NCBI GenBank assembly: GCA_030429235.1
Contig: JAUIDB010000014.1
Location: 62,001 to 126,000, forward strand
Source of the DNA: Thermoanaerobaculia bacterium
GTDB lineage: Bacteria; Acidobacteriota; Thermoanaerobaculia; Multivoradales; JAIOJS01
Length of the DNA: 64,000 nucleotides
Direction: 5' to 3'
Position 1 is the first letter of the stretch, and each line of letters opens with the position of its first letter. The translations under genes were made by a program, and so were the position numbers. The notes under the pieces are model-generated. The model was not told the DNA's origin, ran no database searches, and saw only the letters and a list, made by a program, of their open reading frames with translations. This document shows positions 1 through 64,000 of the stretch, in pieces.

Positions 1-447
1 GAGCGGGGACTCGCGACGGCCCACCTGACCGCCGGGCAGACCGCCGGGACAGCGACCATCACTGCGGCCTCTGGTGGTGCTACCGCGGTGACGATCACCG
101 TGGAGATCGGGGAAACCGTCGGCAGCCTGAATCTCACTGGCAAGCCCACCCGGTTCAAATTCACCGGGGGCAGGAGCGAGTTGCGATTGTTCGTGCTCGA
201 TCGAGACGGACAGCCGCTCTCCGGCGCCTCGGTCTTCTTCTCGTCCACGGCGGGCAGGCTGGACTCTGGCGGCCAGGCGGTTCCGAGCAATGGACAGGGC
301 GAAGCCACGGATACACTCCGCCTGAACAAGGCAGAAGCGGCCCTGGTGGCCGGGGGTAGTGTCCAGGTGACCGCGCGGGTGGTCGTCGGTGGGGTCGAGA
401 GTACGACCTCGATCGATCTTCCCGTCGATCCGGCTCCCGCTCCCTAG
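1..447 (+). CDS. Ig-like domain protein, C-terminal end (partial)
   Basis: The reading frame is open from the first base of the window and ends at TAG 445-447, so only the last 148 residues of a longer protein are visible. The visible part is rich in Thr, Ala, Gly and Val with alternating beta-strand character. It holds a segment of the kind found in bacterial Ig-like (Big/invasin-type) repeats, with phrases such as DGQPLSGASVFF and GRLDSGGQAV and an ending in a Pro/Ala tail. Such repeats are usually extracellular, in adhesins or surface/secreted proteins. The N-terminus, signal and any catalytic domain lie outside the window, so no more specific function can be given. Confidence 0.6.
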   Translation, partial: ERGLATAHLTAGQTAGTATITAASGGATAVTITVEIGETVGSLNLTGKPTRFKFTGGRSELRLFVLDRDGQPLSGASVFFSSTAGRLDSGGQAVPSNGQGEATDTLRLNKAEAALVAGGSVQVTARVVVGGVESTTSIDLPVDPAPAP

Positions 448-554
448 CCCACGGGACTCTGCCGGCGCTGGGATCTGCCCGATCGGCCGCTTGCGGTCGG
501 TAGTAGAAGCCTGCCCCCGACCCGGTCTCGAGCCGCAGGTACGTCGCCGCTTCC

Positions 555-563
555 TGCTATACT
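555..563 (+). promoter_or_regulatory. extended -10 promoter (TGCTATACT) before the TPR gene
   Basis: TGC directly precedes a TATACT hexamer (558-563), matching the extended -10 consensus TGnTATAAT closely. No clear TTGACA lies 17 nt upstream. The 28-nt leader to the ATG at 592 contains AAAGG as a weak Shine-Dalgarno. Confidence 0.5.
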
Positions 564-591
564 GCAGCGGCTTTCTGAGTACCCAAAGGCT

Positions 592-2469
592 ATGGCTGAC
601 AACCCAATCGGAGACCACCGCCTCGCGAGCTTGCGACACCGCTGGGAGCAGGATCCCTCATCCCGGCTATTCGTTCAGCTGGCGGAGGCACATCGACGTC
701 GCGGAGAGGTGACCGAGGCGTTGGAGGTCCTGGATCGGGGCCTCACGTTTCATCCCAATTACCTCTCGGCCAAGATCGTTCGGGCGCGCTGTCAACTCGA
801 ACTCGGCCGAGCCGGGGAGGCGCGGGAGGAACTCGAGTCCGTGGTGTCTAGGGACCCGACCCATCTCGTGGCAGGTCAGCTCCTGGTGGAGACGCACCTC
901 CAACTCGGTGACCGGTCGCGAGCCCTCGAGGCTCTGGAGCGCTATCGTCTACTCGGCGCTGGCGGAGACGAGTTCGACGAACTCGAACGGCGAGCGACCG
1001 GCTTCGAGCAGGCGGAGGCGGCCTCGGCTTTGGACCTTCTGGTGCCGGGTCCAGAGCCGGCCGTGGTACCTGTCGAGGCTTCTGAGACCTCCCGGGACGC
1101 ACCGAAGGAGCCGGAGCGGGTCGAAGCAGCGGAGCCCCCGCCTCGCGAGCCGCTACGAGCCGTCGCCGGTGCCCCGTTCGATCTGCCGCCGTCTCCTGAG
1201 CCCCGCTGGGCCCCGCTGCTCGGGGAGGAATCGCGGGTGTTGGTGCGCTGGGGGGCGTCCAGTCCGTTCGGAGGATCGACTCAGATACCGAGCGGCCGCA
1301 TCGCCGGGCAGCTGTTCGAGGAGGCACCCCAGCCGGCCGCCTCCCCGATCGCACTGGAGCACCCGGTGGCGACCCTCCCGGAGCCAGCCGGAGCCTCCGA
1401 ATCGGAACCCGAACCGAAGCCCGACCGAGCCGAGGCCGCCGACCTCTCCGACGCAGAACCGATCGTCTCGGCCACGCTGGGAGAACTCTACCTTCGCCAA
1501 GGGCACCACTCCGAGGCGTTGGCCGTCTTCGAGCAGGTGCTGGAGCGGGACCCGGAAGACTCGGCTGCCCTCAGAGGGCTCGACCAGTTGCGGGAACTCT
1601 CTACTGCGGATTCCGACCCGGACGAGGAGCCCGGGAGTGTGGCCGAGCTGTCAGCAGCCGAAGCCCCTACCGACGTAGAGGAGGCATCCGAGGACACGAC
1701 AACCGTCCTCCCCGGGGAGTTTGTTCCCACTTCGCCAACCCTCGAGGAAGGGGAGGAGGCGCCGATGGATACGGTTCCGCACGACGACGTGGATCTTCCA
1801 GCGCCCTCGAGCGAGCCAGAGGAACTGGCGGTGGTCGAACTCGAAGAATCCCCACAGGACCCAGAAGAGCTCACAGCCGAGGAGGCTGACGGGGATGAGG
1901 TAGCCGTCGCCGAGCCGGCGTCGGCGATGGAACTCGACCCGGACCACTCTCCGGCGCACGACGAGGCCGGAGCCGACTCGGAACAGGGAGCGGTGGAGCC
2001 CCTGGCGTCGGAGCCGCTCGCACTGGAGCCTCTAGAGGAACTGGCGGCGGCACCCGAACTCAGCGAGGACGTCGAGTCCGAGGCATCGGTCGCCACCGAG
2101 CGGTGGGAGGACGCAGGATCGTCCGAGGCCGCGCCGGCGGAGCCTGGAGACTCCGAAGCGGTCGAACCCGAGCCTCCGGCGGTCGAACCCCAGCTTGTGG
2201 CGATCGAACCCGAGCTTGCCGGCGACGAAGAACCGGCGGAGGAGACCGCTTTGCCTGCTGACTTCGAAGAGGCTCCACCTATGGAGACCACCACGGAGCC
2301 GGCGGTCGAGCCGGTGGTCGCGGCGCCTGCGCTCCCTGGCGAGTTCCCGCGCGATCTGACCGCTTTGGAACTCATGGGCGACGAGTCCGTCGCCACCCGC
2401 GGCTTGACTGCCCGGAAACTGCATCTGCTCAAGCAGTACCTGACCCGCATCACTAGGAAGGGCGAATAG
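592..2469 (+). CDS. TPR protein with long acidic Glu/Pro/Ala-rich region
   Basis: This 625-residue protein has two TPR parts. One is at the N-terminus (about residues 12-120: SRLFVQLAEAHRRRGEVTEAL and following helices). A second single unit is at about 292-335 (LGELYLRQGHHSEALAVFEQVL). Between and after them lies low-complexity sequence dominated by Glu, Pro, Ala and Ser, and a short basic helix ends the protein (LTARKLHLLKQYLTRI). There is no signal peptide or membrane segment, so it is probably cytoplasmic. The next gene, a Roadblock protein, starts at the base after the stop, so the two are almost certainly co-translated and may form a complex. TPRs generally mediate protein contacts; the partner and process are unknown. 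The extreme composition produces long antisense open frames that are not genes. Confidence 0.7.
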   Translation: MADNPIGDHRLASLRHRWEQDPSSRLFVQLAEAHRRRGEVTEALEVLDRGLTFHPNYLSAKIVRARCQLELGRAGEAREELESVVSRDPTHLVAGQLLVETHLQLGDRSRALEALERYRLLGAGGDEFDELERRATGFEQAEAASALDLLVPGPEPAVVPVEASETSRDAPKEPERVEAAEPPPREPLRAVAGAPFDLPPSPEPRWAPLLGEESRVLVRWGASSPFGGSTQIPSGRIAGQLFEEAPQPAASPIALEHPVATLPEPAGASESEPEPKPDRAEAADLSDAEPIVSATLGELYLRQGHHSEALAVFEQVLERDPEDSAALRGLDQLRELSTADSDPDEEPGSVAELSAAEAPTDVEEASEDTTTVLPGEFVPTSPTLEEGEEAPMDTVPHDDVDLPAPSSEPEELAVVELEESPQDPEELTAEEADGDEVAVAEPASAMELDPDHSPAHDEAGADSEQGAVEPLASEPLALEPLEELAAAPELSEDVESEASVATERWEDAGSSEAAPAEPGDSEAVEPEPPAVEPQLVAIEPELAGDEEPAEETALPADFEEAPPMETTTEPAVEPVVAAPALPGEFPRDLTALELMGDESVATRGLTARKLHLLKQYLTRITRKGE

Positions 2470-2826
2470 ATGTTTCTCGAGACGCTCAGCGATATCAGCC
2501 GCCGCATCGATGGTACCCTCGCCCTCTCTCTAGTGGCGAAGGACGGGATGCCGGTCGAATCGGTGAGTTCACAACCCGATCTCGACCTCGAAGTCCTCGC
2601 CGCCGAACTGATGACCCAGGTACGGAATATCTCGGCTGACCATCGTGAACTGAGCGTCGGCGAGGTCGAGCACCTGGCGGTGACCACCGACGCCATGACC
2701 CTCATGGTGAGCGCGGTCGCCAGCGACTACTTCCTGCTGCTCGTCCTGCGGGACGCCACCAACTTCGGTCGCGCTCGTTTCGAACTGCGCCGGGCACGGG
2801 TGTTGCTCGAACCCGAGTTGACCTGA
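2470..2826 (+). CDS. Roadblock/LC7 domain protein
   Basis: This 118-residue protein matches a single Roadblock/LC7 fold: an N-terminal helix (MFLETLSDISRRIDGTLAL), a strand with a KDGMPVES turn typical of the family, a central helix (LEVLAAELMTQVRNIS) and a final strand pair (YFLLLVLRD). Bacterial Roadblock proteins such as MglB regulate small Ras-like GTPases or act as signalling scaffolds. No MglA-type GTPase is present in this window. The gene abuts the upstream TPR gene with no gap, which suggests a stable partnership. Assignment to the fold is good; the process it regulates is unknown. Confidence 0.75.
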   Translation: MFLETLSDISRRIDGTLALSLVAKDGMPVESVSSQPDLDLEVLAAELMTQVRNISADHRELSVGEVEHLAVTTDAMTLMVSAVASDYFLLLVLRDATNFGRARFELRRARVLLEPELT

Positions 2827-2858
2827 TCCAACCCACTCTTTCCGATCCAACGATCCGA

Positions 2859-2891
2859 CCGCGCCTGCGCGGTACTCGCCCCGCACGGGGC
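2859..2891 (+). terminator. tandem GC hairpins before accB (terminator or attenuator)
   Basis: Two perfect hairpins lie in tandem in the 90-nt gap before accB: CCGCGC-CT-GCGCGG (2859-2872) and GCCCCG-CA-CGGGGC (2878-2891). The second is followed by TTCT. They could end the TPR/Roadblock transcript or attenuate accBC. The T run is too short for a confident intrinsic terminator. Confidence 0.4.
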
Positions 2892-2916
2892 TTCTAGTCG
2901 AGGAGGACTCCGTTCC

Positions 2917-3405
<489 letters not shown>

Positions 3406-3411
3406 TCACCG

Positions 3412-4790
<1,379 letters not shown>

Positions 4791-4794
<4 letters not shown>

Positions 4795-5420
4795 TCACCG
4801 CCCCGCGGATCTACGGCATTGCCGATCGCGGGGTGCTGGCAGGACGGTCGGTACCCGATGCCGTGGAGGCCATGGCACAGGCCGGGATCCGCTGGGTTCA
4901 GGTGCGAAGCAAGAGCGGACCGGACTGCCAACTCTGGCGCGAGGTGGAGGAGAGCTGCCGCCGGGTCGAGGGAGGCGCTACGGATCTCTGGGTCGACGAT
5001 CGGGTGGACGTGGCGGCGACGCTACCGGTACGCGGTGTGCACCTGGGGCAGACCGATCTCTCTCTGGAGGCAGCTCGCGCGGTCCTACCGGCGGGCCGCT
5101 GGATCGGCCTGTCCACCCACAACCTCCCTCAAGCGAGAGAAGCCGAGGAACTGGGACCCGAGGCGATCGCAGTGGGTCCGATCTTCCCGACCCGGAGCAA
5201 GGCCGATCCCGACCCGACGGTGGGTCTCGGCCTTCTGAGAGGAATCCGCGCCGTGACTCGCCGCCCGCTCCTTGCGATTGGCGGGATCGCGGCGCAGAAC
5301 TTCGAGCGGGTTTTGGAAGCTGGTGCGGACTGCGTGGTACTGCTGAGTGCCCTCTGCGGGGCTGAGAACATCGAAACGGCGTCGCGGCGGTTCGTGATGA
5401 TGGCGGAGGAGAGTAGCTGA
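4791..5420 (+). CDS. thiE: thiamine-phosphate synthase
   Basis: This 209-residue TIM-barrel protein fits ThiE, which joins hydroxymethylpyrimidine pyrophosphate and thiazole phosphate to make thiamine phosphate. Diagnostic segments are VQVRSK (the family's QxRxK), [30 protein letters not shown] and the phosphate-binding AIGGI. The start chosen is GTG 4791, which has AGGAGGG just upstream and overlaps the accC stop by four bases. Its own TGA overlaps the ATG of the next gene by one base. Placement behind accBC is unusual for thiamine genes; no other thi gene is in the window. A TenI-like regulator is a less likely alternative. Confidence 0.85.
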
Positions 5421-6886
5421 TGGCGGGCGAGCGTTTTTCCAACCGTTGGGGGTTGATCTTGGCCACTCTGGGGATGGCGGTCGGGACCGGCAACATCTGG
5501 CGATTTCCCCGGGTCGCAGCGAGCAACGGTGGGGGCAGCTTCCTGGTGGCCTGGGTCGTCTTTCTGCTGCTCTGGTCGGTACCGCTGATGATCGTCGAGT
5601 TCTCCTTCGGCAAGAGGTCTCGACTCGGCACCGTGGGGGCGTTCGTCAAACTTGCCGGACGCCGTTGGGCCTGGATGGGGGCCTGGGTCGCAGTCTGTGC
5701 CACGGCCATCATGTGCTACTACTCGGTAGTAGCTGGCTGGTGCCTGCGCTATCTCGGACTCTCGCTCAGTGGTGGCCTGGCCGGTTCGGACCCGCAGGCC
5801 GCCTGGGATGGTTTTGCGGCCCAGCCGATCGCCGTCTTCTTCCACCTACTCGCCATGGGCCTGGCGACGGCGGTGGTCTTCTTCGGAGTGCGCGGCATCG
5901 AAAAGGTCGCTCGGGTCTTGATTCCGACTCTCTTCTGTCTGGTGATCGTTCTGGCCATCCGAGCGGTCACTCTGCCGGGAGCGGAAGCCGGCCTAGCGTT
6001 CCTGTTTACACCGCATTGGGGAGATCTCGCCGATCCGCGGCTCTGGCTCGAGGCCCTCACCCAGAACGCCTGGGATACGGGGGCGGGATGGGGCCTGATC
6101 CTGACCTACGCCATCTACATGCGGGTCCGGGAAGATGTGCCGCTCAACGCCTTCCTGATCGGATTCGGCAACAACTCGATGTCGCTGCTGGCGGGCATCA
6201 TGGTTCTCTGCACCGTCTTTGCCATCAACCCCGCGGCGCAGGCCGAGATCGTCGGGGCTGGCAACGAAGGACTGACCTTCATCTGGATGCCCCAACTCTT
6301 CGGCGCCATGCCGGGTGGGGCCTTCTTCATGATCCTCTTCTTCCTCGCGCTCTCCTTTGCGGCGCTGACCAGTCTGATCTCGATGCTGGAACTGGCGACT
6401 CGAGTGTTGATCGACAGCGGTCTACCCCGACGGGCAGCACTCGGGGTCGTGGCCGGACTCGGGTTCGGGGTCGGGATTCCTTCGGCGTTGTCGATGAGCG
6501 TGTTCCAGAACCAGGACTGGGTCTGGGGAGTTGGTTTGATCTTGTCTGGACTCTTCTTCGCCATCGCGGCGCTGCTTCACGGTGTGGAGCGGCTGCGCAA
6601 AGATACGATCAATGACGGGAGTGGAGACCTCGTACTCGGACGTTGGTGGACGGTCTGCATTGCGCTGCTGGTTCCGGTCGAGGCGGTGGTTCTCATGGTC
6701 TGGTGGCTCTACCAGGCTCGCGGCTGGGACCCCGAGACCTGGCTCGATCCCCTGCAGCCCTTCAGCGTAGGCACCGTGCTCGTGCAGTGGGCGGTGGTGC
6801 TGGCCATCCTCTGCCTGGCCAACGGCTGGCTGGTGCGGAGGTTGGCGACGGACCGAGAATCCAGGAGAACGGAGGTGCCCTCATGA
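5420..6886 (+). CDS. sodium:neurotransmitter symporter family transporter (NSS/SNF, MetP-like)
   Basis: This 488-residue polytopic membrane protein belongs to the sodium-coupled NSS family (LeuT, MhsT, MetP). Its first segment holds the signature GMAVGTGNIWRFPR, which in LeuT contributes sodium and amino-acid binding in TM1. About 11-12 hydrophobic segments follow, the number expected for the family. It is presumably an amino-acid importer of the inner membrane. The next gene encodes a tiny single-span protein resembling MetS, the small subunit of the MetPS methionine/alanine importer of Corynebacterium. That favours a MetP-type transporter, though the substrate cannot be read from sequence. 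Confidence 0.9.
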   Translation: MAGERFSNRWGLILATLGMAVGTGNIWRFPRVAASNGGGSFLVAWVVFLLLWSVPLMIVEFSFGKRSRLGTVGAFVKLAGRRWAWMGAWVAVCATAIMCYYSVVAGWCLRYLGLSLSGGLAGSDPQAAWDGFAAQPIAVFFHLLAMGLATAVVFFGVRGIEKVARVLIPTLFCLVIVLAIRAVTLPGAEAGLAFLFTPHWGDLADPRLWLEALTQNAWDTGAGWGLILTYAIYMRVREDVPLNAFLIGFGNNSMSLLAGIMVLCTVFAINPAAQAEIVGAGNEGLTFIWMPQLFGAMPGGAFFMILFFLALSFAALTSLISMLELATRVLIDSGLPRRAALGVVAGLGFGVGIPSALSMSVFQNQDWVWGVGLILSGLFFAIAALLHGVERLRKDTINDGSGDLVLGRWWTVCIALLVPVEAVVLMVWWLYQARGWDPETWLDPLQPFSVGTVLVQWAVVLAILCLANGWLVRRLATDRESRRTEVPS

Positions 6887-7011
6887 CGTCCCTGGGTTGG
6901 ATCACGATGGTGGTGATCTGTGGTTTCGTGTGGGGTGGCTTCGGCTGGTTCATCACCTGGGCGATCGGCGCGGAGCGACGCAAGTCCCGCGGTGACGGTT
7001 CCTCGAGTTGA
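6883..7011 (+). CDS. MetS-like small subunit of NSS transporter (42 aa)
   Basis: This small gene starts with ATG overlapping the transporter stop (ATGA) and encodes 42 residues. One hydrophobic span (about residues 5-29, MVVICGFVWGGFGWFI inside it) is followed by a basic, hydrophilic tail (ERRKSRGDGSSS). Size, topology, a Gly/Trp/Phe-rich helix and position directly after an NSS transporter match the MetS-like small subunits that accompany MetP-type NSS importers. It is too short for routine ORF calling. Its stop in turn overlaps the TTG start of the shikimate kinase gene (TTGA), so three genes are translationally linked. Confidence 0.8.
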   Translation: MTSLGWITMVVICGFVWGGFGWFITWAIGAERRKSRGDGSSS

Positions 7012-7523
7012 GGGTTTTTCTGACCGGGTTCATGGCGGCCGGGAAGACCTCGGTGGGGCGATGTCTGGCGGCTCACCAGGGGGTGCCCTTCTTCGACCTC
7101 GACGAATTGGTCGTGGAGCGGACCGGGGTTTCGATCGCCGCCCTGTTCGCCAGGGAAGGAGAAGAGGCCTTCCGGCGGATCGAGCGGCGGTTGCTCCAAG
7201 CATACTCCTGGCCTCAAGGCTGCGTCGTGGCCACCGGGGGTGGCTGCCTGGTCGAAGCCGATTCGATGGCCTGGGCCCGACAGCGAGGCACGGTGGTCTG
7301 GCTCGATCTTCCCTTTGATACCATTCGGAGACGAGTCGGAGAGCACAGCGGGCGGGAGCGTCCCCTCTTTGCGGACCCTGCAGAGGCGGAGATCCTGTAC
7401 GCAACACGTCGCGAGGCCTATTCCCGAGCTGACCTACACGTCGCCCTCGATGGGGCGGAGAATCCAGGGGAGGTCGCCCTCCGTATCGCCGAACGGCTGG
7501 GGAGTCTCGATTGCGCTACTTGA
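7008..7523 (+). CDS. aroK: shikimate kinase
   Basis: This 171-residue P-loop kinase phosphorylates shikimate at the 3-hydroxyl in the aromatic amino-acid pathway. It has the Walker A loop GFMAAGKTS (residues 7-15), the DLDELV substrate-binding aspartate region, and the conserved ATGGGCLV. The start is TTG at 7008; a downstream ATG (7032) would remove the first beta-strand, so TTG is preferred. It overlaps the preceding small gene by four bases. Gluconate kinase or another small-molecule kinase is possible but less likely. Confidence 0.85.
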   Translation: MRVFLTGFMAAGKTSVGRCLAAHQGVPFFDLDELVVERTGVSIAALFAREGEEAFRRIERRLLQAYSWPQGCVVATGGGCLVEADSMAWARQRGTVVWLDLPFDTIRRRVGEHSGRERPLFADPAEAEILYATRREAYSRADLHVALDGAENPGEVALRIAERLGSLDCAT

Positions 7524-8260
7524 TCGTTTCCGACATGCACGGCAACTGGGATGCCTTCGAAGCAGTCCTGCGTCGTGTCCGGCGCAAGCACTTCGACGGG
7601 GTGTTGGTGCTGGGTGACTTGGTGGGCTACGGCGCCTCGCCGAACCAGATCGTAGAAGCCGTTCGAGAGCGAATGCCGGCTCCGGCGGTAGTGATCCGGG
7701 GCAATCACGACAAAGTCGTCGCGGGGATCGAGGACGGCGCCAACTTCAATCCAGCGGCCCTCGAGGCCGCGCGGTGGGCGGCTGACAAACTCACGGCGAA
7801 GAACCTACGCTACGTGCGGGAACTGCCGCGAGGGCCTTCGGAGATCGAACCAGGGGTCGGCATCTGCCACGGGTCTCCCCTCGACGAAGACTTCTACGTC
7901 TTTTCGGACTTCGATGCCTACCAGATCTTCGCCGACTGGGATCTCGCGGTGACCTTCTTCGGCCACACGCACATCCCCTCGCTGTTCGTGCAGCGGGAGG
8001 AGGGGGCGATCGAAGTTTCCCTACTACGAGGTGAAAGCGGGACCTTGGAACTGGACCGTGAGGCGCGCTACCTGATCAATCCGGGGTCGGTTGGCCAGCC
8101 GCGCGACCGCGATGCGCGGGCGGCGTACATGATCTTCGACAGCGACCGCTGGGTCGTCAACTGGTACCGCCTCGACTATCCGATCGACAAGGCGCAGCAG
8201 CGCATCGAAGAAGCAGGGCTGCCACAGATCCTGGCCGACCGTCTGGCGATGGGGGTCTAG
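7511..8260 (+). CDS. calcineurin-like metallophosphoesterase (YfcE/MJ0936-like)
   Basis: This 249-residue protein has the ordered metal motifs of class III/YfcE-type phosphoesterases: SDMHGN at the start, GDLVGYG, RGNHD and the late GHTH (in FFGHTHIP). It is probably a soluble phosphodiesterase; the substrate is unknown. The start is TTG at 7511, overlapping the aroK stop by 13 nt, because the first aspartate/histidine pair lies only eight residues in. The stop TAG lies inside CTAG (8257-8260), which also supplies the stop of the convergent ccmF gene on the other strand. Confidence 0.88.
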   Translation: MRYLIVSDMHGNWDAFEAVLRRVRRKHFDGVLVLGDLVGYGASPNQIVEAVRERMPAPAVVIRGNHDKVVAGIEDGANFNPAALEAARWAADKLTAKNLRYVRELPRGPSEIEPGVGICHGSPLDEDFYVFSDFDAYQIFADWDLAVTFFGHTHIPSLFVQREEGAIEVSLLRGESGTLELDREARYLINPGSVGQPRDRDARAAYMIFDSDRWVVNWYRLDYPIDKAQQRIEEAGLPQILADRLAMGV

Positions 8261-10518
8261 CTCTCGGTCGCAGTAGAGAACCGTACGGCAATCTCGCGGG
8301 CACGTTGCCAGGTGGCCAGGGCGCCACCTGCCAGGACCACGTAGAGTCCGTACCAGACGAGGTTGATCAGGGGTTTGCGCGTCACGTCGACGGAGAGTCG
8401 AGCCGGTTTGGCGTCGGCGCCGACCGCGACTCCCGACACGGCGAGTCGTACGGCCCCCTCGGAGGCGTTGATGCCCAGCACGCTGACCATGCCGCCATCG
8501 GGGAGTGGCGTGACCGGAGATTCCACCTGACCATCCGGCGAGAAACGATAGATCGGGCGGATCTCCTGCGTCGTACCGTTTCGTTCGGCCAAGAGTCGCG
8601 CGCCGACGGCTACGATTCCACCGCTCTGCATCTGGACCAGAGCGTTGCCCTCAGCCTGGAGGTCGAAATCGAGAAAGCGCAGGGAGAGGTCTCCGATCTC
8701 GGTCGACTGGTCCTTGGCGAGCTCGAACTGCTGGCTGCCCATGGTCTCGCCGGGATCGAAGTCGATAGGTGAGATGTAGAGGTCTTCGAGCGCCACCTTG
8801 TGGATGTGAGGATTCGCCATGACCTGCCGCGTGCGCTGGTTGATGAAGAGCTTGGGGTACGACAGGTAACTCGAACCATCAGCCCGCACTACCTCGACCT
8901 CCATCTTCTCCTTCTCGAATCCTTGGCGCGGGATGAACCGCTTGAAGGTGAGCGTGAGGTCGCCGACGGTGCGGGGAACGTTCTGTTCCAGAGTGACCTT
9001 GGCGCTCTGATCGTAGGCGGAGGAGGCGAGAAAGCCGATCAGGATGACCCCGACTCCGACGTGAGCCAGGTAGCCGCCGGCGGCGCGGAGGCCGGCTCGT
9101 CGGCCCTTCTCGATGGTCTTGGACAGATTGGTGAGCAGGGCGAGTGCGGCGAGAAAGACGAAGAGCAGGTGGAGCGGCTGTCCGATCCGCAGAAAGAAGC
9201 CGAGGACGACGGTCAGAACAAGAGCCACGACCGATGCTCCGGCGATCTGGCGCAGCACCTGACTCGCTGCGTTGCCCTTCCAGGTGAGGTAGGGCACGAG
9301 GGCGAGCAGGAACGCGATGAGCAGGGCGATCGGCAGGTTCACGCGATTGTAGAAGCTCGGTCCGACCTGCCCCGGATTCTCCATGAACCAGGTCAACAGG
9401 GGAGCCGAGGTACCCACCGCCACCATCAGGGTGCACATCCCAACGGCGATGGTCGACAGCACCAGGAACGTCCCTCGAGACAGAACGGGGTCTTCGTTGG
9501 TCTCGGTCGGCACCTGCCGGAGGCGGGTAGCAAGCAGCCAGATCGAGATTCCGGCGAAGGTCGCCATCAGCCCGATCAGCCAACCAGAGATTCCGAGGTC
9601 GACGAAGCTGTGGACCGAGAAGTCAGCGAGCACGCCGGAGCGCGTCAGGAAGGTGCCGTAGAGGACCGAGAGATAGAGCAGGCAGGAGAGAACCAGGTTG
9701 GCTCGTCGGTAGCGCTTCTTCTGTCGTTCCAGGTACAAGCCATGGATCAGCACCACTCCGAGCAGCCAAGGGATCAAGGAGGCGTTCTCGACCGGGTCCC
9801 AACCCCAGTAGCCACCCCAGCCGAGGGTGCGGTAGGCCCAGTAGCCACCCATCAGGATTGCCGTCCCGAGGACCATGAACCCACCCAACGCCCAAGGGAA
9901 GGCGAGGGCCGCCCACCGGTCGTAGCGCCGGCGCCACATCGCTGCGACGGCGAAGGCAAAGGGGATCGCAGTGGCGGCGTAGCCGATGAACATCACTGGC
10001 GGGTGAATGACCATCCAGTAGTCCTGCAGCAGGGGATTCAGCCCCGAACCGTCGAGCGGCGTTTCGGAGAGCATCACGAACGGATTCTCACGCACCAGGA
10101 TGAAGAGAAGGCCGAGCTGCGTCAGCCCGTACACCATCATCACCGGGGCTTCGTCTCGTCCCGCGGCTCGAGCCAGGGGGATCCCCAACAGGGCGCCCCA
10201 GACGAGCCAGATCAGAAAGCTCCCCTTCTGGCCGGCCCAGAAGGCGGCGAACTGGAAGAACCACTGCAGGTCGTTGCCCGAGTACTGATAAACGTACTCG
10301 ATTCGGAAGTCGCGACGCATCAACAAGATGATGAGAATCGCCGCGGAGAAGACCACCGAAAGGGTGAAGAATTGGTAGGCGCGCCGAGCGAAGAGACGCG
10401 TCGACCGATCATCGGTGGCCAGGACCTGGCTATAGCCCCACAGGCTTACCAAGGAGAAGAAGAGCGAGCACCAGATGGCGAGCGCGCCGGGGAGATAGAG
10501 ATTCTGGAGGGTCGTCAT
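8257..10518 (-). CDS. ccmF: cytochrome c biogenesis heme lyase CcmF
   Basis: CcmF (753 residues) attaches heme to apocytochrome c at the periplasmic face of the inner membrane. It has many hydrophobic spans and the WWD heme-handling motif GWGGYWGWDPVENAS, and ends in a large periplasmic domain plus a last span. The length is somewhat above the E. coli protein. It is the promoter-distal gene of ccmABCDEF. In canonical System I it works with CcmH, and no ccmH or ccmI gene follows; the next gene is convergent. CcmF here probably acts without that complex or with distant partners. Confidence 0.93.
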   Translation of the reverse strand: MTTLQNLYLPGALAIWCSLFFSLVSLWGYSQVLATDDRSTRLFARRAYQFFTLSVVFSAAILIILLMRRDFRIEYVYQYSGNDLQWFFQFAAFWAGQKGSFLIWLVWGALLGIPLARAAGRDEAPVMMVYGLTQLGLLFILVRENPFVMLSETPLDGSGLNPLLQDYWMVIHPPVMFIGYAATAIPFAFAVAAMWRRRYDRWAALAFPWALGGFMVLGTAILMGGYWAYRTLGWGGYWGWDPVENASLIPWLLGVVLIHGLYLERQKKRYRRANLVLSCLLYLSVLYGTFLTRSGVLADFSVHSFVDLGISGWLIGLMATFAGISIWLLATRLRQVPTETNEDPVLSRGTFLVLSTIAVGMCTLMVAVGTSAPLLTWFMENPGQVGPSFYNRVNLPIALLIAFLLALVPYLTWKGNAASQVLRQIAGASVVALVLTVVLGFFLRIGQPLHLLFVFLAALALLTNLSKTIEKGRRAGLRAAGGYLAHVGVGVILIGFLASSAYDQSAKVTLEQNVPRTVGDLTLTFKRFIPRQGFEKEKMEVEVVRADGSSYLSYPKLFINQRTRQVMANPHIHKVALEDLYISPIDFDPGETMGSQQFELAKDQSTEIGDLSLRFLDFDLQAEGNALVQMQSGGIVAVGARLLAERNGTTQEIRPIYRFSPDGQVESPVTPLPDGGMVSVLGINASEGAVRLAVSGVAVGADAKPARLSVDVTRKPLINLVWYGLYVVLAGGALATWQRAREIAVRFSTATES

Positions 10519-10644
10519 AGCTGCAGTTCGAGGATTGGTTTCGCGCTGGAGCGCGCTAGGAGGCGCGACCGACGCCCGACGCGCCAGGAATCACTCTGCA
10601 CGATTGCCGCGGTGAGTCCGTTGGTGGGGCCGGAATCGGCTGGC

Positions 10645-11094
10645 TCAGCTGTAGGTCTTGGTTTCGGTCGTTTCGACCCCTTGGTACTTGCTGGGACACT
10701 TCACCAACAGCTTGTCTGCCTGGAAGAGGTCCTGCTCACGGTCGTAGCGACCGATGGCCACGATGCTGATCGCCTCTTCGAAGTTGGCCGGCTTCAGGCC
10801 CTCGTAGCGGACCCTGAGGGTCTCTTCGGTACCTTCTTCGCTCAGGGTGAAGAGTAGAGCCTCGCCCTCTCGATCGTAGTTGCTGCTGTCGGCGACCAGC
10901 GCCCCGGCAATCTGTAGGGTCCGGGACTGCCGCTGCGCCTGGTCGAACGAGACGTAGGGGGTCAGCGTCTCGCGGAACGAGTTCAGGGCAAAGCCGGCAA
11001 AGGCGACCAGGAGCAGGGTGCCGAGAATGTAGAGCGTCCGACGCGATTGTCGCGACGAAGCAGGGTTGGGAGATTGAGGTTTCGAGTCCGTCAT
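10645..11094 (-). CDS. ccmE: periplasmic heme chaperone CcmE, cysteine-type variant
   Basis: CcmE (149 residues) covalently carries heme from CcmC to CcmF. It has a short cytoplasmic tail, one membrane anchor (about 20-38) and an OB-fold beta domain. The canonical heme-binding histidine of the HxxxY motif is replaced here by Cys133 in CPSKY (Cys133, Tyr137). A CxxxY version is known from some archaea and sulfate-reducing Deltaproteobacteria, where the cysteine binds heme and where CcmH is often absent. This gene cluster fits that pattern. The ATG overlaps the ccmD stop (ATGA). Confidence 0.92.
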   Translation of the reverse strand: MTDSKPQSPNPASSRQSRRTLYILGTLLLVAFAGFALNSFRETLTPYVSFDQAQRQSRTLQIAGALVADSSNYDREGEALLFTLSEEGTEETLRVRYEGLKPANFEEAISIVAIGRYDREQDLFQADKLLVKCPSKYQGVETTETKTYS

Positions 11095-11198
11095 CGGTCA
11101 TCCTCCGAACGGCTGAGTCGGGCTTCCAGGCGGAGAAGATAGAGGAAGATGAACGTCCAAGCCGCCAGGTTGAGGCCGACGAGCCACAGGTTATTCAT
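11091..11198 (-). CDS. ccmD: CcmD-like small membrane protein (35 aa)
   Basis: This tiny gene fits exactly between ccmC and ccmE with ATGA overlaps at both ends. It encodes 35 residues: one hydrophobic span (about 4-22, LWLVGLNLAAW then IFLYLL) and a charged C-terminus (RLEARLSRSEDDR). CcmD is a single-span protein needed to release holo-CcmE from the CcmABC complex and always lies at this position. The sequence itself is too short to be diagnostic; position, size, topology and double overlap make the call. Confidence 0.8.
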   Translation of the reverse strand: MNNLWLVGLNLAAWTFIFLYLLRLEARLSRSEDDR

Positions 11199-11866
11199 GA
11201 TACCAGCTCCTCACTCTCTCGGTGCATTCTGAGAGTGGAGATGCGGATTTGTAGTCGGTGCAGCCAGAAGAAGAGGGCCGTGAACCCGACGGTCGCGGCG
11301 AGCAGAACCTGGAGCATGCGACTCTCCATATCGACCGAGCCTCGCTGGTTGATCACCGAATCGGGGTGCAGCGTGAACTCTACGATCCTTGGCAGCACGA
11401 AAAAGAAGAACGGCGAAACGACCAGTCCGAGCACCGCGTACACCGAGGCGAGCCGGGCCCGGGTCGAGGGGTCCTCGATCGCATCTCGAAGCACCAGATA
11501 GGCAGCGTAGAACACCAAGACGATCACGATCGAAGCCTGGCGCGGATCCCAGTTCCAGTAGGCGCCCCACATCACGCGGGCCCAGATCGCTCCGGTGACG
11601 GTGGCCAGGACGCAGAACAGGAGACCCAGCTGCACCGCCGCCTCGGCGGCGCGATCCTGCGCCGGATCTCGTCTAGCGAGGTAACGAATGGCGTGGACCC
11701 CCGCGGTAATGAAGGCGACGAAGGAGCACCAGGCCATGGGGACGTGGAAGAAGAGGATCCGACTGGACTGGCCGACGAATCCCTCGGCCAACGGGGCGTA
11801 GAGAAATGCTCCGACGATGCAGAGGGCGATCCACAGCCAAAGGGACCAGCGCAGGAGAGTCTTCAT
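11195..11866 (-). CDS. ccmC: heme handling protein CcmC
   Basis: CcmC (223 residues) loads heme onto CcmE at the outer face of the inner membrane. Six hydrophobic segments are visible, together with the tryptophan-rich WWD motif WGAYWNWDPRQAS and the conserved histidine in FFHVPMAW. Length is normal. It is the third gene of the minus-strand ccm operon, between ccmB and ccmD. A short histidine- and serine-containing tail follows the last span. Confidence 0.93.
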   Translation of the reverse strand: MKTLLRWSLWLWIALCIVGAFLYAPLAEGFVGQSSRILFFHVPMAWCSFVAFITAGVHAIRYLARRDPAQDRAAEAAVQLGLLFCVLATVTGAIWARVMWGAYWNWDPRQASIVIVLVFYAAYLVLRDAIEDPSTRARLASVYAVLGLVVSPFFFFVLPRIVEFTLHPDSVINQRGSVDMESRMLQVLLAATVGFTALFFWLHRLQIRISTLRMHRESEELVS

Positions 11867-11903
11867 CGAGTTCGGGTTCCGAGGGAGCTAGGGGAGACCG
11901 AGT

Positions 11904-12575
11904 CTAGGGGTTCCAGATCACCGGAAAGAGCATCAACCCGGCGACGATCAGAGATGCATCATATAGCAGCAGCTGTTCCGCGACACCGGGAGGCAGGGAG
12001 CCGGCCACTGCGCCCCGGGTCAGTTCGACCGCCAGCAGCAGGAGGGGGATGAGCAGGGGAAAGGACAGCACCGGGAAGAGCGCTCCGCGTCCGCGGGCCT
12101 GGGCCACCATCGCCGCCACCAGCACGCTAGCGGTGCCAAGCCCGAGAGCTCCCAGGACGAGCGCTGTCACCAGCATCGCGGCGTCGGCGATCTCCAGGCC
12201 CATGAGGGCGAGGAACAGTGGTGTCAGCAGGAGTTCGAGTCCAACGAGCAGCGCCACCGCGAAGGCGCACTTGCCGGCGAAGACGGCCGAGGGAGCCGCC
12301 GTGAGCCGGAGGGCGGCGGCGGTATGCCCCTCCTCTTCGGCCACGAAGCAACGGGGCAGCCCGGCGGCAGCGGCGAAGAGCAGGATGATCCAGAGAATCA
12401 CGGGCAGGGTCGAGGTTCGGGTTTCGGCCGACACTCCAGCGGGACCGAGAGCGAGGCTGACCGTGAGCAAGGTCGAAACTGCAAACAGGGCGATGGTATG
12501 GAGGGCATGCCGAGTGCGAAGCTCGGTGCGCCAGTCCTTGACGAAGACGGCTCGCACCTGGCGGAACCACCACAT
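11904..12575 (-). CDS. ccmB: heme exporter subunit CcmB
   Basis: CcmB (223 residues) is the membrane component paired with the ATPase CcmA; together they drive release of heme-loaded CcmE from CcmC. The start chosen is ATG 12575 (MWWFRQVRAVFVKDWRTELR), the usual CcmB N-terminus with an amphipathic basic helix before the first span. The longer open frame upstream runs through ccmA in another phase and is not real. About six membrane segments follow. The start lies at the end of the ccmA coding region, so the two are translationally coupled. Confidence 0.9.
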   Translation of the reverse strand: MWWFRQVRAVFVKDWRTELRTRHALHTIALFAVSTLLTVSLALGPAGVSAETRTSTLPVILWIILLFAAAAGLPRCFVAEEEGHTAAALRLTAAPSAVFAGKCAFAVALLVGLELLLTPLFLALMGLEIADAAMLVTALVLGALGLGTASVLVAAMVAQARGRGALFPVLSFPLLIPLLLLAVELTRGAVAGSLPPGVAEQLLLYDASLIVAGLMLFPVIWNP

Positions 12576-13207
12576 CACGCCCCGCCTCCGCTTCGGGTCG
12601 GGTCGAGGACCAGGCGTCGGCCTGACGCGAGTCCCAGGTCGATCGGGCTGGCGACGATCGCCATACCCCCAGCCTCTAGGTGCTGCCGGAGCAGCGCCCG
12701 GGTGGCGTCCTCGCCCGCGGAGTCGAGGTTCTGGAAAGGTTCGTCGAGCAGGAGCATCCCCGGGCGGTGCTGCAGGGCAAAGGACCAACGAAGTCGCTGC
12801 AGCATGCCCGAGGACAGCGCTCCGACCAAACGCTGCGGGGGGACCCCCAGCCGTTCCAGGATTTCGACGGCGGGATCCTCGGCCAGGCCTCGTAGTCGAG
12901 CGAAGAAGTCGAGGTTCTCCGCGGCCGACAGCGCTTCGTAGAAGGACAGGTCGGGACCGACCCAGCCGACGCCACGACGCCGGGCCACGTCATCGAGTTC
13001 CCTACCCTGGTCGATCCACTGTATCGAACCCGCTTGCGGCCGTTGGAGTCCGGCCAGGCAGCGGATCAGCGTGCTCTTCCCTGAGCCGTTACTCCCCTCG
13101 ATGAGGAGCATCTCACCGCTCTCGGTGGTGCCGGCAACCCTGTCGAGAACCCGCCGCGGGCCGTAGGAGTAGGTCAGTTGATCGAAACGAAACGAGGAGG
13201 TCGACAC
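12575..13207 (-). CDS. ccmA: heme exporter ATP-binding subunit CcmA
   Basis: CcmA (210 residues from the GTG at 13207) is the ABC ATPase of the Ccm system. It has Walker A GSNGSGKST, an LSSGM signature segment and Walker B MLLLDEPFQNLD. An ATG at 13270 would add 21 residues with no family counterpart. The GTG at 13207 instead follows a TATACT box by exactly six bases, which suggests a leaderless mRNA beginning at that GTG. It is the first gene of the ccmABCDEF unit, divergent from the HEAT/cyclophilin gene. Confidence 0.85.
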   Translation of the reverse strand: MSTSSFRFDQLTYSYGPRRVLDRVAGTTESGEMLLIEGSNGSGKSTLIRCLAGLQRPQAGSIQWIDQGRELDDVARRRGVGWVGPDLSFYEALSAAENLDFFARLRGLAEDPAVEILERLGVPPQRLVGALSSGMLQRLRWSFALQHRPGMLLLDEPFQNLDSAGEDATRALLRQHLEAGGMAIVASPIDLGLASGRRLVLDPTRSGGGA

Positions 13208-13213
13208 CGCGGC

Positions 13214-13219
13214 AGTATA
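13214..13219 (-). promoter_or_regulatory. -10 box TATACT, leaderless start of ccmA
   Basis: On the minus strand TATACT ends six bases before the ccmA GTG, placing the expected transcription start on the start codon itself. No Shine-Dalgarno is present. Confidence 0.55.
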
Positions 13220-13220
13220 G

Positions 13221-13236
13221 CGAGCCGGCTGGCTCG
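13221..13236. promoter_or_regulatory. inverted repeat between divergent ccmA and HEAT/cyclophilin genes
   Basis: CGAGCC-GGCT-GGCTCG is a perfect 6-bp inverted repeat just upstream of the ccmA -10 box, where a -35 element or operator would lie. It could be a regulator-binding site; this is inference from position and symmetry only. Confidence 0.35.
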
Positions 13237-13264
13237 TTCGTGAGCAGTTCCCCTCTCTAGGGAG

Positions 13265-13270
13265 TATCAT
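13265..13270 (+). promoter_or_regulatory. -10 box TATCAT before the HEAT/cyclophilin gene
   Basis: TATCAT ends eight bases before the ATG at 13279, with no Shine-Dalgarno between them, so the mRNA is predicted to be leaderless or nearly so. Confidence 0.45.
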
Positions 13271-13278
13271 CAGCCGCG

Positions 13279-15465
13279 ATGAAACCTCAGGCCCTGGCGG
13301 CCCTCTTGCTGTCCTGTTTGATCGTGGGTTGTGCCTCGACCCAGTCGGGGGTCGTGTCGGCGGGTGACGAGAGGTCTCGGCCCGGCCCTCCCCCAGACTC
13401 GCTGCTGTCCGCTTCGACAGTGTCCGGCACCGAGCGCGAGATCGAACTGCTGGCTCTGCAGCGACTGCTGGTCGATCGCCAGTTGTACGAACCGTACACC
13501 GTCGAGCAGTCCCTGCTGGCGGGGCCGACAGTCCGGCTCGGTTTGGCGCGGGCCTTGGGCCAGATTACCGATTCCCGGACTTTGTCCTCGTTGGAGAGCC
13601 TGCTCCAGGACGCTTCGGTCGAGGTTCGTCGAGCCGCGGCGTTCTCGTTGGGCCAGCAAGAACCGGGGAGTGACACGGGCGCGCTACGCCTGGCGTTGCG
13701 AGATGGCGACGCGGTGGTCGGTCGGTACGCAGTGGAAAGCCTGGGAAAATGGGACTCCCCGCTGGAGTTGGTGGAGCAGGGGCTCGTCGGCCTCTCCGCC
13801 GAGGAGGCTTGGGAACGCCTACTACCGTCCCTGTTCCGTTTCGAGGAGAGCCGCACCGTGAGCCTGGCGATCCAGGCACTGGACCTGGAGGAACCGTCCT
13901 TGCGTCGTTGGGCGGCCTACGCCCTGACGCGCAACCCGCGGCCCGAGGGTCTGCCGGCGATTCGGGGTCTGCTGCAGGCTGAGTCCGCCGAGGTTCGCGG
14001 CTGGGCGGCCCGAGCCCTCGGCCGGGTTGGCGAGTCCGAAGATCTCGATCGACTTCTGCCCCGATTGAGCGATCCCGAAGCCGCCTCCGTGGTCCAGGCC
14101 TTGCGAGCCGGGGCCGCTCTGCTCGATCGGCTCGGGCTGGCGCCACCCGAAGACTGGCGGCCGGCCCTCCGTCGGCTGGTCGACGACCAACGACCCGGAA
14201 TCGGCGTGACCGCGATCGAGGCTGCGGCCGGTTGGCTACGCGACGAAGAACTCTCGCCGCGACTCACCGAACTGGTTCGATCCGAGTCCGACGCCGCCGG
14301 CCACGAGCGTCGGCGCGTCCTGGCCCTCGCTGCCCTCGTCGCCGGAGAAGAACCTCATGTCGACGAACTGGTCGAACTGCTGGCTCAGTCTCCGAGCCCA
14401 GTGCTGCGTTCGGCGGCCGCGGACGCGGCGGTTCGCCGAGGCCGCGAGGATCTGGTGGCGACACTGGCGGCCGACGGTGCACCCCGGGTGCGGGCGTCGG
14501 TGCTTTCAGGCCGCTTGGAGGTGGAGAGCGAATCGGATGCGGCCCTGATGGCGCGTCAAGCGTTTGCCGACGACGACCCGGTTGTCCGAGCCCTGGCCTT
14601 GCACTGGTTGGCCGAGCATCCGGTCGTACCCTACGAGCCCATTCTGGTCGCCCTGGGACACGCCTGGAACGAGCGCATGCTCGACGCTCGCTTGGCGGCG
14701 ATCGCCGCTCTGGAGGCGCGGGCCGAGGCTTCCACCACGGAGCGCAGCGCGATCGTGCTGGCCCTACTCGAGATGGCGGATGCACCGGAGTTTCTCTTGC
14801 GGCGACGCGTCGCGGCCGCTCTGCAGCAGTTGGAAGGAGCATCGCCTCCGGTCGGCGCCGCGGAGACCCCCTTCGCCTTGCCCGCGGCGGATCTCGAACG
14901 CAAGCTCCTCGGCATCTATCGCGACATTCTCATTGCGAGCGAAGCGGCACCGAGAGTTCGCCTCGAGACGACGCGGGGGCCCGTGGTCCTCGAGTTGCGC
15001 TGTATCGAAGCGCCGCTGACCTGCCATCGTTTTCTGCAGCTCGTCGGCAACGGCTTCTACGACGGCCTGAGATTCCACCGGGTGGTCCCCGGCTTCGTCG
15101 TCCAGGCCGGCGATCCGCGCGGTGACGGCTGGGGGGGTCCCGGCTATTCGATCCGAGACGAGATCAACCCCTTGCGCTACGAACGCGGGGTGTTGGGCAT
15201 GGCGCTTTCGGGTCCCGATACCGGTGGCAGCCAGTTCTTCCTGACGCTCGCTCCACAACCCCATCTCGATGGGGGATACACGGCGTTCGGTGTGGTCGTC
15301 TCCGGGATGGAGGTACTCGATCAGATCGAACAGGGCGACCAGATCGTCCGCTTCCGCCGTCTCGACGAATCGACGACCGCCAGGGTGTCTTCGCCGAGCC
15401 CTCTTCCCGGCTTGCAACCTTCCCTGCGGGCAGACGTAGTTAGCCGTGACCGTGGCACCCACTGA
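13279..15465 (+). CDS. HEAT-repeat lipoprotein with C-terminal cyclophilin peptidyl-prolyl isomerase
   Basis: This 728-residue protein begins with a lipoprotein signal (LLLSCLIVGC, lipobox cysteine about residue 18), so it is probably anchored in a membrane facing the periplasm. Residues of about 60-540 form a long series of HEAT-like helical repeats (SLESLLQDASVEVRRAAAFSL, RGLLQAESAEVRGWAARAL and others). The last 160 or so residues are a cyclophilin domain with FHRVVPGFVVQAGDP and GGSQFFLTLAPQPHLDG intact, so prolyl isomerase activity is likely. A scaffold fused to a foldase suggests a chaperone for exported proteins; clients are unknown. Its 3' end overlaps the downstream sigma factor by 20 nt. 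Confidence 0.85.
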   Translation: MKPQALAALLLSCLIVGCASTQSGVVSAGDERSRPGPPPDSLLSASTVSGTEREIELLALQRLLVDRQLYEPYTVEQSLLAGPTVRLGLARALGQITDSRTLSSLESLLQDASVEVRRAAAFSLGQQEPGSDTGALRLALRDGDAVVGRYAVESLGKWDSPLELVEQGLVGLSAEEAWERLLPSLFRFEESRTVSLAIQALDLEEPSLRRWAAYALTRNPRPEGLPAIRGLLQAESAEVRGWAARALGRVGESEDLDRLLPRLSDPEAASVVQALRAGAALLDRLGLAPPEDWRPALRRLVDDQRPGIGVTAIEAAAGWLRDEELSPRLTELVRSESDAAGHERRRVLALAALVAGEEPHVDELVELLAQSPSPVLRSAAADAAVRRGREDLVATLAADGAPRVRASVLSGRLEVESESDAALMARQAFADDDPVVRALALHWLAEHPVVPYEPILVALGHAWNERMLDARLAAIAALEARAEASTTERSAIVLALLEMADAPEFLLRRRVAAALQQLEGASPPVGAAETPFALPAADLERKLLGIYRDILIASEAAPRVRLETTRGPVVLELRCIEAPLTCHRFLQLVGNGFYDGLRFHRVVPGFVVQAGDPRGDGWGGPGYSIRDEINPLRYERGVLGMALSGPDTGGSQFFLTLAPQPHLDGGYTAFGVVVSGMEVLDQIEQGDQIVRFRRLDESTTARVSSPSPLPGLQPSLRADVVSRDRGTH

Positions 15466-16033
15466 ACCTACAGACAGTGAGTTGGTGGTGCGGATCCTCG
15501 AAGGGGATCACGAACTCTACTCTGAGATCGTCGATCGCTACCAAGGGCGCCTGGTCAACTTCTTGAACCGCCTGCTTCGGAACATGGAGGCAGCCCACGA
15601 TGTGGCGCAGGATGTCTTTCTCAAGGTCTTCAATGCTCTGGATCGCTTCGATCCAAAGTACAAGTTCTCGACCTGGATCTTCCGCGTCGCTCACAACCAG
15701 GCGATCGACGAGATTCGCAAGCGACGTATCAAATGGGTGTCGCTGCAACGCAAGGATTCGTCTGACGACAGCGAGTACGAGTGGGAGATTCCAGATCACA
15801 ACGCGTCCCCGTACCGAGATCTGCGCAATCGAGAGCGGGGCGATGCGATCCACGAGGCGATCGATGCCCTGCCGGCCGACTACCGGGAACTCGTCGTCCT
15901 CCGTCACTACGGTGAACTGTCGTACGACGAGATTGCCCAACTCAAAGAGATGCCTCTGGGCACCGTCAAGAACAAACTTTTTCGTGGCCGACAGATGCTC
16001 AAGGAGCAGCTGACAGAGTACCTGGGAGACTGA
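15446..16033 (+). CDS. ECF RNA polymerase sigma factor (RpoE-like)
   Basis: This 195-residue protein has sigma region 2 (YQGRLVNFLNRLLRN, AHDVAQDVFLKVFNAL, FSTWIFRVAHNQAID) and region 4 (ALPADYRELVVLRHYGELSYDEIAQL with the helix-turn-helix GTVKNKLFRGR). It therefore directs RNA polymerase to a specific promoter set. The start is GTG 15446, 20 nt inside the end of the cyclophilin gene, which ties the two together. The next two genes encode a membrane protein with the layout of an anti-sigma factor and a membrane protein with beta-helix repeats. Envelope-stress regulation is a reasonable guess. Confidence 0.9.
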   Translation: MTVAPTEPTDSELVVRILEGDHELYSEIVDRYQGRLVNFLNRLLRNMEAAHDVAQDVFLKVFNALDRFDPKYKFSTWIFRVAHNQAIDEIRKRRIKWVSLQRKDSSDDSEYEWEIPDHNASPYRDLRNRERGDAIHEAIDALPADYRELVVLRHYGELSYDEIAQLKEMPLGTVKNKLFRGRQMLKEQLTEYLGD

Positions 16034-16037
16034 CCGA

Positions 16038-16634
16038 ATGGACAACCGATCCAACGACTTGTACGAGCTTCTCGATCTGGCAGGCGACCATGCCCTGTCC
16101 GGTACAGAGAAGGCTCGTCTCGAGGCGGCGGTTGCCGCCTCGCCCGAACTGCAGGCCGAAGCGTTGCGGACGTCTCGGCTGCACGATCTTCTTCGGGAGA
16201 GCCGAGTGGTTCCTCGCGAGGGTTTCCGCGCCCAGGTGATGGCGCGCCTACCGGCTCATCCTGCTTGGGCTCCGGCTCCTGCGGTTTCCGGCGCGGCGCG
16301 CTGGCGTCTGCCCGTGGCCGCCCTGCTGTTCCTGGCGGTCGCCGCGGCACTGCTGATCGGTCTCGATCCCCGCGGCATGGAGTCTGCGGCGTCGGCGAGC
16401 GGCCTGATCGCGGCGATCGGTGGCATGCTCAGCTCCACCCTGTTGGCCGGGGCTGGTCTGATTGGCGCCTCATGGCGCGGAGTGGGAATGGCCTTGGGAG
16501 AGGCGCTCACCCTGCCGCAGCAGGTCGTCTTTGGAGTGGCCGTAGTTGGTCTCAACCTCCTGCTGTTCCGACTGGTACGCCGCAGTCGTCAGCTTCGCGC
16601 CGCCCAGCGTTCGGGGGTAGACTCCGACAGGTGA
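16038..16634 (+). CDS. probable membrane anti-sigma factor
   Basis: This 198-residue protein directly follows the ECF sigma gene (4-nt gap). Its N-terminal 75 residues are helical and cytoplasmic-looking (LYELLDLAGDHALSGTEKARLEAAV), like the sigma-binding domain of anti-sigma factors, but lack the zinc-binding HxxxCxxC motif. Three hydrophobic stretches follow (about 92-108, 118-140, 160-178), then a basic tail. Function is inferred mainly from position and architecture. Its stop overlaps the GTG of the next gene (GTGA). Confidence 0.6.
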   Translation: MDNRSNDLYELLDLAGDHALSGTEKARLEAAVAASPELQAEALRTSRLHDLLRESRVVPREGFRAQVMARLPAHPAWAPAPAVSGAARWRLPVAALLFLAVAAALLIGLDPRGMESAASASGLIAAIGGMLSSTLLAGAGLIGASWRGVGMALGEALTLPQQVVFGVAVVGLNLLLFRLVRRSRQLRAAQRSGVDSDR

Positions 16635-17590
16635 GAACCAGCGACAGCGATGGCGGACGCCGCCGACGGGTCCGCGGCATCCGGCTCTTGGGAGGCAGCC
16701 TCCTGGCCATCGCATGGCTGGTCTCGGCACCAGGGTCGGCCAGTGAGGCCCTTAGAGAGCCTAAACCCGCTCTCCATCTGGAGGAGGGGACCCTGGCGCG
16801 GAGCCAACTCGTAGCGTTAGGGCGTGATCTCCTGGTCGAGGGCGAGGCGCTTTCCGACGTCGCCGTGGTGCAGGGTTCCGCCCGCATTGTCGGTTCGGTG
16901 GCCGGCGACGTCATCGTGCTCAGTGGTGATGTCGCCCTGGCTTCGGGAGCGCGGGTCGGAGGAGACCTGTTCGTGCTCGGGGGAGAGATCACGGCCGCTC
17001 CCGGCAGCGAGATCGAGGGTCGCTCGGTGGCCTACCCCACCGTCGCCCAGGCCTGGATGACCCTAATGGAAGGCCCTAGCCTCGGAGCGGATGCGACCTC
17101 ACCCGTCGTGATCGGGGCCAAGATCGCTCTCGTGGGTGCCTGGCTGGTGCTGGCCCTCGTGCTGTTCGCGACCGCCGGACGCGAGGTGGTCGCCACCTCG
17201 GAAGCCGTTAGTAGCTCCCCCTTCCGGAACTTCGCCATCGGCTTGACGGCGGTGAGTGCACTGGTGCTCACGGCGGTTTTCGTCAGCTCGTTCTCGGCTT
17301 CGATCCTCGGGATCCCGATGCTCTTCCTGGTGGGACTCTTCGCTCTCTTGCTGAAGCTCTGGGGCATGACGGCCGTGTTCCACGCGGTGGGGGTCTGGGT
17401 CGGCCGGCGCTTCGGCCAGGACCGCGTACTTCCCGTCAACGCCGCGACGATCGGTCTGCTCCTACTCGGCACCGCAAAGCTGCTGCCCTTCGTCGGCGTT
17501 TGGACCTGGACGGTCGCGACCCTGATCGGGGTGGGAGCTGCCTTCGCGACCAAGTTTGGTCGGGACGAGCCCTGGCTTCAGACCGCCTGA
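16631..17590 (+). CDS. membrane protein with bactofilin/beta-helix-like repeat
   Basis: Starting at GTG 16631, which overlaps the previous stop, this 319-residue protein has a basic N-terminus and a signal/anchor (LLGGSLLAIAWLVSAPGSA). It continues with a run of short beta turns (VQGSARIVGSVAGDVIVLSGDVALASGARVGGD, read in pieces) like the right-handed beta-helix of polymer-forming bactofilin-type domains, and then about five membrane spans. It is probably an envelope protein co-regulated with the upstream sigma and anti-sigma genes. No catalytic motif is evident and the exact role is unknown. Confidence 0.6.
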   Translation: MRTSDSDGGRRRRVRGIRLLGGSLLAIAWLVSAPGSASEALREPKPALHLEEGTLARSQLVALGRDLLVEGEALSDVAVVQGSARIVGSVAGDVIVLSGDVALASGARVGGDLFVLGGEITAAPGSEIEGRSVAYPTVAQAWMTLMEGPSLGADATSPVVIGAKIALVGAWLVLALVLFATAGREVVATSEAVSSSPFRNFAIGLTAVSALVLTAVFVSSFSASILGIPMLFLVGLFALLLKLWGMTAVFHAVGVWVGRRFGQDRVLPVNAATIGLLLLGTAKLLPFVGVWTWTVATLIGVGAAFATKFGRDEPWLQTA

Positions 17591-17671
17591 CGGCGGCCTC
17601 CCGGCATCAGTCCTTGCTCCAGGGCAGCCCTTGCCGTAGGCTCGGCCGTTGACCGAATAGGAGGAAGAACC

Positions 17672-18529
17672 ATGTCTAGTGATAATAGTTTTGGCGTCGT
17701 CGGAGCGGGGACGATGGGCCACGGGATTGCCCAGGTGGCAGCGCAGGCGGGATTCGAGGTAACCCTGGTCGATCTGTCGGCGGACGCTCTAGAGCGGGCC
17801 GAGCAGGGGATCGCCAAGAGTCTGGCTCGCTTGGTCGCCAAGGAGCGTTTGACTGAGGAAGCCAGCGCTGCGGCCCGGGAGCGGATCCGCACCAGTCAGT
17901 CGCTGGAAGATCTGGCTGGTTGCGGGCTGGTGGTGGAAGCGGTCGTCGAGCGAGAGAACGTGAAGACGCAGGTACTGGCTGAACTGGAGAGAATCTGCGG
18001 CGACGAGACGATCCTGGCGACCAACACCAGTTCGATTTCGATCACTCGTCTTGCGGCGGCCACCCGGTGTCCCGAACGGGTCATCGGCATGCACTTCATG
18101 AACCCGGTTCCCGTGATGAAGCTGGTCGAGATCATCCGGGGTCTGGTGACCTCCCAGAGCACCTACGACGCGGTCAAGGCGACCACCGAGCGTCTCGGAA
18201 AGATCCCGGTCGAAGTGCACGATGCGCCGGGCTTCGTCTCCAATCGAGTCCTGATGCCGATGATCAATGAGGCGGTCTTCTGCCTCTACGAGGGGGTGGG
18301 GGAAGCAGAGGCCATCGACTCGGTGATGAAGCTAGGCATGAACCACCCGTTGGGACCGCTCGCTCTGGCCGACCTCATCGGCCTCGACGTATGCCTGGAC
18401 ATCCTCCGCGTCCTGCAGGATGGGTTCGGTGATCCGAAGTACCGCCCCTGTCCCCTTCTGGTCAAGATGGTGGACGCCGGTCACCTGGGCCGAAAGAGCG
18501 GTCGCGGCTTCTACGATTACTCGAGCTGA
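17672..18529 (+). CDS. 3-hydroxybutyryl-CoA dehydrogenase family protein
   Basis: This 285-residue NAD-dependent dehydrogenase has the Rossmann motif [13 protein letters not shown], the catalytic histidine region [18 protein letters not shown], the conserved NTSSISIT and the C-terminal dimerisation/substrate domain ([32 protein letters not shown]). It oxidises (or, in synthesis, produces) 3-hydroxyacyl-CoA, most likely short chain, in fatty-acid breakdown or butyrate/PHB metabolism. A strong AGGAGGAAG Shine-Dalgarno precedes the ATG. Neighbours do not belong to the same pathway, so the physiological direction is open. Confidence 0.9.
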
Positions 18530-18557
18530 GGCTCCTCACCGACGGAGAACACCGCCC

Positions 18558-20405
18558 TTGTACTGTCAGGCCTGCCAGGCCCAGAATCCCGACGACGAGG
18601 AGTTCTGTCGTCGCTGCCATCAGAAACTGATGGTGCTGTCCGGCGGAGCGATCGCACAGGAGGAGGGGCTGGGTGATCCGGAGGAGGACTTCTCCTTCGA
18701 TGAACATCTGCTGGAGCGCATCTCGATCCTCGAGGAGGCCCTGAAGCGGACGACCGAAACGGTGCAGCAGCTCCTGTTGGTGGTGCGCAAGCAGCAGGAA
18801 AGCCTGGCCCTCACCGAAGCCGGGGTCGCGACAGCCCGAGAGCTTCTCGAACAGCAAGAGGCGATCGGTCCGGAACTGTGGGAGAACACCTGGCAGGTGC
18901 AGCGGACGCGACGACTGGCCGCGATCGAGAAGCGGGAGAGATTCCAGGAGCATCGGCCGCGGATTCGGTCTCAGTATCGAGGGACGGCGCCCGAGGTCTT
19001 CGAGGAATTGCTGGCAGCTGCCGAGGAGGCCTTCGCAACCCTGGACCTCGATCGAGCGCTCGAGATTCTCGAGACGGCGTTCGCCGCCGATCGCGAGAAT
19101 CACGAACTAGCCCATTTCCTGGGCGAGAGTCTCTTCAACGCCGGACGCACTGCCGAAGCGTTGACCTACTTCGAAGCCCTGCTGGAGCGTGATGCCGACC
19201 ACTTCGAAGGACTGGTGTATGCCGGGGTCTTGCACCACGAGGCCGGAGACGACGAACGAGCGGATCGCCATCTGCGACGGGCCGAGGAGCTCTATCCCGA
19301 TACCTTCCTGCCGCATTTCTCGCTCGGCGCGGTTCGGGCGTCCCAGGGGGAGGCCGAGGCGGCCGTCGAACACCTTCGCGCCGCGGTCGAAATCGATCCC
19401 GCTCCTCAGGCCCGCTACCTACTCGGCCGTAGCTATCTCGAACTGGGCGAGGTGAACTCGGCCATCGAACACCTCGAGGCGGCCATCGAATCGAGTTCCG
19501 ACTTCGAGGAGGCTCACTATCAACTGGGGATGGCCTACCTCGATCGGGGGTGGAACCGAAAGGCGCTGCAGTCGTTTCGGCGAGCTCAGACGCTCAACCC
19601 TCGGAAGTTCCACTATCGTGAACTGGTCCGCTACCTGGGCGATGCCGGCCACGCTCCCCTTCCCGAAGCCTCGCAGGCGGTCGCTCGGGAGCTCACCCTG
19701 GGGGAAGAGGCCCTGGCCGAGGATCGGCCCGAGGCGGCCTATCAGCACTTCGCGCGGGCCCTGCGGGAGGATCCCGATCATCAGACTGCCCTGACCTTCT
19801 TCGCTCTCTCCTGCCTCGCTCTCGACCGAACCCAGGAGATCGAGGAGGTGGTCGAGACCGTAATGCGGGACGAGTCGAACGAACTGCTGCGGGCGACCGC
19901 TTGTGCGATCTGGATCGAGACGCTGCGTAGCCGGGGCCGGCTGCGAGAGGGGTACCGCGTGGGGCGCGAACTCCTCGAGTCGGTCGAAGGCAATGTGTCG
20001 CGCGCGATCGCGTACTACGAGATGGCCTGGAACCTCGCCGAGTTGGAGGAAGACCTCGACGAGGCGCTCGATCTGGCACAACGCTCGCTCGAGCAGTCGC
20101 CCGAGGAACTACGCCAGTTTCCGCTCGCGGCGCTGGGGTGGGTGCACTACAAACGTGGCGAGTTTCCGCAAGCCGTCGAGTGCCTGGAGGATGCCAGTCG
20201 GCTCGGAACCTCGAGTTCCACGCTGACGCAGCTGGGGATGGCTCGCCTGGCTTCCGGTGACGATGAGGGGGCGCGACAAGTGCTCGACCGAGCCCGCTCC
20301 CTGAGGACCCACAGTGGCGGCCTCGAGTTCAAGATGATGGAGTGCCTGCGGCATAGCCGGCGGGTGTACGATCGGCTCACGGAGCAGACGGCCCGCGACG
20401 CCTGA
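18558..20405 (+). CDS. TPR protein with N-terminal zinc ribbon
   Basis: The best start is TTG 18558, which gives a 615-residue protein opening with a zinc ribbon (CQAC then CRRC, cysteines at about 3, 6, 18 and 21). A longer frame upstream overlaps the dehydrogenase gene and has no family sense. A coiled-coil segment (about 45-115, heptads with LLLVVRKQQESLALTEAG) follows. At least ten TPR-like units then run from about 150 to the end (for example ALTYFEALLERDADHFEGLVYAGVL). There is no signal peptide, so it is a cytoplasmic scaffold of unknown partner. The zinc ribbon may serve oligomerisation or nucleic-acid contact. Confidence 0.7.
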   Translation: MYCQACQAQNPDDEEFCRRCHQKLMVLSGGAIAQEEGLGDPEEDFSFDEHLLERISILEEALKRTTETVQQLLLVVRKQQESLALTEAGVATARELLEQQEAIGPELWENTWQVQRTRRLAAIEKRERFQEHRPRIRSQYRGTAPEVFEELLAAAEEAFATLDLDRALEILETAFAADRENHELAHFLGESLFNAGRTAEALTYFEALLERDADHFEGLVYAGVLHHEAGDDERADRHLRRAEELYPDTFLPHFSLGAVRASQGEAEAAVEHLRAAVEIDPAPQARYLLGRSYLELGEVNSAIEHLEAAIESSSDFEEAHYQLGMAYLDRGWNRKALQSFRRAQTLNPRKFHYRELVRYLGDAGHAPLPEASQAVARELTLGEEALAEDRPEAAYQHFARALREDPDHQTALTFFALSCLALDRTQEIEEVVETVMRDESNELLRATACAIWIETLRSRGRLREGYRVGRELLESVEGNVSRAIAYYEMAWNLAELEEDLDEALDLAQRSLEQSPEELRQFPLAALGWVHYKRGEFPQAVECLEDASRLGTSSSTLTQLGMARLASGDDEGARQVLDRARSLRTHSGGLEFKMMECLRHSRRVYDRLTEQTARDA

Positions 20406-20451
20406 TCCCCACGCTGCGTCGGGTCCGCCGAGCCGACGAGACACGTTTTTG

Positions 20452-20468
20452 CTCCCCCCGGGGAGTTT
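20452..20468 (+). terminator. hairpin CTCCCC-CC-GGGGAG followed by TTT before proS
   Basis: A perfect 6-bp GC-rich inverted repeat followed by TTT lies in the gap between the TPR gene and proS, ending about 20 nt before the proS ATG. It may terminate upstream transcription or attenuate proS. The T run is short and the tiny 2-nt loop is suboptimal. Confidence 0.35.
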
Positions 20469-20486
20469 CGATAGCAGGAGAACCCC

Positions 20487-22202
20487 ATGCGCTGGAGCCA
20501 GTTCTATCTCTTCACTACCCGCGAGGTGCCCTCCGATGCCGAGGTCGTCAGCCATCGCCTGATGATTCGGTCCGGGATGATCAAGAAGGTTGCGGCGGGG
20601 ATCTACACCTATATGCCTTACGGCTGGCGCAGCTTGCAGAAGCTGTCGACGATCGTCCGTCGCGAGTTGGAGGCGGCAGGAGCCACCGAGCTGTCGATGC
20701 CGGCCGTGCAACCGGCCGAACTCTGGGAGGAGTCGGGGCGGTGGCAGGAATACGGCAAGGAACTCTTGCGCATTCAGGACCGGCACAATCGCGACTTCTG
20801 TTTCGCGCCGACCGCCGAGGAGGTGATCACCGACATCGTGCGCCGCGACGTGTCGAGCTATCGCCAACTCCCGATCAACCTCTACCAGATTCAGGAGAAG
20901 TTTCGCGACGAGATCCGGCCGCGCTTCGGACTGATGCGGGGTCGTGAGTTCCTGATGAAGGACGGATACTCCTTTCACACCGACGACGCCTCACTCGACG
21001 ACAGCTACCAGGCGATGCAGCAGGCCTACTGTCGGATCTTCGAGGCCTGTGGTCTCGAGTACTCGGTCGTCGAGGCGGATACCGGCAACATCGGGGGTTC
21101 GTCCTCGCACGAGTTCATGGTCCTCGCCGAGACGGGCGAGAGCGCTGTCGTTCGCTGCGCCGAGTGCCACTATGCGGCCAACACCGAGAAGGCGACGACC
21201 CGCGGGCTCTTGGCTCCTCCCGCGCTGCCGGCGAACGAGCGGCAGTTGGTTCCCACGCCGGGTGCCAAGAGCGTCGAGGAAGTGTCGACTTTGCTCCAGA
21301 TCGAACCGTCGCAGGTCGTGAAGACGCTGCTCTACGAGACCGAGGACGGTCTCGTGGCGGCGCTGGTACGGGGGGATCGCGAGATCAACGAGATCGCCTT
21401 GACCAACCACCTCGGAGTCCAGCACTTGACCCTGGCCAGCGAGGAGAAGGTCCGGGCGGCGACCGGAGCCCCCGTGGGGTACGCCGGCCCCGTGGGACTC
21501 GACGAGTCGATTCGTCAGGTGGCTGACAGTTCGGTACGCGAACTCGACGGCTGGGTCTGCGGCGCGAACCAGGGTGATGCTCACTACACCGGTTGCCGCT
21601 GGGAGCGCGACGCCGGGACGGTCGAATGGGCCGATATTCTGCTGGTGGAGCCCGGGGATCCCTGTCCAAAGTGTGGACGACCCCTCGATGGCTTTCGTGG
21701 CATCGAGGTCGGGCACATCTTCAAGCTGGGGACCAAGTATTCCGAGAAGTTGTCCTGTACGTTCCTCGACAACGAAGGACAGAGTCACTCGATGCCGATG
21801 GGTTGCTACGGCCTCGGGATCGGGCGCACCGTGGCGGCAGCGATCGAACAGAACCACGACGAGGACGGCATCATCTGGCCGCGGCCGCTGGCACCCTTCG
21901 AGGTGCTGGTCAACGTCTTGAATCCGAAGGATCCAGAGGTCTCGGCCGCGGCCGACGCGATCTACGCTTCGTTGCGCGAGGCGGGCGTCGATGTCCTGTA
22001 CGACGATCGCGACGAGCGCCCCGGGGTCAAGTTCAAGGATGCCGACCTGATCGGTATTCCGGTCCGTATCGTGGTCGGAGGACGCTCCCTGGCCCAGGGC
22101 ACGGTCGAGCTGTCCCATCGTCGAGATCGAGAGCGTCACGCCGTAGCGCCGGACGCGGTCGTCTCCCGCGTGCTCGAATGGCTCTCGGCGGACTCGGGCT
22201 AG
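20487..22202 (+). CDS. proS: prolyl-tRNA synthetase
   Basis: ProS (571 residues, usual for the bacterial type) charges tRNA-Pro. It has the class II aminoacyl-tRNA synthetase core (motif 1 near GIYTYMPYGWRSLQK, motif 2 RPRFGLMRGREFLMKDGYSFH in pieces, motif 3 GIGRTVAAAIEQNHDEDGI). The inserted YbaK-like editing domain that hydrolyses Ala-tRNA-Pro lies at about residues 225-385. The C-terminal anticodon-binding domain is present (VLYDDRDERPGVKFKDADLIGIP). AGGAG precedes the ATG. Confidence 0.96.
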   Translation: MRWSQFYLFTTREVPSDAEVVSHRLMIRSGMIKKVAAGIYTYMPYGWRSLQKLSTIVRRELEAAGATELSMPAVQPAELWEESGRWQEYGKELLRIQDRHNRDFCFAPTAEEVITDIVRRDVSSYRQLPINLYQIQEKFRDEIRPRFGLMRGREFLMKDGYSFHTDDASLDDSYQAMQQAYCRIFEACGLEYSVVEADTGNIGGSSSHEFMVLAETGESAVVRCAECHYAANTEKATTRGLLAPPALPANERQLVPTPGAKSVEEVSTLLQIEPSQVVKTLLYETEDGLVAALVRGDREINEIALTNHLGVQHLTLASEEKVRAATGAPVGYAGPVGLDESIRQVADSSVRELDGWVCGANQGDAHYTGCRWERDAGTVEWADILLVEPGDPCPKCGRPLDGFRGIEVGHIFKLGTKYSEKLSCTFLDNEGQSHSMPMGCYGLGIGRTVAAAIEQNHDEDGIIWPRPLAPFEVLVNVLNPKDPEVSAAADAIYASLREAGVDVLYDDRDERPGVKFKDADLIGIPVRIVVGGRSLAQGTVELSHRRDRERHAVAPDAVVSRVLEWLSADSG

Positions 22203-22207
22203 GGGCG

Positions 22208-22231
22208 CGGCGAGGGTTCGCCGTGTAGACT
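22208..22231 (+). promoter_or_regulatory. inverted repeat plus -10 box TAGACT before the CadC-like gene
   Basis: CGGCGA-GGGT-TCGCCG (22208-22223) is a perfect inverted repeat overlapping the expected -35 area. TAGACT (22226-22231) ends nine bases before the ATG at 22241. The repeat may be an operator for the regulator encoded downstream, or the terminator of proS. Confidence 0.4.
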
Positions 22232-22240
22232 TGCGTTCAA

Positions 22241-24199
22241 ATGCAGTGGGCCTTTGGTGACTTCGTTCTCGATTCGGAGACCTACGGTCTGCGTCGCGAT
22301 CAGTCGCCGCTCTCGGTCGAACCCCGGGTCTTCGACCTCCTCGCGTACCTGATCCAACACCGCGATCGGGTGGTCTCGAAGGACGAGCTACTGGTCGAGG
22401 TCTGGCAGGGCCAGCACGTCAGCGAGAGCGCTCTGACGCGCTGCATCTACGAGGCGCGGCGGGTCCTGGGGGATGACGCCGAACGACAGCAACTCGTCAA
22501 GACCGTGTACGGACGAGGCTACCAGTTCGTGGCCCCGGTTCGTGAGTTGGTGGACCGGTCAGAGCCCGAGGCCGCGGACAGTGGATCGGAGGCCGAACCG
22601 TCGCGCCGTCGGACGTCGAGGCGCGGCGGCTACCTCCTGGCTTGGCTGGGAGGAGGCGTTCTGCTGCTGGTTGGACTCCTTGCCTGGAGCGGCCGGGAGC
22701 CGGTCTCGGTGACGACTTCGCTTCCGAGTCGCAGTCCCCCGGTGGAGTTGGAAAGCGGCACGGTCGAGAGGTTGATGATCGTTCCGTTCACGGCCGACGC
22801 TTCGATCGGCGACCCGGGCCTCATCGCCCTCTCGGTGAGTGATCAACTCTGGTATCGGCTGGCCGCCCAACCGGGGCTGGTGCTGCGGGCCCTCGAGGTC
22901 GGAGCTGCTCTGGAGGCGGTCGGGCTGCTCCCATCCGCCATGTTGACAGAGGCGCAGGTCGATGCCGTGGTGACCGGGAGACTCGAGAGTGCGGCCCTCG
23001 GAGGCGGGCTCGAGCTGACGGTACAGTTGCACGAGCTCGATGCCGCGGACAATCCGCGAACGCTTACGGTCGGCACCTACGAAGTACCGCGCGTGGACTC
23101 CAAGGCCGAGCTGCAGGGTTTTCTCCGGGTCCGGGATGCGATCGCCGAAGACGTGGTCGAGCACCTTCGGCCGACCTTTGCCGTGCGCGATCCCGCCGGC
23201 ATCTCTCCCCACGACCCCGAGGCTCTCCGCCTGTACCTTCAGGCGCGGGAGCGCTTTGCGACCATCACGTGCGGTGACGCCGAGGTCCTCATCGATCTGC
23301 TCGATCGGTCGCTGGAGATCGACCCCGGATTCGCCAGTGCCTGGGTAGCCAAGGGGTTTGCGCTCTACAGCCAGTCTTGGTCCTGTGGCCGCGAGGCGGC
23401 ATTTGCCGAGCAGGCGCTGGCCGCCGCTCGCAAGGGGCGCGAGCTGGCTCCCGAGTTCCCCGGAGCGGTATTGCTCGAGGTGACGCTGCTCTCGGAGGCG
23501 GGGCGGAGCGAAGAGGCGTACGAACTGTTGCTGGAGGGGTGGCGGCCGATCGAGTCGTCGCCGCTGACGCACATGGCTCGAGCCTACGTATTGACCTACG
23601 CGGGCTTCCTCGACGAGGCGGCAGGGTCGATCGAACGAGCCTTGCGGCTCGATCCGCTGGTCCTATCCGAGTTCAGCATCGCTCCAACGAGCATGCTGTA
23701 CCGTGGCGATGTCGATCGTTTCTTGAAGGTCGCTCCCGCCGGTGATACTCCGCAGGACCGCTACTACCGCGGCGTCGCCCTGCTGCGGCAACAGCGGTTC
23801 GCCGAAGCCTTGCAACGAGTCGAGCCAGCCTTCCGCCTCAACCCGTCCGATCTCTTCGCCCGCTTCGCCTCGGCTCTCACCGCGGTGCTGGAGGATGACG
23901 ACGTCGCGGCGCTCGAGATCGTGCGGGGCATCGTTCGGCAACGCCGAGAGTTGGGGAGTCGGGACGGCGAGCTGACCTTCAAGGAGGCGCAGCTGTTCGC
24001 CTGGGCGGGAAGCGACCCGGAGGCGCTGGACCGGTTGGAAGCGGCGGTCGACGGAGGGTTTTTCTGTGCGCGTTGTATCGCCGAAGAGCCAGCCTTTGCG
24101 AATCTGAGTCAAGATGCCCGGTTCCAGGCCCTGCTGGAGACTGCGAGCGGACGACATCGTCAGTTCGGCGAACGCTTCGGTTTGACAATCGACCTCTAG
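22241..24199 (+). CDS. CadC-like membrane transcriptional regulator: winged helix, one span, TPR sensor
   Basis: This 652-residue protein has an OmpR/PhoB-type winged-helix DNA-binding domain at residues 1-105 (VEPRVFDLLAYLIQHRDRVVSKDEL, KTVYGRGYQFVAPV). A linker follows, then one membrane span at about 128-147 (LLAWLGGGVLLLVGLLAW). The large C-terminal region combines a FlgO/CadC-type alpha/beta domain (about 165-310) and TPR units (about 330-630). The layout matches one-component regulators that bind DNA from the membrane and sense signals with the outer part. Targets and signal are unknown; an inverted repeat in its own promoter is a candidate autoregulatory site. Confidence 0.8.
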   Translation: MQWAFGDFVLDSETYGLRRDQSPLSVEPRVFDLLAYLIQHRDRVVSKDELLVEVWQGQHVSESALTRCIYEARRVLGDDAERQQLVKTVYGRGYQFVAPVRELVDRSEPEAADSGSEAEPSRRRTSRRGGYLLAWLGGGVLLLVGLLAWSGREPVSVTTSLPSRSPPVELESGTVERLMIVPFTADASIGDPGLIALSVSDQLWYRLAAQPGLVLRALEVGAALEAVGLLPSAMLTEAQVDAVVTGRLESAALGGGLELTVQLHELDAADNPRTLTVGTYEVPRVDSKAELQGFLRVRDAIAEDVVEHLRPTFAVRDPAGISPHDPEALRLYLQARERFATITCGDAEVLIDLLDRSLEIDPGFASAWVAKGFALYSQSWSCGREAAFAEQALAAARKGRELAPEFPGAVLLEVTLLSEAGRSEEAYELLLEGWRPIESSPLTHMARAYVLTYAGFLDEAAGSIERALRLDPLVLSEFSIAPTSMLYRGDVDRFLKVAPAGDTPQDRYYRGVALLRQQRFAEALQRVEPAFRLNPSDLFARFASALTAVLEDDDVAALEIVRGIVRQRRELGSRDGELTFKEAQLFAWAGSDPEALDRLEAAVDGGFFCARCIAEEPAFANLSQDARFQALLETASGRHRQFGERFGLTIDL

Positions 24200-24227
24200 A
24201 GCCGCCGCCGCGATCTTCGGACGAGGG

Positions 24228-25607
24228 TCAATCGTCGGGCGACGTCGCCAGGCGGTACAAGTACCTTTCGCCGCGGAGAAACAGCGAGTCGCCCACGATT
24301 GCAGCGGAGGCGCTGAACCGATCGTCGAGCCGATTGATGGCGAGGATCTCGGGGTTGTCGGCGTCACTCAGGACGAGGGTGGTGCCGTCACGATCGGTGA
24401 TGTAGACCCGGCCATCAGCTCCGACGGGGGATGCGTAGATATTCCGGAGTTCGGGAAGCCGGAGCGTTCCAGGTTCGGAGCGGCCGCTGGGACCGTGCAG
24501 GCGGGTGAGAATCGGCTGGTAGTGCCCGAGGAAGTAGAGCGCTTGCCGGTAGAGCAGCGGCGAGGGGACGTAGGGAGTGGACCGTCGGCGGGTCCAGAGC
24601 ACATGGTCGCTGGCGGTGATGTCTCCCCGGGCTCCCGAGAGCCGCAGGGCCACCAGGGCCCGAGTGTCGTAGCTACTCCCCGCGTAGAGGATCCCGTCGG
24701 CAAAGACCGGCGAAGCGACGACATTGCCCGACAGGCCCCGCCACTCCCAGAGCAGCTTGCCGCTCTTGAGATCGTAGCCGCGAATCCGGTTCGTAGCGCT
24801 GGCGACGACCTGTGGCTTGCCATCGACTAGGACCACGATCGGCGTCGCCCAGGAGGTGACCTCGTCGCGCAGAGACCGCCACAGTTCGCGGCCCGTCGCG
24901 CTGTCGAAGGCCACGATGAAGGACTGGCCCTCGTGATCCCAGGGAACCACCAGCGTGCCGTCGTACAAGACTGGGGAACTCCCCTCGCCGTGAGCGTGTT
25001 TGGTCTGCATCTGGCCGAGGTCAGCCTTCCATCGCAGGGTGCCCTCGAGGTCGAGAGCATAGAGTCCGCGCGACCCGAAGGAGGCGAAGAGCAGCTTCCC
25101 GTCGGTGACCGGCGAGGCCGAGGCTAGGCTCCCGGTAGCGTGGCCTCCCTCGTGCGGCAGTTCTTCGTGGAGCGTGGTCTGCCAGACGATCTCGCCCGTC
25201 TCTCGCGAGATGGCGAGCGCTACGAAACGCTGGACATGGGTGACGGGCCGGCTGTCGTGGGCGCCGTGCACAGCATCGTGGCGGGCCGGTAGCTCCTCTC
25301 CCACGGGGAAAGCCGCGGTGAGGAAGACCCGGTCGCTCCAGACGATCGGGCTCGAATGGCCGAGTCCCGGAAGTCGAGTCTTCCAGCGGATATTGTGGTT
25401 CTCACTCCAGGTGGTGGGAGGCGTCGCCAGTGGAGCCTCGCCCGTGGCGAGGGGGCCGCGCCACTGCGCCCAGAATTGGTGCGCCGGCGGGGAAGTGGTT
25501 GGGTTGCGGTCCGCCGCTCCCAAGGGGGCGGAGAGGAAGGCCAGGCCGGAGCCGAGGCACCACCAGAACAGGGACAGCCGGTGCACCGCGGTCTGGTTGC
25601 TGAGCAT
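24228..25607 (-). CDS. exported PQQ-type beta-propeller (BamB-like) protein
   Basis: This 459-residue protein has a hydrophobic signal sequence (LFWWCLGSGLAFLSAPLGA) followed by repeated propeller blades of the PQQ/quinoprotein type, recognisable by repeats such as ALDLEGTLRWKADLG, AFDSATGRELWRSL, GYDLKSGKLLWEW. The catalytic residues and calcium site of true alcohol or glucose quinoprotein dehydrogenases are not evident, so it is more likely a BamB-like or lipoprotein-associated scaffold. The ATG is preceded at six bases by a TAGCAT box, suggesting a leaderless mRNA. It is divergent from the xanthine dehydrogenase genes. Confidence 0.75.
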   Translation of the reverse strand: MLSNQTAVHRLSLFWWCLGSGLAFLSAPLGAADRNPTTSPPAHQFWAQWRGPLATGEAPLATPPTTWSENHNIRWKTRLPGLGHSSPIVWSDRVFLTAAFPVGEELPARHDAVHGAHDSRPVTHVQRFVALAISRETGEIVWQTTLHEELPHEGGHATGSLASASPVTDGKLLFASFGSRGLYALDLEGTLRWKADLGQMQTKHAHGEGSSPVLYDGTLVVPWDHEGQSFIVAFDSATGRELWRSLRDEVTSWATPIVVLVDGKPQVVASATNRIRGYDLKSGKLLWEWRGLSGNVVASPVFADGILYAGSSYDTRALVALRLSGARGDITASDHVLWTRRRSTPYVPSPLLYRQALYFLGHYQPILTRLHGPSGRSEPGTLRLPELRNIYASPVGADGRVYITDRDGTTLVLSDADNPEILAINRLDDRFSASAAIVGDSLFLRGERYLYRLATSPDD

Positions 25608-25613
25608 GGGGCG

Positions 25614-25619
25614 ATGCTA
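25614..25619 (-). promoter_or_regulatory. -10 box TAGCAT, leaderless start of the PQQ-propeller gene
   Basis: On the minus strand TAGCAT is separated by exactly six bases (CGCCCC) from the ATG at 25607; no Shine-Dalgarno fits. Confidence 0.5.
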
Positions 25620-25665
25620 ACGGACGCTCGGAGGTACGAGCGATGTATCGCTGGGGCGGGTGCAG

Positions 25666-25671
25666 TAAACT
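25666..25671 (+). promoter_or_regulatory. -10 box TAAACT, leaderless start of xanthine dehydrogenase operon
   Basis: TAAACT is followed by seven bases and then TTG 25679, which begins the conserved part of the large subunit. This supports a leaderless TTG start over the upstream ATG at 25643. Confidence 0.5.
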
Positions 25672-25678
25672 CGCCGAG

Positions 25679-27937
25679 TTGACCTATATCGGAACCAGTC
25701 CCCCGCGCCCGGACGGCCCGGCCAAGGCTTCAGGGCTTTCTCAGTACGCTGACGACGTCGCAGTGGCCGGCCTGTGGTTCGGAGAAACCGTGCGCAGCCC
25801 GGTTGCCCACGGCCGCTTGCGTTCGGTAGGCTGGCGCCGCGCGGCCCCGCCCGGAGCCGTGCTGGTCACCGCGGCCGATCTCCCGGGCCCGAATGGCGTG
25901 CAACTCATCGACGACGGCTGGCCGATTCTCGCCGAGGGGACGGTGGAGCACGTGGGACAGGCCGTGGCTCTGGTGGCGGCCCCGAGTCGCCGAGCGGCGG
26001 TTCTGGCGGCCGCGGAAGTCGAGGTCGACATCGAAGAGCTTCCTCCTGTCTTCGACCTCTCCGAGGCTCGCCGCCAGCCTTCGCTCTACGAACTGGAACT
26101 GGGGTTGGGAGACCCCGAGGCCGTTCTGGACCAGGCCGAGACCGTGGTCGAGGGTGAGTACCGGACCGGTCACCAAGAGCACATCTACATCGAGTGTCAG
26201 GGAATGACGGCCCGCTGGCACCCGAGCGGCCCCCGGGTCGAGGTGTCCGGTTCAATGCAGTGCCCCTACTACGTGCACAAGTCGATGGTGCATGCGTTTG
26301 GCCTCCCCGAAGAGGCGGTGCGAGTGCGGGCCGACGCGATCGGCGGTGGATTCGGCGGCAAGGAAGACTATCCGAGCCTGATCGCGATCCACGCGGCCCT
26401 GCTGGCTCGAGCGGTTGAGCGACCGGTTCGGATCGTGTACGACCGCCAGCAGGACATCATCGGTACCACCAAGCGGCATCCCGCCACCATGCGCTACCGC
26501 TCGGCGGTCGATGCCGAGGGTCGACTCCTGGCACTCGACGTCCTGGTCGAACTGGACGGGGGAGCCTTTACCACCCTGTCGAAGGTCGTGCTGTCTCGGG
26601 CGCTACTGCACGCAGCCGGGCCGTATCGCTGCCCCGAGGTTCGTGTCCGGGGCCGGGTTCTTCGGACCCACACGGCTCCCAACGGAGCGTTCCGTGGGTT
26701 CGGCGCGCCCCAGGTGGCCTTTGGAATCGAGCGGCACATGGATGCCATCGGTCGGCGGCTCGGCATCGACCCTCTGACTCTGAGGCAGCGCAACGCCCTG
26801 GTACCGGGAGATCGATTGCCGACGGGACAGATCGTCGACGAGAGCACCTCGGCCCTCGCCTGCCTCGAGTCGGTGGCTCGACGCACCGATTTCGTCACGC
26901 GTTGGACCGAGTACCAGGCCGCTCAAACCGAGACGAACGGCACGCCCCAGCGGGGCCTGGGACTGTCGCTCTACTTCCACGGCGCGGGGTTCACCGGCAA
27001 CGGAGAGCGCCGCATGAACTCTCCGGCCAGCGCCCGCTTGACCCCCGAGGGGCGGATTGCCGTGCTCTCTGCCATGACCGACATGGGACAGGGGGCGGTG
27101 ATCGTCTTCCGGCAGATCGCCGGTGAGGCGGCGGGCGTCACCTTCGACGATCTGGAGTTTCCGGAGCCCGACACGAACGAGGTCCCCAACTCGGGCCCGA
27201 CGGTAGCCTCTCGGACGACCATGATCGTCGGCCAGCTCGTGGCTCGAGCCGTACGAGAGGTCTCGGCGCAGGTGGCCGATTGGTGGGGCGAGCAACAGCC
27301 CGCGGCCTCCCCGTACACCGTGAAGGATGGTCGAGTCGTCGGTCAGGACGGGCGGTCGACGCCGTTCGCCGCGGTGGCCAGGTCCTATCTGGAAGTCCAC
27401 GACGCACTCGAGGTGACGGTACGCCACCAACCCGCACCCGGCCCGGTCTTCGACGAAACGACCTACCAGGGTCCCGCCTATCCGACCTACGCCTGGGGAG
27501 CCGACATCGCCGAAGTGGAGGTCGATCCGGATACGCTGGCGGTTCGACCGTTGCGCATGGCGGTGGCGGCCGAGGTCGGACGGGCCATTCATCCTCGGCT
27601 CTGCATCGGGCAGATCGAAGGAGGTACGTTGCAGGCAGTGGGGTGGGGCCTGCTCGAGGAGATCAAGCTCGACCAGGGTCGGTACCTCAATGACCGTTTG
27701 GCTACGTACATCATTCCGACCGCGATGGACGCTCCCGACCTCGATGTCGAACTCCTGGAAGCGGCCTTTCCGGACGGACCGTTCGGAGCCAAGGGAATCG
27801 GTGAACTCCCCATGGACGGCGGAGCTCCCGCCGTGGTTGCGGCGATCGAGAACGCCACCGGGCTGGTCGTCGACGAGATTCCCGCCACTCCGGAACGCCT
27901 CTTCGCGGCGCAGATGAGGGAGCGAAGCGATGACTGA
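25679..27937 (+). CDS. xanthine dehydrogenase, molybdopterin-binding large subunit
   Basis: This 752-residue protein (from TTG 25679; an ATG at 25643 would add 12 non-conserved residues) is the molybdenum subunit of the xanthine oxidase family. The signature GGGFGGKE (about 222), the substrate-arginine loop AFRGFGAPQ (about 337) and the catalytic glutamate in GAKGIGELP (about 718) are all present, consistent with hydroxylation of hypoxanthine/xanthine to urate. The Fe-S and FAD subunits follow with 8-nt overlaps. The nearby allantoin-pathway genes support purine substrates over CO or aldehydes. No XdhC-type cofactor insertion protein is seen here. Confidence 0.85.
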   Translation: MTYIGTSPPRPDGPAKASGLSQYADDVAVAGLWFGETVRSPVAHGRLRSVGWRRAAPPGAVLVTAADLPGPNGVQLIDDGWPILAEGTVEHVGQAVALVAAPSRRAAVLAAAEVEVDIEELPPVFDLSEARRQPSLYELELGLGDPEAVLDQAETVVEGEYRTGHQEHIYIECQGMTARWHPSGPRVEVSGSMQCPYYVHKSMVHAFGLPEEAVRVRADAIGGGFGGKEDYPSLIAIHAALLARAVERPVRIVYDRQQDIIGTTKRHPATMRYRSAVDAEGRLLALDVLVELDGGAFTTLSKVVLSRALLHAAGPYRCPEVRVRGRVLRTHTAPNGAFRGFGAPQVAFGIERHMDAIGRRLGIDPLTLRQRNALVPGDRLPTGQIVDESTSALACLESVARRTDFVTRWTEYQAAQTETNGTPQRGLGLSLYFHGAGFTGNGERRMNSPASARLTPEGRIAVLSAMTDMGQGAVIVFRQIAGEAAGVTFDDLEFPEPDTNEVPNSGPTVASRTTMIVGQLVARAVREVSAQVADWWGEQQPAASPYTVKDGRVVGQDGRSTPFAAVARSYLEVHDALEVTVRHQPAPGPVFDETTYQGPAYPTYAWGADIAEVEVDPDTLAVRPLRMAVAAEVGRAIHPRLCIGQIEGGTLQAVGWGLLEEIKLDQGRYLNDRLATYIIPTAMDAPDLDVELLEAAFPDGPFGAKGIGELPMDGGAPAVVAAIENATGLVVDEIPATPERLFAAQMRERSDD

Positions 27938-28388
27938 CCACCCGACCCTAGCCTTCGAGGTCAACGGCGAGGCGCGAGAGTGCAACGCATCCCCCGAGAT
28001 GCGGCTACTCGACTGCTTGCGCTACGACTTCGGACTGACCGGCAGCAAGGAGGGGTGTGGCGAGGGCGAGTGTGGAGCCTGCACGGTCTTGCTCGATGGC
28101 CAGCCAGTGCTCTCTTGCCTGGTCCCAGTCGGTCAGTGTGCCGGCCGACGTGTGGAGACCGTGGAGGCGATCGCCGAGAAAGATCCGGAACTCGTCGAAC
28201 GAATGACCGAGACGGGGGGCATCCAGTGTGGAGCCTGTACCCCGGGGATCGTCGTCACGCTCTACTCCCTGCGGCAAGCCAATCCAGAGGCCAGCCGGGA
28301 GGAGATCCGAAGGGCTCTGGCCGGCAATCTCTGCCGTTGCACGGGCTACGAAGGGATCTTCCGGGCACTAGAGGACGGGCATGGCTGA
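27930..28388 (+). CDS. xanthine dehydrogenase, 2Fe-2S subunit
   Basis: This 152-residue ferredoxin-like subunit passes electrons from the molybdenum centre to FAD. The first cluster is bound by CGEGECGAC plus a later cysteine (SCL), and the second by QCGACTPG and CRCTGY, the standard CxxC/CxC arrangement of the family. It starts inside the end of the large-subunit gene (8-nt overlap), and its own end overlaps the FAD-subunit gene by 8 nt, so the three subunits are coupled. The order L-S-M differs from the common M-S-L. Confidence 0.92.
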   Translation: MTDHPTLAFEVNGEARECNASPEMRLLDCLRYDFGLTGSKEGCGEGECGACTVLLDGQPVLSCLVPVGQCAGRRVETVEAIAEKDPELVERMTETGGIQCGACTPGIVVTLYSLRQANPEASREEIRRALAGNLCRCTGYEGIFRALEDGHG

Positions 28389-29235
28389 GCGCTGTGGCTC
28401 CTTGCTCGAAGCCTGTCGTCGACTAGCGACGGAGCCGGGGCTGCGACCGATCCTGGGGGGCACTGACCTGATGGTCGCCAGCCCCCACGAGCGGGCGCGC
28501 CAGGGGCGCTGGCTCGACCTTTCCTGCTTCGATGAAATGCGAGGTATCGCCGAGCGGGGGGGATCGGTCTGGATCGGGGCCGCGACGACCTTCACCGCTT
28601 TGCAGGCCGATGCGTCGATTCGGCGCCACTTCCCAGCACTGGTGGCGGCCGCCTCCGAGGTCGGGGGATGGCAGATCCAGAATCGAGCCACGCTCGGCGG
28701 CAACGTAGCCAACGCCAGTCCCGCCGGCGACTCCCTGCCGGTGCTGGCGGTCCTGGAGGCCGTCGTCGTGTTGGGCTCGGCCGCCGGCGATCGGCTGGTC
28801 GAGCGACGCGTACCCTACGCAGGGTTTCACGTCGGGTACCGCGCTACCGCTCTCGCTCCGGGCGAGGTGATCCTGGGCTTCGAACTGCCGCTGCCCGGGC
28901 CCGGTCTCGAGCAGCGCTTCCAGAAGGTTGGGACCCGGCAGGCCCAGGCGATCAGCAAGGTGGTGGTCGCCCTGGCGGGCCGTTGCGCCGGCGGTCGCGT
29001 GCAGACGTTGCGGCTGGCGGCTGGAAGTGTGGCGGCCACTCCGGTACGGCTTCGTCAGGCGGAGTCCGCGGCGGTTGGCCTCGAACTCGCCGCGGCCGCC
29101 GAAGCGGCCGGCTCGGCCGCCCGCCAGGAAACCACGCCGATCGACGACGTGCGCTCGACGGCTGCGTACCGCTCGGCGGTCCTGGGGCGGGTCGTGCGGC
29201 GACTGGTGCTGTCTCTCACCCCAGATTCCGAGTAG
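28381..29235 (+). CDS. xanthine dehydrogenase, FAD-binding subunit
   Basis: This 284-residue protein matches the CoxM/XdhB FAD-binding subunit. It has the FAD loop LRPILGGTDLM near the start, the segment IQNRATLGGNVANASPAGDSLP which is the strongest family marker, and a C-terminal CO-dehydrogenase flavoprotein-type domain (KVGTRQAQAISKVVVAL). It takes electrons from the Fe-S subunit and hands them to NAD or another acceptor. The following gene begins 9 nt after its stop with its own GGAG. Confidence 0.9.
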   Translation: MAERCGSLLEACRRLATEPGLRPILGGTDLMVASPHERARQGRWLDLSCFDEMRGIAERGGSVWIGAATTFTALQADASIRRHFPALVAAASEVGGWQIQNRATLGGNVANASPAGDSLPVLAVLEAVVVLGSAAGDRLVERRVPYAGFHVGYRATALAPGEVILGFELPLPGPGLEQRFQKVGTRQAQAISKVVVALAGRCAGGRVQTLRLAAGSVAATPVRLRQAESAAVGLELAAAAEAAGSAARQETTPIDDVRSTAAYRSAVLGRVVRRLVLSLTPDSE

Positions 29236-29244
29236 GAGAACCCG

Positions 29245-30576
29245 ATGGATGCTGCGACGCTGCAGGCACTACGTGACCGATTGAATCCCGTCCACGACCA
29301 GATTGCCCGCCGCTACCCTGGCGAGTCGGGTGAGCGGCAGCCGGTCCACACGGTCTACGGTGGGGCGCAGATTTTCACCGCCGACACCGCCGAAAAGCTG
29401 GGAGTGGTGGCGCGTCGGGCGCTCGCGACCTATGCGCCCGGTGTCGAGACCTTCGGGGAAGTCTTCGGTCTAACCGACCCCGACCTGGCGCAGAGGGTGT
29501 ACCAGCGCGTGACCGACAAGTTGGTCCGCGAGCCAGTAGAGGACTTCCGGATCGACTTCGAGGACGGTTACGGCAACCGCCCCGACGACGAAGAGGACCG
29601 GGATGCGCAGCGTGCCGCCCGCGAAGCGGCCGCTGGGCTGGAGGCGGGCAGTCTGCCGCCCTTTCTCGGAATCCGGATCAAACCGTTCAACCGGGAGTTG
29701 GTCGGACGGAGTCTGAGGACGCTCGATCTCTTCGTCACCGAGCTCGTCGCGGCCAGCGGTGGTAGGTTGCCGGCGGGGTTCGTGGTGACGCTGCCGAAGA
29801 TCCTGCGGTGCGAAGAGGTGGAGCTGCTCGCCGAGGCTCTCGAACGTCTGGAAGCAGAGCACGGACTCGAGCCGGGGCGCATTCAGATCGAGCTGATGGT
29901 GGAGACGCCGCAGTCGATCTTCGGAGCCGAAGGGACAGTCGTGCTGCCGCAACTGGTCGGTGCTGCCTCGGGACGGGTGCGAGGAGTGCACTTCGGGACC
30001 TACGACTACACCGCTTCCCTTGCGATTACCGCCGCCTACCAGGACATGGCCCATCCGGTGTGCGACTTTGCCAAGCACATCATGCAGGTCTCGATGAGTG
30101 GCACCGGGGTCTGGCTATCCGACGGCGCGACCAACGTACTTCCGGTCGCTCCCTATCGTGGGGAGTCCCTTTCGGCTCCCCAGTTCGAGGCCAACTGGAA
30201 CACGGTGCACGACGCCTGGCGACTGCATTCCTCCCACACGCGCAACAGTCTGGAGGGTGGGTTCTATCAGGGGTGGGACCTGCACCCGGCGCAACTCGTC
30301 AGCCGCTACGCTACCGTCTACGCGTTCTTCCTGGCCGGTGTCGATTCGGCGGGGGAGAGGCTGTCGAACTTCGTGGAGAAGGCGGCGCAGGCGACGTTGG
30401 TCGGCGACGTCTTCGACGACGCTGCGACCGGGCAGGGCTTGCTCAACTACTTCCTGCGCGCGGTGAACTGTGGGGCACTCAGTGTGGACGAGGCGACGGA
30501 ACGGTCGGGGCTGAGTCTCGAGGAACTGCGGTCACGGTCCTTCCTCCGCATTCTCGCCGGACGCCGCTCCGGCTAG
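29245..30576 (+). CDS. HpcH/HpaI aldolase / citrate-lyase superfamily protein (DUF6986-like)
   Basis: This 443-residue protein has TIM-barrel signatures of the HpcH/HpaI and citrate-lyase beta group: FRIDFEDGYGNRPDDEED, GIRIKPFN, a metal/CoA-site-like IELMVETPQSIFG and GVHFGTYDYTAS. It is longer than typical HpcH enzymes. Proteins of this shape (DUF6986) are known to sit beside urate-degradation genes, and here it follows the xanthine dehydrogenase subunits by 9 nt. The reaction is not established. Carbon-carbon bond formation or cleavage on a glyoxylate-like product of ureidoglycolate (a malate-synthase-like step) is an inference from family and context. Confidence 0.7.
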   Translation: MDAATLQALRDRLNPVHDQIARRYPGESGERQPVHTVYGGAQIFTADTAEKLGVVARRALATYAPGVETFGEVFGLTDPDLAQRVYQRVTDKLVREPVEDFRIDFEDGYGNRPDDEEDRDAQRAAREAAAGLEAGSLPPFLGIRIKPFNRELVGRSLRTLDLFVTELVAASGGRLPAGFVVTLPKILRCEEVELLAEALERLEAEHGLEPGRIQIELMVETPQSIFGAEGTVVLPQLVGAASGRVRGVHFGTYDYTASLAITAAYQDMAHPVCDFAKHIMQVSMSGTGVWLSDGATNVLPVAPYRGESLSAPQFEANWNTVHDAWRLHSSHTRNSLEGGFYQGWDLHPAQLVSRYATVYAFFLAGVDSAGERLSNFVEKAAQATLVGDVFDDAATGQGLLNYFLRAVNCGALSVDEATERSGLSLEELRSRSFLRILAGRRSG

Positions 30577-30651
30577 CTGGCCGGCCGCGAGGCTCGCGAT
30601 TCGGAGTGGGTCACCTCCGTTCGCGCTGCGTACTCATTAGTTGGGAGAACC

Positions 30652-30978
30652 CTAGCTTCCACGGTACGTGGTGTAGCCGAAGGGCTGGAGCAACAGGGGC
30701 ACGTGGTAGTGCTGCGCGGCATCGAGCACGTGGAAATGCAGCGTGGCCGAGGGAAAGAAGCCGGTCTCACCGAGGTAGTCCGCCAGGTCGAACGTCAGGC
30801 GGTAGTGGGCTGCGTGCAGATCGTCCGAAGACAAGAGATCCCCAATACGTCCGTCAGCGTCCGTGCGACCCTGGGCGACCTCTATCCAGTTTCCTTCGCG
30901 CCGCTCAGTGAGTCGGACCGCGATTCCCGCCGCCGGGAAGCCCTGAGCCGTGTCCAGGACGTGGGTGCTGATGCCCAT
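30652..30978 (-). CDS. uraH: 5-hydroxyisourate hydrolase (transthyretin-like)
   Basis: This 108-residue protein hydrolyses 5-hydroxyisourate, the uricase product, to OHCU. It carries the family marks: THVLDTAQGFPA at the start, a central GRTDADGRI, and the C-terminal YTTYRGS tetrapeptide block (consensus YRGS). The start is ATG 30978, preceded by GGAGGT. It is the last gene of the minus-strand allB-alc-uraD-uraH unit, convergent with the xanthine dehydrogenase unit. Length and tail are normal, so it should be active. Confidence 0.95.
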   Translation of the reverse strand: MGISTHVLDTAQGFPAAGIAVRLTERREGNWIEVAQGRTDADGRIGDLLSSDDLHAAHYRLTFDLADYLGETGFFPSATLHFHVLDAAQHYHVPLLLQPFGYTTYRGS

Positions 30979-30992
30979 GGCGTTACCTCCGG

Positions 30993-31514
30993 TTATCGAG
31001 CCTGGTCGAGGAGCTTCTCGAGCCGGCGCTGGGTGATCTTGGCCTGCTCGGCGGCGGCCACCTTGAGTTCGTCTTCTCGCGACGAGCCGAGCCGCCGCAG
31101 CGCGAGGTCGAGCAGTTCGTCGACTCCCTTGCCGGTGGCATCGACCAGGTAGACGAAGCCAAACCTCTCTTCGTAGGCCTGGTTGGCGGCAGCCAGCTGT
31201 TTCTGCGCAGTGGGAGAAGAATCTGCCAGCTGACCCTGCTCTTGCCGCGACCAGCGGGCCGAGGTTTCGTCGTCGAGTCCGCCTGCGGCGGCTGGTGATT
31301 CGCCGAGGCGGGGATGTGCCGCGAACGCTTCGAGCCAGTCCTCCTCCTTCAGCGACCACCAGGCACGCTCGGCCTCGGCGTACAACTCACGGCGATCGTC
31401 GAAGGGCCGGCCCGCGACCATGCGCTCGATCCAACTCCGACTGGCGTTGCAAGCGCGGAAAGCATGGGCCGCCTCGAAGATCGATGATTCGTTGATCTCG
31501 TCTACCGTCCACAT
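30993..31514 (-). CDS. uraD: OHCU decarboxylase
   Basis: This 173-residue all-helical protein decarboxylates OHCU to (S)-allantoin. The catalytic histidine lies in FAAHPRLGES, and the later segments YEERFGFVYLVDATGKGVDELL match the family. The start chosen is ATG 31514, which overlaps the allantoicase stop (ATGA); the longer frame upstream lies inside the allantoicase gene and is not conserved. uraH follows after 14 nt. Confidence 0.93.
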   Translation of the reverse strand: MWTVDEINESSIFEAAHAFRACNASRSWIERMVAGRPFDDRRELYAEAERAWWSLKEEDWLEAFAAHPRLGESPAAAGGLDDETSARWSRQEQGQLADSSPTAQKQLAAANQAYEERFGFVYLVDATGKGVDELLDLALRRLGSSREDELKVAAAEQAKITQRRLEKLLDQAR

Positions 31515-32506
31515 CACGTCGAGGCTTCCAAGGGCTGTCCCCAGAGGCGCAGTCGAGCCACACCGCCATCGGGGTGAATCTGCAGCCGGACGAAGGTCCA
31601 TGGCTGGTGACCCGAAGTCGGAATCAGGGCGTGGCGAGAGTCCGGCTGCAGCGGGGTCCGGGGGACCAGGGTCACCCAGTCGTCGTGACCCTCCCACTCG
31701 CTGGCGCTAGTGGCCTCCAGCACGCAGGCGCCCGGAGCGTTGCCGCGGAACCAACTGGTGTCGACTTCGACCCGCTCGATCGTGCCGGCGCGTCCGAGCC
31801 GAACCACGGCCCAGTCGTGCCCCGGTACCCGTCGTCGACGGGTCTCCCAGCCGTCGAACATACCCCGTGAGGGTCCCGGCAGCAGCAGGTTGTGGCGGTG
31901 TCCGAAGAAGTCATCGCTGACGCCGACGACCCGACCGCCTTGCTCCAGCGCCGCGAGATCCACCAGTGTTCCGGTGGTGGACGGTGGCTCGACCTCGCCG
32001 TAGACCCGCAGCCGAGCCACGCCGCCGTCGGGGTAGATCGAGAACCGAAGATGGGTGGCGTAGGGAACCTCACCGGGTACCGCCACCGGATTGTGCGCTC
32101 CCCCCTCCAGCGGGGAGCGCACGATCAACTCGTGCCAGGAGACGTCATCACCACTCCAGGACTGCCCCGGGTCCAGCCGGGTCGACTCGAGCCGAAACTC
32201 CGGTGGATAGTTGCCGACGAAGAAGCTGGTGTCGACCACGACGCCGCGCACTCGTCCGGGGAGTCCGAGGCGGACGATGCACCAGTCGTGCCCCGGTTCG
32301 CGTCGGCGCCGAGTCTCCCATCCATCCATCCACTTCCCACGTTCGGTATAGCGGTGCGGATCGAAGATCGGAGCGGCTTCGCGGACCAGGTTCTCCTTCT
32401 CGGCGAAAAACTCGTCGTTGGCCTCGAGCACGGCGCCGCCGAAGCGAGCCGAGGCCAGGTCCGGAAAGTGGGCGAAAGGATGGGTGGGTCGAACGGTCGT
32501 GGTCAT
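31514..32506 (-). CDS. alc: allantoicase
   Basis: Allantoicase (330 residues) converts allantoate to ureidoglycolate and urea. The protein is visibly a tandem duplication: the two halves each contain DGWETRRRR.PGHDW.VRLG (first at about residues 65-85, second at about 230-250), as expected for the two beta-sandwich repeats of the family. The start is ATG 32506, overlapping the allantoinase stop (ATGA); a TTG four codons earlier is less likely. No ureidoglycolate lyase or amidohydrolase is seen in this window, so the next step is unaccounted for. Confidence 0.93.
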   Translation of the reverse strand: MTTTVRPTHPFAHFPDLASARFGGAVLEANDEFFAEKENLVREAAPIFDPHRYTERGKWMDGWETRRRREPGHDWCIVRLGLPGRVRGVVVDTSFFVGNYPPEFRLESTRLDPGQSWSGDDVSWHELIVRSPLEGGAHNPVAVPGEVPYATHLRFSIYPDGGVARLRVYGEVEPPSTTGTLVDLAALEQGGRVVGVSDDFFGHRHNLLLPGPSRGMFDGWETRRRRVPGHDWAVVRLGRAGTIERVEVDTSWFRGNAPGACVLEATSASEWEGHDDWVTLVPRTPLQPDSRHALIPTSGHQPWTFVRLQIHPDGGVARLRLWGQPLEAST

Positions 32507-33858
32507 CGCTGGATCCAACGTCCCCGCGCTGCTTCTCCGATTCCGGTGCGGCGGTCGAATACCACCTCACCGCGGAGGAACGTTCGGTCGACGGTCCCGA
32601 ATAGGCGCCGACCGTGCCAGGGGGTGATGGCGTGTCGATGATAGAGCGTGCGAGCGTCGACTGTGAAGCTCTCCTCGGGTTGCCAGGCGACCAGATCCGC
32701 ATCGTGGCCGACGGCGAGTTGGCCCTTGCGGTCACTCAGGCCCGCGAGTCTGGCCGGGGCGCGGCTCAGCCAGACTGCGACATCCTGTACGGAAAACCCT
32801 CGCTGCCGCGCTTCGGTCCACACCGCTGGGAGCAGGAGCTGGAGGGATGCGATCCCGCCCCAGGCGGTCCGAAAGTCCCCCTGCTCGAGCTGCTTTCCTG
32901 CCGGTGGCGAGGGGGAGTGATCGCTGGCGATGAGATCGATCGTGCCGAGTCGCAGTCCGTCCCAGAGCGCTTCACGATGCGAGCGTCGTCGGATCGGAGG
33001 GGCGCACTTGAACAGTGTGCCCCCCTCGGGGATCCCCTCGGCGGTGAAGCTCAGATAGTGCGGACAGGTCTCGACCGTAACCGGTATCCCGCGCTGACGG
33101 GCCGCGGCCAAGGGCGCCAGCAGGCTCCCCGTCGCGAGGTGCACGATGTGGACCCGCAGAGAGTGGGTTTGTGCGAGGTCGAGGAGAAAACGTACCGCCT
33201 CCTCTTCGGCGCGTGGGGGGCGAGTGGCGAGGTACGTCCAATAGCTACGAGGGTCTTCGTCGGCGTCCATCGAACGCAGGTGGTGGGGATCCTCGGCGTG
33301 GACCAGCAGGGTGGCGCCAAGTCGAGCGAGGACGGGAGCGGCTCGCTCCAGGTCGGACCGCGTGCAGGCGGTGAACTCCGGTACCCCAGAGGGCGAGAGG
33401 AAGGCCTTGAAGCCGAGCACACCGTCCCGCCACAGAGGCTCGAGCTCCTCTAGGTTCTCGGGAACACAGCCACCCCAGGCTGCGACGTCGACTCGGCAGT
33501 TCCCGCTCGCCGCGTGGCGCTTGGCGGCGAGGGCGGCGCGGTCGATGGTGGTCGGGACAGAGTTGAGTGGCATGTCGACCAAGGTGGTGATGCCGCCGGC
33601 CGCCGCCGCCGAGGTACCGCGGGCGAAGCCCTCCCAATCGGTGCGACCGGGATCGTTGAGATGGACGTGGGTGTCGACGAGCCCGGCCATCAGGACGGAA
33701 TCGCCGAGATCGAGAAGATCGTCCTCCGAGTTCGGTGGCGCATCCTCCGTCGTCGGCTCGATCGCCGCGATGCAGCCGTGGTCGATGACGACGGTGGCGG
33801 GACCGAGGCGATCGGCCGTCAGGACCCGACGGCTCCAGAGTCGATGCGGTGAGGTCAC
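32503..33858 (-). CDS. allB: allantoinase
   Basis: This 451-residue amidohydrolase (E. coli AllB is about the same size) opens the allantoin ring to allantoate. The metal motif DTHVHLNDPGR, the carboxylated-lysine region (LGFKAFLSPSG), a HAEDPHHL histidine and the SDHSPSP aspartate/histidine are in the right order. Sequence alone could also fit dihydropyrimidinase relatives; the neighbours alc, uraD and uraH settle the call. It starts with GTG, placed six bases after a TAGACT box, and leads the minus-strand allB-alc-uraD-uraH transcript. Confidence 0.92.
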   Translation of the reverse strand: MTSPHRLWSRRVLTADRLGPATVVIDHGCIAAIEPTTEDAPPNSEDDLLDLGDSVLMAGLVDTHVHLNDPGRTDWEGFARGTSAAAAGGITTLVDMPLNSVPTTIDRAALAAKRHAASGNCRVDVAAWGGCVPENLEELEPLWRDGVLGFKAFLSPSGVPEFTACTRSDLERAAPVLARLGATLLVHAEDPHHLRSMDADEDPRSYWTYLATRPPRAEEEAVRFLLDLAQTHSLRVHIVHLATGSLLAPLAAARQRGIPVTVETCPHYLSFTAEGIPEGGTLFKCAPPIRRRSHREALWDGLRLGTIDLIASDHSPSPPAGKQLEQGDFRTAWGGIASLQLLLPAVWTEARQRGFSVQDVAVWLSRAPARLAGLSDRKGQLAVGHDADLVAWQPEESFTVDARTLYHRHAITPWHGRRLFGTVDRTFLRGEVVFDRRTGIGEAARGRWIQR

Positions 33859-33864
33859 GGATCG

Positions 33865-33870
33865 AGTCTA
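33865..33870 (-). promoter_or_regulatory. -10 box TAGACT, leaderless start of allB
   Basis: On the minus strand TAGACT, then CGATCC, then the GTG start of allB: exactly six bases, so the mRNA should begin at the start codon. Confidence 0.5.
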
Positions 33871-33940
33871 GCCGAGCCGTACCCGGGGCGACATCTCGAC
33901 GCCGCCTGGTTTGGATCTGACTCTCGCCAGTTGGGAGTTT

Positions 33941-35296
33941 CTACTCGTCGTCGCTGGATAGCTCGCTCGGCAGGACCAGCTGGAGCTGTTTGATGCGGTT
34001 GCCTTCGGCATCGGCGATGGTGAGCCGCAGTCGGCCGACGTCGACGGCATCTCCGACCTCGGGACTCCGTCCGAGTTCGGAGAGCACCACGCCGGCGATC
34101 GTGTCTTCGTCGCGGTCGCTGATCTCGATGTCGAGGGCGTCCTCGAGGTCTTCGATCAACATCCCGCCGTCGACTCGGTACTGCCGCGGAGCGAGTTGCT
34201 CCAGTTCGGGAAGTTCGGCGTCGAATTCGTCCTGGATCTCGCCGACGATCTCCTCCATGACGTTTTCGAGCGTCACGATGCCGCTGATGCCTCCGTACTC
34301 GTCGAGGACGGCCGCCAGGTGGACACGCTCGGTGCGCATCCGGCGGAGCAGACGGTCGAGGGGGAGGGTCTCGGGAACGAAGGTCAGGTCTCGAGCCACC
34401 TCCTCCAGAGATTCGGGCTCGACCCGGAGCCGGAAGAGGTCCTTGATGTGAACCAGGCCGACGGCGTCATCGAGGTTCTCTCGGCAGAGCGGGAATCGGG
34501 TGTGCTCCGAGGCTCGGGCGCGGGCCAGGTTCTCCTCGATCGAGTCCTTGGTCGACAGGAACACGACATCGGCCCGGGGCACCATGATCTGTCGGGCCAC
34601 GCGATGGGAGAGGTCGAAGATGTTGTCCAGCAGCTGGCGCTTCTGGGCCGAGAGGTCCTCGGTGGTAGAAGCGAGGAGCAGTCGCAACTCCTCCTCGCTA
34701 TGACCGAGTTCGTGCTCGGTCACCGGCTTGACTCCGAACAGGGAGAGGAAGCCGTTGGAGGCGTGGTTGAGGATCCAGATCGCGGGATAGGAGACCTTGA
34801 AGAACACCGCCATCGGGATTGCGATCCACAGGGACGTGGGAAGCGGGAAGCGAATGGCGAGCGTCTTCGGCGCCAACTCTCCGATCACGATGTGGAGAAT
34901 GGTGATGAGCGTGAAGGCGCAGGTGATCGCGACCGAGTGGAGGACCAACGGGGTGACGCCGGGCAGTTTTCCGATCAGAGGTTCGAGGAGCCAGACGAAG
35001 GCAGGCTCTCCGATCCAGCCCAGCCCTAGCGAGGCGAGGGTGATCCCGAGCTGCGAGGCCGACAGGTAGGCGTCGAGGTGCACGACCATGTGGTGCAGCA
35101 ATCGCCCGCGGCGGTGTCCGACCGCCGCCAGCGGTTCTACCTGGGTCGGACGTAGCTTGACCAGGGCGAACTCCGCGGCCACGAAGAAGCCGTTGAGTAG
35201 GACCAGGAAGAGACCGGCGGCGAGCCCGAGCCAGGGATTGATCTCCAGGCCGCCACCGCCACCGGAGGCGAGCAGGGCAAACGAGCCGAAGATCAC
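33941..35296 (-). CDS. CNNM/CorC (HlyC) family membrane protein
   Basis: This 451-residue protein has an N-terminal DUF21 (CNNM) membrane domain of about four spans, starting with a glycine-rich segment and LGLAAGLFLVLLNGFFVAAEFALVKLRP. A pair of CBS domains follows (about 205-335, with the VPRADVVFLS and LAAVLDEYGGISGIVTLENVMEEIVGEI segments), then a C-terminal CorC_HlyC domain (YRVDGGMLIEDLEDAL). The family is linked to magnesium/cobalt transport or efflux. The GTG at 35296 gives the full first span. A gap of about 140 nt separates it from the peptidase gene upstream. Confidence 0.9.
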   Translation of the reverse strand: MIFGSFALLASGGGGGLEINPWLGLAAGLFLVLLNGFFVAAEFALVKLRPTQVEPLAAVGHRRGRLLHHMVVHLDAYLSASQLGITLASLGLGWIGEPAFVWLLEPLIGKLPGVTPLVLHSVAITCAFTLITILHIVIGELAPKTLAIRFPLPTSLWIAIPMAVFFKVSYPAIWILNHASNGFLSLFGVKPVTEHELGHSEEELRLLLASTTEDLSAQKRQLLDNIFDLSHRVARQIMVPRADVVFLSTKDSIEENLARARASEHTRFPLCRENLDDAVGLVHIKDLFRLRVEPESLEEVARDLTFVPETLPLDRLLRRMRTERVHLAAVLDEYGGISGIVTLENVMEEIVGEIQDEFDAELPELEQLAPRQYRVDGGMLIEDLEDALDIEISDRDEDTIAGVVLSELGRSPEVGDAVDVGRLRLTIADAEGNRIKQLQLVLPSELSSDDE

Positions 35297-35440
35297 GGCT
35301 GGCGCCCCGATGCGGCGGCTCTGCTAGGGTGCGTAGAGGGAGGTTCGTCGCTCACGGCGGGGGCATCCTAGCACGCTAGAGGGCGAGGGATCCGTGGGCA
35401 GGATCGGCTCCCCGACCTCGGGCGTTCGGCCGCCTAGACC

Positions 35441-36799
35441 TCAGGGAATCAGGATCAGACTCTCTTGCCGCGGGCGAAAGAAGACCCATCCCTCCTCGGT
35501 CAGCCGGGCGGGGTCCTCCAGCATCATGTAGACCTCCTCGCCATCCCACTCGGGAACGGCGCTCTTGGTGTTGAGTTCGATGGCGATGTAGGCCCCCGGA
35601 CGCAGCTTCTTGCCCGCGCTCTCGGCGGCCTCGGCTCGTCGAGAGCTTCGGAAGTCGATCGACGCCCCCAGGGCATGTCCCTGGTTGCCGAGGGGATGGC
35701 TGTAGACCTGGGCCTGAATCCCAGCCGCCTCCATCTCTTGCATGACCTGGCGGTAGACGTCTCCGGCCAGCGCACCCGGCCGGGAGTGGCGGATCAGGGA
35801 GTCCTGGAGGGCGTTGCTACGGTCCAGAGCTGCTTCCAGGCCCGATGGGGCCGCATTCTCCCCCGCTCGCAACACGTAGGCCATTCGCTGGTAGTCGGTG
35901 GAGAGCCCGAGGTGCTCGAATCCGAAGTCGACATGCAGGAGATCGCCGCGTTGAATGATCCAGTCCTCGGGCGCGACGGCGAGGAATCCCCGCGACAGAT
36001 CGTGGACCTGACCGCGCCGCTGCAGGCGAAGATCGGGTTCGAACCAGGGTTGGACTCCCAACTCGTCGAGGCGATCGTAGAGCCAGTAGCGGACATCGCC
36101 GATCGTGGTCTCTCCGGGAGTGATGACCTCTCGCGAGAAGGCGCGGCGGACCAGCGCCTCGGTCCACCAGACCATGGCCTCGTAGTGGGAGGCCTCAGCC
36201 TCGAGCCTGGTGTCCAGGTATTCCTCGATGAGGTCGGCGGCCGAGACGAACCGAGCTTCGGCTTCAGCCCCGAGGATCTCCACGAGCTGGAGGTAGCTGG
36301 CGTGGGTCAGGCTACGCGTCACGCCGCGTCGTCCTTCGATCGAAAGGGCGATGGTACGCGGCTCGTGCTCCCGCCAGAGTTCAGGCAGGACCTCGGAAGC
36401 GGGGCGCGGATCGGCCGGGGCCTCGAAGAAGCGCCGAACCGACTCCGAGGCGTAGCCGGTGATCGCCACGCGCCGTAGACCTTCGTTACCGGTGTCGATG
36501 AAGAGGAAGAGATCTCGGTTTCCCGCATAGGGCCGAGCGGGCGCGACGTGGGAGACCAACGGATCGGGATGGAACTCCTCGCTGACGACGATCCACCAGT
36601 CGATCTCCCGTTGCCTCATCATGGGGAGTAGAAGCTCGTGGCGCTGGGCCAACCAGTCGTCTCGCACCGACATCTGTTCGGTGGCGGAGAGCAGCCGGGG
36701 AGGATTGGCCGAGGCGCAGAGGCTGGGACCGAGATGGATGGTGATCGCAAACCAGACGGCGAGAGGGAGCGGGACGCGGTGGCGAAAGGTCGGGACCAT
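35441..36799 (-). CDS. exported M24-family metallopeptidase (Xaa-Pro aminopeptidase-like)
   Basis: From ATG 36799 the protein has 452 residues with a signal sequence ([19 protein letters not shown]). The C-terminal pita-bread domain keeps the metal ligands of M24 peptidases: the two aspartates in [20 protein letters not shown], the histidine in [11 protein letters not shown] and glutamates in YIAIELNTK and DGEEVYMM. It probably trims peptides in the periplasm. A longer frame begins at 36919, but its first 40 residues precede the signal sequence and overlap the divergent gene, so the shorter start with GGAG upstream is preferred. Confidence 0.8.
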
Positions 36800-36836
36800 G
36801 GGCTGAGACTCCAAAGAAGAGATGGCAGACCACGCG

Positions 36837-36842
36837 AGTCTA
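36837..36842 (-). promoter_or_regulatory. -10 box TAGACT for the M24 peptidase gene
   Basis: On the minus strand TAGACT would start transcription about 30 nt before the peptidase ATG, leaving room for the GGAG Shine-Dalgarno. It faces the plus-strand TATACT at 36859-36864, so the two divergent promoters overlap. Confidence 0.4.
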
Positions 36843-36858
36843 CCGCCACGACCCGACC

Positions 36859-36864
36859 TATACT
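36859..36864 (+). promoter_or_regulatory. -10 box TATACT, leaderless start of GT-C-like gene
   Basis: TATACT, six bases (CTGGGC), then TTG 36871. The spacing places transcription start on the TTG; no Shine-Dalgarno exists. Confidence 0.55.
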
Positions 36865-36870
36865 CTGGGC

Positions 36871-38016
36871 TTGGCTGAAGCTTCTGAAGTAGATGCGCCA
36901 CGGGGGCATCGTTGGACACCAGCTCTCGTAGGCGTTGGCGTGCCGTGGCTGGTTTATCTGGTCCTAGTGGTGTTCGGGCAGCACGACTCGTCGTACTTGC
37001 GCGGCGATGGCTACTACTACGTCTCGACCGCGATCAGCCTGTGGCAGGATCACGATCTCGATCTCAGCAACCAGCTCCCCGGCGAGCTTCAACAACATCG
37101 AGGGCACTTCTCGCGCGACATCGAAGGGCGGCCGGTGCCAAAGCACCCGATCCTTCTGCCCGTTGTCTCGTTGCCGTTTGTTGCCCTCGGGCCGAACGGT
37201 CCGCTCCTGTTCAATCTGTTGCAGTTGATGGCCATCGTCGGGTTGCTCTATCGCGTGGCTCGCTATGTTGCTCGACCCTGGCCCGCGGCGCTCGGGGTCG
37301 CGTTGACCGGTTGCGCGACGATTCTGCCGCACTACGCCTGGAACTATTCGGGAGATCTGGTCTCGGTGCTCTTCGTGCTCGCTGGTTTGGTGTGTCTGCT
37401 TCGGGTCGGGGAGGGGGCTGGTCAGGTCAGTTGGGCTCTCTGGGCGGGCGGACTCCTCGGCCTCGGTGCCGTATCGAAACTGCCGCATCTGATCGCGCTC
37501 GCCACGGCTCCGCTCCTGACCAGTAGTTGGCGGAGTCGTGCCTGCTTGGTGGTGGGTGCTCTGGTGCCGTTGGGGCTCTTTGCGGCTCTCAACCAGCATC
37601 TCTTCGGAGCGCCCTGGGTGGTCTCGTACGCCAGGATCGCCGACGTTCGGGAGGGTGAGTGGACACTCAGGTCCCAGGTGGAGGACCTCGATCAGTCAGT
37701 AGCAGCGGGAGCCTGGGCCCAGCGGACCGATGCCGAGTTGGGAATCGTCACCACCACACCCATCACACTGGTCTCCTTTCTACTCCTCCCGCTGGTGCCT
37801 TCTAGTCGTCGACGGTTGAGCCTCTGGGTGGGGATCGTCACGGTGGTGCTGTTTCTCTTCTACTCGAGGTACTCCTTGTGGGATGTCAGCGACTACGGGA
37901 ATCGTTTCCTCCTACTCCCGGTCGCCCTGGGGATCGTCGGGTTGGTCGGTGGGCTGCAACGGGCCTGGGAGGGTTACGGCTCGGAGACTCCTGACCGGGG
38001 GCGACTCGACCATTGA
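36871..38016 (+). CDS. polytopic membrane protein, GT-C glycosyltransferase-like
   Basis: This 381-residue protein has about nine to ten hydrophobic spans. An early loop contains [23 protein letters not shown] and [11 protein letters not shown], resembling the first periplasmic loop of GT-C type transferases that use polyprenyl-linked sugars. The typical double-acid catalytic pair is not clear, so the enzyme assignment is tentative. It starts with TTG directly after a -10 box. Its stop codon overlaps the -35 hexamer of the tRNA-Val promoter. No operon partners. Confidence 0.6.
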
Positions 38017-38041
38017 CACCCCCGACCCCCCTTGCTACTCT
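38013..38041 (+). promoter_or_regulatory. strong promoter of the tRNA-Val pair
   Basis: A perfect -35 TTGACA (38013-38018), a 17-bp spacer and TACTCT (38036-38041) preceded by TTGC. The -35 lies across the stop codon of the membrane-protein gene. The first tRNA begins 27 nt downstream. Confidence 0.75.
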
Positions 38042-38068
38042 TCTCGCCCCTTGACTGGGGAAGACCGG

Positions 38069-38145
38069 AGGCCCGTAGCTCAGTTGGTTAGAGCGCTACG
38101 TTGACATCGTAGAGGTCAGCGGTTCGAGTCCGCTCGGGCCTACCA
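38069..38145 (+). tRNA. tRNA-Val (anticodon GAC)
   Basis: A complete 77-nt cloverleaf including encoded CCA. The acceptor stem AGGCCCG/CGGGCCT pairs perfectly, the D-arm has AGCTCAGTTGGTTAGAGC, the anticodon stem is CTACG/CGTAG with loop TTGACAT, and the T-arm has GGTTCGAGTCC. Anticodon GAC reads GUC and GUU valine codons. Confidence 0.96.
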
Positions 38146-38208
38146 TTCCGGTTTCGATGGACAGGGTAGGACATCAAGAAGCGAGGTTCGGTAGGAGTTT
38201 GATTCTTC

Positions 38209-38285
38209 AGGCGCTTAGCTCAGTTGGTTAGAGCGCTACCTTCACACGGTAGAGGTCGGCGGTTCGAGTCCGCCAGTGCCTACCA
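38209..38285 (+). tRNA. tRNA-Val (anticodon CAC)
   Basis: A 77-nt cloverleaf with encoded CCA. The acceptor stem AGGCGCT/AGTGCCT has one G-U pair, the anticodon stem is CTACC/GGTAG with loop TTCACAC, and the T-arm has GGTTCGAGTCC. Anticodon CAC reads GUG. The body is nearly identical to the preceding tRNA-Val, which suggests a duplication; the two are 63 nt apart and probably co-transcribed. Confidence 0.96.
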
Positions 38286-38354
38286 CCGCTCACTCGCTAT
38301 GTCTCCGTCACTCCTCGTTCCCCGTCCCGCCGCCGAATCCCGGATCGACCCTCG

Positions 38355-40304
38355 ATGACGAGCCCGGAGCCCATCGCCGCGGCGATGATTGCCCTGGTGC
38401 TTCCAGACGGCTCGGAGCGGCGGGTTCGCCACGGTACGACTCCTCTCGAGGTTGCGCAGGAGATCGGACCTGGATTGGCCAAGGCGTCGGTCGGGGCCGA
38501 GTTCGAAGGACAGCTGGTCGACCTGCGGCTTCCCCTGTCGCGGAGCGGAGCGTTTCGGCTCATCACCACGCGCAATCCGGAGGCCGGAGAGTTCGTGCGC
38601 CACAGTGCCGAGCACGTGATGGCGGACGCGGTCAAACGACTCTGGCCCGAGGTCGAGATCGATGCCGGTCGGCAGGATCACAGCGAGAAGTTTCAATACG
38701 ACTTCCGCTTCTCTCGCTCGTTTACGCCCGAGGACTTCGAGGCGATCGAGGCGAAGATGCGCGAGATCCTCGCCGAGAAGCACACGTTCGAGCGGATCGA
38801 AGTCTCGCGAGACGAAGCGGCGGCTCTGTTCGAAGAGCGCGGCGAGAGCCTCAAGGTCGAGCGATTGGCCGACATTCCCGAAGGGGAGACGATCACGCTC
38901 TACAAGCACGGCGAGTTCGTCGACTTGTGCCGCGGGCCGCACGTGCAGAATCTGACGCAGGTTGGCGCGGTGAAACTCCTCGACGCATCCGGGGTGTACT
39001 ACCGGGGCGACGAATCGAACGAGATGCTGCAGCGGATCTACGGCACGGCGTTCGGTAGCAAGAAGGAACTCGCCGCCTACGTGGATCAGGTCGAGCAGGC
39101 GCAGGCGCGCGACCACCGCCGCATCGGGGCGGAGCTCGACCTGTTCAGTTTCGACAGCCATGCTCCGGCGAGTCCCTTCTTTCATCCCAAGGGCACGTTC
39201 GTCTACAACCGATTGGTGGACTACGTCCGCGAACTGTACGAGCAGAACGGCTACGGCGAGGTCATCACTCCCCAGGTTCTGGACGTCGACCTGTGGCACA
39301 CCTCGGGACACTACGAGAACTACCGCGATGCGATGTTCTTCGTCACCATGGACGATCGGGACTTCGCGGTCAAGCCGATGAACTGCCCCACGCACTGCCT
39401 GATCTACGGCACGCGGCTGCGCTCGTACCGAGACCTACCGATTCGCTACGCCGATTTCGGGCGCTTGCATCGATACGAGAAGAGCGGGGTTACTTCCGGT
39501 TTGACGAGGGTCCGCACCTTCTGCCAGGACGACGCCCACATCTTCTGTAGCGAAGAGCAGATCGAGACCGAGGTCATCGCCGTCGTCCGCACGATTCTCG
39601 ATCTCTACCGGACCTTCGGCTTCTCCGATCTCACCATCGAACTCTCGACCCGACCCGAGAAGTCGATCGGCACCGACGAGATGTGGGAGCGGGCCGAGGG
39701 CGGACTCAAGCGGGCGTTAGCCAACCAGGGTATCGACTACGAGGTCAACGTCGGCGACGGCGCCTTCTACGGACCCAAGATCGACTTTCAGGTCAAGGAT
39801 GCGATCGGCCGAGCGTGGCAGCTGGGCACGGTGCAGCTCGACTACCAGATGCCCGAACGCTTCGGACTCAGCTACGTGGGAGCCGACGGCGAGGAGCATC
39901 GGCCGGTGATGATCCACCGGGCCATGCTGGGCTCGCTCGAGCGCTTCTTCGGCATCCTCATCGAACACACGACGGGAGCCTTCCCGCTCTGGTTGGCACC
40001 GGAGCAGGCGCGGGTCCTACCGGTTTCCGAAAAGTTCGCCGACTATGCGCAGGCCGTCACGTCCGAACTCGCGGCGGCCGGGGTTCGAGCGGAGTTGGAT
40101 GCTCGCAACGAGAAGCTCGGGTATAAGATCCGCGAGGCGCAATTGCACAAAGTACCGTACATGTTGGTCGTCGGCGGCCGTGAGGCCGAGGCGGGGACGG
40201 TTTCGGTGCGAGTGCGAAGCGGTGAGGATCGCGGCAGCCAGAGCGCGGCCGAGTTGGCCGAACAGATCCGCCGGATCAGTTCAGCCCGCACCAACGAGCT
40301 ATGA
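38355..40304 (+). CDS. thrS: threonyl-tRNA synthetase
   Basis: ThrS (649 residues, normal) has an N-terminal TGS domain (about 8-70), the second-additional editing domain with its HSAEHVMADAV histidines (about 82-90), the class II core with a conserved catalytic segment (MNCPTHCLIYG, RYADFGRLHRYEKSG, GLTRVRTFCQDDAHIF) and a C-terminal anticodon-binding domain (DARNEKLGYKIREAQLHKVPYML). It heads the usual thrS-infC-rpmI-rplT-pheST block. No T-box-like leader is evident in the short gap after the tRNAs. Confidence 0.96.
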   Translation: MTSPEPIAAAMIALVLPDGSERRVRHGTTPLEVAQEIGPGLAKASVGAEFEGQLVDLRLPLSRSGAFRLITTRNPEAGEFVRHSAEHVMADAVKRLWPEVEIDAGRQDHSEKFQYDFRFSRSFTPEDFEAIEAKMREILAEKHTFERIEVSRDEAAALFEERGESLKVERLADIPEGETITLYKHGEFVDLCRGPHVQNLTQVGAVKLLDASGVYYRGDESNEMLQRIYGTAFGSKKELAAYVDQVEQAQARDHRRIGAELDLFSFDSHAPASPFFHPKGTFVYNRLVDYVRELYEQNGYGEVITPQVLDVDLWHTSGHYENYRDAMFFVTMDDRDFAVKPMNCPTHCLIYGTRLRSYRDLPIRYADFGRLHRYEKSGVTSGLTRVRTFCQDDAHIFCSEEQIETEVIAVVRTILDLYRTFGFSDLTIELSTRPEKSIGTDEMWERAEGGLKRALANQGIDYEVNVGDGAFYGPKIDFQVKDAIGRAWQLGTVQLDYQMPERFGLSYVGADGEEHRPVMIHRAMLGSLERFFGILIEHTTGAFPLWLAPEQARVLPVSEKFADYAQAVTSELAAAGVRAELDARNEKLGYKIREAQLHKVPYMLVVGGREAEAGTVSVRVRSGEDRGSQSAAELAEQIRRISSARTNEL

Positions 40305-40401
40305 CTGCCGCCTCGGCCGGTCGAGCCCAGAAGACCACACAGCAACCCGGCGGGCCGAGCCTCGGTCCGATCGATTCATCCACCAAGGAGGAAACCTAAC
40401 T

Positions 40402-40941
40402 CTGAGCTTTCAGAAACGCGCGCGGATCAACCGCCAGATTAGAGCCCACAAGATCCGTCTCATCGGGTCCGAGGGTGAGCAGCTGGGCGTCGTCGACGTC
40501 CGAGATGGACAACGCATCGCCGACGATGCCGGCCTCGACCTCGTCGAAGTGGCTCCCAACGCAGACCCACCCGTCTGTCGGGTCATGGACTTCGGCAAGT
40601 ATCTCTACCAAGAGAAGAAGAAGCAGCAAGAGGCCAAGAAGAAGCAGAAGACCTTCCAGGTCAAGGAAGTGAAATTCCGGCCGATGATCGACGAGCACGA
40701 CTTCCAGGTGAAGTTTCGCCGCCTGATCGGCTTCCTGGAGGATGGCGACAAGGTCAAGGCCACGGTTCAGTTTCGGGGACGCGAGATGCCCCGCATGGAC
40801 CTCGGCTACAAGCTGCTCGAGCGGGTAGCGGCTGACGTTGGCGAGCGAGGTGTGGTAGAGTCGCGGCCCGAACGCGCGGGGCGACGACTTCACCAGGTGA
40901 TCTCGCCCCCGCGCAAAGGGGGAGGCAAGAAGGGCGACTAG
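40402..40941 (+). CDS. infC: translation initiation factor IF-3, predicted CTG start
   Basis: IF-3 keeps ribosomal subunits apart and checks start codons and initiator tRNA. The protein (179 residues) has the N-domain (RARINRQIRAHKIRLIG, VDVRDGQRIADDAGLDLVEVAPNADPPVCRVMDFGKY), a lysine-rich linker (YQEKKKQQEAKKKQK) and the C-domain (KEVKFRPMIDEHDFQVKFRRLIGFLEDGDKVKATVQFRGREM). No in-frame ATG, GTG or TTG exists between the thrS stop and the conserved N-terminus. The AGGAGG at 40386-40391 points to CTG 40402. Rare start codons on infC are the basis of its autoregulation in other bacteria. Confidence 0.9.
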   Translation: MSFQKRARINRQIRAHKIRLIGSEGEQLGVVDVRDGQRIADDAGLDLVEVAPNADPPVCRVMDFGKYLYQEKKKQQEAKKKQKTFQVKEVKFRPMIDEHDFQVKFRRLIGFLEDGDKVKATVQFRGREMPRMDLGYKLLERVAADVGERGVVESRPERAGRRLHQVISPPRKGGGKKGD

Positions 40942-41028
40942 CTCGCAGCGGGCTCGCGGTGTCGCGAGATCGATTGCGAAAGGCCCGGAGCGCCTTCCGA
41001 CAACCATCCAACATCGAAGGAGGGCGGT

Positions 41029-41220
41029 ATGCCCAAGATGAAGACTCGCAAGGGAGTCTCCAAGCGCTTCAAGCTGACGGCCAAGGGCAAGGTGATGCGT
41101 CATCACTCGATGACCAGCCACATCCTGACCCACAAGACCACGAAGCGGAAGCGAAACCTCCGGCAGTCCACCGAAGTGACGGGCAAGCAGGCCCGGAACA
41201 TCAAGGAGATGCTCGGCTAG
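41029..41220 (+). CDS. rpmI: ribosomal protein bL35
   Basis: This 63-residue basic protein matches bL35: [22 protein letters not shown], then [21 protein letters not shown] and a short C-terminus. It is part of the large ribosomal subunit, sits in the conserved infC-rpmI-rplT order, and is preceded by GAAGGAGGGC. Confidence 0.96.
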
Positions 41221-41252
41221 ATCCGACGGATCGAAACCAGAGACGAAGTAGA

Positions 41253-41271
41253 GGGTGCCGTGACGGCACCC
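41253..41271 (+). promoter_or_regulatory. perfect 8-bp hairpin in the rpmI-rplT spacer
   Basis: GGGTGCCG-TGA-CGGCACCC, 33 nt after rpmI, in a 160-nt spacer that is long for this operon. No T-tract follows, so it is not a simple terminator. It could be an RNA processing site or part of an L20-responsive leader; L20 represses its own operon by binding mRNA in other bacteria. Confidence 0.45.
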
Positions 41272-41380
41272 ACGGGCATGACGCCCCGGCCGCGGCGGGA
41301 ACGAACCTGTCCCTCCCGGCTCGAAACCAGGCGACCTTCGCCGATCGGTCGCCAACCCACGAAGGAAACGAGGTTCCAAG

Positions 41381-41746
41381 ATGGCAAGAGTAAAGCGCGG
41401 TAACCACCGCAAAGAGAAGCGCAAGAAGATTCTGAAGCAGGCGAAGGGGTACTACGGCAAGAAGTCGACCTCGTACCGCGTCGCCAAAGAGGCCGTCGAT
41501 CGCGCCGGCAACTTCTCGTATCGTGATCGCCGGACCAAGAAGCGGGATTTCCGCCGCCTCTGGATCGTGCGGATCAACGCCGGTGCCCGGGCCAACGGCA
41601 CGACCTACAGCCGCCTCATCGCGGGTCTCTCTGCGGCTGGCTGCGAGATCAATCGCAAGATGCTGGCTGATCTTGCGGTGCATCAGCCCGAGGTCTTCAC
41701 CGAGCTCGTCCAGACCGCCCAGAGCGCCCTGGAAGCCCAGGCTTAG
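41381..41746 (+). CDS. rplT: ribosomal protein bL20
   Basis: This 121-residue protein matches bL20, an early assembly protein of the large subunit: [58 protein letters not shown] in order, and the C-terminal RNA-binding part to [10 protein letters not shown]. It is preceded by GAAGGAAACGAGG. The length is slightly above the usual 117-118. Confidence 0.96.
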
Positions 41747-41854
41747 TCCTGACCTGACGAAACACGGCCGGGCGCTGGTGATCGTACAGATCATCCGCCG
41801 CCCTGCGTCGTGTTGGAAGTCAGGTGAGCCTTAGTCGCCGAGGAAGGAGCAGGG

Positions 41855-42880
41855 TTGATGGAGAACCTCGACGAGCTTCGCGAGCGCTTTCGCCGGCAGG
41901 CGGAGTCGGTCGCCGATCGTGATTCCTGGGAAGCCCTACGCCTCGACTGGTTGGGCCGCAAGAAGGGGGTCGTACGCTCCCTGCTGTCCCGAATCGGTGA
42001 GATCGCGGCCGAGCAACGGCGCGAGTTCGGCCAACGGGTCAACGAACTTCGCCGCGAGGTCGAGAGCGGCCTCGAGGAGATCGGAGACCGTTTGACGGCT
42101 CGCGAGCGAGAGGCCTCGCTGGTGGCCCGCCGCGTCGACGTCACGTTGCCAGGGCGCCGTCCCCGCCAGGGCAGCCTGCATCCGGTGACCCGAGTCATCG
42201 CCGAGATCGAAACGATCTTTGCCGAACTCGGGTTCAGCGTGGCCGAAGGGCCCGAGGTCGAGACCGACTTCCACAACTTCGAAGCCCTGAATATGCCGCC
42301 AGATCACCCGGCGCGCGACACCCAGGACACCTTCTTCGTCGAGGGCGGTCAGGTGCTGAGGACGCACACCTCACCGGTGCAGATTCGCACCATGCTGGCC
42401 CGCAAGCCACCGATTCGGATCATCTGCCCGGGTCGCGTCTACCGACATGACAACGACCTGCGTCATTCCCCGATGTTCCATCAGATCGAGGGCCTGGCGG
42501 TGGGCGAGGGCATCACCTTCGGTCATCTCAAGGGCACCCTGGAGGCGTTTCTCCAGCGTCTGTTCTCGCCGGACACCGGAGTGCGTCTGCGGCCGTCGTT
42601 CTTCCCGTTCACGGAGCCCTCGGCCGAGGTCGACATCACCTGTCCCTTCTGCCATGGCTCGGGCTGCGCGACCTGCTCGCAATCCGGTTGGATGGAGATC
42701 CTCGGTTCGGGCATGGTCGACCCGCGAGTCCTCCGCAACTGCGGCATCGATCCCGATCGGTACTCCGGCTTCGCCTTCGGACTCGGGATCGATCGCGTGG
42801 CAATGATTCGCTACGGCATTCCCAACATTCGGTTGCTCTTCGACAACGACGAGCGACTGTTGCGACAGGTGCGGCGCTGA
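41855..42880 (+). CDS. pheS: phenylalanyl-tRNA synthetase alpha subunit
   Basis: PheS (341 residues) is the catalytic subunit. It has an N-terminal coiled-coil arm (about 1-85), which binds tRNA, and the class II core with motif 2 region (VYRHDNDLRHSPMFHQIEGL), the FFPFTEPSAEVDI segment and motif 3 (GFAFGLGIDRVAMIRYGI). A CPFCHGSGCATC four-cysteine cluster is seen in the core (about 253-266), possibly a zinc site. The TGA overlaps the pheT ATG by one base. ATG is preceded by GAAGGAGCAG. Confidence 0.96.
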   Translation: MMENLDELRERFRRQAESVADRDSWEALRLDWLGRKKGVVRSLLSRIGEIAAEQRREFGQRVNELRREVESGLEEIGDRLTAREREASLVARRVDVTLPGRRPRQGSLHPVTRVIAEIETIFAELGFSVAEGPEVETDFHNFEALNMPPDHPARDTQDTFFVEGGQVLRTHTSPVQIRTMLARKPPIRIICPGRVYRHDNDLRHSPMFHQIEGLAVGEGITFGHLKGTLEAFLQRLFSPDTGVRLRPSFFPFTEPSAEVDITCPFCHGSGCATCSQSGWMEILGSGMVDPRVLRNCGIDPDRYSGFAFGLGIDRVAMIRYGIPNIRLLFDNDERLLRQVRR

Positions 42881-44916
42881 TGCAGTTCTCGTGGGAGTGG
42901 CTCGGCGAGTACGTCGAACTCGGTGATGACCTCGAGGCCGTGGCTCAGGCCCTAACCGACGCTGGATTGGCGGTCGAATTGGTCGAGGAGGTAGGCGAAG
43001 ATCGCGTTCTCGACATCGACATCACGACCAATCGTCCCGACTGCATGAACTACGTCGGTCTGGCCCGAGAAGTAGCGGCTTTGCGCGGCGTACCGCTCCG
43101 CCAACCAGTGGCAGGCCTGCCGACGCCACAACCGGGACCGGACCACGACGTGGTGACGATCGAAGTCCCTGAGCTGTGTCGGCGCTTTGCCGGGCAGGTG
43201 ATCGGCGGCGTGACCGTCGGAGAGAGTCCCGATTGGCTCAAGCGCCGACTCGAAGCGATCGGACTCCGGCCCATCAGCAATATCGTCGACATCACCAACT
43301 ACGTGCTGTGGGAGACGGGGCAGCCCCTCCACGCCTTCGATTTCGACACTCTGATCGATCGTCGTCTGGTCGTTCGTCAGGCCACGGCCGGAGAGCGGCT
43401 GACGACGCTCGACGGCGAAGAACGAACGCTCGACGAGACGATGGTGGTGGTCGCCGACGGAGCGCGCGCCGTCGCCCTGGCCGGGGTCATGGGCGGGCTC
43501 GACACCGAGGTGACCGACCAGACCACGACGATCCTCCTGGAGGGAGCGTGGTGGGATCCATCGAGCGTCCGACGGACCTCGAAAGAACTCGGGATGCATA
43601 CCGATGCTTCCCACCGCTTCGAGCGCGGATCCGACCCGGAAGCTTGCCGCGCCGCGATCGAGCGGGCGACGGCTCTGGTGCTCGAGTTGGCGGGAGGTCA
43701 GCTCCTCGGTAAGACGATCGACGTCCGCGGGACCGAACATGGGCCGATCGCACCCATCGAACTGTCACACGACAGGCTCGAGCGTTTTGCGGGCGTCGAG
43801 ATTCCGCGTCCGGAAGTCGAGGAGCGTCTGAAGGCGATCGGTTTCGACCTACGACCGCACTCCGAGGGCTGGATGGTCGAGCCACCTTCCTGGCGTCGGT
43901 TCGACGTGGTCGAAGCGGCGGACTGCTACGAAGAAGTTCTCCGGTTGATCGGATTCGATCGGGTTCCGGCCGCTCTTCCGCCCTCCGAGGGACCCGATGC
44001 ACCCGAGATTCCGATCCACGCGTTGCGACGTCAACTGCGCGATCGACTCGCCGCGGCCGGCTACGCCGAGGTCATTAACTACGGCTTTTACGGTGCTGCG
44101 CAGGACGCGTTGCTGCCGCCACTGTTTGGAGATCGTCCCGCCCTGGCGGTCGAGAATCCCCTTTCGGAACTGTACCACCTGATGCGCCGCAATCTGTTGG
44201 CCGGGGTGGTCGAGAACGCTCGGTTCAACCGCCGACGCAACCAAGAGGCCGTACAACTCTTCGAGTTCGGTCACGTCTTCTGGCGCACTGCCGATCGGGA
44301 ACCAAAGGAGCGCGAGCACGTGGCTCTGGTCCTCGGCGGCAGATTAGGCACTCCCTGGGAACGCCAACTGGAGTTCGATCTGTTCGACCTCAAGGGGGCT
44401 GTCGAGCTTCTCGCCGAGACGGGGGGGGTGGAACTGGTGGCCCGTCCGGCCACGATCTCCGGTCTCCTCCCGGGTGTCGCGGCCGAACTCACACTGAACG
44501 ACGAGGTCGTCGGGATCCTGGGAGAACTCGACGAGCCAGCCGGTGAGGCGTATCCCCTGTTGGTGGCGGAGCTCTGGCTGGATAGTCTGTTGCCGCAGCC
44601 CGAACCACCGAAGGTCGAGGTCCCACCCCGTCACCCCGGGGTCGCCGTGGACTTCACCCTGACCCATCCACTGGACGTCAGTTTCGCCTCGATCTCCGCC
44701 GCGATCGAGGAGAGCGCTACCCCGGACCTCAGCTCGTTCTGGCTCGAGGGCCGCTACCAGGGCCAGGGGGTGCCGAGCGGAGCCGTCAATACGACGATCC
44801 ACTTCGAATACAATGCCTCCGACAGATCCCTGACCCAGGAGGAGGTCAACGAGCGACAGAAGCTCTTGTCCGATCAGCTGATCGCGCGGTTCGGCGTGGG
44901 CGGTACCGCCTCTTGA
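42880..44916 (+). CDS. pheT: phenylalanyl-tRNA synthetase beta subunit lacking the OB tRNA-binding domain
   Basis: PheT (678 residues from ATG 42880; the longer in-frame opening lies inside pheS) is about 110 residues shorter than the usual 790-800. The missing part is the EMAP-like OB domain inserted after about residue 39 in standard PheT: here the first helix (MQFSWEWLGEYVELGDDLEAV) runs straight into DITTNRPDCMNYVGLAREVAAL. The B3/B4 editing region (RPISNIVDITNYVLWETGQPLHAFD), B5, the catalytic-like core and the FDX-ACB domain at the end are present. The enzyme should still be active. Confidence 0.95.
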   Translation: MQFSWEWLGEYVELGDDLEAVAQALTDAGLAVELVEEVGEDRVLDIDITTNRPDCMNYVGLAREVAALRGVPLRQPVAGLPTPQPGPDHDVVTIEVPELCRRFAGQVIGGVTVGESPDWLKRRLEAIGLRPISNIVDITNYVLWETGQPLHAFDFDTLIDRRLVVRQATAGERLTTLDGEERTLDETMVVVADGARAVALAGVMGGLDTEVTDQTTTILLEGAWWDPSSVRRTSKELGMHTDASHRFERGSDPEACRAAIERATALVLELAGGQLLGKTIDVRGTEHGPIAPIELSHDRLERFAGVEIPRPEVEERLKAIGFDLRPHSEGWMVEPPSWRRFDVVEAADCYEEVLRLIGFDRVPAALPPSEGPDAPEIPIHALRRQLRDRLAAAGYAEVINYGFYGAAQDALLPPLFGDRPALAVENPLSELYHLMRRNLLAGVVENARFNRRRNQEAVQLFEFGHVFWRTADREPKEREHVALVLGGRLGTPWERQLEFDLFDLKGAVELLAETGGVELVARPATISGLLPGVAAELTLNDEVVGILGELDEPAGEAYPLLVAELWLDSLLPQPEPPKVEVPPRHPGVAVDFTLTHPLDVSFASISAAIEESATPDLSSFWLEGRYQGQGVPSGAVNTTIHFEYNASDRSLTQEEVNERQKLLSDQLIARFGVGGTAS

Positions 44917-44936
44917 GGGGAAACTCGGAGGACGCG

Positions 44937-45164
44937 ATGGAAGCACCCTGGCTGAACGAACTCGAGGATCGGGTCCGCCAAGCGATCAAGTTGATCGAGC
45001 AACTGCGGGACGAGAACGCCCGGCTCCAGGCAGAAGTGGCCGAGTTGAAGGAAGCCGAAGCCACCGCCGAGGACAACAGCCAGTGGGAAGCCGAGCGCGT
45101 CGAGGTCCGACAGCGCGTCGAGGCGCTAGCTGAGAAGCTCGAGACGTTGCTGAACGCCGAGTAG
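44937..45164 (+). CDS. short coiled-coil protein, ZapB-like
   Basis: From ATG 44937 (GGAGG five bases upstream; a TTG at 44913 has no ribosome site) the gene encodes 75 residues that are one coiled coil: LNELEDRVRQAIKLIEQLRDENARLQAEVAEL and a second helix VRQRVEALAEKLETLL. The size and heptads resemble ZapB, a partner of ZapA and FtsZ. zapA lies 140 nt downstream, supporting this. Coiled coils share little sequence identity, so the assignment rests on size and place. Confidence 0.65.
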   Translation: MEAPWLNELEDRVRQAIKLIEQLRDENARLQAEVAELKEAEATAEDNSQWEAERVEVRQRVEALAEKLETLLNAE

Positions 45165-45224
45165 GGCGCACCGTCGGTAGGGTGAGCTGCCAGTCGCCCA
45201 GGCCTCGGATGAAGCCGGCGGCCT

Positions 45225-45234
45225 GTGCTAGTAT
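45225..45234 (+). promoter_or_regulatory. extended -10 promoter for zapA
   Basis: TGTGC followed by TAGTAT (45229-45234) forms an extended -10 in the gap before zapA. The leader to the ATG at 45306 is about 65 nt and has GGAG before the start. Confidence 0.45.
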
Positions 45235-45305
45235 CGCTGCTTAACGGCCTGATTCCGGAGGGGTTCGCACCACTGCGGTTCCACCGGACTCGGGCCCGGA
45301 GAACC

Positions 45306-45602
45306 ATGAGCGATACTGCGACAAAGACCACTCGTCTGGAGATCTTCGGCGCCGAGTACACCGTTCGTGGGGATCATGACAGTGAGCATCTGGAGGAGTT
45401 GGCGAGCAAGGTCGACGGAGACATGCGGCAGATCGCTGCACAGCTTCCGAGAGCCGACACCGCTCGTCTCGCAATCCTCACGGCGCTCAACATCGCTGAC
45501 GAACTGTTCCAGTGTCGGCAGCGAAAGGACGGGGATAGAACAGAGATCAACCAGCGTTTGGCGACGCTTTCGGACCAACTGGGCGATGCCCTGGAGGCCT
45601 GA
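45306..45602 (+). CDS. zapA: cell division protein ZapA
   Basis: ZapA (98 residues) promotes FtsZ bundling at the division site. It matches the family: a short N-terminal beta region (TTRLEIFGAEYTVRGDHDSEHLEELASKVDGDM) and the helical dimerisation part (LAILTALNIADELFQCRQRKD). ATG 45306 is preceded by GGAGAACC; the longer frame from 45225 has no ribosome site. The order zapB-like, zapA, 6S RNA, rny is the recognisable layout for this region. Confidence 0.85.
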   Translation: MSDTATKTTRLEIFGAEYTVRGDHDSEHLEELASKVDGDMRQIAAQLPRADTARLAILTALNIADELFQCRQRKDGDRTEINQRLATLSDQLGDALEA

Positions 45603-45627
45603 GAGCCGATCCGACGCCGGTGCTGAC

Positions 45628-45633
45628 GATACT
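45628..45633 (+). promoter_or_regulatory. -10 box GATACT for 6S RNA
   Basis: GATACT ends seven bases before the predicted 5' end of the 6S RNA closing stem (CGAG at 45641). No clear -35 is seen. Confidence 0.4.
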
Positions 45634-45640
45634 GACGAAT

Positions 45641-45842
45641 CGAGTTCATCCCCTGTACGGTTGGTGATGAGTCGAGCACTGTAGAACCTACACTAATGTT
45701 CTGGGATTCCGGATCCCGGAGGTCTGTGCCAGCCACGCTTCGACGGGGACGCTAACGACCTTCGGGGAGGAGACCCACCTGGTTTAAGCCAGGTTCTAGG
45801 CAGACACTCACACGGCCGCGCGGGGGATGATTATTCGGCTCG
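45641..45842 (+). ncRNA. ssrS: 6S RNA (candidate)
   Basis: 6S RNA mimics an open promoter and binds RNA polymerase. The 291-nt gap between zapA and rny can fold into a long rod. Closing stem: TCATCCCC (45646-45653) with GGGGATGA (45823-45830), flanked by CGAG/CTCG (45641-45644, 45839-45842). Next stems: TGAGT (45668-45672) with ACTCA (45806-45810), and TAGAACCT (45682-45689) with AGGTTCTA (45791-45798). Beyond these lie a small hairpin GGGAT-TCCGG-ATCCC on the 5' side, a terminal arm closed by GGTCT/AGACC, and an alternative 3' hairpin ACCTGG-TTTAAG-CCAGGT preceded by a C-rich segment, as in known 6S RNAs. Length about 200 nt and a place directly after zapA are typical. Exact ends are approximate. 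Confidence 0.72.
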
Positions 45843-45893
45843 ACCGCAGCCCCAGCGATCCGCACCCCACTTTCGCCCGACTGGGGGTATACC

Positions 45894-47456
45894 GTGGATC
45901 TTCTCACTCTAGTTGGCTCGGGAGTCGTCGCGGCACTCCTGGCACTCGCCATCTACTGGCTCTTTCTGAAGCGCGCGGCGCAACGCCTTCTGGCCGAGGC
46001 CGGAGAACGGGCCCGGCGCTTGACAGAGGAAGCGGAACGCGGCGGTCGTGCCAGGATGAAGGAAGCCGAAATCGCCGCCAAGGAGCTGTCCCTTCAGGCA
46101 CGCAGCGAAGCCGAGGAAGTCGCGCGGCGCGAGCGGGGTGAACTCGACTCCCTGGAACGCAAGTTGCGCGGTCGCGAAGAGTCCTTGCACAAGCGGCAGG
46201 ATCAACTCGAGGGGCGGGAACGCGAGGTGCGGGATCTCGAGAAGCGACTGACCAAGATCGAACGCCGATACTCTGATCGGCAGACCGAACTCGATCAGCT
46301 GGTCGAGGAGCAGCGGTCCAAACTGGCGCAGGTGAGCGGCCTGACGGTGCAGCAGGCGAAGGAGAGCCTGATCAAGGACCTCGAGGACGAAGCACGGCTC
46401 GACGCCGCCAACCTGGTCAAGCGGATCGAGGACGAAGCCCGCGAACAGGCCAACCGTAACGCCCAGCGAATCATCGGGGTCGCGGTACAGCGCGGAGCCT
46501 CCGACTACGTGTCGGAGACAGCGGTGTCCGTCGTGATGCTGCCCAGCGATGACATGAAGGGCCGGATCATCGGTCGCGAGGGGCGGAACATCCGCGCCCT
46601 CGAGATGGCCACCGGGGTCGATCTGATCGTCGACGACACGCCGGAGGCCGTGATCCTTTCCGGCTTTGACCCCTTCCGCCGGGAGATGGCGAGAGTCTCT
46701 CTCGAGCGGTTGATCGCCGATGGGCGGATCCACCCGGCGCGCATCGAGGAGGTGGTAGAGAAGGTCAAGGCCGAGTTCGACGAGAAGATCACCGAGGAGG
46801 GCGAAGCGGCACTCCTCGAACTCAAGATTCCCGAGATGCATCCCGAGTTGGTGAAACTGCTCGGTCGACTTCGCTATCGCACCTCGTACGGCCAGAACGT
46901 CTTGCAGCATTCGAAGGAGGTGGCGTACCTGGCCGGGACCATGGCGGCTGAACTGAAGGCCAACGTTTCGGTGGCGCGTCGCGCCGGGCTGGTGCACGAC
47001 ATCGGCAAGGCGGTCGATCGCGAGATGGACGGTGGACACTTGGAGATCGGGATCGAACTCCTCCGAAGGTACGGCGAGAGCGAGGACGTGATCCACGCCA
47101 TGGCCTGCCACCACGGCGACTACGACCCCGAAACCGTCGAGGCGGTGTTGGTGACGGCAGCCGATGCTCTGTCGGCGGCACGTCCCGGTGCCCGGCGCGA
47201 GGTCCTCGAGTCTTATGTCAAACGACTCGAACGGCTCGAGGAGATCGGGGCCGGGTTCGACGGCGTCCAGAAGTGTTTTGCCATCCAGGCGGGGCGGGAG
47301 ATCCGGGTCATCGTCGACAGTCGGAAGATCCCCGACGAGAAGGCGGTCTGGTTGTCGCGCGACATCGCCAAGAAAATCGAGGCTGAACTGACCTACCCTG
47401 GTCAGATCAAGGTCACGGTGATTCGAGAAACCCGCTCGATCGAGTACGCCCGATGA
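45894..47456 (+). CDS. rny: ribonuclease Y
   Basis: RNase Y (520 residues) is a membrane-anchored endoribonuclease that starts mRNA decay. It has an N-terminal membrane span ([23 protein letters not shown]), a long coiled coil (about 30-200), a KH domain ([31 protein letters not shown] in parts), and an HD domain with the metal pair VHDIGKAVD. The start is GTG 45894. It is followed by ymdB with a 4-nt overlap. Standard length. Confidence 0.96.
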
Positions 47457-48238
47457 GGGTCCTTTTTGTCGGCGACGTGATCGGCAAGCCCGGCCGCAAG
47501 GCGGTGCAGGGGCTACTCCCGGGGCTGATCGACCGCCATGCCGTCGACTACACCATCGTCAACGTCGAGAACGCGGCCGGTGGTTTCGGTATCACCTACG
47601 ACGTGATGAAGGGCTTTGCCGACCTGCCGATCGACTGCTTCACCTCCGGCAACCACATCTGGGACAAACGCGAGGCTCTGGAACTCCTGGACCACAACCC
47701 ACGGGTGCTGCGTCCCGCCAACTACCCGCCGGGGAATGCCGGCAGTGGCCTCTACGTCGGCCAGACGGCCGCCGGGGTCCAGGTCGCGACCATCAATCTG
47801 GAAGGCCAGGTCTTCATGAAGGGACTCGAGTCCCCCTTCCTGGTCGCCAACCGGCTTCTGGAGTCGCTAGCGCCCGACGTCAAGGTGATCGTGGTCGATT
47901 TCCACGCCGAGGCCACGAGCGAGAAGCAAGCGATGGGTTTCCACCTCGACGGTCGTGCGAGCGCCGTACTGGGGACGCACACTCACGTTCCCACCGCCGA
48001 CGAGCGGGTCCTCCCCGGGGGGACGGCCCTGATCACCGACGTGGGCATGACCGGGCCGTACGAGTCGGTCATCGGGTTCCGCGTGGATCGGGTGCTCCAC
48101 CGCTTTCTGAAACAGACGCCGTCGAGCTTCGAAGTCGCCAAACGGGACATCCGGCTGGCCGCAGCGCTCCTCGATATCGATGAATCCACTGGCTCGACGC
48201 GTACGGTCGAGAGACTGCTTCTGCCCTATGAAAACTAA
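47453..48238 (+). CDS. ymdB: YmdB-family metallophosphoesterase
   Basis: This 261-residue protein belongs to the TIGR00282/YmdB group: [18 protein letters not shown], the [15 protein letters not shown] segment, GNHIWDK, and later [12 protein letters not shown] and [27 protein letters not shown]. The family has a di-iron phosphoesterase site and acts as a cyclic-nucleotide phosphodiesterase linked to sporulation or biofilm choice in Bacillus; its role here is not known. It overlaps the rny stop (ATGA), matching the frequent rny-ymdB pairing. Confidence 0.93.
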
Positions 48239-49097
48239 GCCATCCCTCGAAGAACTCGCCAAGGCACCGGGTCGCAAGGCGCTCTCGGTCATCATCACCA
48301 CCTACAACGAAGAGGTGAACATCGGCGCCTGTATCGAATCGGTCGCCTGGGCCGACGAGATCCTGGTGGTCGATTCCTTCTCGACCGACCGTACGGTGGA
48401 GATCATCAAGTCGTACCCGGTGCGCTTCGAGCAGCGCGAGTACTTTGGGTCGGCGGCTCAGAAGAACTGGGCGCTGGACCGAGTGGAGCACGATTGGGTC
48501 CTCATCGTCGACGCCGACGAGCGGGTTCCCGAACCTCTGGCGCGCGAGATCCTGGTCTTCCTGACCAAGGAGCCGGAGGCAGACGGGTACTACATCCGTC
48601 GTGAGAACCTCTTCGTCGACAAGGTGATCCGCCATTCGGGCTGGTCGACCGATCGGGTGATTCGGTTATTCCGCCGAGAGAAGGGGCGCTACCCCAACCG
48701 CCGCGTGCACGCCGACCTGGCGGTGGAGGGGCCGACTCCGGAACTCCAGAACCCCTTCTTTCATTACACCTTCCGTTCCTTCGATCAGTACTTCGAGAAG
48801 TTCCTGAACTACGCCGAGTGGGGAGCCGCCCAGGCCTATCGGGAGGGGAGGTCGGTCGGCTTCTTCGAGATCGCGGGCCGGCCGGCCTGGCGTTTCTTCC
48901 GGACCTATTTCTTACAATTGGGAATCCTCGACGGGCGTCACGGTCTCGTGCTTTGTTTGTTGCAGTCCTTCGGGGTCTTTCTCAAGTACGCCCGACTCTG
49001 GGAATACAGGGTGCGGGCGGCGGCCGGCGAGGAGATCCGTTTGCCGGCTTTCGATGACGACCCGTCCACCTGGCAGCCGAGCGAGAACGAGGAGTAG
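48228..49097 (+). CDS. family 2 glycosyltransferase, WaaE/KdtX-like
   Basis: From ATG 48228 (inside the ymdB end, 11-nt overlap) this 289-residue protein has a GT-A fold: LSVIITTYNEEVNIGACIESV, a conserved EILVVDSFSTDRTVEI, and the DADERV acidic motif typical of the family. The region AAQKNWALDRVEHDWVLIVDADER matches WaaE/KdtX-type lipopolysaccharide core glucosyltransferases. It is probably a cytoplasmic enzyme at the membrane face that extends the LPS core. The next gene is a PagL-like lipid A deacylase, so the pair may serve the outer membrane. Confidence 0.88.
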   Translation: MKTKPSLEELAKAPGRKALSVIITTYNEEVNIGACIESVAWADEILVVDSFSTDRTVEIIKSYPVRFEQREYFGSAAQKNWALDRVEHDWVLIVDADERVPEPLAREILVFLTKEPEADGYYIRRENLFVDKVIRHSGWSTDRVIRLFRREKGRYPNRRVHADLAVEGPTPELQNPFFHYTFRSFDQYFEKFLNYAEWGAAQAYREGRSVGFFEIAGRPAWRFFRTYFLQLGILDGRHGLVLCLLQSFGVFLKYARLWEYRVRAAAGEEIRLPAFDDDPSTWQPSENEE

Positions 49098-49099
49098 CG

Positions 49100-49675
49100 A
49101 TGGACCAGCGATCGAGGAGACGGCCCCGCGGCGGGGCCGGCGGGGCGAGTTCGGTCCGGGCCATCGGAACCCTACTGCTGCTTCTGTCGTGCCTGTCGGC
49201 GGCGGCTCCGGCGGCAGCTCGCGATGTGCCGGAGTGGCTCGAGACGCCGGAGTGGTCGATCGAGGGTCGCTGGATGGCGGGCATCGGCTGGTTCGGTTTG
49301 CGTACCGACGACCCGCAGTCGGTCGTCTTGGACCTGGAGTACCGGTGGTCGGACTTCTGGTACGGCGTCTATCCGCTGGCCGGAGCCCTGGTCAATACCG
49401 ATGAGGCGTTCCACCTGCGAGCTGGTTTCGGCCGGGACCTCGAGTTCTCGGGACCGTGGGACCTGACCATCAGTCTCGCCGCAGGGTACTGGGAGCGGGG
49501 AGAGAGCAAGGTCCTCGGGCACGAGATCGAGTTCCGGTCAGCCCTCGATGTGACCTACACGATGCGGCCAGACCTGAGGGTGGGACTGACGCTCGCTCAC
49601 CTGTCCAACTCGAGACTGTCCAAGACGAACCCGGGGATCGAGAACCTCTCGTTCACCGTCGTCTACCGTCCCTGA
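49100..49675 (+). CDS. PagL-like lipid A 3-O-deacylase
   Basis: This 191-residue protein has a signal sequence (AIGTLLLLLSCLSAAAPAAA) and a short beta-barrel. PagL removes the 3-O acyl chain of lipid A in the outer membrane. The catalytic motif appears near the C-terminus as AHLSNSRLSKTNPGIENL; the His and Ser in HLS and the glutamate after NPGI correspond to the PagL triad. Length and signal agree. GAGGAG precedes the ATG. Following a core glycosyltransferase gene, it may be part of LPS modification. Confidence 0.85.
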   Translation: MDQRSRRRPRGGAGGASSVRAIGTLLLLLSCLSAAAPAAARDVPEWLETPEWSIEGRWMAGIGWFGLRTDDPQSVVLDLEYRWSDFWYGVYPLAGALVNTDEAFHLRAGFGRDLEFSGPWDLTISLAAGYWERGESKVLGHEIEFRSALDVTYTMRPDLRVGLTLAHLSNSRLSKTNPGIENLSFTVVYRP

Positions 49676-49711
49676 CCGTGGTAGATTCTCTGCCAACCTT
49701 GGAGCTGTGCC

Positions 49712-49963
49712 ATGCCTGTCGATCCTGAACTCCTCGAGATTCTCGTCTGCCCCCAATCGAAGGGGGAACTCGAACTGATCGATCTTCCCGAAGAGGTTCG
49801 GGCGATGGTGGCCGAGAAGTACCGCGAGCACTTTCGCGACGAGGATCCCGTGGTCGAGCAGGCCCTGTACTGTGCCGAGTCTTCGTTGGTCTACCCGATC
49901 GTTTCCGACATTCCGGTGATGTTGATCGACGAAGCGCTGCCCGCCACCGTCATCGGTCGCTGA
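49712..49963 (+). CDS. Trm112-like small protein
   Basis: This 83-residue protein matches the Trm112/UPF0434 group: LLEILVCPQSKGELEL near the N-terminus, a central LYCAESSLVYPIVSDIPVMLIDEA at the C-terminal half. In eukaryotes Trm112 activates methyltransferases; the bacterial role is unclear. The zinc cysteines are reduced to CP and YC pairs. A -10-like TAGATT lies 30 nt upstream and GGAG precedes the ATG. The polyprenyl synthase follows after 3 nt. Confidence 0.85.
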   Translation: MPVDPELLEILVCPQSKGELELIDLPEEVRAMVAEKYREHFRDEDPVVEQALYCAESSLVYPIVSDIPVMLIDEALPATVIGR

Positions 49964-49966
49964 CGC

Positions 49967-50842
49967 GTGCCCTCTTCGTTTGCCTCCTGGTCGGCCGAGT
50001 TCCGACCGCGGGTCGAGGCCGAGCTCGACGAGCTTCTTCCGGCGGTCGAGGAATCCCCCCGACGACTGCACGAGGCCCTGCGGCATGCCGTCTTTGCGGG
50101 AGGTAAGAGAGTTCGCCCGCTGTTGACGGTGCTGGCCGGCGCCGAAACGAGGACGGCCCTACGAGCCGGTGCCTGTGTCGAGCTGATCCACACCTACAGC
50201 CTGGTCCACGATGACCTGCCTGCTCTCGACGACGACGACCTGCGGCGAGGGCGCCCCACGGTCCATCGCGCCTACGACGAAGCGACCGCCATCCTGACGG
50301 GTGATTCCCTCCTGACTCTCGGTTTGTCGACGCTCGCGGCGTTGCCGTTGGAGTCCGCCGGCGCAGCGCGCGCCGTGGCGCTGGTGGGGGAGGCGATCGG
50401 AACCCGAGGCATGATTGGCGGCCAGATGGAGGATCTCGAAGCCGAGAAGAACTGGCCGTCCGAGCCCGAGGCGGCGCTCGAGAGGATTCACCGACTCAAG
50501 ACGGGGGCGTTGTTGGTGGCCAGTGTGCGGCTCGGAGGCCTTTGTCAGGGTGTCTCCGAGGCCGAGGATACTCGGCTGCGCGAGTTGGGAGAAAGGGTGG
50601 GTCTCCTGTTCCAGATCGGCGACGACATTCTCGATGTCGAGGGCACCTCGGAGAGCCTCGGCAAGACCGCGGGCAAGGACGCCGCCTCCGAGAAGTTGAC
50701 CTATCCTGGGCTCTACGGCCTAGACGAGAGCCGACGGCTGCGCAGCGCGGTGCACGCTGAGGCGCTCGATCGAGCCGCGACGCTGCCGCAGGCCGAGATC
50801 TGGCGGGACTTCCTCGACTTTCTGGTGGAGCGTTCCTCCTAG
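49967..50842 (+). CDS. polyprenyl (farnesyl/geranylgeranyl) diphosphate synthase
   Basis: This 291-residue trans-isoprenyl transferase has the first aspartate-rich motif in LVHDDLPALDDDDLRRGRPTVH and the second in GDDILDVEGT, with the GGKRVRPLL substrate site. The two residues before the first motif (SL in TYSLVHDD) set product length; chain length is probably C15-C20, but that needs assay. The start is GTG 49967. A UbiA-type prenyltransferase gene lies 87 nt downstream and may use its product. Confidence 0.92.
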   Translation: MPSSFASWSAEFRPRVEAELDELLPAVEESPRRLHEALRHAVFAGGKRVRPLLTVLAGAETRTALRAGACVELIHTYSLVHDDLPALDDDDLRRGRPTVHRAYDEATAILTGDSLLTLGLSTLAALPLESAGAARAVALVGEAIGTRGMIGGQMEDLEAEKNWPSEPEAALERIHRLKTGALLVASVRLGGLCQGVSEAEDTRLRELGERVGLLFQIGDDILDVEGTSESLGKTAGKDAASEKLTYPGLYGLDESRRLRSAVHAEALDRAATLPQAEIWRDFLDFLVERSS

Positions 50843-50864
50843 GTTCTTGGATCGGCGCGACCGA

Positions 50865-50870
50865 GGTACA
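50865..50870 (+). promoter_or_regulatory. -10 box TACAAT for the UbiA gene
   Basis: TACAAT lies in the gap before the UbiA gene, with TTCTTG as a possible -35 at a 17-nt spacing. The leader to the ATG at 50930 is about 54 nt. Confidence 0.4.
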
Positions 50871-50929
50871 ATGGGGGCCGGTACCGTTTCCACGGTTTCC
50901 CCTCTCCCCCCACAACAAGGTCGGTTCCG

Positions 50930-51925
50930 ATGATGAAGAAGCTGAAGCTCTACACGAAACTCGCACGCCCGTTCACACTGCTTCCGCCCCTGCTCGGAAT
51001 CATCTCCGGTGCGGTGTGTGCCTTCGGCTCGGTTCACAACCCGGATCCGGAAAGTCGCCTGACCCTGGCGGTGATTCTGACGGTCGCACTGGGCTCCTTC
51101 TGCGCCAGTGCGCTGAATGCAGCTTCGAACGCCATCAACCAGATCTACGACCTGGAGATCGACCGAGTCAACAAGCCCGACCGTCCCCTGTGTACGGGAG
51201 AGCTGAGCCTGCGCGAGGTCTGGGGATTCACCTGGGTCAGCTACGCGGTGGCTCTGATTCCCACCTGGTTGGTGGTGGTCTATCCCTTCACCACCTTCGA
51301 GGAGCGACTCTTCGCTCCGCTGGCCTACCATCAGACCTTCTTCATCTACCTCGCGGGTCTGATCTTTACCTTCATCTACTCGGCACCGGCCTTGGGACGG
51401 ACGAAGGCACGCGGCATGTTGGCCAACTACACCATTGCGATTCCCCGCGGCATGCTGCTCAAGGTGGCGGGCTGGGCCATGGTCGCGACCGTCGGGTACA
51501 CCGAGCCTTGGTTCATCGGTGGGATCTTCGCTCTCTATCTCATCGGAGCCGCCTCGACCAAGGACTTCGCGGATATCGAAGGCGACCTCGCGGGGGGCTG
51601 CAAGACGCTGCCCATCTTGCACGGCGTCCGCAAGGCCGCCTACATCATCAGTCCCTTCTTCGTCCTTCCGTGGCTCCTGATGCCTCTGGGAGCGATCGTC
51701 GATGATCCGTTCGATCCGGCCCACAAGATCCTGACCGGCGACCCCATCCTGTTGAGCGCGTTGGGGATCGGGCTGACGCTTTGGGGTCTCTATACGGTCT
51801 ACCTGATCCTGCGGGATCCCGAAGAACTCGCGCGGGTGGAGAACCACCCGTCGTGGAAGCACATGTACCTGATGATGATGGCGGCCCAGGTGGGATTCGC
51901 CCTGGCCTACGTAATCCGTCTGTAG
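50930..51925 (+). CDS. UbiA-family prenyltransferase
   Basis: This 331-residue integral membrane protein has about eight spans and the two aspartate motifs of UbiA enzymes: NQIYDLEIDRVNKPDRPL and, in the second half, KDFADIEGDLAGG. These bind polyprenyl diphosphate through magnesium. Family members make quinones, chlorophyll, heme or archaeal-type lipids; the substrate here is unknown. The nearby polyprenyl diphosphate synthase supports a shared isoprenoid route. Confidence 0.88.
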   Translation: MMKKLKLYTKLARPFTLLPPLLGIISGAVCAFGSVHNPDPESRLTLAVILTVALGSFCASALNAASNAINQIYDLEIDRVNKPDRPLCTGELSLREVWGFTWVSYAVALIPTWLVVVYPFTTFEERLFAPLAYHQTFFIYLAGLIFTFIYSAPALGRTKARGMLANYTIAIPRGMLLKVAGWAMVATVGYTEPWFIGGIFALYLIGAASTKDFADIEGDLAGGCKTLPILHGVRKAAYIISPFFVLPWLLMPLGAIVDDPFDPAHKILTGDPILLSALGIGLTLWGLYTVYLILRDPEELARVENHPSWKHMYLMMMAAQVGFALAYVIRL

Positions 51926-51945
51926 TCCGGCGTTCGAGACCAGAC

Positions 51946-52503
51946 TCAGCGCAATCGAACGTGCAGGCCCCGTCGGGCCAGGTAGCTCTGCAGCCGGTGG
52001 TTCAGCCGGGTCCCCAGGAGCGCCTCGGCCGAGACCACGACGTCCCGGAGCGTGCGGTGGAGATCCTGGGACCCACTCCAATACTCGCGGGCGCGCGGTT
52101 CGAGTTCTTCCGACAGGGCGCAGGTGAGTGCCACTGCGGCCACGAGTAGGTCCTCGCTGAACCCGCCCGCCCCGAGGAGTGCCTCGGGAAGGAGATCGGT
52201 GGGGAGGAGAAAGTAGGCCAATGCCCCACCTAGAACGCCGCGGGCGGACTTCGGAGTCGCGGGATCGAGGATCAGCCGCACCAACAGAATGAAGACGTCC
52301 GGAACGAGGAGGAGGAGTTCGGCCGCCTCCACCCTCAATCGATTGCCTCGGCGCCCGGCTACCGCTCGTTGCATTCGGCGCCGCAAGCGATCGTAGAAGG
52401 GTAGGTACGCTGCAACCTGCTCCGGATCAGCGAGCGACGAGACCTGCTCGGCGTCCGACTCCGGGGTCTGGGTCGAGGAGGGGGTATCGGGTGCGTGGCT
52501 CAT
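51946..52503 (-). CDS. DUF1232/YkvA-like membrane protein
   Basis: From ATG 52503 this 185-residue protein has an acidic N-terminus and the DUF1232 hallmark ARGVLGGALAYFLLPTDLLPEALLGAGGFSED, a short hydrophobic hairpin. Function is unknown. The ATG lies exactly six bases after a TAGAAT box, suggesting a leaderless mRNA; a GTG one codon earlier is less likely. It is divergent from the HD-domain gene. Confidence 0.8.
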   Translation of the reverse strand: MSHAPDTPSSTQTPESDAEQVSSLADPEQVAAYLPFYDRLRRRMQRAVAGRRGNRLRVEAAELLLLVPDVFILLVRLILDPATPKSARGVLGGALAYFLLPTDLLPEALLGAGGFSEDLLVAAVALTCALSEELEPRAREYWSGSQDLHRTLRDVVVSAEALLGTRLNHRLQSYLARRGLHVRLR

Positions 52504-52509
52504 CACAGC

Positions 52510-52515
52510 ATTCTA
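52510..52515 (-). promoter_or_regulatory. -10 box TAGAAT, leaderless start of DUF1232 gene
   Basis: Minus strand TAGAAT, GCTGTG (six bases), then ATG 52503. Confidence 0.5.
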
Positions 52516-52577
52516 GCGGTCGAGTGGAACTCTGCACGGAGTCGGCGGGGTTCGGCTCCAGCCGGCGTCGCCGCTGC

Positions 52578-52583
52578 TAAGCT
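52578..52583 (+). promoter_or_regulatory. -10 box TAAGCT, leaderless start of HD-domain gene
   Basis: TGC-TAAGCT (extended -10) followed by seven bases and ATG 52591. This supports 52591 over the upstream in-frame ATG at 52495, which lies within the divergent promoter region. Confidence 0.5.
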
Positions 52584-52590
52584 CGAAGCC

Positions 52591-53175
52591 ATGTGCGCGG
52601 CCATGCAACCGAATGAGACTCTCCTCGATACGCTGCTCGAACTCCAGATCCTCGATCGAGTGGAACGAAGTGGCTGGGTGCTTCGCGGTGTCTCGGATCC
52701 CGAGAGCGTGGCGGAGCACAGTTTCCACGTGCTCTTCCTGGTCTGGTGCCTGGGGCGCGAGATTCCGGGTCTAGACCGCTTGCGGGCGCTCGAGTTGGCC
52801 CTCTTGCACGATCTGGCCGAGGTCCGGTTCGGGGATCTTCCGCGCACGGCGAGTCACTACCTTCCCCCCGGCAGCAAACACGCGGCGGAGGCCCAGATCC
52901 TGGCCGATCTCCTCGCCCCGACCGATCCCGAGGTGGTGGCCCGCCTGGAGCGGGAGTACCGTCAGAAGGCCACCCCCGAGGCGCGACTCGTGGCCGCCTG
53001 CGACAAGCTCCAACTGATGGTCAAGGTCGCCCACTACGAGCGCTGGGGCGCGACCGGTCTGTCGGAGTTCTGGGACCACCCGGCCAACTTCCCCGACGAC
53101 GAATTCGCTCCGGTCCGGCGGCTCTTCCAAGAACTGATGGAGCGCGTGGGCCGCCGGCCCGCCCTTTCTCGCTAG
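52591..53175 (+). CDS. HD-domain hydrolase, YfbR-like 5'-nucleotidase
   Basis: This protein of about 194 residues (from ATG 52591) has HD-domain metal ligands: a histidine in VAEHSFHVLFLVW, the HD pair in LLHDLAEVRFGDLPR, and a late aspartate in LVAACDKLQLMVKVAHYE. That set and the surrounding sequence fit YfbR/HDDC2-type deoxyribonucleoside 5'-monophosphatases. The ending LSR lies next to a perfect palindrome (53168-53179) that includes the stop codon. Confidence 0.8.
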   Translation: MCAAMQPNETLLDTLLELQILDRVERSGWVLRGVSDPESVAEHSFHVLFLVWCLGREIPGLDRLRALELALLHDLAEVRFGDLPRTASHYLPPGSKHAAEAQILADLLAPTDPEVVARLEREYRQKATPEARLVAACDKLQLMVKVAHYERWGATGLSEFWDHPANFPDDEFAPVRRLFQELMERVGRRPALSR

Positions 53176-53229
53176 CGAGACCGTTCTCTCGGCCAGTTCG
53201 GATGGAGACGTTTCTTCGCCAAGGCGAAG
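53168..53229. promoter_or_regulatory. two inverted repeats between HD gene and sigma/FecR unit
   Basis: CTCGCTAGCGAG (53168-53179) is a perfect 12-base palindrome containing the stop codon of the HD gene. CTTCGCC-AA-GGCGAAG (53214-53229) is a perfect 7-bp inverted repeat. They could be a weak terminator and an operator for the sigma gene; no T-tract follows either. Confidence 0.35.
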
Positions 53230-53280
53230 GATTGTCGGGGTTCGTGCATCCAACCGAGTGACCGTGAGGAGCGAGGTGCG

Positions 53281-53991
53281 ATGATAGGGAACCATGAACA
53301 GAACGCTGCGATTCTCGAGGCAGTGCCGCCGGCGCTGGAGAACGTGGTGGTGAGAGAGCCGACGACTCATCCGGACCTCGGCCTGGTGCGCCGAATCCTG
53401 GCGGGTGATCGAGCTGCGTTCGACGATTTCAGCCAGCGCCTGGTTCCGGCACTGTACCGTTTCGCGGCTTCGCGGTTGGCCAGCGACCGTGAACTGACCC
53501 GGGACATCGTGCAGACCACGGTATGCAAGGCGTTGGCGCGACTCGAGACCTATCGGGGATCGGCCTCGCTGTTGACCTGGCTCTGTGCCTGCTGTCGCAA
53601 CGAGATCGCGATGCACTTTCGCCGACTGGGGAGTCGGCCTCGGGAAACTCCCCTCGCGGAGGAACCGCACCGGATCGTCCCCGCGGAGTTCGTGGTGGCT
53701 CCACGGTCGGAGTCGATGTTGCTCGACCGAGAATCGGCTGCCTGGGTCCACACCGCGTTGGACCGCTTGCCGTCGGATCACTCCCGGGTGTTGGAGTGGA
53801 AGTACATCGAGGGCATCTCGGTGAACGAGATCGCCGAGCGTTTGGGAAAGAGCCCCAAAGCGGCTGAGTCGGTCCTGACCCGGGCCCGCGCCGCCTTTAG
53901 AGATACGTATCGCCAACTGATGGAGGAGCTCGGCCAGCCGCTGGCTCCCGGTGACCGACAGGAACCTGTCGTCAGGATGTCAAGACGATGA
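53281..53991 (+). CDS. ECF-type RNA polymerase sigma factor
   Basis: This 236-residue sigma factor has region 2 (FSQRLVPALYRFAASRL, TRDIVQTTVCKALARLETYRGSASLLTWLCACCRNEI in parts) and region 4 (ALDRLPSDHSRVLEWKYIEGISVNEIAERLGKSPKAAESVLTRAR). The N-terminal 30 residues are an extension. It overlaps the following FecR gene by four bases (ATGA). A TonB receptor with an STN domain lies convergent just beyond, so a FecIRA-like trans-envelope signalling circuit is plausible. Confidence 0.9.
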   Translation: MIGNHEQNAAILEAVPPALENVVVREPTTHPDLGLVRRILAGDRAAFDDFSQRLVPALYRFAASRLASDRELTRDIVQTTVCKALARLETYRGSASLLTWLCACCRNEIAMHFRRLGSRPRETPLAEEPHRIVPAEFVVAPRSESMLLDRESAAWVHTALDRLPSDHSRVLEWKYIEGISVNEIAERLGKSPKAAESVLTRARAAFRDTYRQLMEELGQPLAPGDRQEPVVRMSRR

Positions 53992-55025
53992 GTGACGAAC
54001 CGAAGACTACCCAGACCAAGGCAGCAGACGACGCTGCCATGGCTGACCTTCTGGAACGGAGCGGACCGCGGACCCCGATCCCGTCCGAGGATCTCGCGCA
54101 GATCGTGCGGGCGGCGGAAGAGGTTTGGATCCACGAGGTGGCGGCTCGTCGCCAGGGGGCGGCGGACGTACGCCGGGGCCGGAGATGGGCGTTGGCGGCG
54201 TCGGTCACGGTCGCGCTGGTCGTTGGCTGGTTCTTGCTGGCCCAGGCTCGCAGCCCCGGCATCGGGGATCCGGTGGTGGTGGCCACCGTCGACCGCTTGT
54301 TCGGGGAGGTGTTGCTCGACTCCTCTTCGACCCCACCCCAGCTCCTGGAGGCATCAGCGCATCTCGTAGCAGGAGCTCGCCTGGCTACAGGGGATCGAGC
54401 GAGCGGCGTGTCTCTCCGACTCTCCTCGGGAGCGTCGCTTCGACTGGACCGATCCTCCCGGATTGCCCTGGTCGACTCGACACACCTTCGATTGGAGGTG
54501 GGAGCTATCTACTACGACGGAGGATCGGACGCCTCGGACCTTCAACAGATCACGGTAGAGACCTCTGCCGGCCAGTTCACCGACATCGGGACCCAGTTCT
54601 CGGTCCGAGTCGAGGAGGGGGGAGCCGAGGTCGTGTTGCAGGTGCGCGAAGGGCTGGTCGAGCTGACTCGCGGTACCGAAGCGCGGGTGGTAGCGGCGGG
54701 GCGAGGACTTGCCCTGCTGCCCGAGGGGTTCGAGCGGCCGTTCGCGGTCGCGCCCCATGCCGAGAGTTGGAATTGGGTGATCGAGCGTTCACCGGAGCTG
54801 GCCCTGGGTGGTCGATCCGTCGACGAGGTACTCGCCTGGGTATCGCAGGAAACCGGGCTCGAGGTGGTCCTACCGGAGGCAGCGGCGGCTTTGGTGACCG
54901 AGGTGGTGCGGGGTTCCGTTCGCACTACCGAGCCGCTGGAGGCTGCCCGCCTGGCCCTTCAGACGCTCGATCTCGACCTGCGGGTCGACACCGGCAGACT
55001 GATCGTCGTGGTTCCGGAGGAGTGA
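53988..55025 (+). CDS. FecR-like anti-sigma/regulator with C-terminal STN-like domain
   Basis: This 345-residue protein has a cytoplasmic N-terminus with a helical acidic segment (MADLLERSGPRTPIPSEDLAQIV), one membrane span (about 62-85, WALAASVTVALVVGWFLLAQ) and a periplasmic FecR beta domain (about 95-235; SLRLSSGASLRLDRSSRIALVD, GQFTDIGTQFSVRVEEGGAEVVLQVREG). The C-terminal 80 residues look like a secretin/TonB STN domain (VDEVLAWVSQETGLEVVLPEAAAAL, ARLALQTLDLDLRVDTGRLIVV). It probably controls the upstream sigma factor. TonB receptor follows convergently after 9 nt. Confidence 0.85.
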   Translation: MSDEPKTTQTKAADDAAMADLLERSGPRTPIPSEDLAQIVRAAEEVWIHEVAARRQGAADVRRGRRWALAASVTVALVVGWFLLAQARSPGIGDPVVVATVDRLFGEVLLDSSSTPPQLLEASAHLVAGARLATGDRASGVSLRLSSGASLRLDRSSRIALVDSTHLRLEVGAIYYDGGSDASDLQQITVETSAGQFTDIGTQFSVRVEEGGAEVVLQVREGLVELTRGTEARVVAAGRGLALLPEGFERPFAVAPHAESWNWVIERSPELALGGRSVDEVLAWVSQETGLEVVLPEAAAALVTEVVRGSVRTTEPLEAARLALQTLDLDLRVDTGRLIVVVPEE

Positions 55026-55034
55026 CGCGGCGCG

Positions 55035-57677
55035 CTAGAAGCGCCACGAGATGCCGAGGGAGGGATAGATCCCCGGCCACTCCTCTGCGCTGAGTTCCAG
55101 CTGATCGTCGTCGTCGGGGGCGATGTCGAAGCCCGCGAGATTGGAGCGATCGTAGAGATTCTGTACATCGACGAAGAACGTGATCTCTGCCCGGGGACGG
55201 GACCAACTCCGGGCGAGGCGAAGATCGAGCCGATGGTAGGCGGGAAGCCTCTCACTGTTGAAGGTGCCGAGGCTGGCGACCTGGCCGATCGGTTCGTCGT
55301 CGGGGTCGAGGTCTTCTTCGTCTTCCCGTTCCGCCGCCTCGGTGAGGAATCGAACCGGGGTCGTCGGCCAGCCGGTGTGATACCGCCAGGATGCCGCCAG
55401 GGACCAGCGAGGGGATAGCTGGGTCTCGAGGTTCAAGCTCAGCGCGTGTCGTTGATCCTGCGATCGCGGGGTCCACCCTCCTGGGTTCGAATCGACCAGC
55501 CGGTCCTCGGCGCGCGACAGTGAATACCCGGCCCACCAGCGGACCGAGGGGGTCCACCTGCCCCGGAGTAGGAACTCGATGCCCTGGCTCCGCGCTCGCG
55601 AAGGCGTGACCCGGAGGCGATCCGGTTCGACTTCGGGGAAGGTGTTCACGGGCTCGAGCGCGTTCTCGTAGCGGGTGCGTGGATGTCGGATCTCGCGGTG
55701 GTAGAGCTCGACTCTCAGTGCGGTGAACTTCGAGTGCGCTGGGAAGTGGTGCTCCAGACCCAAGGCAGCGTGGTCGGAACGTTCCGAACGGACGAAATCG
55801 GTCAGGGAATCCTCGACCGCGAGTTCGTACGGCCGCTGGCTCTGGCGAAAGACACCCCACGAGGTCCGCAGCACCATCGACGGGGTCAGAGCCAGGGCAG
55901 CGCTGATCCGAGGACTGAAGCGTTCCTCGTGGGTCAGTTCGTGGCGATCGTAGCGCAAGCCCAACTCGACGGTGGCGGCTTTGATGGCCACCCGCTCGCT
56001 CCACCATCCCTCCCAGTGATCGCTCGAGAACTCACCTTCGAACGAGCGCAGGGTCGGACGAGAATCGATCAGCGGCCCGATGACTTCGAAGGCTGGCTCC
56101 AACTGGTTGTGGTAGGTGTAGTCGGCTGCGTACTGCCGCCAACGAACCCCTGCCGCCAGAGAGTGCCGCGGGGAGAACTGAGCACTCCAGGCCTGGTGCA
56201 GGCTGGACACCTCGAGTTCACGACGATCGCCGATGGCGAAGGACTTCTCTTCCTCGTCCTCGAAGCCAAAGCGATCCTGCCGGGTCCGAGCGAGCGACGC
56301 GCCACTCTCCACCAGAGTTCGGTTCCCGATCACTCGATGGTATTCGCCCCACAGGTAGGCATTTTCGTAGTCGGTCCTGAGCTCTTTACTCTCGTCGCCG
56401 TCACGTTCCGAGAAACGTAGTTCGTCCCCGGTGAACAGTCCCCGGGCGGCGAACTGTCCCGGACTGGTGTCGTAGGAGATCCTCCCGAAGGTGCTCCAGA
56501 AGGAGGGGTCTTCCTGTCCGATCACGTCGTGGGCGAGTTCGATGGCGCCTCGCCGGGCCGAGAGCAGTAGGCGACCACGGTCCTCGGCGAAGGGCCGGAT
56601 GTGTTGCGCGAGGAGATCGACGAAGCTGACGCTGAGGAGCGTTTCGGCAGCCGCTTCAGGGTGGCGCGTCGTGAGGTCGAGAACGCCACTCATTCGGTCG
56701 CCGAAGACCGCAGGGAATCCTCCGGTGGTCAGATCTGCCTCGTCGAGTCCCTCCACTGGGACGATCGACAGGGCGTTGTCGAAGTCCCGCAGATGGAAGG
56801 GAGAGTAGAGCTCCTGTCCGTCGAGCAACACCTGGACCTCATCCCGGCGACCTCCGCGCACGACAAACTGAGCCGAGATGTCGCTCGAGGCCAGGCCAGG
56901 AAGCAACGAGGCAGCTCGGAAGAGATCGCCACCCAGGTTGGGAAGGCTCTCGATGGTCCGCCGGTCGAGAGAGAGAGGGGCGGAGGGGCGCTCTTCGAGA
57001 AGCGTCACGCGGCTCGAGCGGACCACGATCTCGTCGTGGAGGAATGGCTCCGGCTGCAGCCGTAGGTCTCGACGAACGGTGGCGTCCGTACCGATTTCGA
57101 TGTCAGCAGTTCGCAAGGTCGCAAACCCCGGCGCCGAGCACTCGACGGCGTAGGTTCCGGGAGGCAAACCCTCGATCCGAAACCGGCCGTCGGCGCTCGC
57201 CGAGCGGCGAACCCCGAGCTCGAGCACGTGGAGAGTCGCGTGGGGTACCCCGGTCTCGGGGCCGAGTCCTACCACCCGCCCTGCCAGCGTCCCCGGAGCC
57301 CATGGTCCTTCGGCGGGTGGGCTGAGCACGTGGACACCGTTGCGGTTGGAGATCTCTAGCCCGTAGGGTGCCACGAGGAACCGGAGCTTTTCCAACGGGG
57401 CCAGGTCGTCTGCGGGTTCGACCAACACTCGCATCTCCGGAAGGACGACGGCTTCGTTGTAGAGGAGGTCGAGGTCGTGCTGAGCGAGAGCCTCGAGCGC
57501 GGTGCGGAGCGGCTGGTCTTCGGCGAAGCTCGTCCCCGCTCGGCCAGCCGAAGGACCCAGTATCCACACCGCGAGAATCCAGGTGAGGAGGATTCGGGGT
57601 TGTCCCCCGCGGCCTGTGGGGCCACCCAGCCCGGAACCGTGGGTTCGGTCGGGGTCGGTGGTTTGTAGCGCCGACAT
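55035..57677 (-). CDS. TonB-dependent outer-membrane receptor with STN and carboxypeptidase-regulatory-like domains
   Basis: From ATG 57677 this 880-residue protein has a signal sequence (ILLTWILAVWILGPSAGRA), an STN-type domain (LRTALEALAQHDLDLLYNEAVVLPEMRVLV, about 55-125), a carboxypeptidase-regulatory-like beta domain (GRVVGLGPETGVPHATLHVLELG, GPPPGTYAVECSAPGF-like), a plug (FVVRGGRRDEVQVLLDGQELYSPFHL, GFPAVFGDRMSGVLDLTTRHP) and a barrel ending in Phe. It imports a ligand by TonB energy. The STN domain and the convergent sigma/FecR pair suggest that ligand binding signals to transcription. A longer frame begins at 57782, but its first 35 residues precede the signal. Confidence 0.88.
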   Translation of the reverse strand: MSALQTTDPDRTHGSGLGGPTGRGGQPRILLTWILAVWILGPSAGRAGTSFAEDQPLRTALEALAQHDLDLLYNEAVVLPEMRVLVEPADDLAPLEKLRFLVAPYGLEISNRNGVHVLSPPAEGPWAPGTLAGRVVGLGPETGVPHATLHVLELGVRRSASADGRFRIEGLPPGTYAVECSAPGFATLRTADIEIGTDATVRRDLRLQPEPFLHDEIVVRSSRVTLLEERPSAPLSLDRRTIESLPNLGGDLFRAASLLPGLASSDISAQFVVRGGRRDEVQVLLDGQELYSPFHLRDFDNALSIVPVEGLDEADLTTGGFPAVFGDRMSGVLDLTTRHPEAAAETLLSVSFVDLLAQHIRPFAEDRGRLLLSARRGAIELAHDVIGQEDPSFWSTFGRISYDTSPGQFAARGLFTGDELRFSERDGDESKELRTDYENAYLWGEYHRVIGNRTLVESGASLARTRQDRFGFEDEEEKSFAIGDRRELEVSSLHQAWSAQFSPRHSLAAGVRWRQYAADYTYHNQLEPAFEVIGPLIDSRPTLRSFEGEFSSDHWEGWWSERVAIKAATVELGLRYDRHELTHEERFSPRISAALALTPSMVLRTSWGVFRQSQRPYELAVEDSLTDFVRSERSDHAALGLEHHFPAHSKFTALRVELYHREIRHPRTRYENALEPVNTFPEVEPDRLRVTPSRARSQGIEFLLRGRWTPSVRWWAGYSLSRAEDRLVDSNPGGWTPRSQDQRHALSLNLETQLSPRWSLAASWRYHTGWPTTPVRFLTEAAEREDEEDLDPDDEPIGQVASLGTFNSERLPAYHRLDLRLARSWSRPRAEITFFVDVQNLYDRSNLAGFDIAPDDDDQLELSAEEWPGIYPSLGISWRF

Positions 57678-57686
57678 CTTCGTTGC

Positions 57687-57692
57687 AATATA
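57687..57692 (-). promoter_or_regulatory. -10 box TATATT before the TonB receptor gene
   Basis: Minus strand TATATT ends nine bases before ATG 57677, so the leader is at most a few bases. Confidence 0.45.
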
Positions 57693-57780
57693 ACAGTGCA
57701 TTGGCCGTGCCCGGAGATTCGTCCCGACGCTTCTGTCCGGGGAGGGCTGATACGATCGCATCTCCCGTCCTGAGTCCGCC

Positions 57781-58509
57781 ATGCCACCGTCTACGCCCTA
57801 CCTCTCCGTGGTCATCCCGGTGTACAACGAAGAGGAGAACCTGAATCCGTTGGTCGAGGAAGTGGCGCGGTCCTTGGCACCCACGGGTTGGGATTTCGAA
57901 CTAGTGATCGTCGACGATGGGTCGACCGACCAGGGTCCCGAGCAACTCCGTCGGCTGGCCCAGGAGATGCCCGAGTTGCGACCGCTGTTGATGAGCGAGA
58001 ACCGCGGGCAGTCGGCGGCCCTGGCCCTGGGTCTCACCGTGGCTCGGGGTCAGATCATCGTCACGCTCGACGGCGACCTCCAGAACGATCCGGCGGACAT
58101 TCCGCGCGTCGTGGCCGCGCTCGATGGCGCTGATCTCGTCTCGGGAATCCGGGCTCGCCGCCAGGACAGCTGGCGCCGTCGCTGGGCTTCGAAGGTAGCC
58201 AACGGGGTCCGTCGATCCCTGGTGCGCGACGGCGTGAGTGACGTCGGCTGTTCGCTGAAGGCCTACCGGGCCGAGTTTCTGGACGGAGTCCCCCACTTCG
58301 ATGGCATGCACCGGTTCTTACCGGCCCTGGTGAAAGCCAACGGGGCGCGGATCAGCCAGTTGGAGGTCCACCATCGACCGAGGCTGCACGGGGAGAGCAA
58401 ATACACCATCGGCAATCGCCTGTGGCGAGGGATCGCGGACCTCTTCGGAGTGTGTTGGTTGCAGCGTCGTTGGATCGGCGGTCGGTCGACGCCGGGAGAT
58501 GGACCTTGA
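57781..58509 (+). CDS. family 2 glycosyltransferase, dolichol/undecaprenyl-phosphate mannosyltransferase-like
   Basis: This 242-residue soluble GT-A protein has LSVVIPVYNEEENLNPLVEEV, VIVDDGSTDQGPEQL and TLDGDLQNDPADIPRVVAAL, the standard set of DPM1/ArnC-like transferases that load a sugar onto a polyprenyl phosphate. The C-terminal membrane tail of ArnC is absent, as in DPM1. It is followed directly by an ArnT-like membrane transferase gene (4-nt overlap), which would use the polyprenyl-sugar product, a classic pairing. Confidence 0.9.
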   Translation: MPPSTPYLSVVIPVYNEEENLNPLVEEVARSLAPTGWDFELVIVDDGSTDQGPEQLRRLAQEMPELRPLLMSENRGQSAALALGLTVARGQIIVTLDGDLQNDPADIPRVVAALDGADLVSGIRARRQDSWRRRWASKVANGVRRSLVRDGVSDVGCSLKAYRAEFLDGVPHFDGMHRFLPALVKANGARISQLEVHHRPRLHGESKYTIGNRLWRGIADLFGVCWLQRRWIGGRSTPGDGP

Positions 58510-60170
58510 CTTCCCGTCAGACGATAGGGGGATTGGCGCTGCTGGCGTTGGTAGCCATTCTCCCGGGGCTCGATGCGCACGACCTGTGGAACCCTGACGA
58601 ACCGCGGTACGCCGAAGTTGCGCGGGAGATGGCGGCTACCGGTGAGTTCTTGGTGCCGCATCTTTCGGGAGTGGTGTACGCCGAGAAACCGCCACTCTTC
58701 TTCTGGACGCTCCTGCTCTCGGGAGAGCTCACCGGAGGGCTCGACGAGTTCGCCATCCGACTACCCTCGGCGTTGGCGGCAACGGGGGCTACGGTGCTGG
58801 TCTACCTCTTGGCTGCGCTGTATTTCGAGCGCCGCGCGGCGCTCTTTTCGGCCCTCGTCTACCTCAGCTGCCTGAAGGTGCTCTGGCAGGCGCGCACGGC
58901 CCAGATCGACATGCTACTGGCCTTCTGGGTAGTGCTCGCGCTCTACCTCTGGGCCCGAGGGCGCGGCACCGGGAAACCTGCGTGGGGCTTCTGGGTGGTC
59001 ACGGGACTGGCTACCCTGACCAAGGGGCCAGTTGGCCTCCTGCCTCCTCTCTTGGTCATCCTGGTGGTCTGCTGGTGGGAGCGGGACCGCTCCGAACTCC
59101 GGCGGCTGCGGATCGGAAGGGGCCTGATGCTCTCGTTGGCGGTCGTGCTGCTCTGGCTCGGCCCGGCGATCTGGGTGGGCGGACAGTCCTACTTCGAAGT
59201 CATCGTCCTCAAACAGAACGCGACGCGGTACGCCAATCCCTGGGGCCATTTTCGACCCTGGTACTACTACGCGACCGTCTTGCCCGGCGATTTTTTTCCT
59301 TGGTTCTCTCTCCTACCAGGCGCGCTTCTGGCGGGACGCCGGTCCTTCTTCGGCGACGAGCGCAAGGGGTTTCGGCTGGCCCTGGTGTGGGTGTTCGTCA
59401 CCCTGGTCTTCTTCAGCCTCTCGCCAGGCAAGCGATCCGTGTACATCTTCCAGATGTACCCGGCCCTCGCGATTCTGGTCGGTTGCGGGATCGAGACCTG
59501 GGAACGGGAGCGTCGGGTGTCCGGCGGCTGGTTCACCGTGCCGCTGGGACTCCTCGGTGGGCTCCTGGTGACGGCGGCCTTGCTCCTTCCTCCCTACTTG
59601 GTCGGGGTCGAGGAAGCGGAGCTGTTCCCCCGCCTCGCGGCTCTGGCGCCTCCGGTGATCGCTGTGCTCGGACTCCTCCTCATCGCGGGAGCGCTGGGCC
59701 TGTTGGGGCGCCGGGTGGGAAGTGGAGTCGGGATTCTCGGCGTAGGTCTGCCGCTGGGGTTCCTCGCCTTGGTGGTCACCGTTCTTCCCGACATCGACCG
59801 GACCAAGACGGGGCGCACGGTGGGTGAGCAGCTGGGGCGCATTGCGGGCCAGGCCCCGATCGGGATGTTCCCCGCCATCGAGGCGGGAGTGTTGTTCTAC
59901 GCCGAGCGGACCGCCGAACCGCTCTGCTCGGAGGCGCAACTGCGGTCCTTTCTCGATCGTCCCGACGCCCTGCTGGTCGGTCACCTCGAGGCCCTTCATC
60001 GCGTGCCTGGACCGCCGCTGTTGCTCGACCAGAAGATCCGTGATCCTCAGACGGATGGTTGGGGTCTGTTCCGCGTCGGTTCTACCCCTTGGAGCCTGCC
60101 GGCCGACGAGGCGTCGACCCTCGACGCCACGAAGCCGGTCGAATACGGGTATCCTTGTGACCATCGCTAG
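58506..60170 (+). CDS. ArnT/PMT-like membrane glycosyltransferase (GT39/GT83-like)
   Basis: From TTG 58506 (GGAG upstream; 4-nt overlap with the previous gene) this 554-residue protein has about eleven spans and the ArnT-type first loop with the acidic motif NPDEPRYAEVAREM, followed by GVVYAEKPPLFFW and ARTAQIDMLLAFWVV. Such enzymes move a sugar from a polyprenyl carrier to a lipid or protein outside the membrane. Lipid A or a glycoprotein are both possible acceptors. The upstream GT2 supplies the donor. A longer frame begins at 58422, inside the GT2 gene. Confidence 0.85.
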   Translation: MTSRQTIGGLALLALVAILPGLDAHDLWNPDEPRYAEVAREMAATGEFLVPHLSGVVYAEKPPLFFWTLLLSGELTGGLDEFAIRLPSALAATGATVLVYLLAALYFERRAALFSALVYLSCLKVLWQARTAQIDMLLAFWVVLALYLWARGRGTGKPAWGFWVVTGLATLTKGPVGLLPPLLVILVVCWWERDRSELRRLRIGRGLMLSLAVVLLWLGPAIWVGGQSYFEVIVLKQNATRYANPWGHFRPWYYYATVLPGDFFPWFSLLPGALLAGRRSFFGDERKGFRLALVWVFVTLVFFSLSPGKRSVYIFQMYPALAILVGCGIETWERERRVSGGWFTVPLGLLGGLLVTAALLLPPYLVGVEEAELFPRLAALAPPVIAVLGLLLIAGALGLLGRRVGSGVGILGVGLPLGFLALVVTVLPDIDRTKTGRTVGEQLGRIAGQAPIGMFPAIEAGVLFYAERTAEPLCSEAQLRSFLDRPDALLVGHLEALHRVPGPPLLLDQKIRDPQTDGWGLFRVGSTPWSLPADEASTLDATKPVEYGYPCDHR

Positions 60171-60174
60171 GACC

Positions 60175-61290
60175 GTGAAACCCCTCGATCGTGCCTCCGA
60201 TCCACTACCGCGGATCCTGGTTTACGGTGCCTACGGCTACACCGGCCAACTGATCGTCGAGGAGGCCGTAGCGTGTGGTTCGAGACCCCTGATCGCCGGG
60301 CGGGACGCGGCCAAGCTCGAGCCCCTGGCGGAGCGTTTCGACCTCGAAGCGTTGGCCTTCTCGCTCGACGATACCGAGGCTCTGGATCAGGCTCTGGCCA
60401 GGGTCGAACTGGTGTTGCACTGTGCAGGTCCTTTCCAGGAGACCTTCGAACCGATGATCGATGCGTGTTTGCGCACCGGGGTGCATTATCTGGACATCAC
60501 CGGCGAGTGGCAGGTCTTTGCCGCGGCGGCGCGGAGTGACGCTGCGGCTCGCGATCGTGGCATCTTGGTGCTGCCGGGAGTCGGATTCGACGTCGTACCT
60601 TCGGACTGCCTGGCCGCGCATCTGGCGCGTCGGCTGCCCGACGCCAATCAGCTGAGCCTAGGTTTCCAGGCGATCGGCCGACCGTCTCGTGGCACGGCCC
60701 GGACGGCGGCTCGCGGGGCCGACGGTCGGGGCCGGGTCCGCCGCGGAGGAGAGTTGCAAGTCGTTCCGGCTGGCTGGCGGACACGGTCGATCGACTTCGG
60801 CGAAGGGGAACGGCTTGCGGTCACCATCCCTTGGGGGGACATCGTGACTGCGTGGTATACGACCTCGATTCCGGATATCGAGGTCTACATGGCAGCTGCG
60901 CCACCGATGGTCAAGGCGATGCGGCGCAGCCGCTGGCTGGGGCGGCTGCTCCAGACGTCGTTCGTGCAACGTCGGCTGCGCCGACGGATCGACCGGCGAG
61001 CCCCGGGCCCGACGGCCGACCAGAGAGAGCGCGGCAAGAGCCTGCTCTGGGGCGAGGTTCGGAATCGACACGGTGAAACGCGAGTGTCGCGGCTTCGAGC
61101 TCCCGAGGGATACACCCTCACCGCCCGGACGGCCGTGCTCATCGCGCAACGGGTTCTGGCCGGGGACTGGGCGGCCGGGTTCCACACGCCGGCGGGCCTC
61201 TACGGCCCCGATCTCATCCTGGAAGTGGCGGGTGTGCACCGACAGGACGAGGAAGCGTCGGAAGTGGAGGCACTCCAGGAAGAGGAGTGA
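60175..61290 (+). CDS. saccharopine-dehydrogenase-like (trans-acting enoyl reductase family) protein
   Basis: This protein of about 371 residues has a Rossmann start (ILVYGAYGYTGQLIVEEAV), the family phrase LVLHCAGPFQETFEPMIDACLRTGVHYLDITGEWQVF and a later GVGFDVVPSDCLAAHLA. These features match the saccharopine-dehydrogenase-like family that includes mycobacterial trans-acting enoyl reductases. Its reaction here is unknown; NAD(P) binding is likely. GTG 60175 is taken as the start; GTG 60157, overlapping the ArnT-like stop, is an alternative. The stop is immediately followed by a tRNA-Gln on the opposite strand. Confidence 0.8.
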   Translation: MKPLDRASDPLPRILVYGAYGYTGQLIVEEAVACGSRPLIAGRDAAKLEPLAERFDLEALAFSLDDTEALDQALARVELVLHCAGPFQETFEPMIDACLRTGVHYLDITGEWQVFAAAARSDAAARDRGILVLPGVGFDVVPSDCLAAHLARRLPDANQLSLGFQAIGRPSRGTARTAARGADGRGRVRRGGELQVVPAGWRTRSIDFGEGERLAVTIPWGDIVTAWYTTSIPDIEVYMAAAPPMVKAMRRSRWLGRLLQTSFVQRRLRRRIDRRAPGPTADQRERGKSLLWGEVRNRHGETRVSRLRAPEGYTLTARTAVLIAQRVLAGDWAAGFHTPAGLYGPDLILEVAGVHRQDEEASEVEALQEEE

Positions 61291-61291
61291 T

Positions 61292-61365
61292 TGGCTGGGA
61301 CGCAGGGATTCGAACCCCGATTGATCGGTCCAGAGCCGACTGTCCTGCCGTTAGACGACGTCCCA
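61292..61365 (-). tRNA. tRNA-Gln (anticodon CTG)
   Basis: A 74-nt cloverleaf with encoded CCA on the minus strand. The acceptor stem is TGGGACG/CGTCCCA, the anticodon stem GTCGG/CCGAT with loop CTCTGGA (anticodon CTG, reading CAG), and the T-arm has GGGGTTCGAATCCC. Its 3' end lies one base beyond the stop of the saccharopine-dehydrogenase-like gene on the other strand. Confidence 0.95.
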
Positions 61366-61445
61366 GCAAGGGTTGACAGTTTTACCCCGAAGCGGCCCCG
61401 AAGGTCAAGGGAAACGGCGCGGAGTTGCCTCGAACAGGAGTCGGC

Positions 61446-61464
61446 GGCGCTTCGCCCTAGCGCC
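61446..61464. repeat. inverted repeat GGCGCT-(7)-AGCGCC between tRNA-Gln and sucA
   Basis: A perfect 6-bp inverted repeat with a 7-base loop lies 75 nt downstream of the sucA stop on the minus strand. It may be a weak transcription end for sucA; no T-tract follows. The rest of the 174-nt gap holds nothing else recognisable. Confidence 0.3.
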
Positions 61465-61539
61465 TACTACGGTGCCGAGGGGACTGGGCGTGCCGTGGGC
61501 CAGGGGCGCCCGGCCGACCGCGACGTTTCTGAATGGGAC

Positions 61540-64000
61540 CTACGCTTCGAAGGCGAGCTGGATCAGGGCCTTCTGCTCGAAGGCGTGTGCCTTCGGCGAG
61601 CCGGTGGCCGGGCTGGCGCTCTCGCGTCGCTTGACCGTGCGAACGCGCCGGCCGCCAGAGATCTGCTCGAGCCGGGGGATCATGTAGAACAGCGCTCCCT
61701 GGTTGGCCGGCTCGTCCTGGACCCACAGCAGCTCGCGGGCGGCCGCGTGCCGATCGAGCACCTGCGAGAGATGAACCCTCGGGAAGGGGTAGAGCTGGTC
61801 GACCGCCACGATCGCAGTGTCGGTGTCGCCGCGTCGTTCCCGCTCGGCCCGGAGATCGTGCACGATCCGGCCCGAACAGAACAGGACCCGGTTGGCCTCG
61901 GGGTATGCGAGGTCGTCGACGATCTCCTGAAACCGCGGTTGGGTGAGTTCGGACAGCTCCGAAGTGGCTGAGCGGTGCCGCAGCATTCCCTTGGGCGTCA
62001 TGACGACCAGTGGCTTGCGCCACTTGCGCAGGGCCTGGCGGCGTAGGAGATGGAAGTACTGTCCTGCCGTCGACGGCTGACAGATCTGCAGATTGTCTTC
62101 GGCGGCGAGCTGCAAGAACCGTTCGAGGCGAGCCGAAGAGTGTTCGGGACCTTGTCCCTCGTAGCCGTGGGGTAGTAACAGGACGAGACCCGACAGGAGT
62201 CCCCACTTGTCTTCGCCGGCGGCGATGAACTGGTCGATCGGGACCTGGGCCCCGTTGGCGAAATCGCCGAACTGCGCTTCCCAGAGGACGAGGGCCTCGG
62301 GGTAGTCTCGCGAGAAGCCGTATTCGTAGGCCAGAACCGAAGCCTCCGACAGAGGAGAGTCGAACACCTCGAAGAACGCGTTCTCGGCTACCGCGGCCGA
62401 CAGGGGGGTGTACTCGGCTTCGGTTTCGACGTCGAGCAGCACCGAATGGCGGTGGTTGAAGGTGCCCCGGCGGCTGTCCTGACCGGTGAGCCGGATCGGC
62501 GTTCCCTCGGCCAGTAGGGACGCGAAGGCGAGGGCTTCGGCGGCTCCGAAATCGATCGGTCGCGTGCCGTCCGCCATCTCTCGGCGCTGCTCGAGCAGGC
62601 GCTGCGCCTTGGGGTGGATGGAGAAGTCGTCCGGAACAGTGGTGATGGTCTCACCCAACTGGGCCAGGCGCTCTGCCGTCAACCCGGTGTCGACCTCCAT
62701 GTCGAGGTGGTAGTGGCCTCCCTGGTAGGACTGCCAGTATCCGGGAAGGGTCGCGAACGTCGGTTTCTTCTCGAGTTCGGCTCCTGCCTCTTGGGCTTGT
62801 TGCAGGTCTTCTTGGACCTTGTTGCCGAATGCCTGCACCCATTCGGGATCGAGGTTGGAGCGATCGGCGTACGACTCCCACAAGGTGGGGACGGCGCGGA
62901 TCCTCTCGTACAGCTTGGGCTGTGTCAGCGTGGGGTCATCGATCTCGGAGTGACCGTGACGGCGATAGCCGATGAGGTCGACCACCACGTCGGTCCCGAA
63001 CTCGGCGCGGAATTCGCTGGCCATCCGAGCCACGCGCACCACGGCGTCCGGGTCCTCTCCGTTGACGTGGAAGATGGGGGAGTTGAGACGCTTGGCCACG
63101 TCGGTACCGAAACGAGTCGAGCTGTAGGCCTTGGGTTCGGTGGTGAAACCGATCCAGTTGTTGGCGATGACGTGGACGGTGCCTCCCACCGTGTAGCCGT
63201 CGAGATCGGCCAGGTTGAGCGTTTCGCCCAGGATTCCCTGGCCGGCGAAGGCCGAGTCGCCGTGCACCATGACCGTCAGGACGCGCTGCTTCGGAAGGTG
63301 CGGACGCCGTTGCTGCTTGGCTCGAGCCCGGCCCATGACCACCGGGTCGACCGCATCGAGGTGCGACGGGTTCGAGGCGAGGTGGATGCGCACTTGGCGA
63401 CCCTCGCCGGTGTCGTAGAGCCCAGTGGCGCCCATGTGGTACTTGACGTCGCCACCGCCGAGGACGCTTTTGGGGTCGACGTCTTCGAACCCTGCGAAGA
63501 GATCGCGCGCCGGCGTTCCGACGATGTTCGCCATGACACTGAGACGGCCCCGGTGGCTCATCGCCAGGAGGACCTTCTCGGTACCCCGGGCCGAGGCATC
63601 GACCAGCAGGGCATCGAGCAACGGGATCAGGGCCACGACTCCCTCGATGGAGAACCGCTTGTTACCGAGGTAGCGAGACTGCAGTAGCTGTTCGAACCGC
63701 TCGCCTCGGATCAGGAGTTCGGTCACGCGCTGGGCGTCGACCGGCCGAGGCTCGGCTTCCATGCGTTGCGCCACCCATCGCCGGATCTCGGGTACCGGGA
63801 TGTGCATGAATTCGACTCCGATAGAACCACAGTAGATGCGGCGCGCTCGCTCAGCCGCGGGTCCCTCGGTCGCCAGTTCGGCGGGAGCCAGCGGCTGCAG
63901 GCGACCCAGAGGGTCCAGGTCGGCCGCCAGATAGCCCCAGCGGCGGTAGGAATCGAGCACGAGTTCGTCGGGATTCGGCGTCTCCATAGCCCGCGCAGCA
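61540..64000 (-). CDS. sucA: 2-oxoglutarate dehydrogenase E1 component (5' end outside window)
   Basis: SucA decarboxylates 2-oxoglutarate with thiamine diphosphate in the TCA cycle. The visible part has RRWGYLAADLDPLG near the start, IGVEFMHI, LAMSHRGRLSVMANIVG, the thiamine-diphosphate site GDSAFAGQGILGETLNLADL, ANNWIGFTT, and the C-terminal pyrimidine-binding half (EYGFSRDYPEALVLWEAQFGDFANGAQVPIDQF in parts) to its TAG at 61540. An ATG at 63987 would give 815 residues, about 100 short of normal, lacking the E2-binding N-terminus. The frame stays open to the window edge, so the true start probably lies beyond it. Confidence 0.93.
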   Translation of the reverse strand, partial: AARAMETPNPDELVLDSYRRWGYLAADLDPLGRLQPLAPAELATEGPAAERARRIYCGSIGVEFMHIPVPEIRRWVAQRMEAEPRPVDAQRVTELLIRGERFEQLLQSRYLGNKRFSIEGVVALIPLLDALLVDASARGTEKVLLAMSHRGRLSVMANIVGTPARDLFAGFEDVDPKSVLGGGDVKYHMGATGLYDTGEGRQVRIHLASNPSHLDAVDPVVMGRARAKQQRRPHLPKQRVLTVMVHGDSAFAGQGILGETLNLADLDGYTVGGTVHVIANNWIGFTTEPKAYSSTRFGTDVAKRLNSPIFHVNGEDPDAVVRVARMASEFRAEFGTDVVVDLIGYRRHGHSEIDDPTLTQPKLYERIRAVPTLWESYADRSNLDPEWVQAFGNKVQEDLQQAQEAGAELEKKPTFATLPGYWQSYQGGHYHLDMEVDTGLTAERLAQLGETITTVPDDFSIHPKAQRLLEQRREMADGTRPIDFGAAEALAFASLLAEGTPIRLTGQDSRRGTFNHRHSVLLDVETEAEYTPLSAAVAENAFFEVFDSPLSEASVLAYEYGFSRDYPEALVLWEAQFGDFANGAQVPIDQFIAAGEDKWGLLSGLVLLLPHGYEGQGPEHSSARLERFLQLAAEDNLQICQPSTAGQYFHLLRRQALRKWRKPLVVMTPKGMLRHRSATSELSELTQPRFQEIVDDLAYPEANRVLFCSGRIVHDLRAERERRGDTDTAIVAVDQLYPFPRVHLSQVLDRHAAARELLWVQDEPANQGALFYMIPRLEQISGGRRVRTVKRRESASPATGSPKAHAFEQKALIQLAFEA

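Follow-up and report, generated by a model that had tools for sequence, protein, structure and literature searches.

6S RNA is a small RNA of widespread occurrence; it imitates an open promoter and sequesters RNA polymerase while cells are at rest. In E. coli, its gene has zapA as its upstream neighbour.

In this organism, synthesis of the product RNA (pRNA) starts at U44, the helix adjacent to the bubble opens, and a 9-bp hairpin on the 3' side then contributes to release (PMC8876501). The 6S-1 RNA of B. subtilis carries a shorter 3' bubble hairpin of 5–7 pairs, which may already form in the free RNA (PMC8876501). In proteobacteria, ygfA adjoins the 6S gene; the Actinobacteria possess Ms1, a structured RNA that resembles 6S and likewise binds RNA polymerase (PMC9130861).

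The window analysed here is the whole stretch of 64,000 nucleotides from a Thermoanaerobaculia bacterium (Acidobacteriota), and all positions refer to it unless another contig is named. We are almost certain that positions 45641–45842 hold the 6S RNA gene of this organism, and that it is an ordinary member of the family.

Identity and surroundings of the gene

The features of the locus are as follows:

45306–45602, + strand: zapA, the upstream neighbour (PF05164, 3.7e-22)
45628–45633, + strand: GATACT, a weak candidate for a −10 box (relatives have an A+T-rich zone at this offset, the motif itself not being fixed)
45641–45842, + strand: 6S RNA gene (ssrS), approximate extent (full-length RF00013 match at 45647–45830)
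45894–47456, + strand: rny (RNase Y), the downstream neighbour (PF12072, 4.7e-43, plus KH and HD domains)

From three long-range stems, a central open region, a GATACT box and a competing 3' hairpin, the first-pass annotation had read the zapA-rny gap as a probable 6S RNA locus, and this is borne out by a full-length family match, covariation and conserved synteny. A search with the Rfam 6S model, which it had suggested as a check, gave a match of 75 bits (E = 6e-13) against a curated cut-off of 46.4 bits, spanning positions 1–187 of the 187 in RF00013. When the whole window was scanned against all Rfam families, RF00013 was the single match besides three tRNAs, and at 45647–45830 no RNA family except 6S rose above its cut-off. 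The gene is present in a single copy; a search of the genome found no second one. The 202-nt stretch also folds more stably than expected by chance, with a z-score of −4.5 against dinucleotide shuffles, none of which (0/200) folded as well.

The gap, estimated beforehand at near 300 nt, measures 291 nt (45603–45893), and between the end of the Rfam match and rny, which share a strand, there are only 63 nt. All 50 loci examined within the order have zapA upstream and rny downstream of the 6S RNA, the end of the zapA homologue lying 22–106 nt from the RNA. Among 30 further members of the phylum with strong 6S matches, zapA adjoins the RNA in 27 and rny in 21. The zapA profile used for these counts was made by iteration and also caught ZapB-like coiled-coil ORFs further upstream; its hits adjoining the RNA were strong (about 1e-17 or better). 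The placement of the organism in Acidobacteriota, class Thermoanaerobaculia, agrees with the nearest named relatives of its RNase Y, which are those of a Thermoanaerobaculia MAG (86% identical) and of Candidatus Multivorans thiocomprendens (a partial match at 83%).

A small ORF upstream of zapA (44913–45164, + strand) matches ZapB (PF06005, 2.5e-10), giving the gene order zapB-zapA-6S-rny-ymdB in the window. Similar small coiled-coil ORFs are found upstream of zapA in many relatives.

Expression of the RNA is predicted. A simple sigma-70 scan found no complete promoter at the locus, where no intrinsic terminator was found either, including between the 6S RNA and rny. The GATACT box had been described as ending 7 nt before the 5' stem, which needs correction: from its end at 45633 the distance to the stem (45646) is 12 nt, and 7 nt is the distance to 45641, the first base of the annotated stretch. 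Relatives show an A+T-rich zone about 8–20 nt before the start of the Rfam match. As a fixed promoter motif GATACT was rejected, being unconserved even in a relative of the same genus.

Long-range stems and covariation

The rod is made up of the following parts:

45646–45653 with 45823–45830, + strand: outer closing stem (96.7% of cells paired in 49 relatives)
45668–45672 with 45806–45810, + strand: middle stem (AU/GC and GC/AU exchanges in many relatives; four of five pairs predicted unaided by RNAalifold)
45682–45689 with 45791–45798, + strand: stem P2 beside the central bubble, its 5' strand being the predicted pRNA template
45703–45776, + strand: upper arm with terminal hairpins, a putative upstream-promoter mimic (Rfam alignment, pairs counted)

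The three long-range stems put forward from the sequence are perfectly complementary, pairing TCATCCCC with GGGGATGA in the outer stem, TGAGT with ACTCA in the middle stem and TAGAACCT with AGGTTCTA in P2. Covariation, the other check suggested at that stage, was assessed on 49 members of the order, aligned by plain MAFFT and without structure. Compensatory double changes were found at seven of the eight outer and three of the five middle pairs. Of the two outcomes named in advance as refuting a 6S RNA, a missing model hit and a lack of compensatory changes, neither occurred. Across the 49 relatives, pairing is retained at 91.9% of cells for the 21 pairs of the three stems. Changes on both sides occur in eleven pairs, compared with 6.1 expected by shuffling and 2–8 with slid partners, and the doubly changed cells over the three stems number 61, whereas shuffling gives 17 on average; common ancestry is not taken into account in the shuffles, and these are counts of sequences rather than of events. 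P2 yields little covariation evidence because its GAACC/GGUUC core is almost invariant in the 49 relatives, 32 of which lack the eighth pair of the stem.

Without a supplied structure, RNAalifold recovers the same rod from the aligned relatives. The RNA has the architecture of 6S, that is, a covariation-supported rod of ~180–200 nt with a closing stem, a central bubble and a terminal arm. Helix 4 of the Rfam upper arm (45714–45722 with 45759–45766) is only 55% paired across relatives in the MAFFT alignment, which probably reflects variation and misalignment in this arm, and RNAalifold pairs part of the arm in a register slightly shifted from that of Rfam. In one relative, the terminal loop of the 6S RNA is enlarged by an insertion of about 25 nt.

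The closeness of rny on the same strand, the retention of this order in relatives and the lack of a visible terminator in between would also suit a structured element of the rny mRNA, acting as a leader or in processing (as in RNase Y autoregulation), that merely resembles 6S. We consider this very improbable in view of the full-length match to the 6S model. Moreover, rny went undetected beside the RNA in nine of the 30 other phylum members with strong matches, and the RNA is therefore not tied to rny. Co-transcription with rny followed by trimming would still be compatible with a 6S RNA. That the stretch is a 6S pseudogene, or a chance fold devoid of function, is exceedingly improbable: the compensatory changes and the invariant bases of the central bubble extend across the 49 relatives, the single copy is conserved, and the fold z-score speaks against it as well.

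Central bubble and the competing 3' hairpin

Two further features of the 6S RNA lie at the central bubble:

45691, + strand: predicted pRNA start (template base), placed by its position relative to U44 of E. coli and 3 nt past the last CC of P2
45777–45794, + strand: 3' central-bubble hairpin ACCUGGU-UUAA-GCCAGGU, of seven pairs including one G-U, which competes with P2

P2 is conserved, as is the presumed position of the pRNA start on the 5' side of the central bubble, as expected of a 6S RNA; C45691 is invariant in 49 of 49 relatives. The pRNA predicted from this base is 5'-GUAGGUUCUACAGUG, and short products would be expected to start with 5'-GUAGGUUCUAC. Also on the 5' side of the bubble, TGTAGAACCTACA (45680–45692, + strand) may form a small hairpin of five pairs before and over the predicted start. 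Most relatives have TGTAGAACCAACA at these positions, which weakens it.

On the 3' side, the proposed competition between P2 and the hairpin ACCTGG-TTTAAG-CCAGGT could be located precisely: the hairpin overlaps the 3' strand of P2, whose AGGU also pairs within it. The further suggestion of the first-pass annotation, a 3' rearrangement like that of known 6S RNAs, holds as a possibility, since folding with the 5' template strand (45674–45691) blocked keeps the 3' hairpin formed and P2 open; the E. coli 6S RNA, a comparison sequence confirmed as annotated ssrS, gives the same result in silico. In a free-RNA energy model, the hairpin state of the 6S RNA in the window is favoured over P2 by about 2.5–2.8 kcal/mol, the two states of E. 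coli 6S are nearly equal in the same calculation (−80.5 and −80.2 kcal/mol), and the hairpin state is favoured in 11 of the 49 relatives, the median favouring P2 by 2.2 kcal/mol; the direction of the balance in a single species is not dependable because the model reaches its limit with energies this small. In one genus-level clade (L018, L020 and others), the 3' hairpin is interrupted by a central mismatch. A crude search for P2 and the hairpin in the 30 other phylum members picked the wrong helices in several, hence no count is given.

The RNA resembles E. coli 6S (SsrS) in its full-length RF00013 match, its central-bubble rod and the zapA gene upstream, as well as in a P2 whose CC precedes the pRNA start by three bases and a 3' hairpin built in part from the 3' strand of P2. 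It differs in its downstream gene, which is rny rather than ygfA, and in its 3' hairpin, which has seven pairs (one G-U) rather than nine and is favoured by the model in the free RNA. A 3' bubble hairpin that may form in the free RNA is shared with B. subtilis 6S-1, whereas the overlap with the 3' strand of P2 follows the E. coli design. Unlike Ms1, which binds the core enzyme in Actinobacteria, the RNA described here matches 6S.

The genome encodes a housekeeping sigma-70-type factor, the partner expected of a 6S RNA. Two RpoD-type sigma factors, both encoded outside the window, have RpoD_Cterm matches above the NCBIfam cut-off (L181, G000:C70:204935-205645; L182, G000:C86:75829-76536). Going by the family, the rod with its central bubble would mimic an open promoter, and the RNA is predicted to bind the holoenzyme of the housekeeping sigma factor and RNA polymerase and to keep it from promoters when growth stops. 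As nucleotides return, the polymerase would copy the 5' side of the bubble, from C45691 through P2, by analogy with E. coli. On the same analogy, pRNA synthesis would open P2, and its 3' strand would then pass into the ACCUGG/CCAGGU hairpin and help to eject the polymerase. The free-RNA model prefers the 3' hairpin over P2, and the order of events is therefore harder to assign than under the E. coli model. We regard it as evenly balanced whether the E. coli-type release switch known from gamma-proteobacteria also operates in Acidobacteriota, with the one genus-level clade that has lost a hairpin pair possibly following another route of release.

Distribution and significance

Within the order, 6S RNA was identified in 56 of 59 genomes, of which 50 (including the genome studied here) matched at once and six more with laxer filters. 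The other three have no intact rny locus in their assemblies, rny being missing or at a contig end. True loss of 6S was considered for the nine order members initially unmatched and rejected, given the six that matched with laxer filters and the three in which the locus is cut off or missing. Elsewhere in the class, G125, also unmatched initially, has a 6S RNA above the cut-off with laxer filters; G188 and G218 have weak 6S matches near rny (44.5 and 34.5 bits, respectively), and no 6S match was seen near rny in G241. In the sample of the phylum, 6S RNA is present in at least 129 of 199 genomes, a lower bound owing to the strict filters used.

Knowledge of 6S RNA itself is unchanged by this finding. 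What it does confirm is the presence of a global transcriptional regulator in a little-studied phylum with few cultured members. A 3' hairpin switch of the E. coli type in bacteria other than gamma-proteobacteria, found in most but not all relatives, would be of mild interest. The zapA-6S-rny synteny can be used to find 6S RNA where sequence searches are weak, and the roughly 50 natural variants, differing in the predicted stabilities of P2 and the 3' hairpin, would be useful for testing how 6S RNA releases the polymerase.
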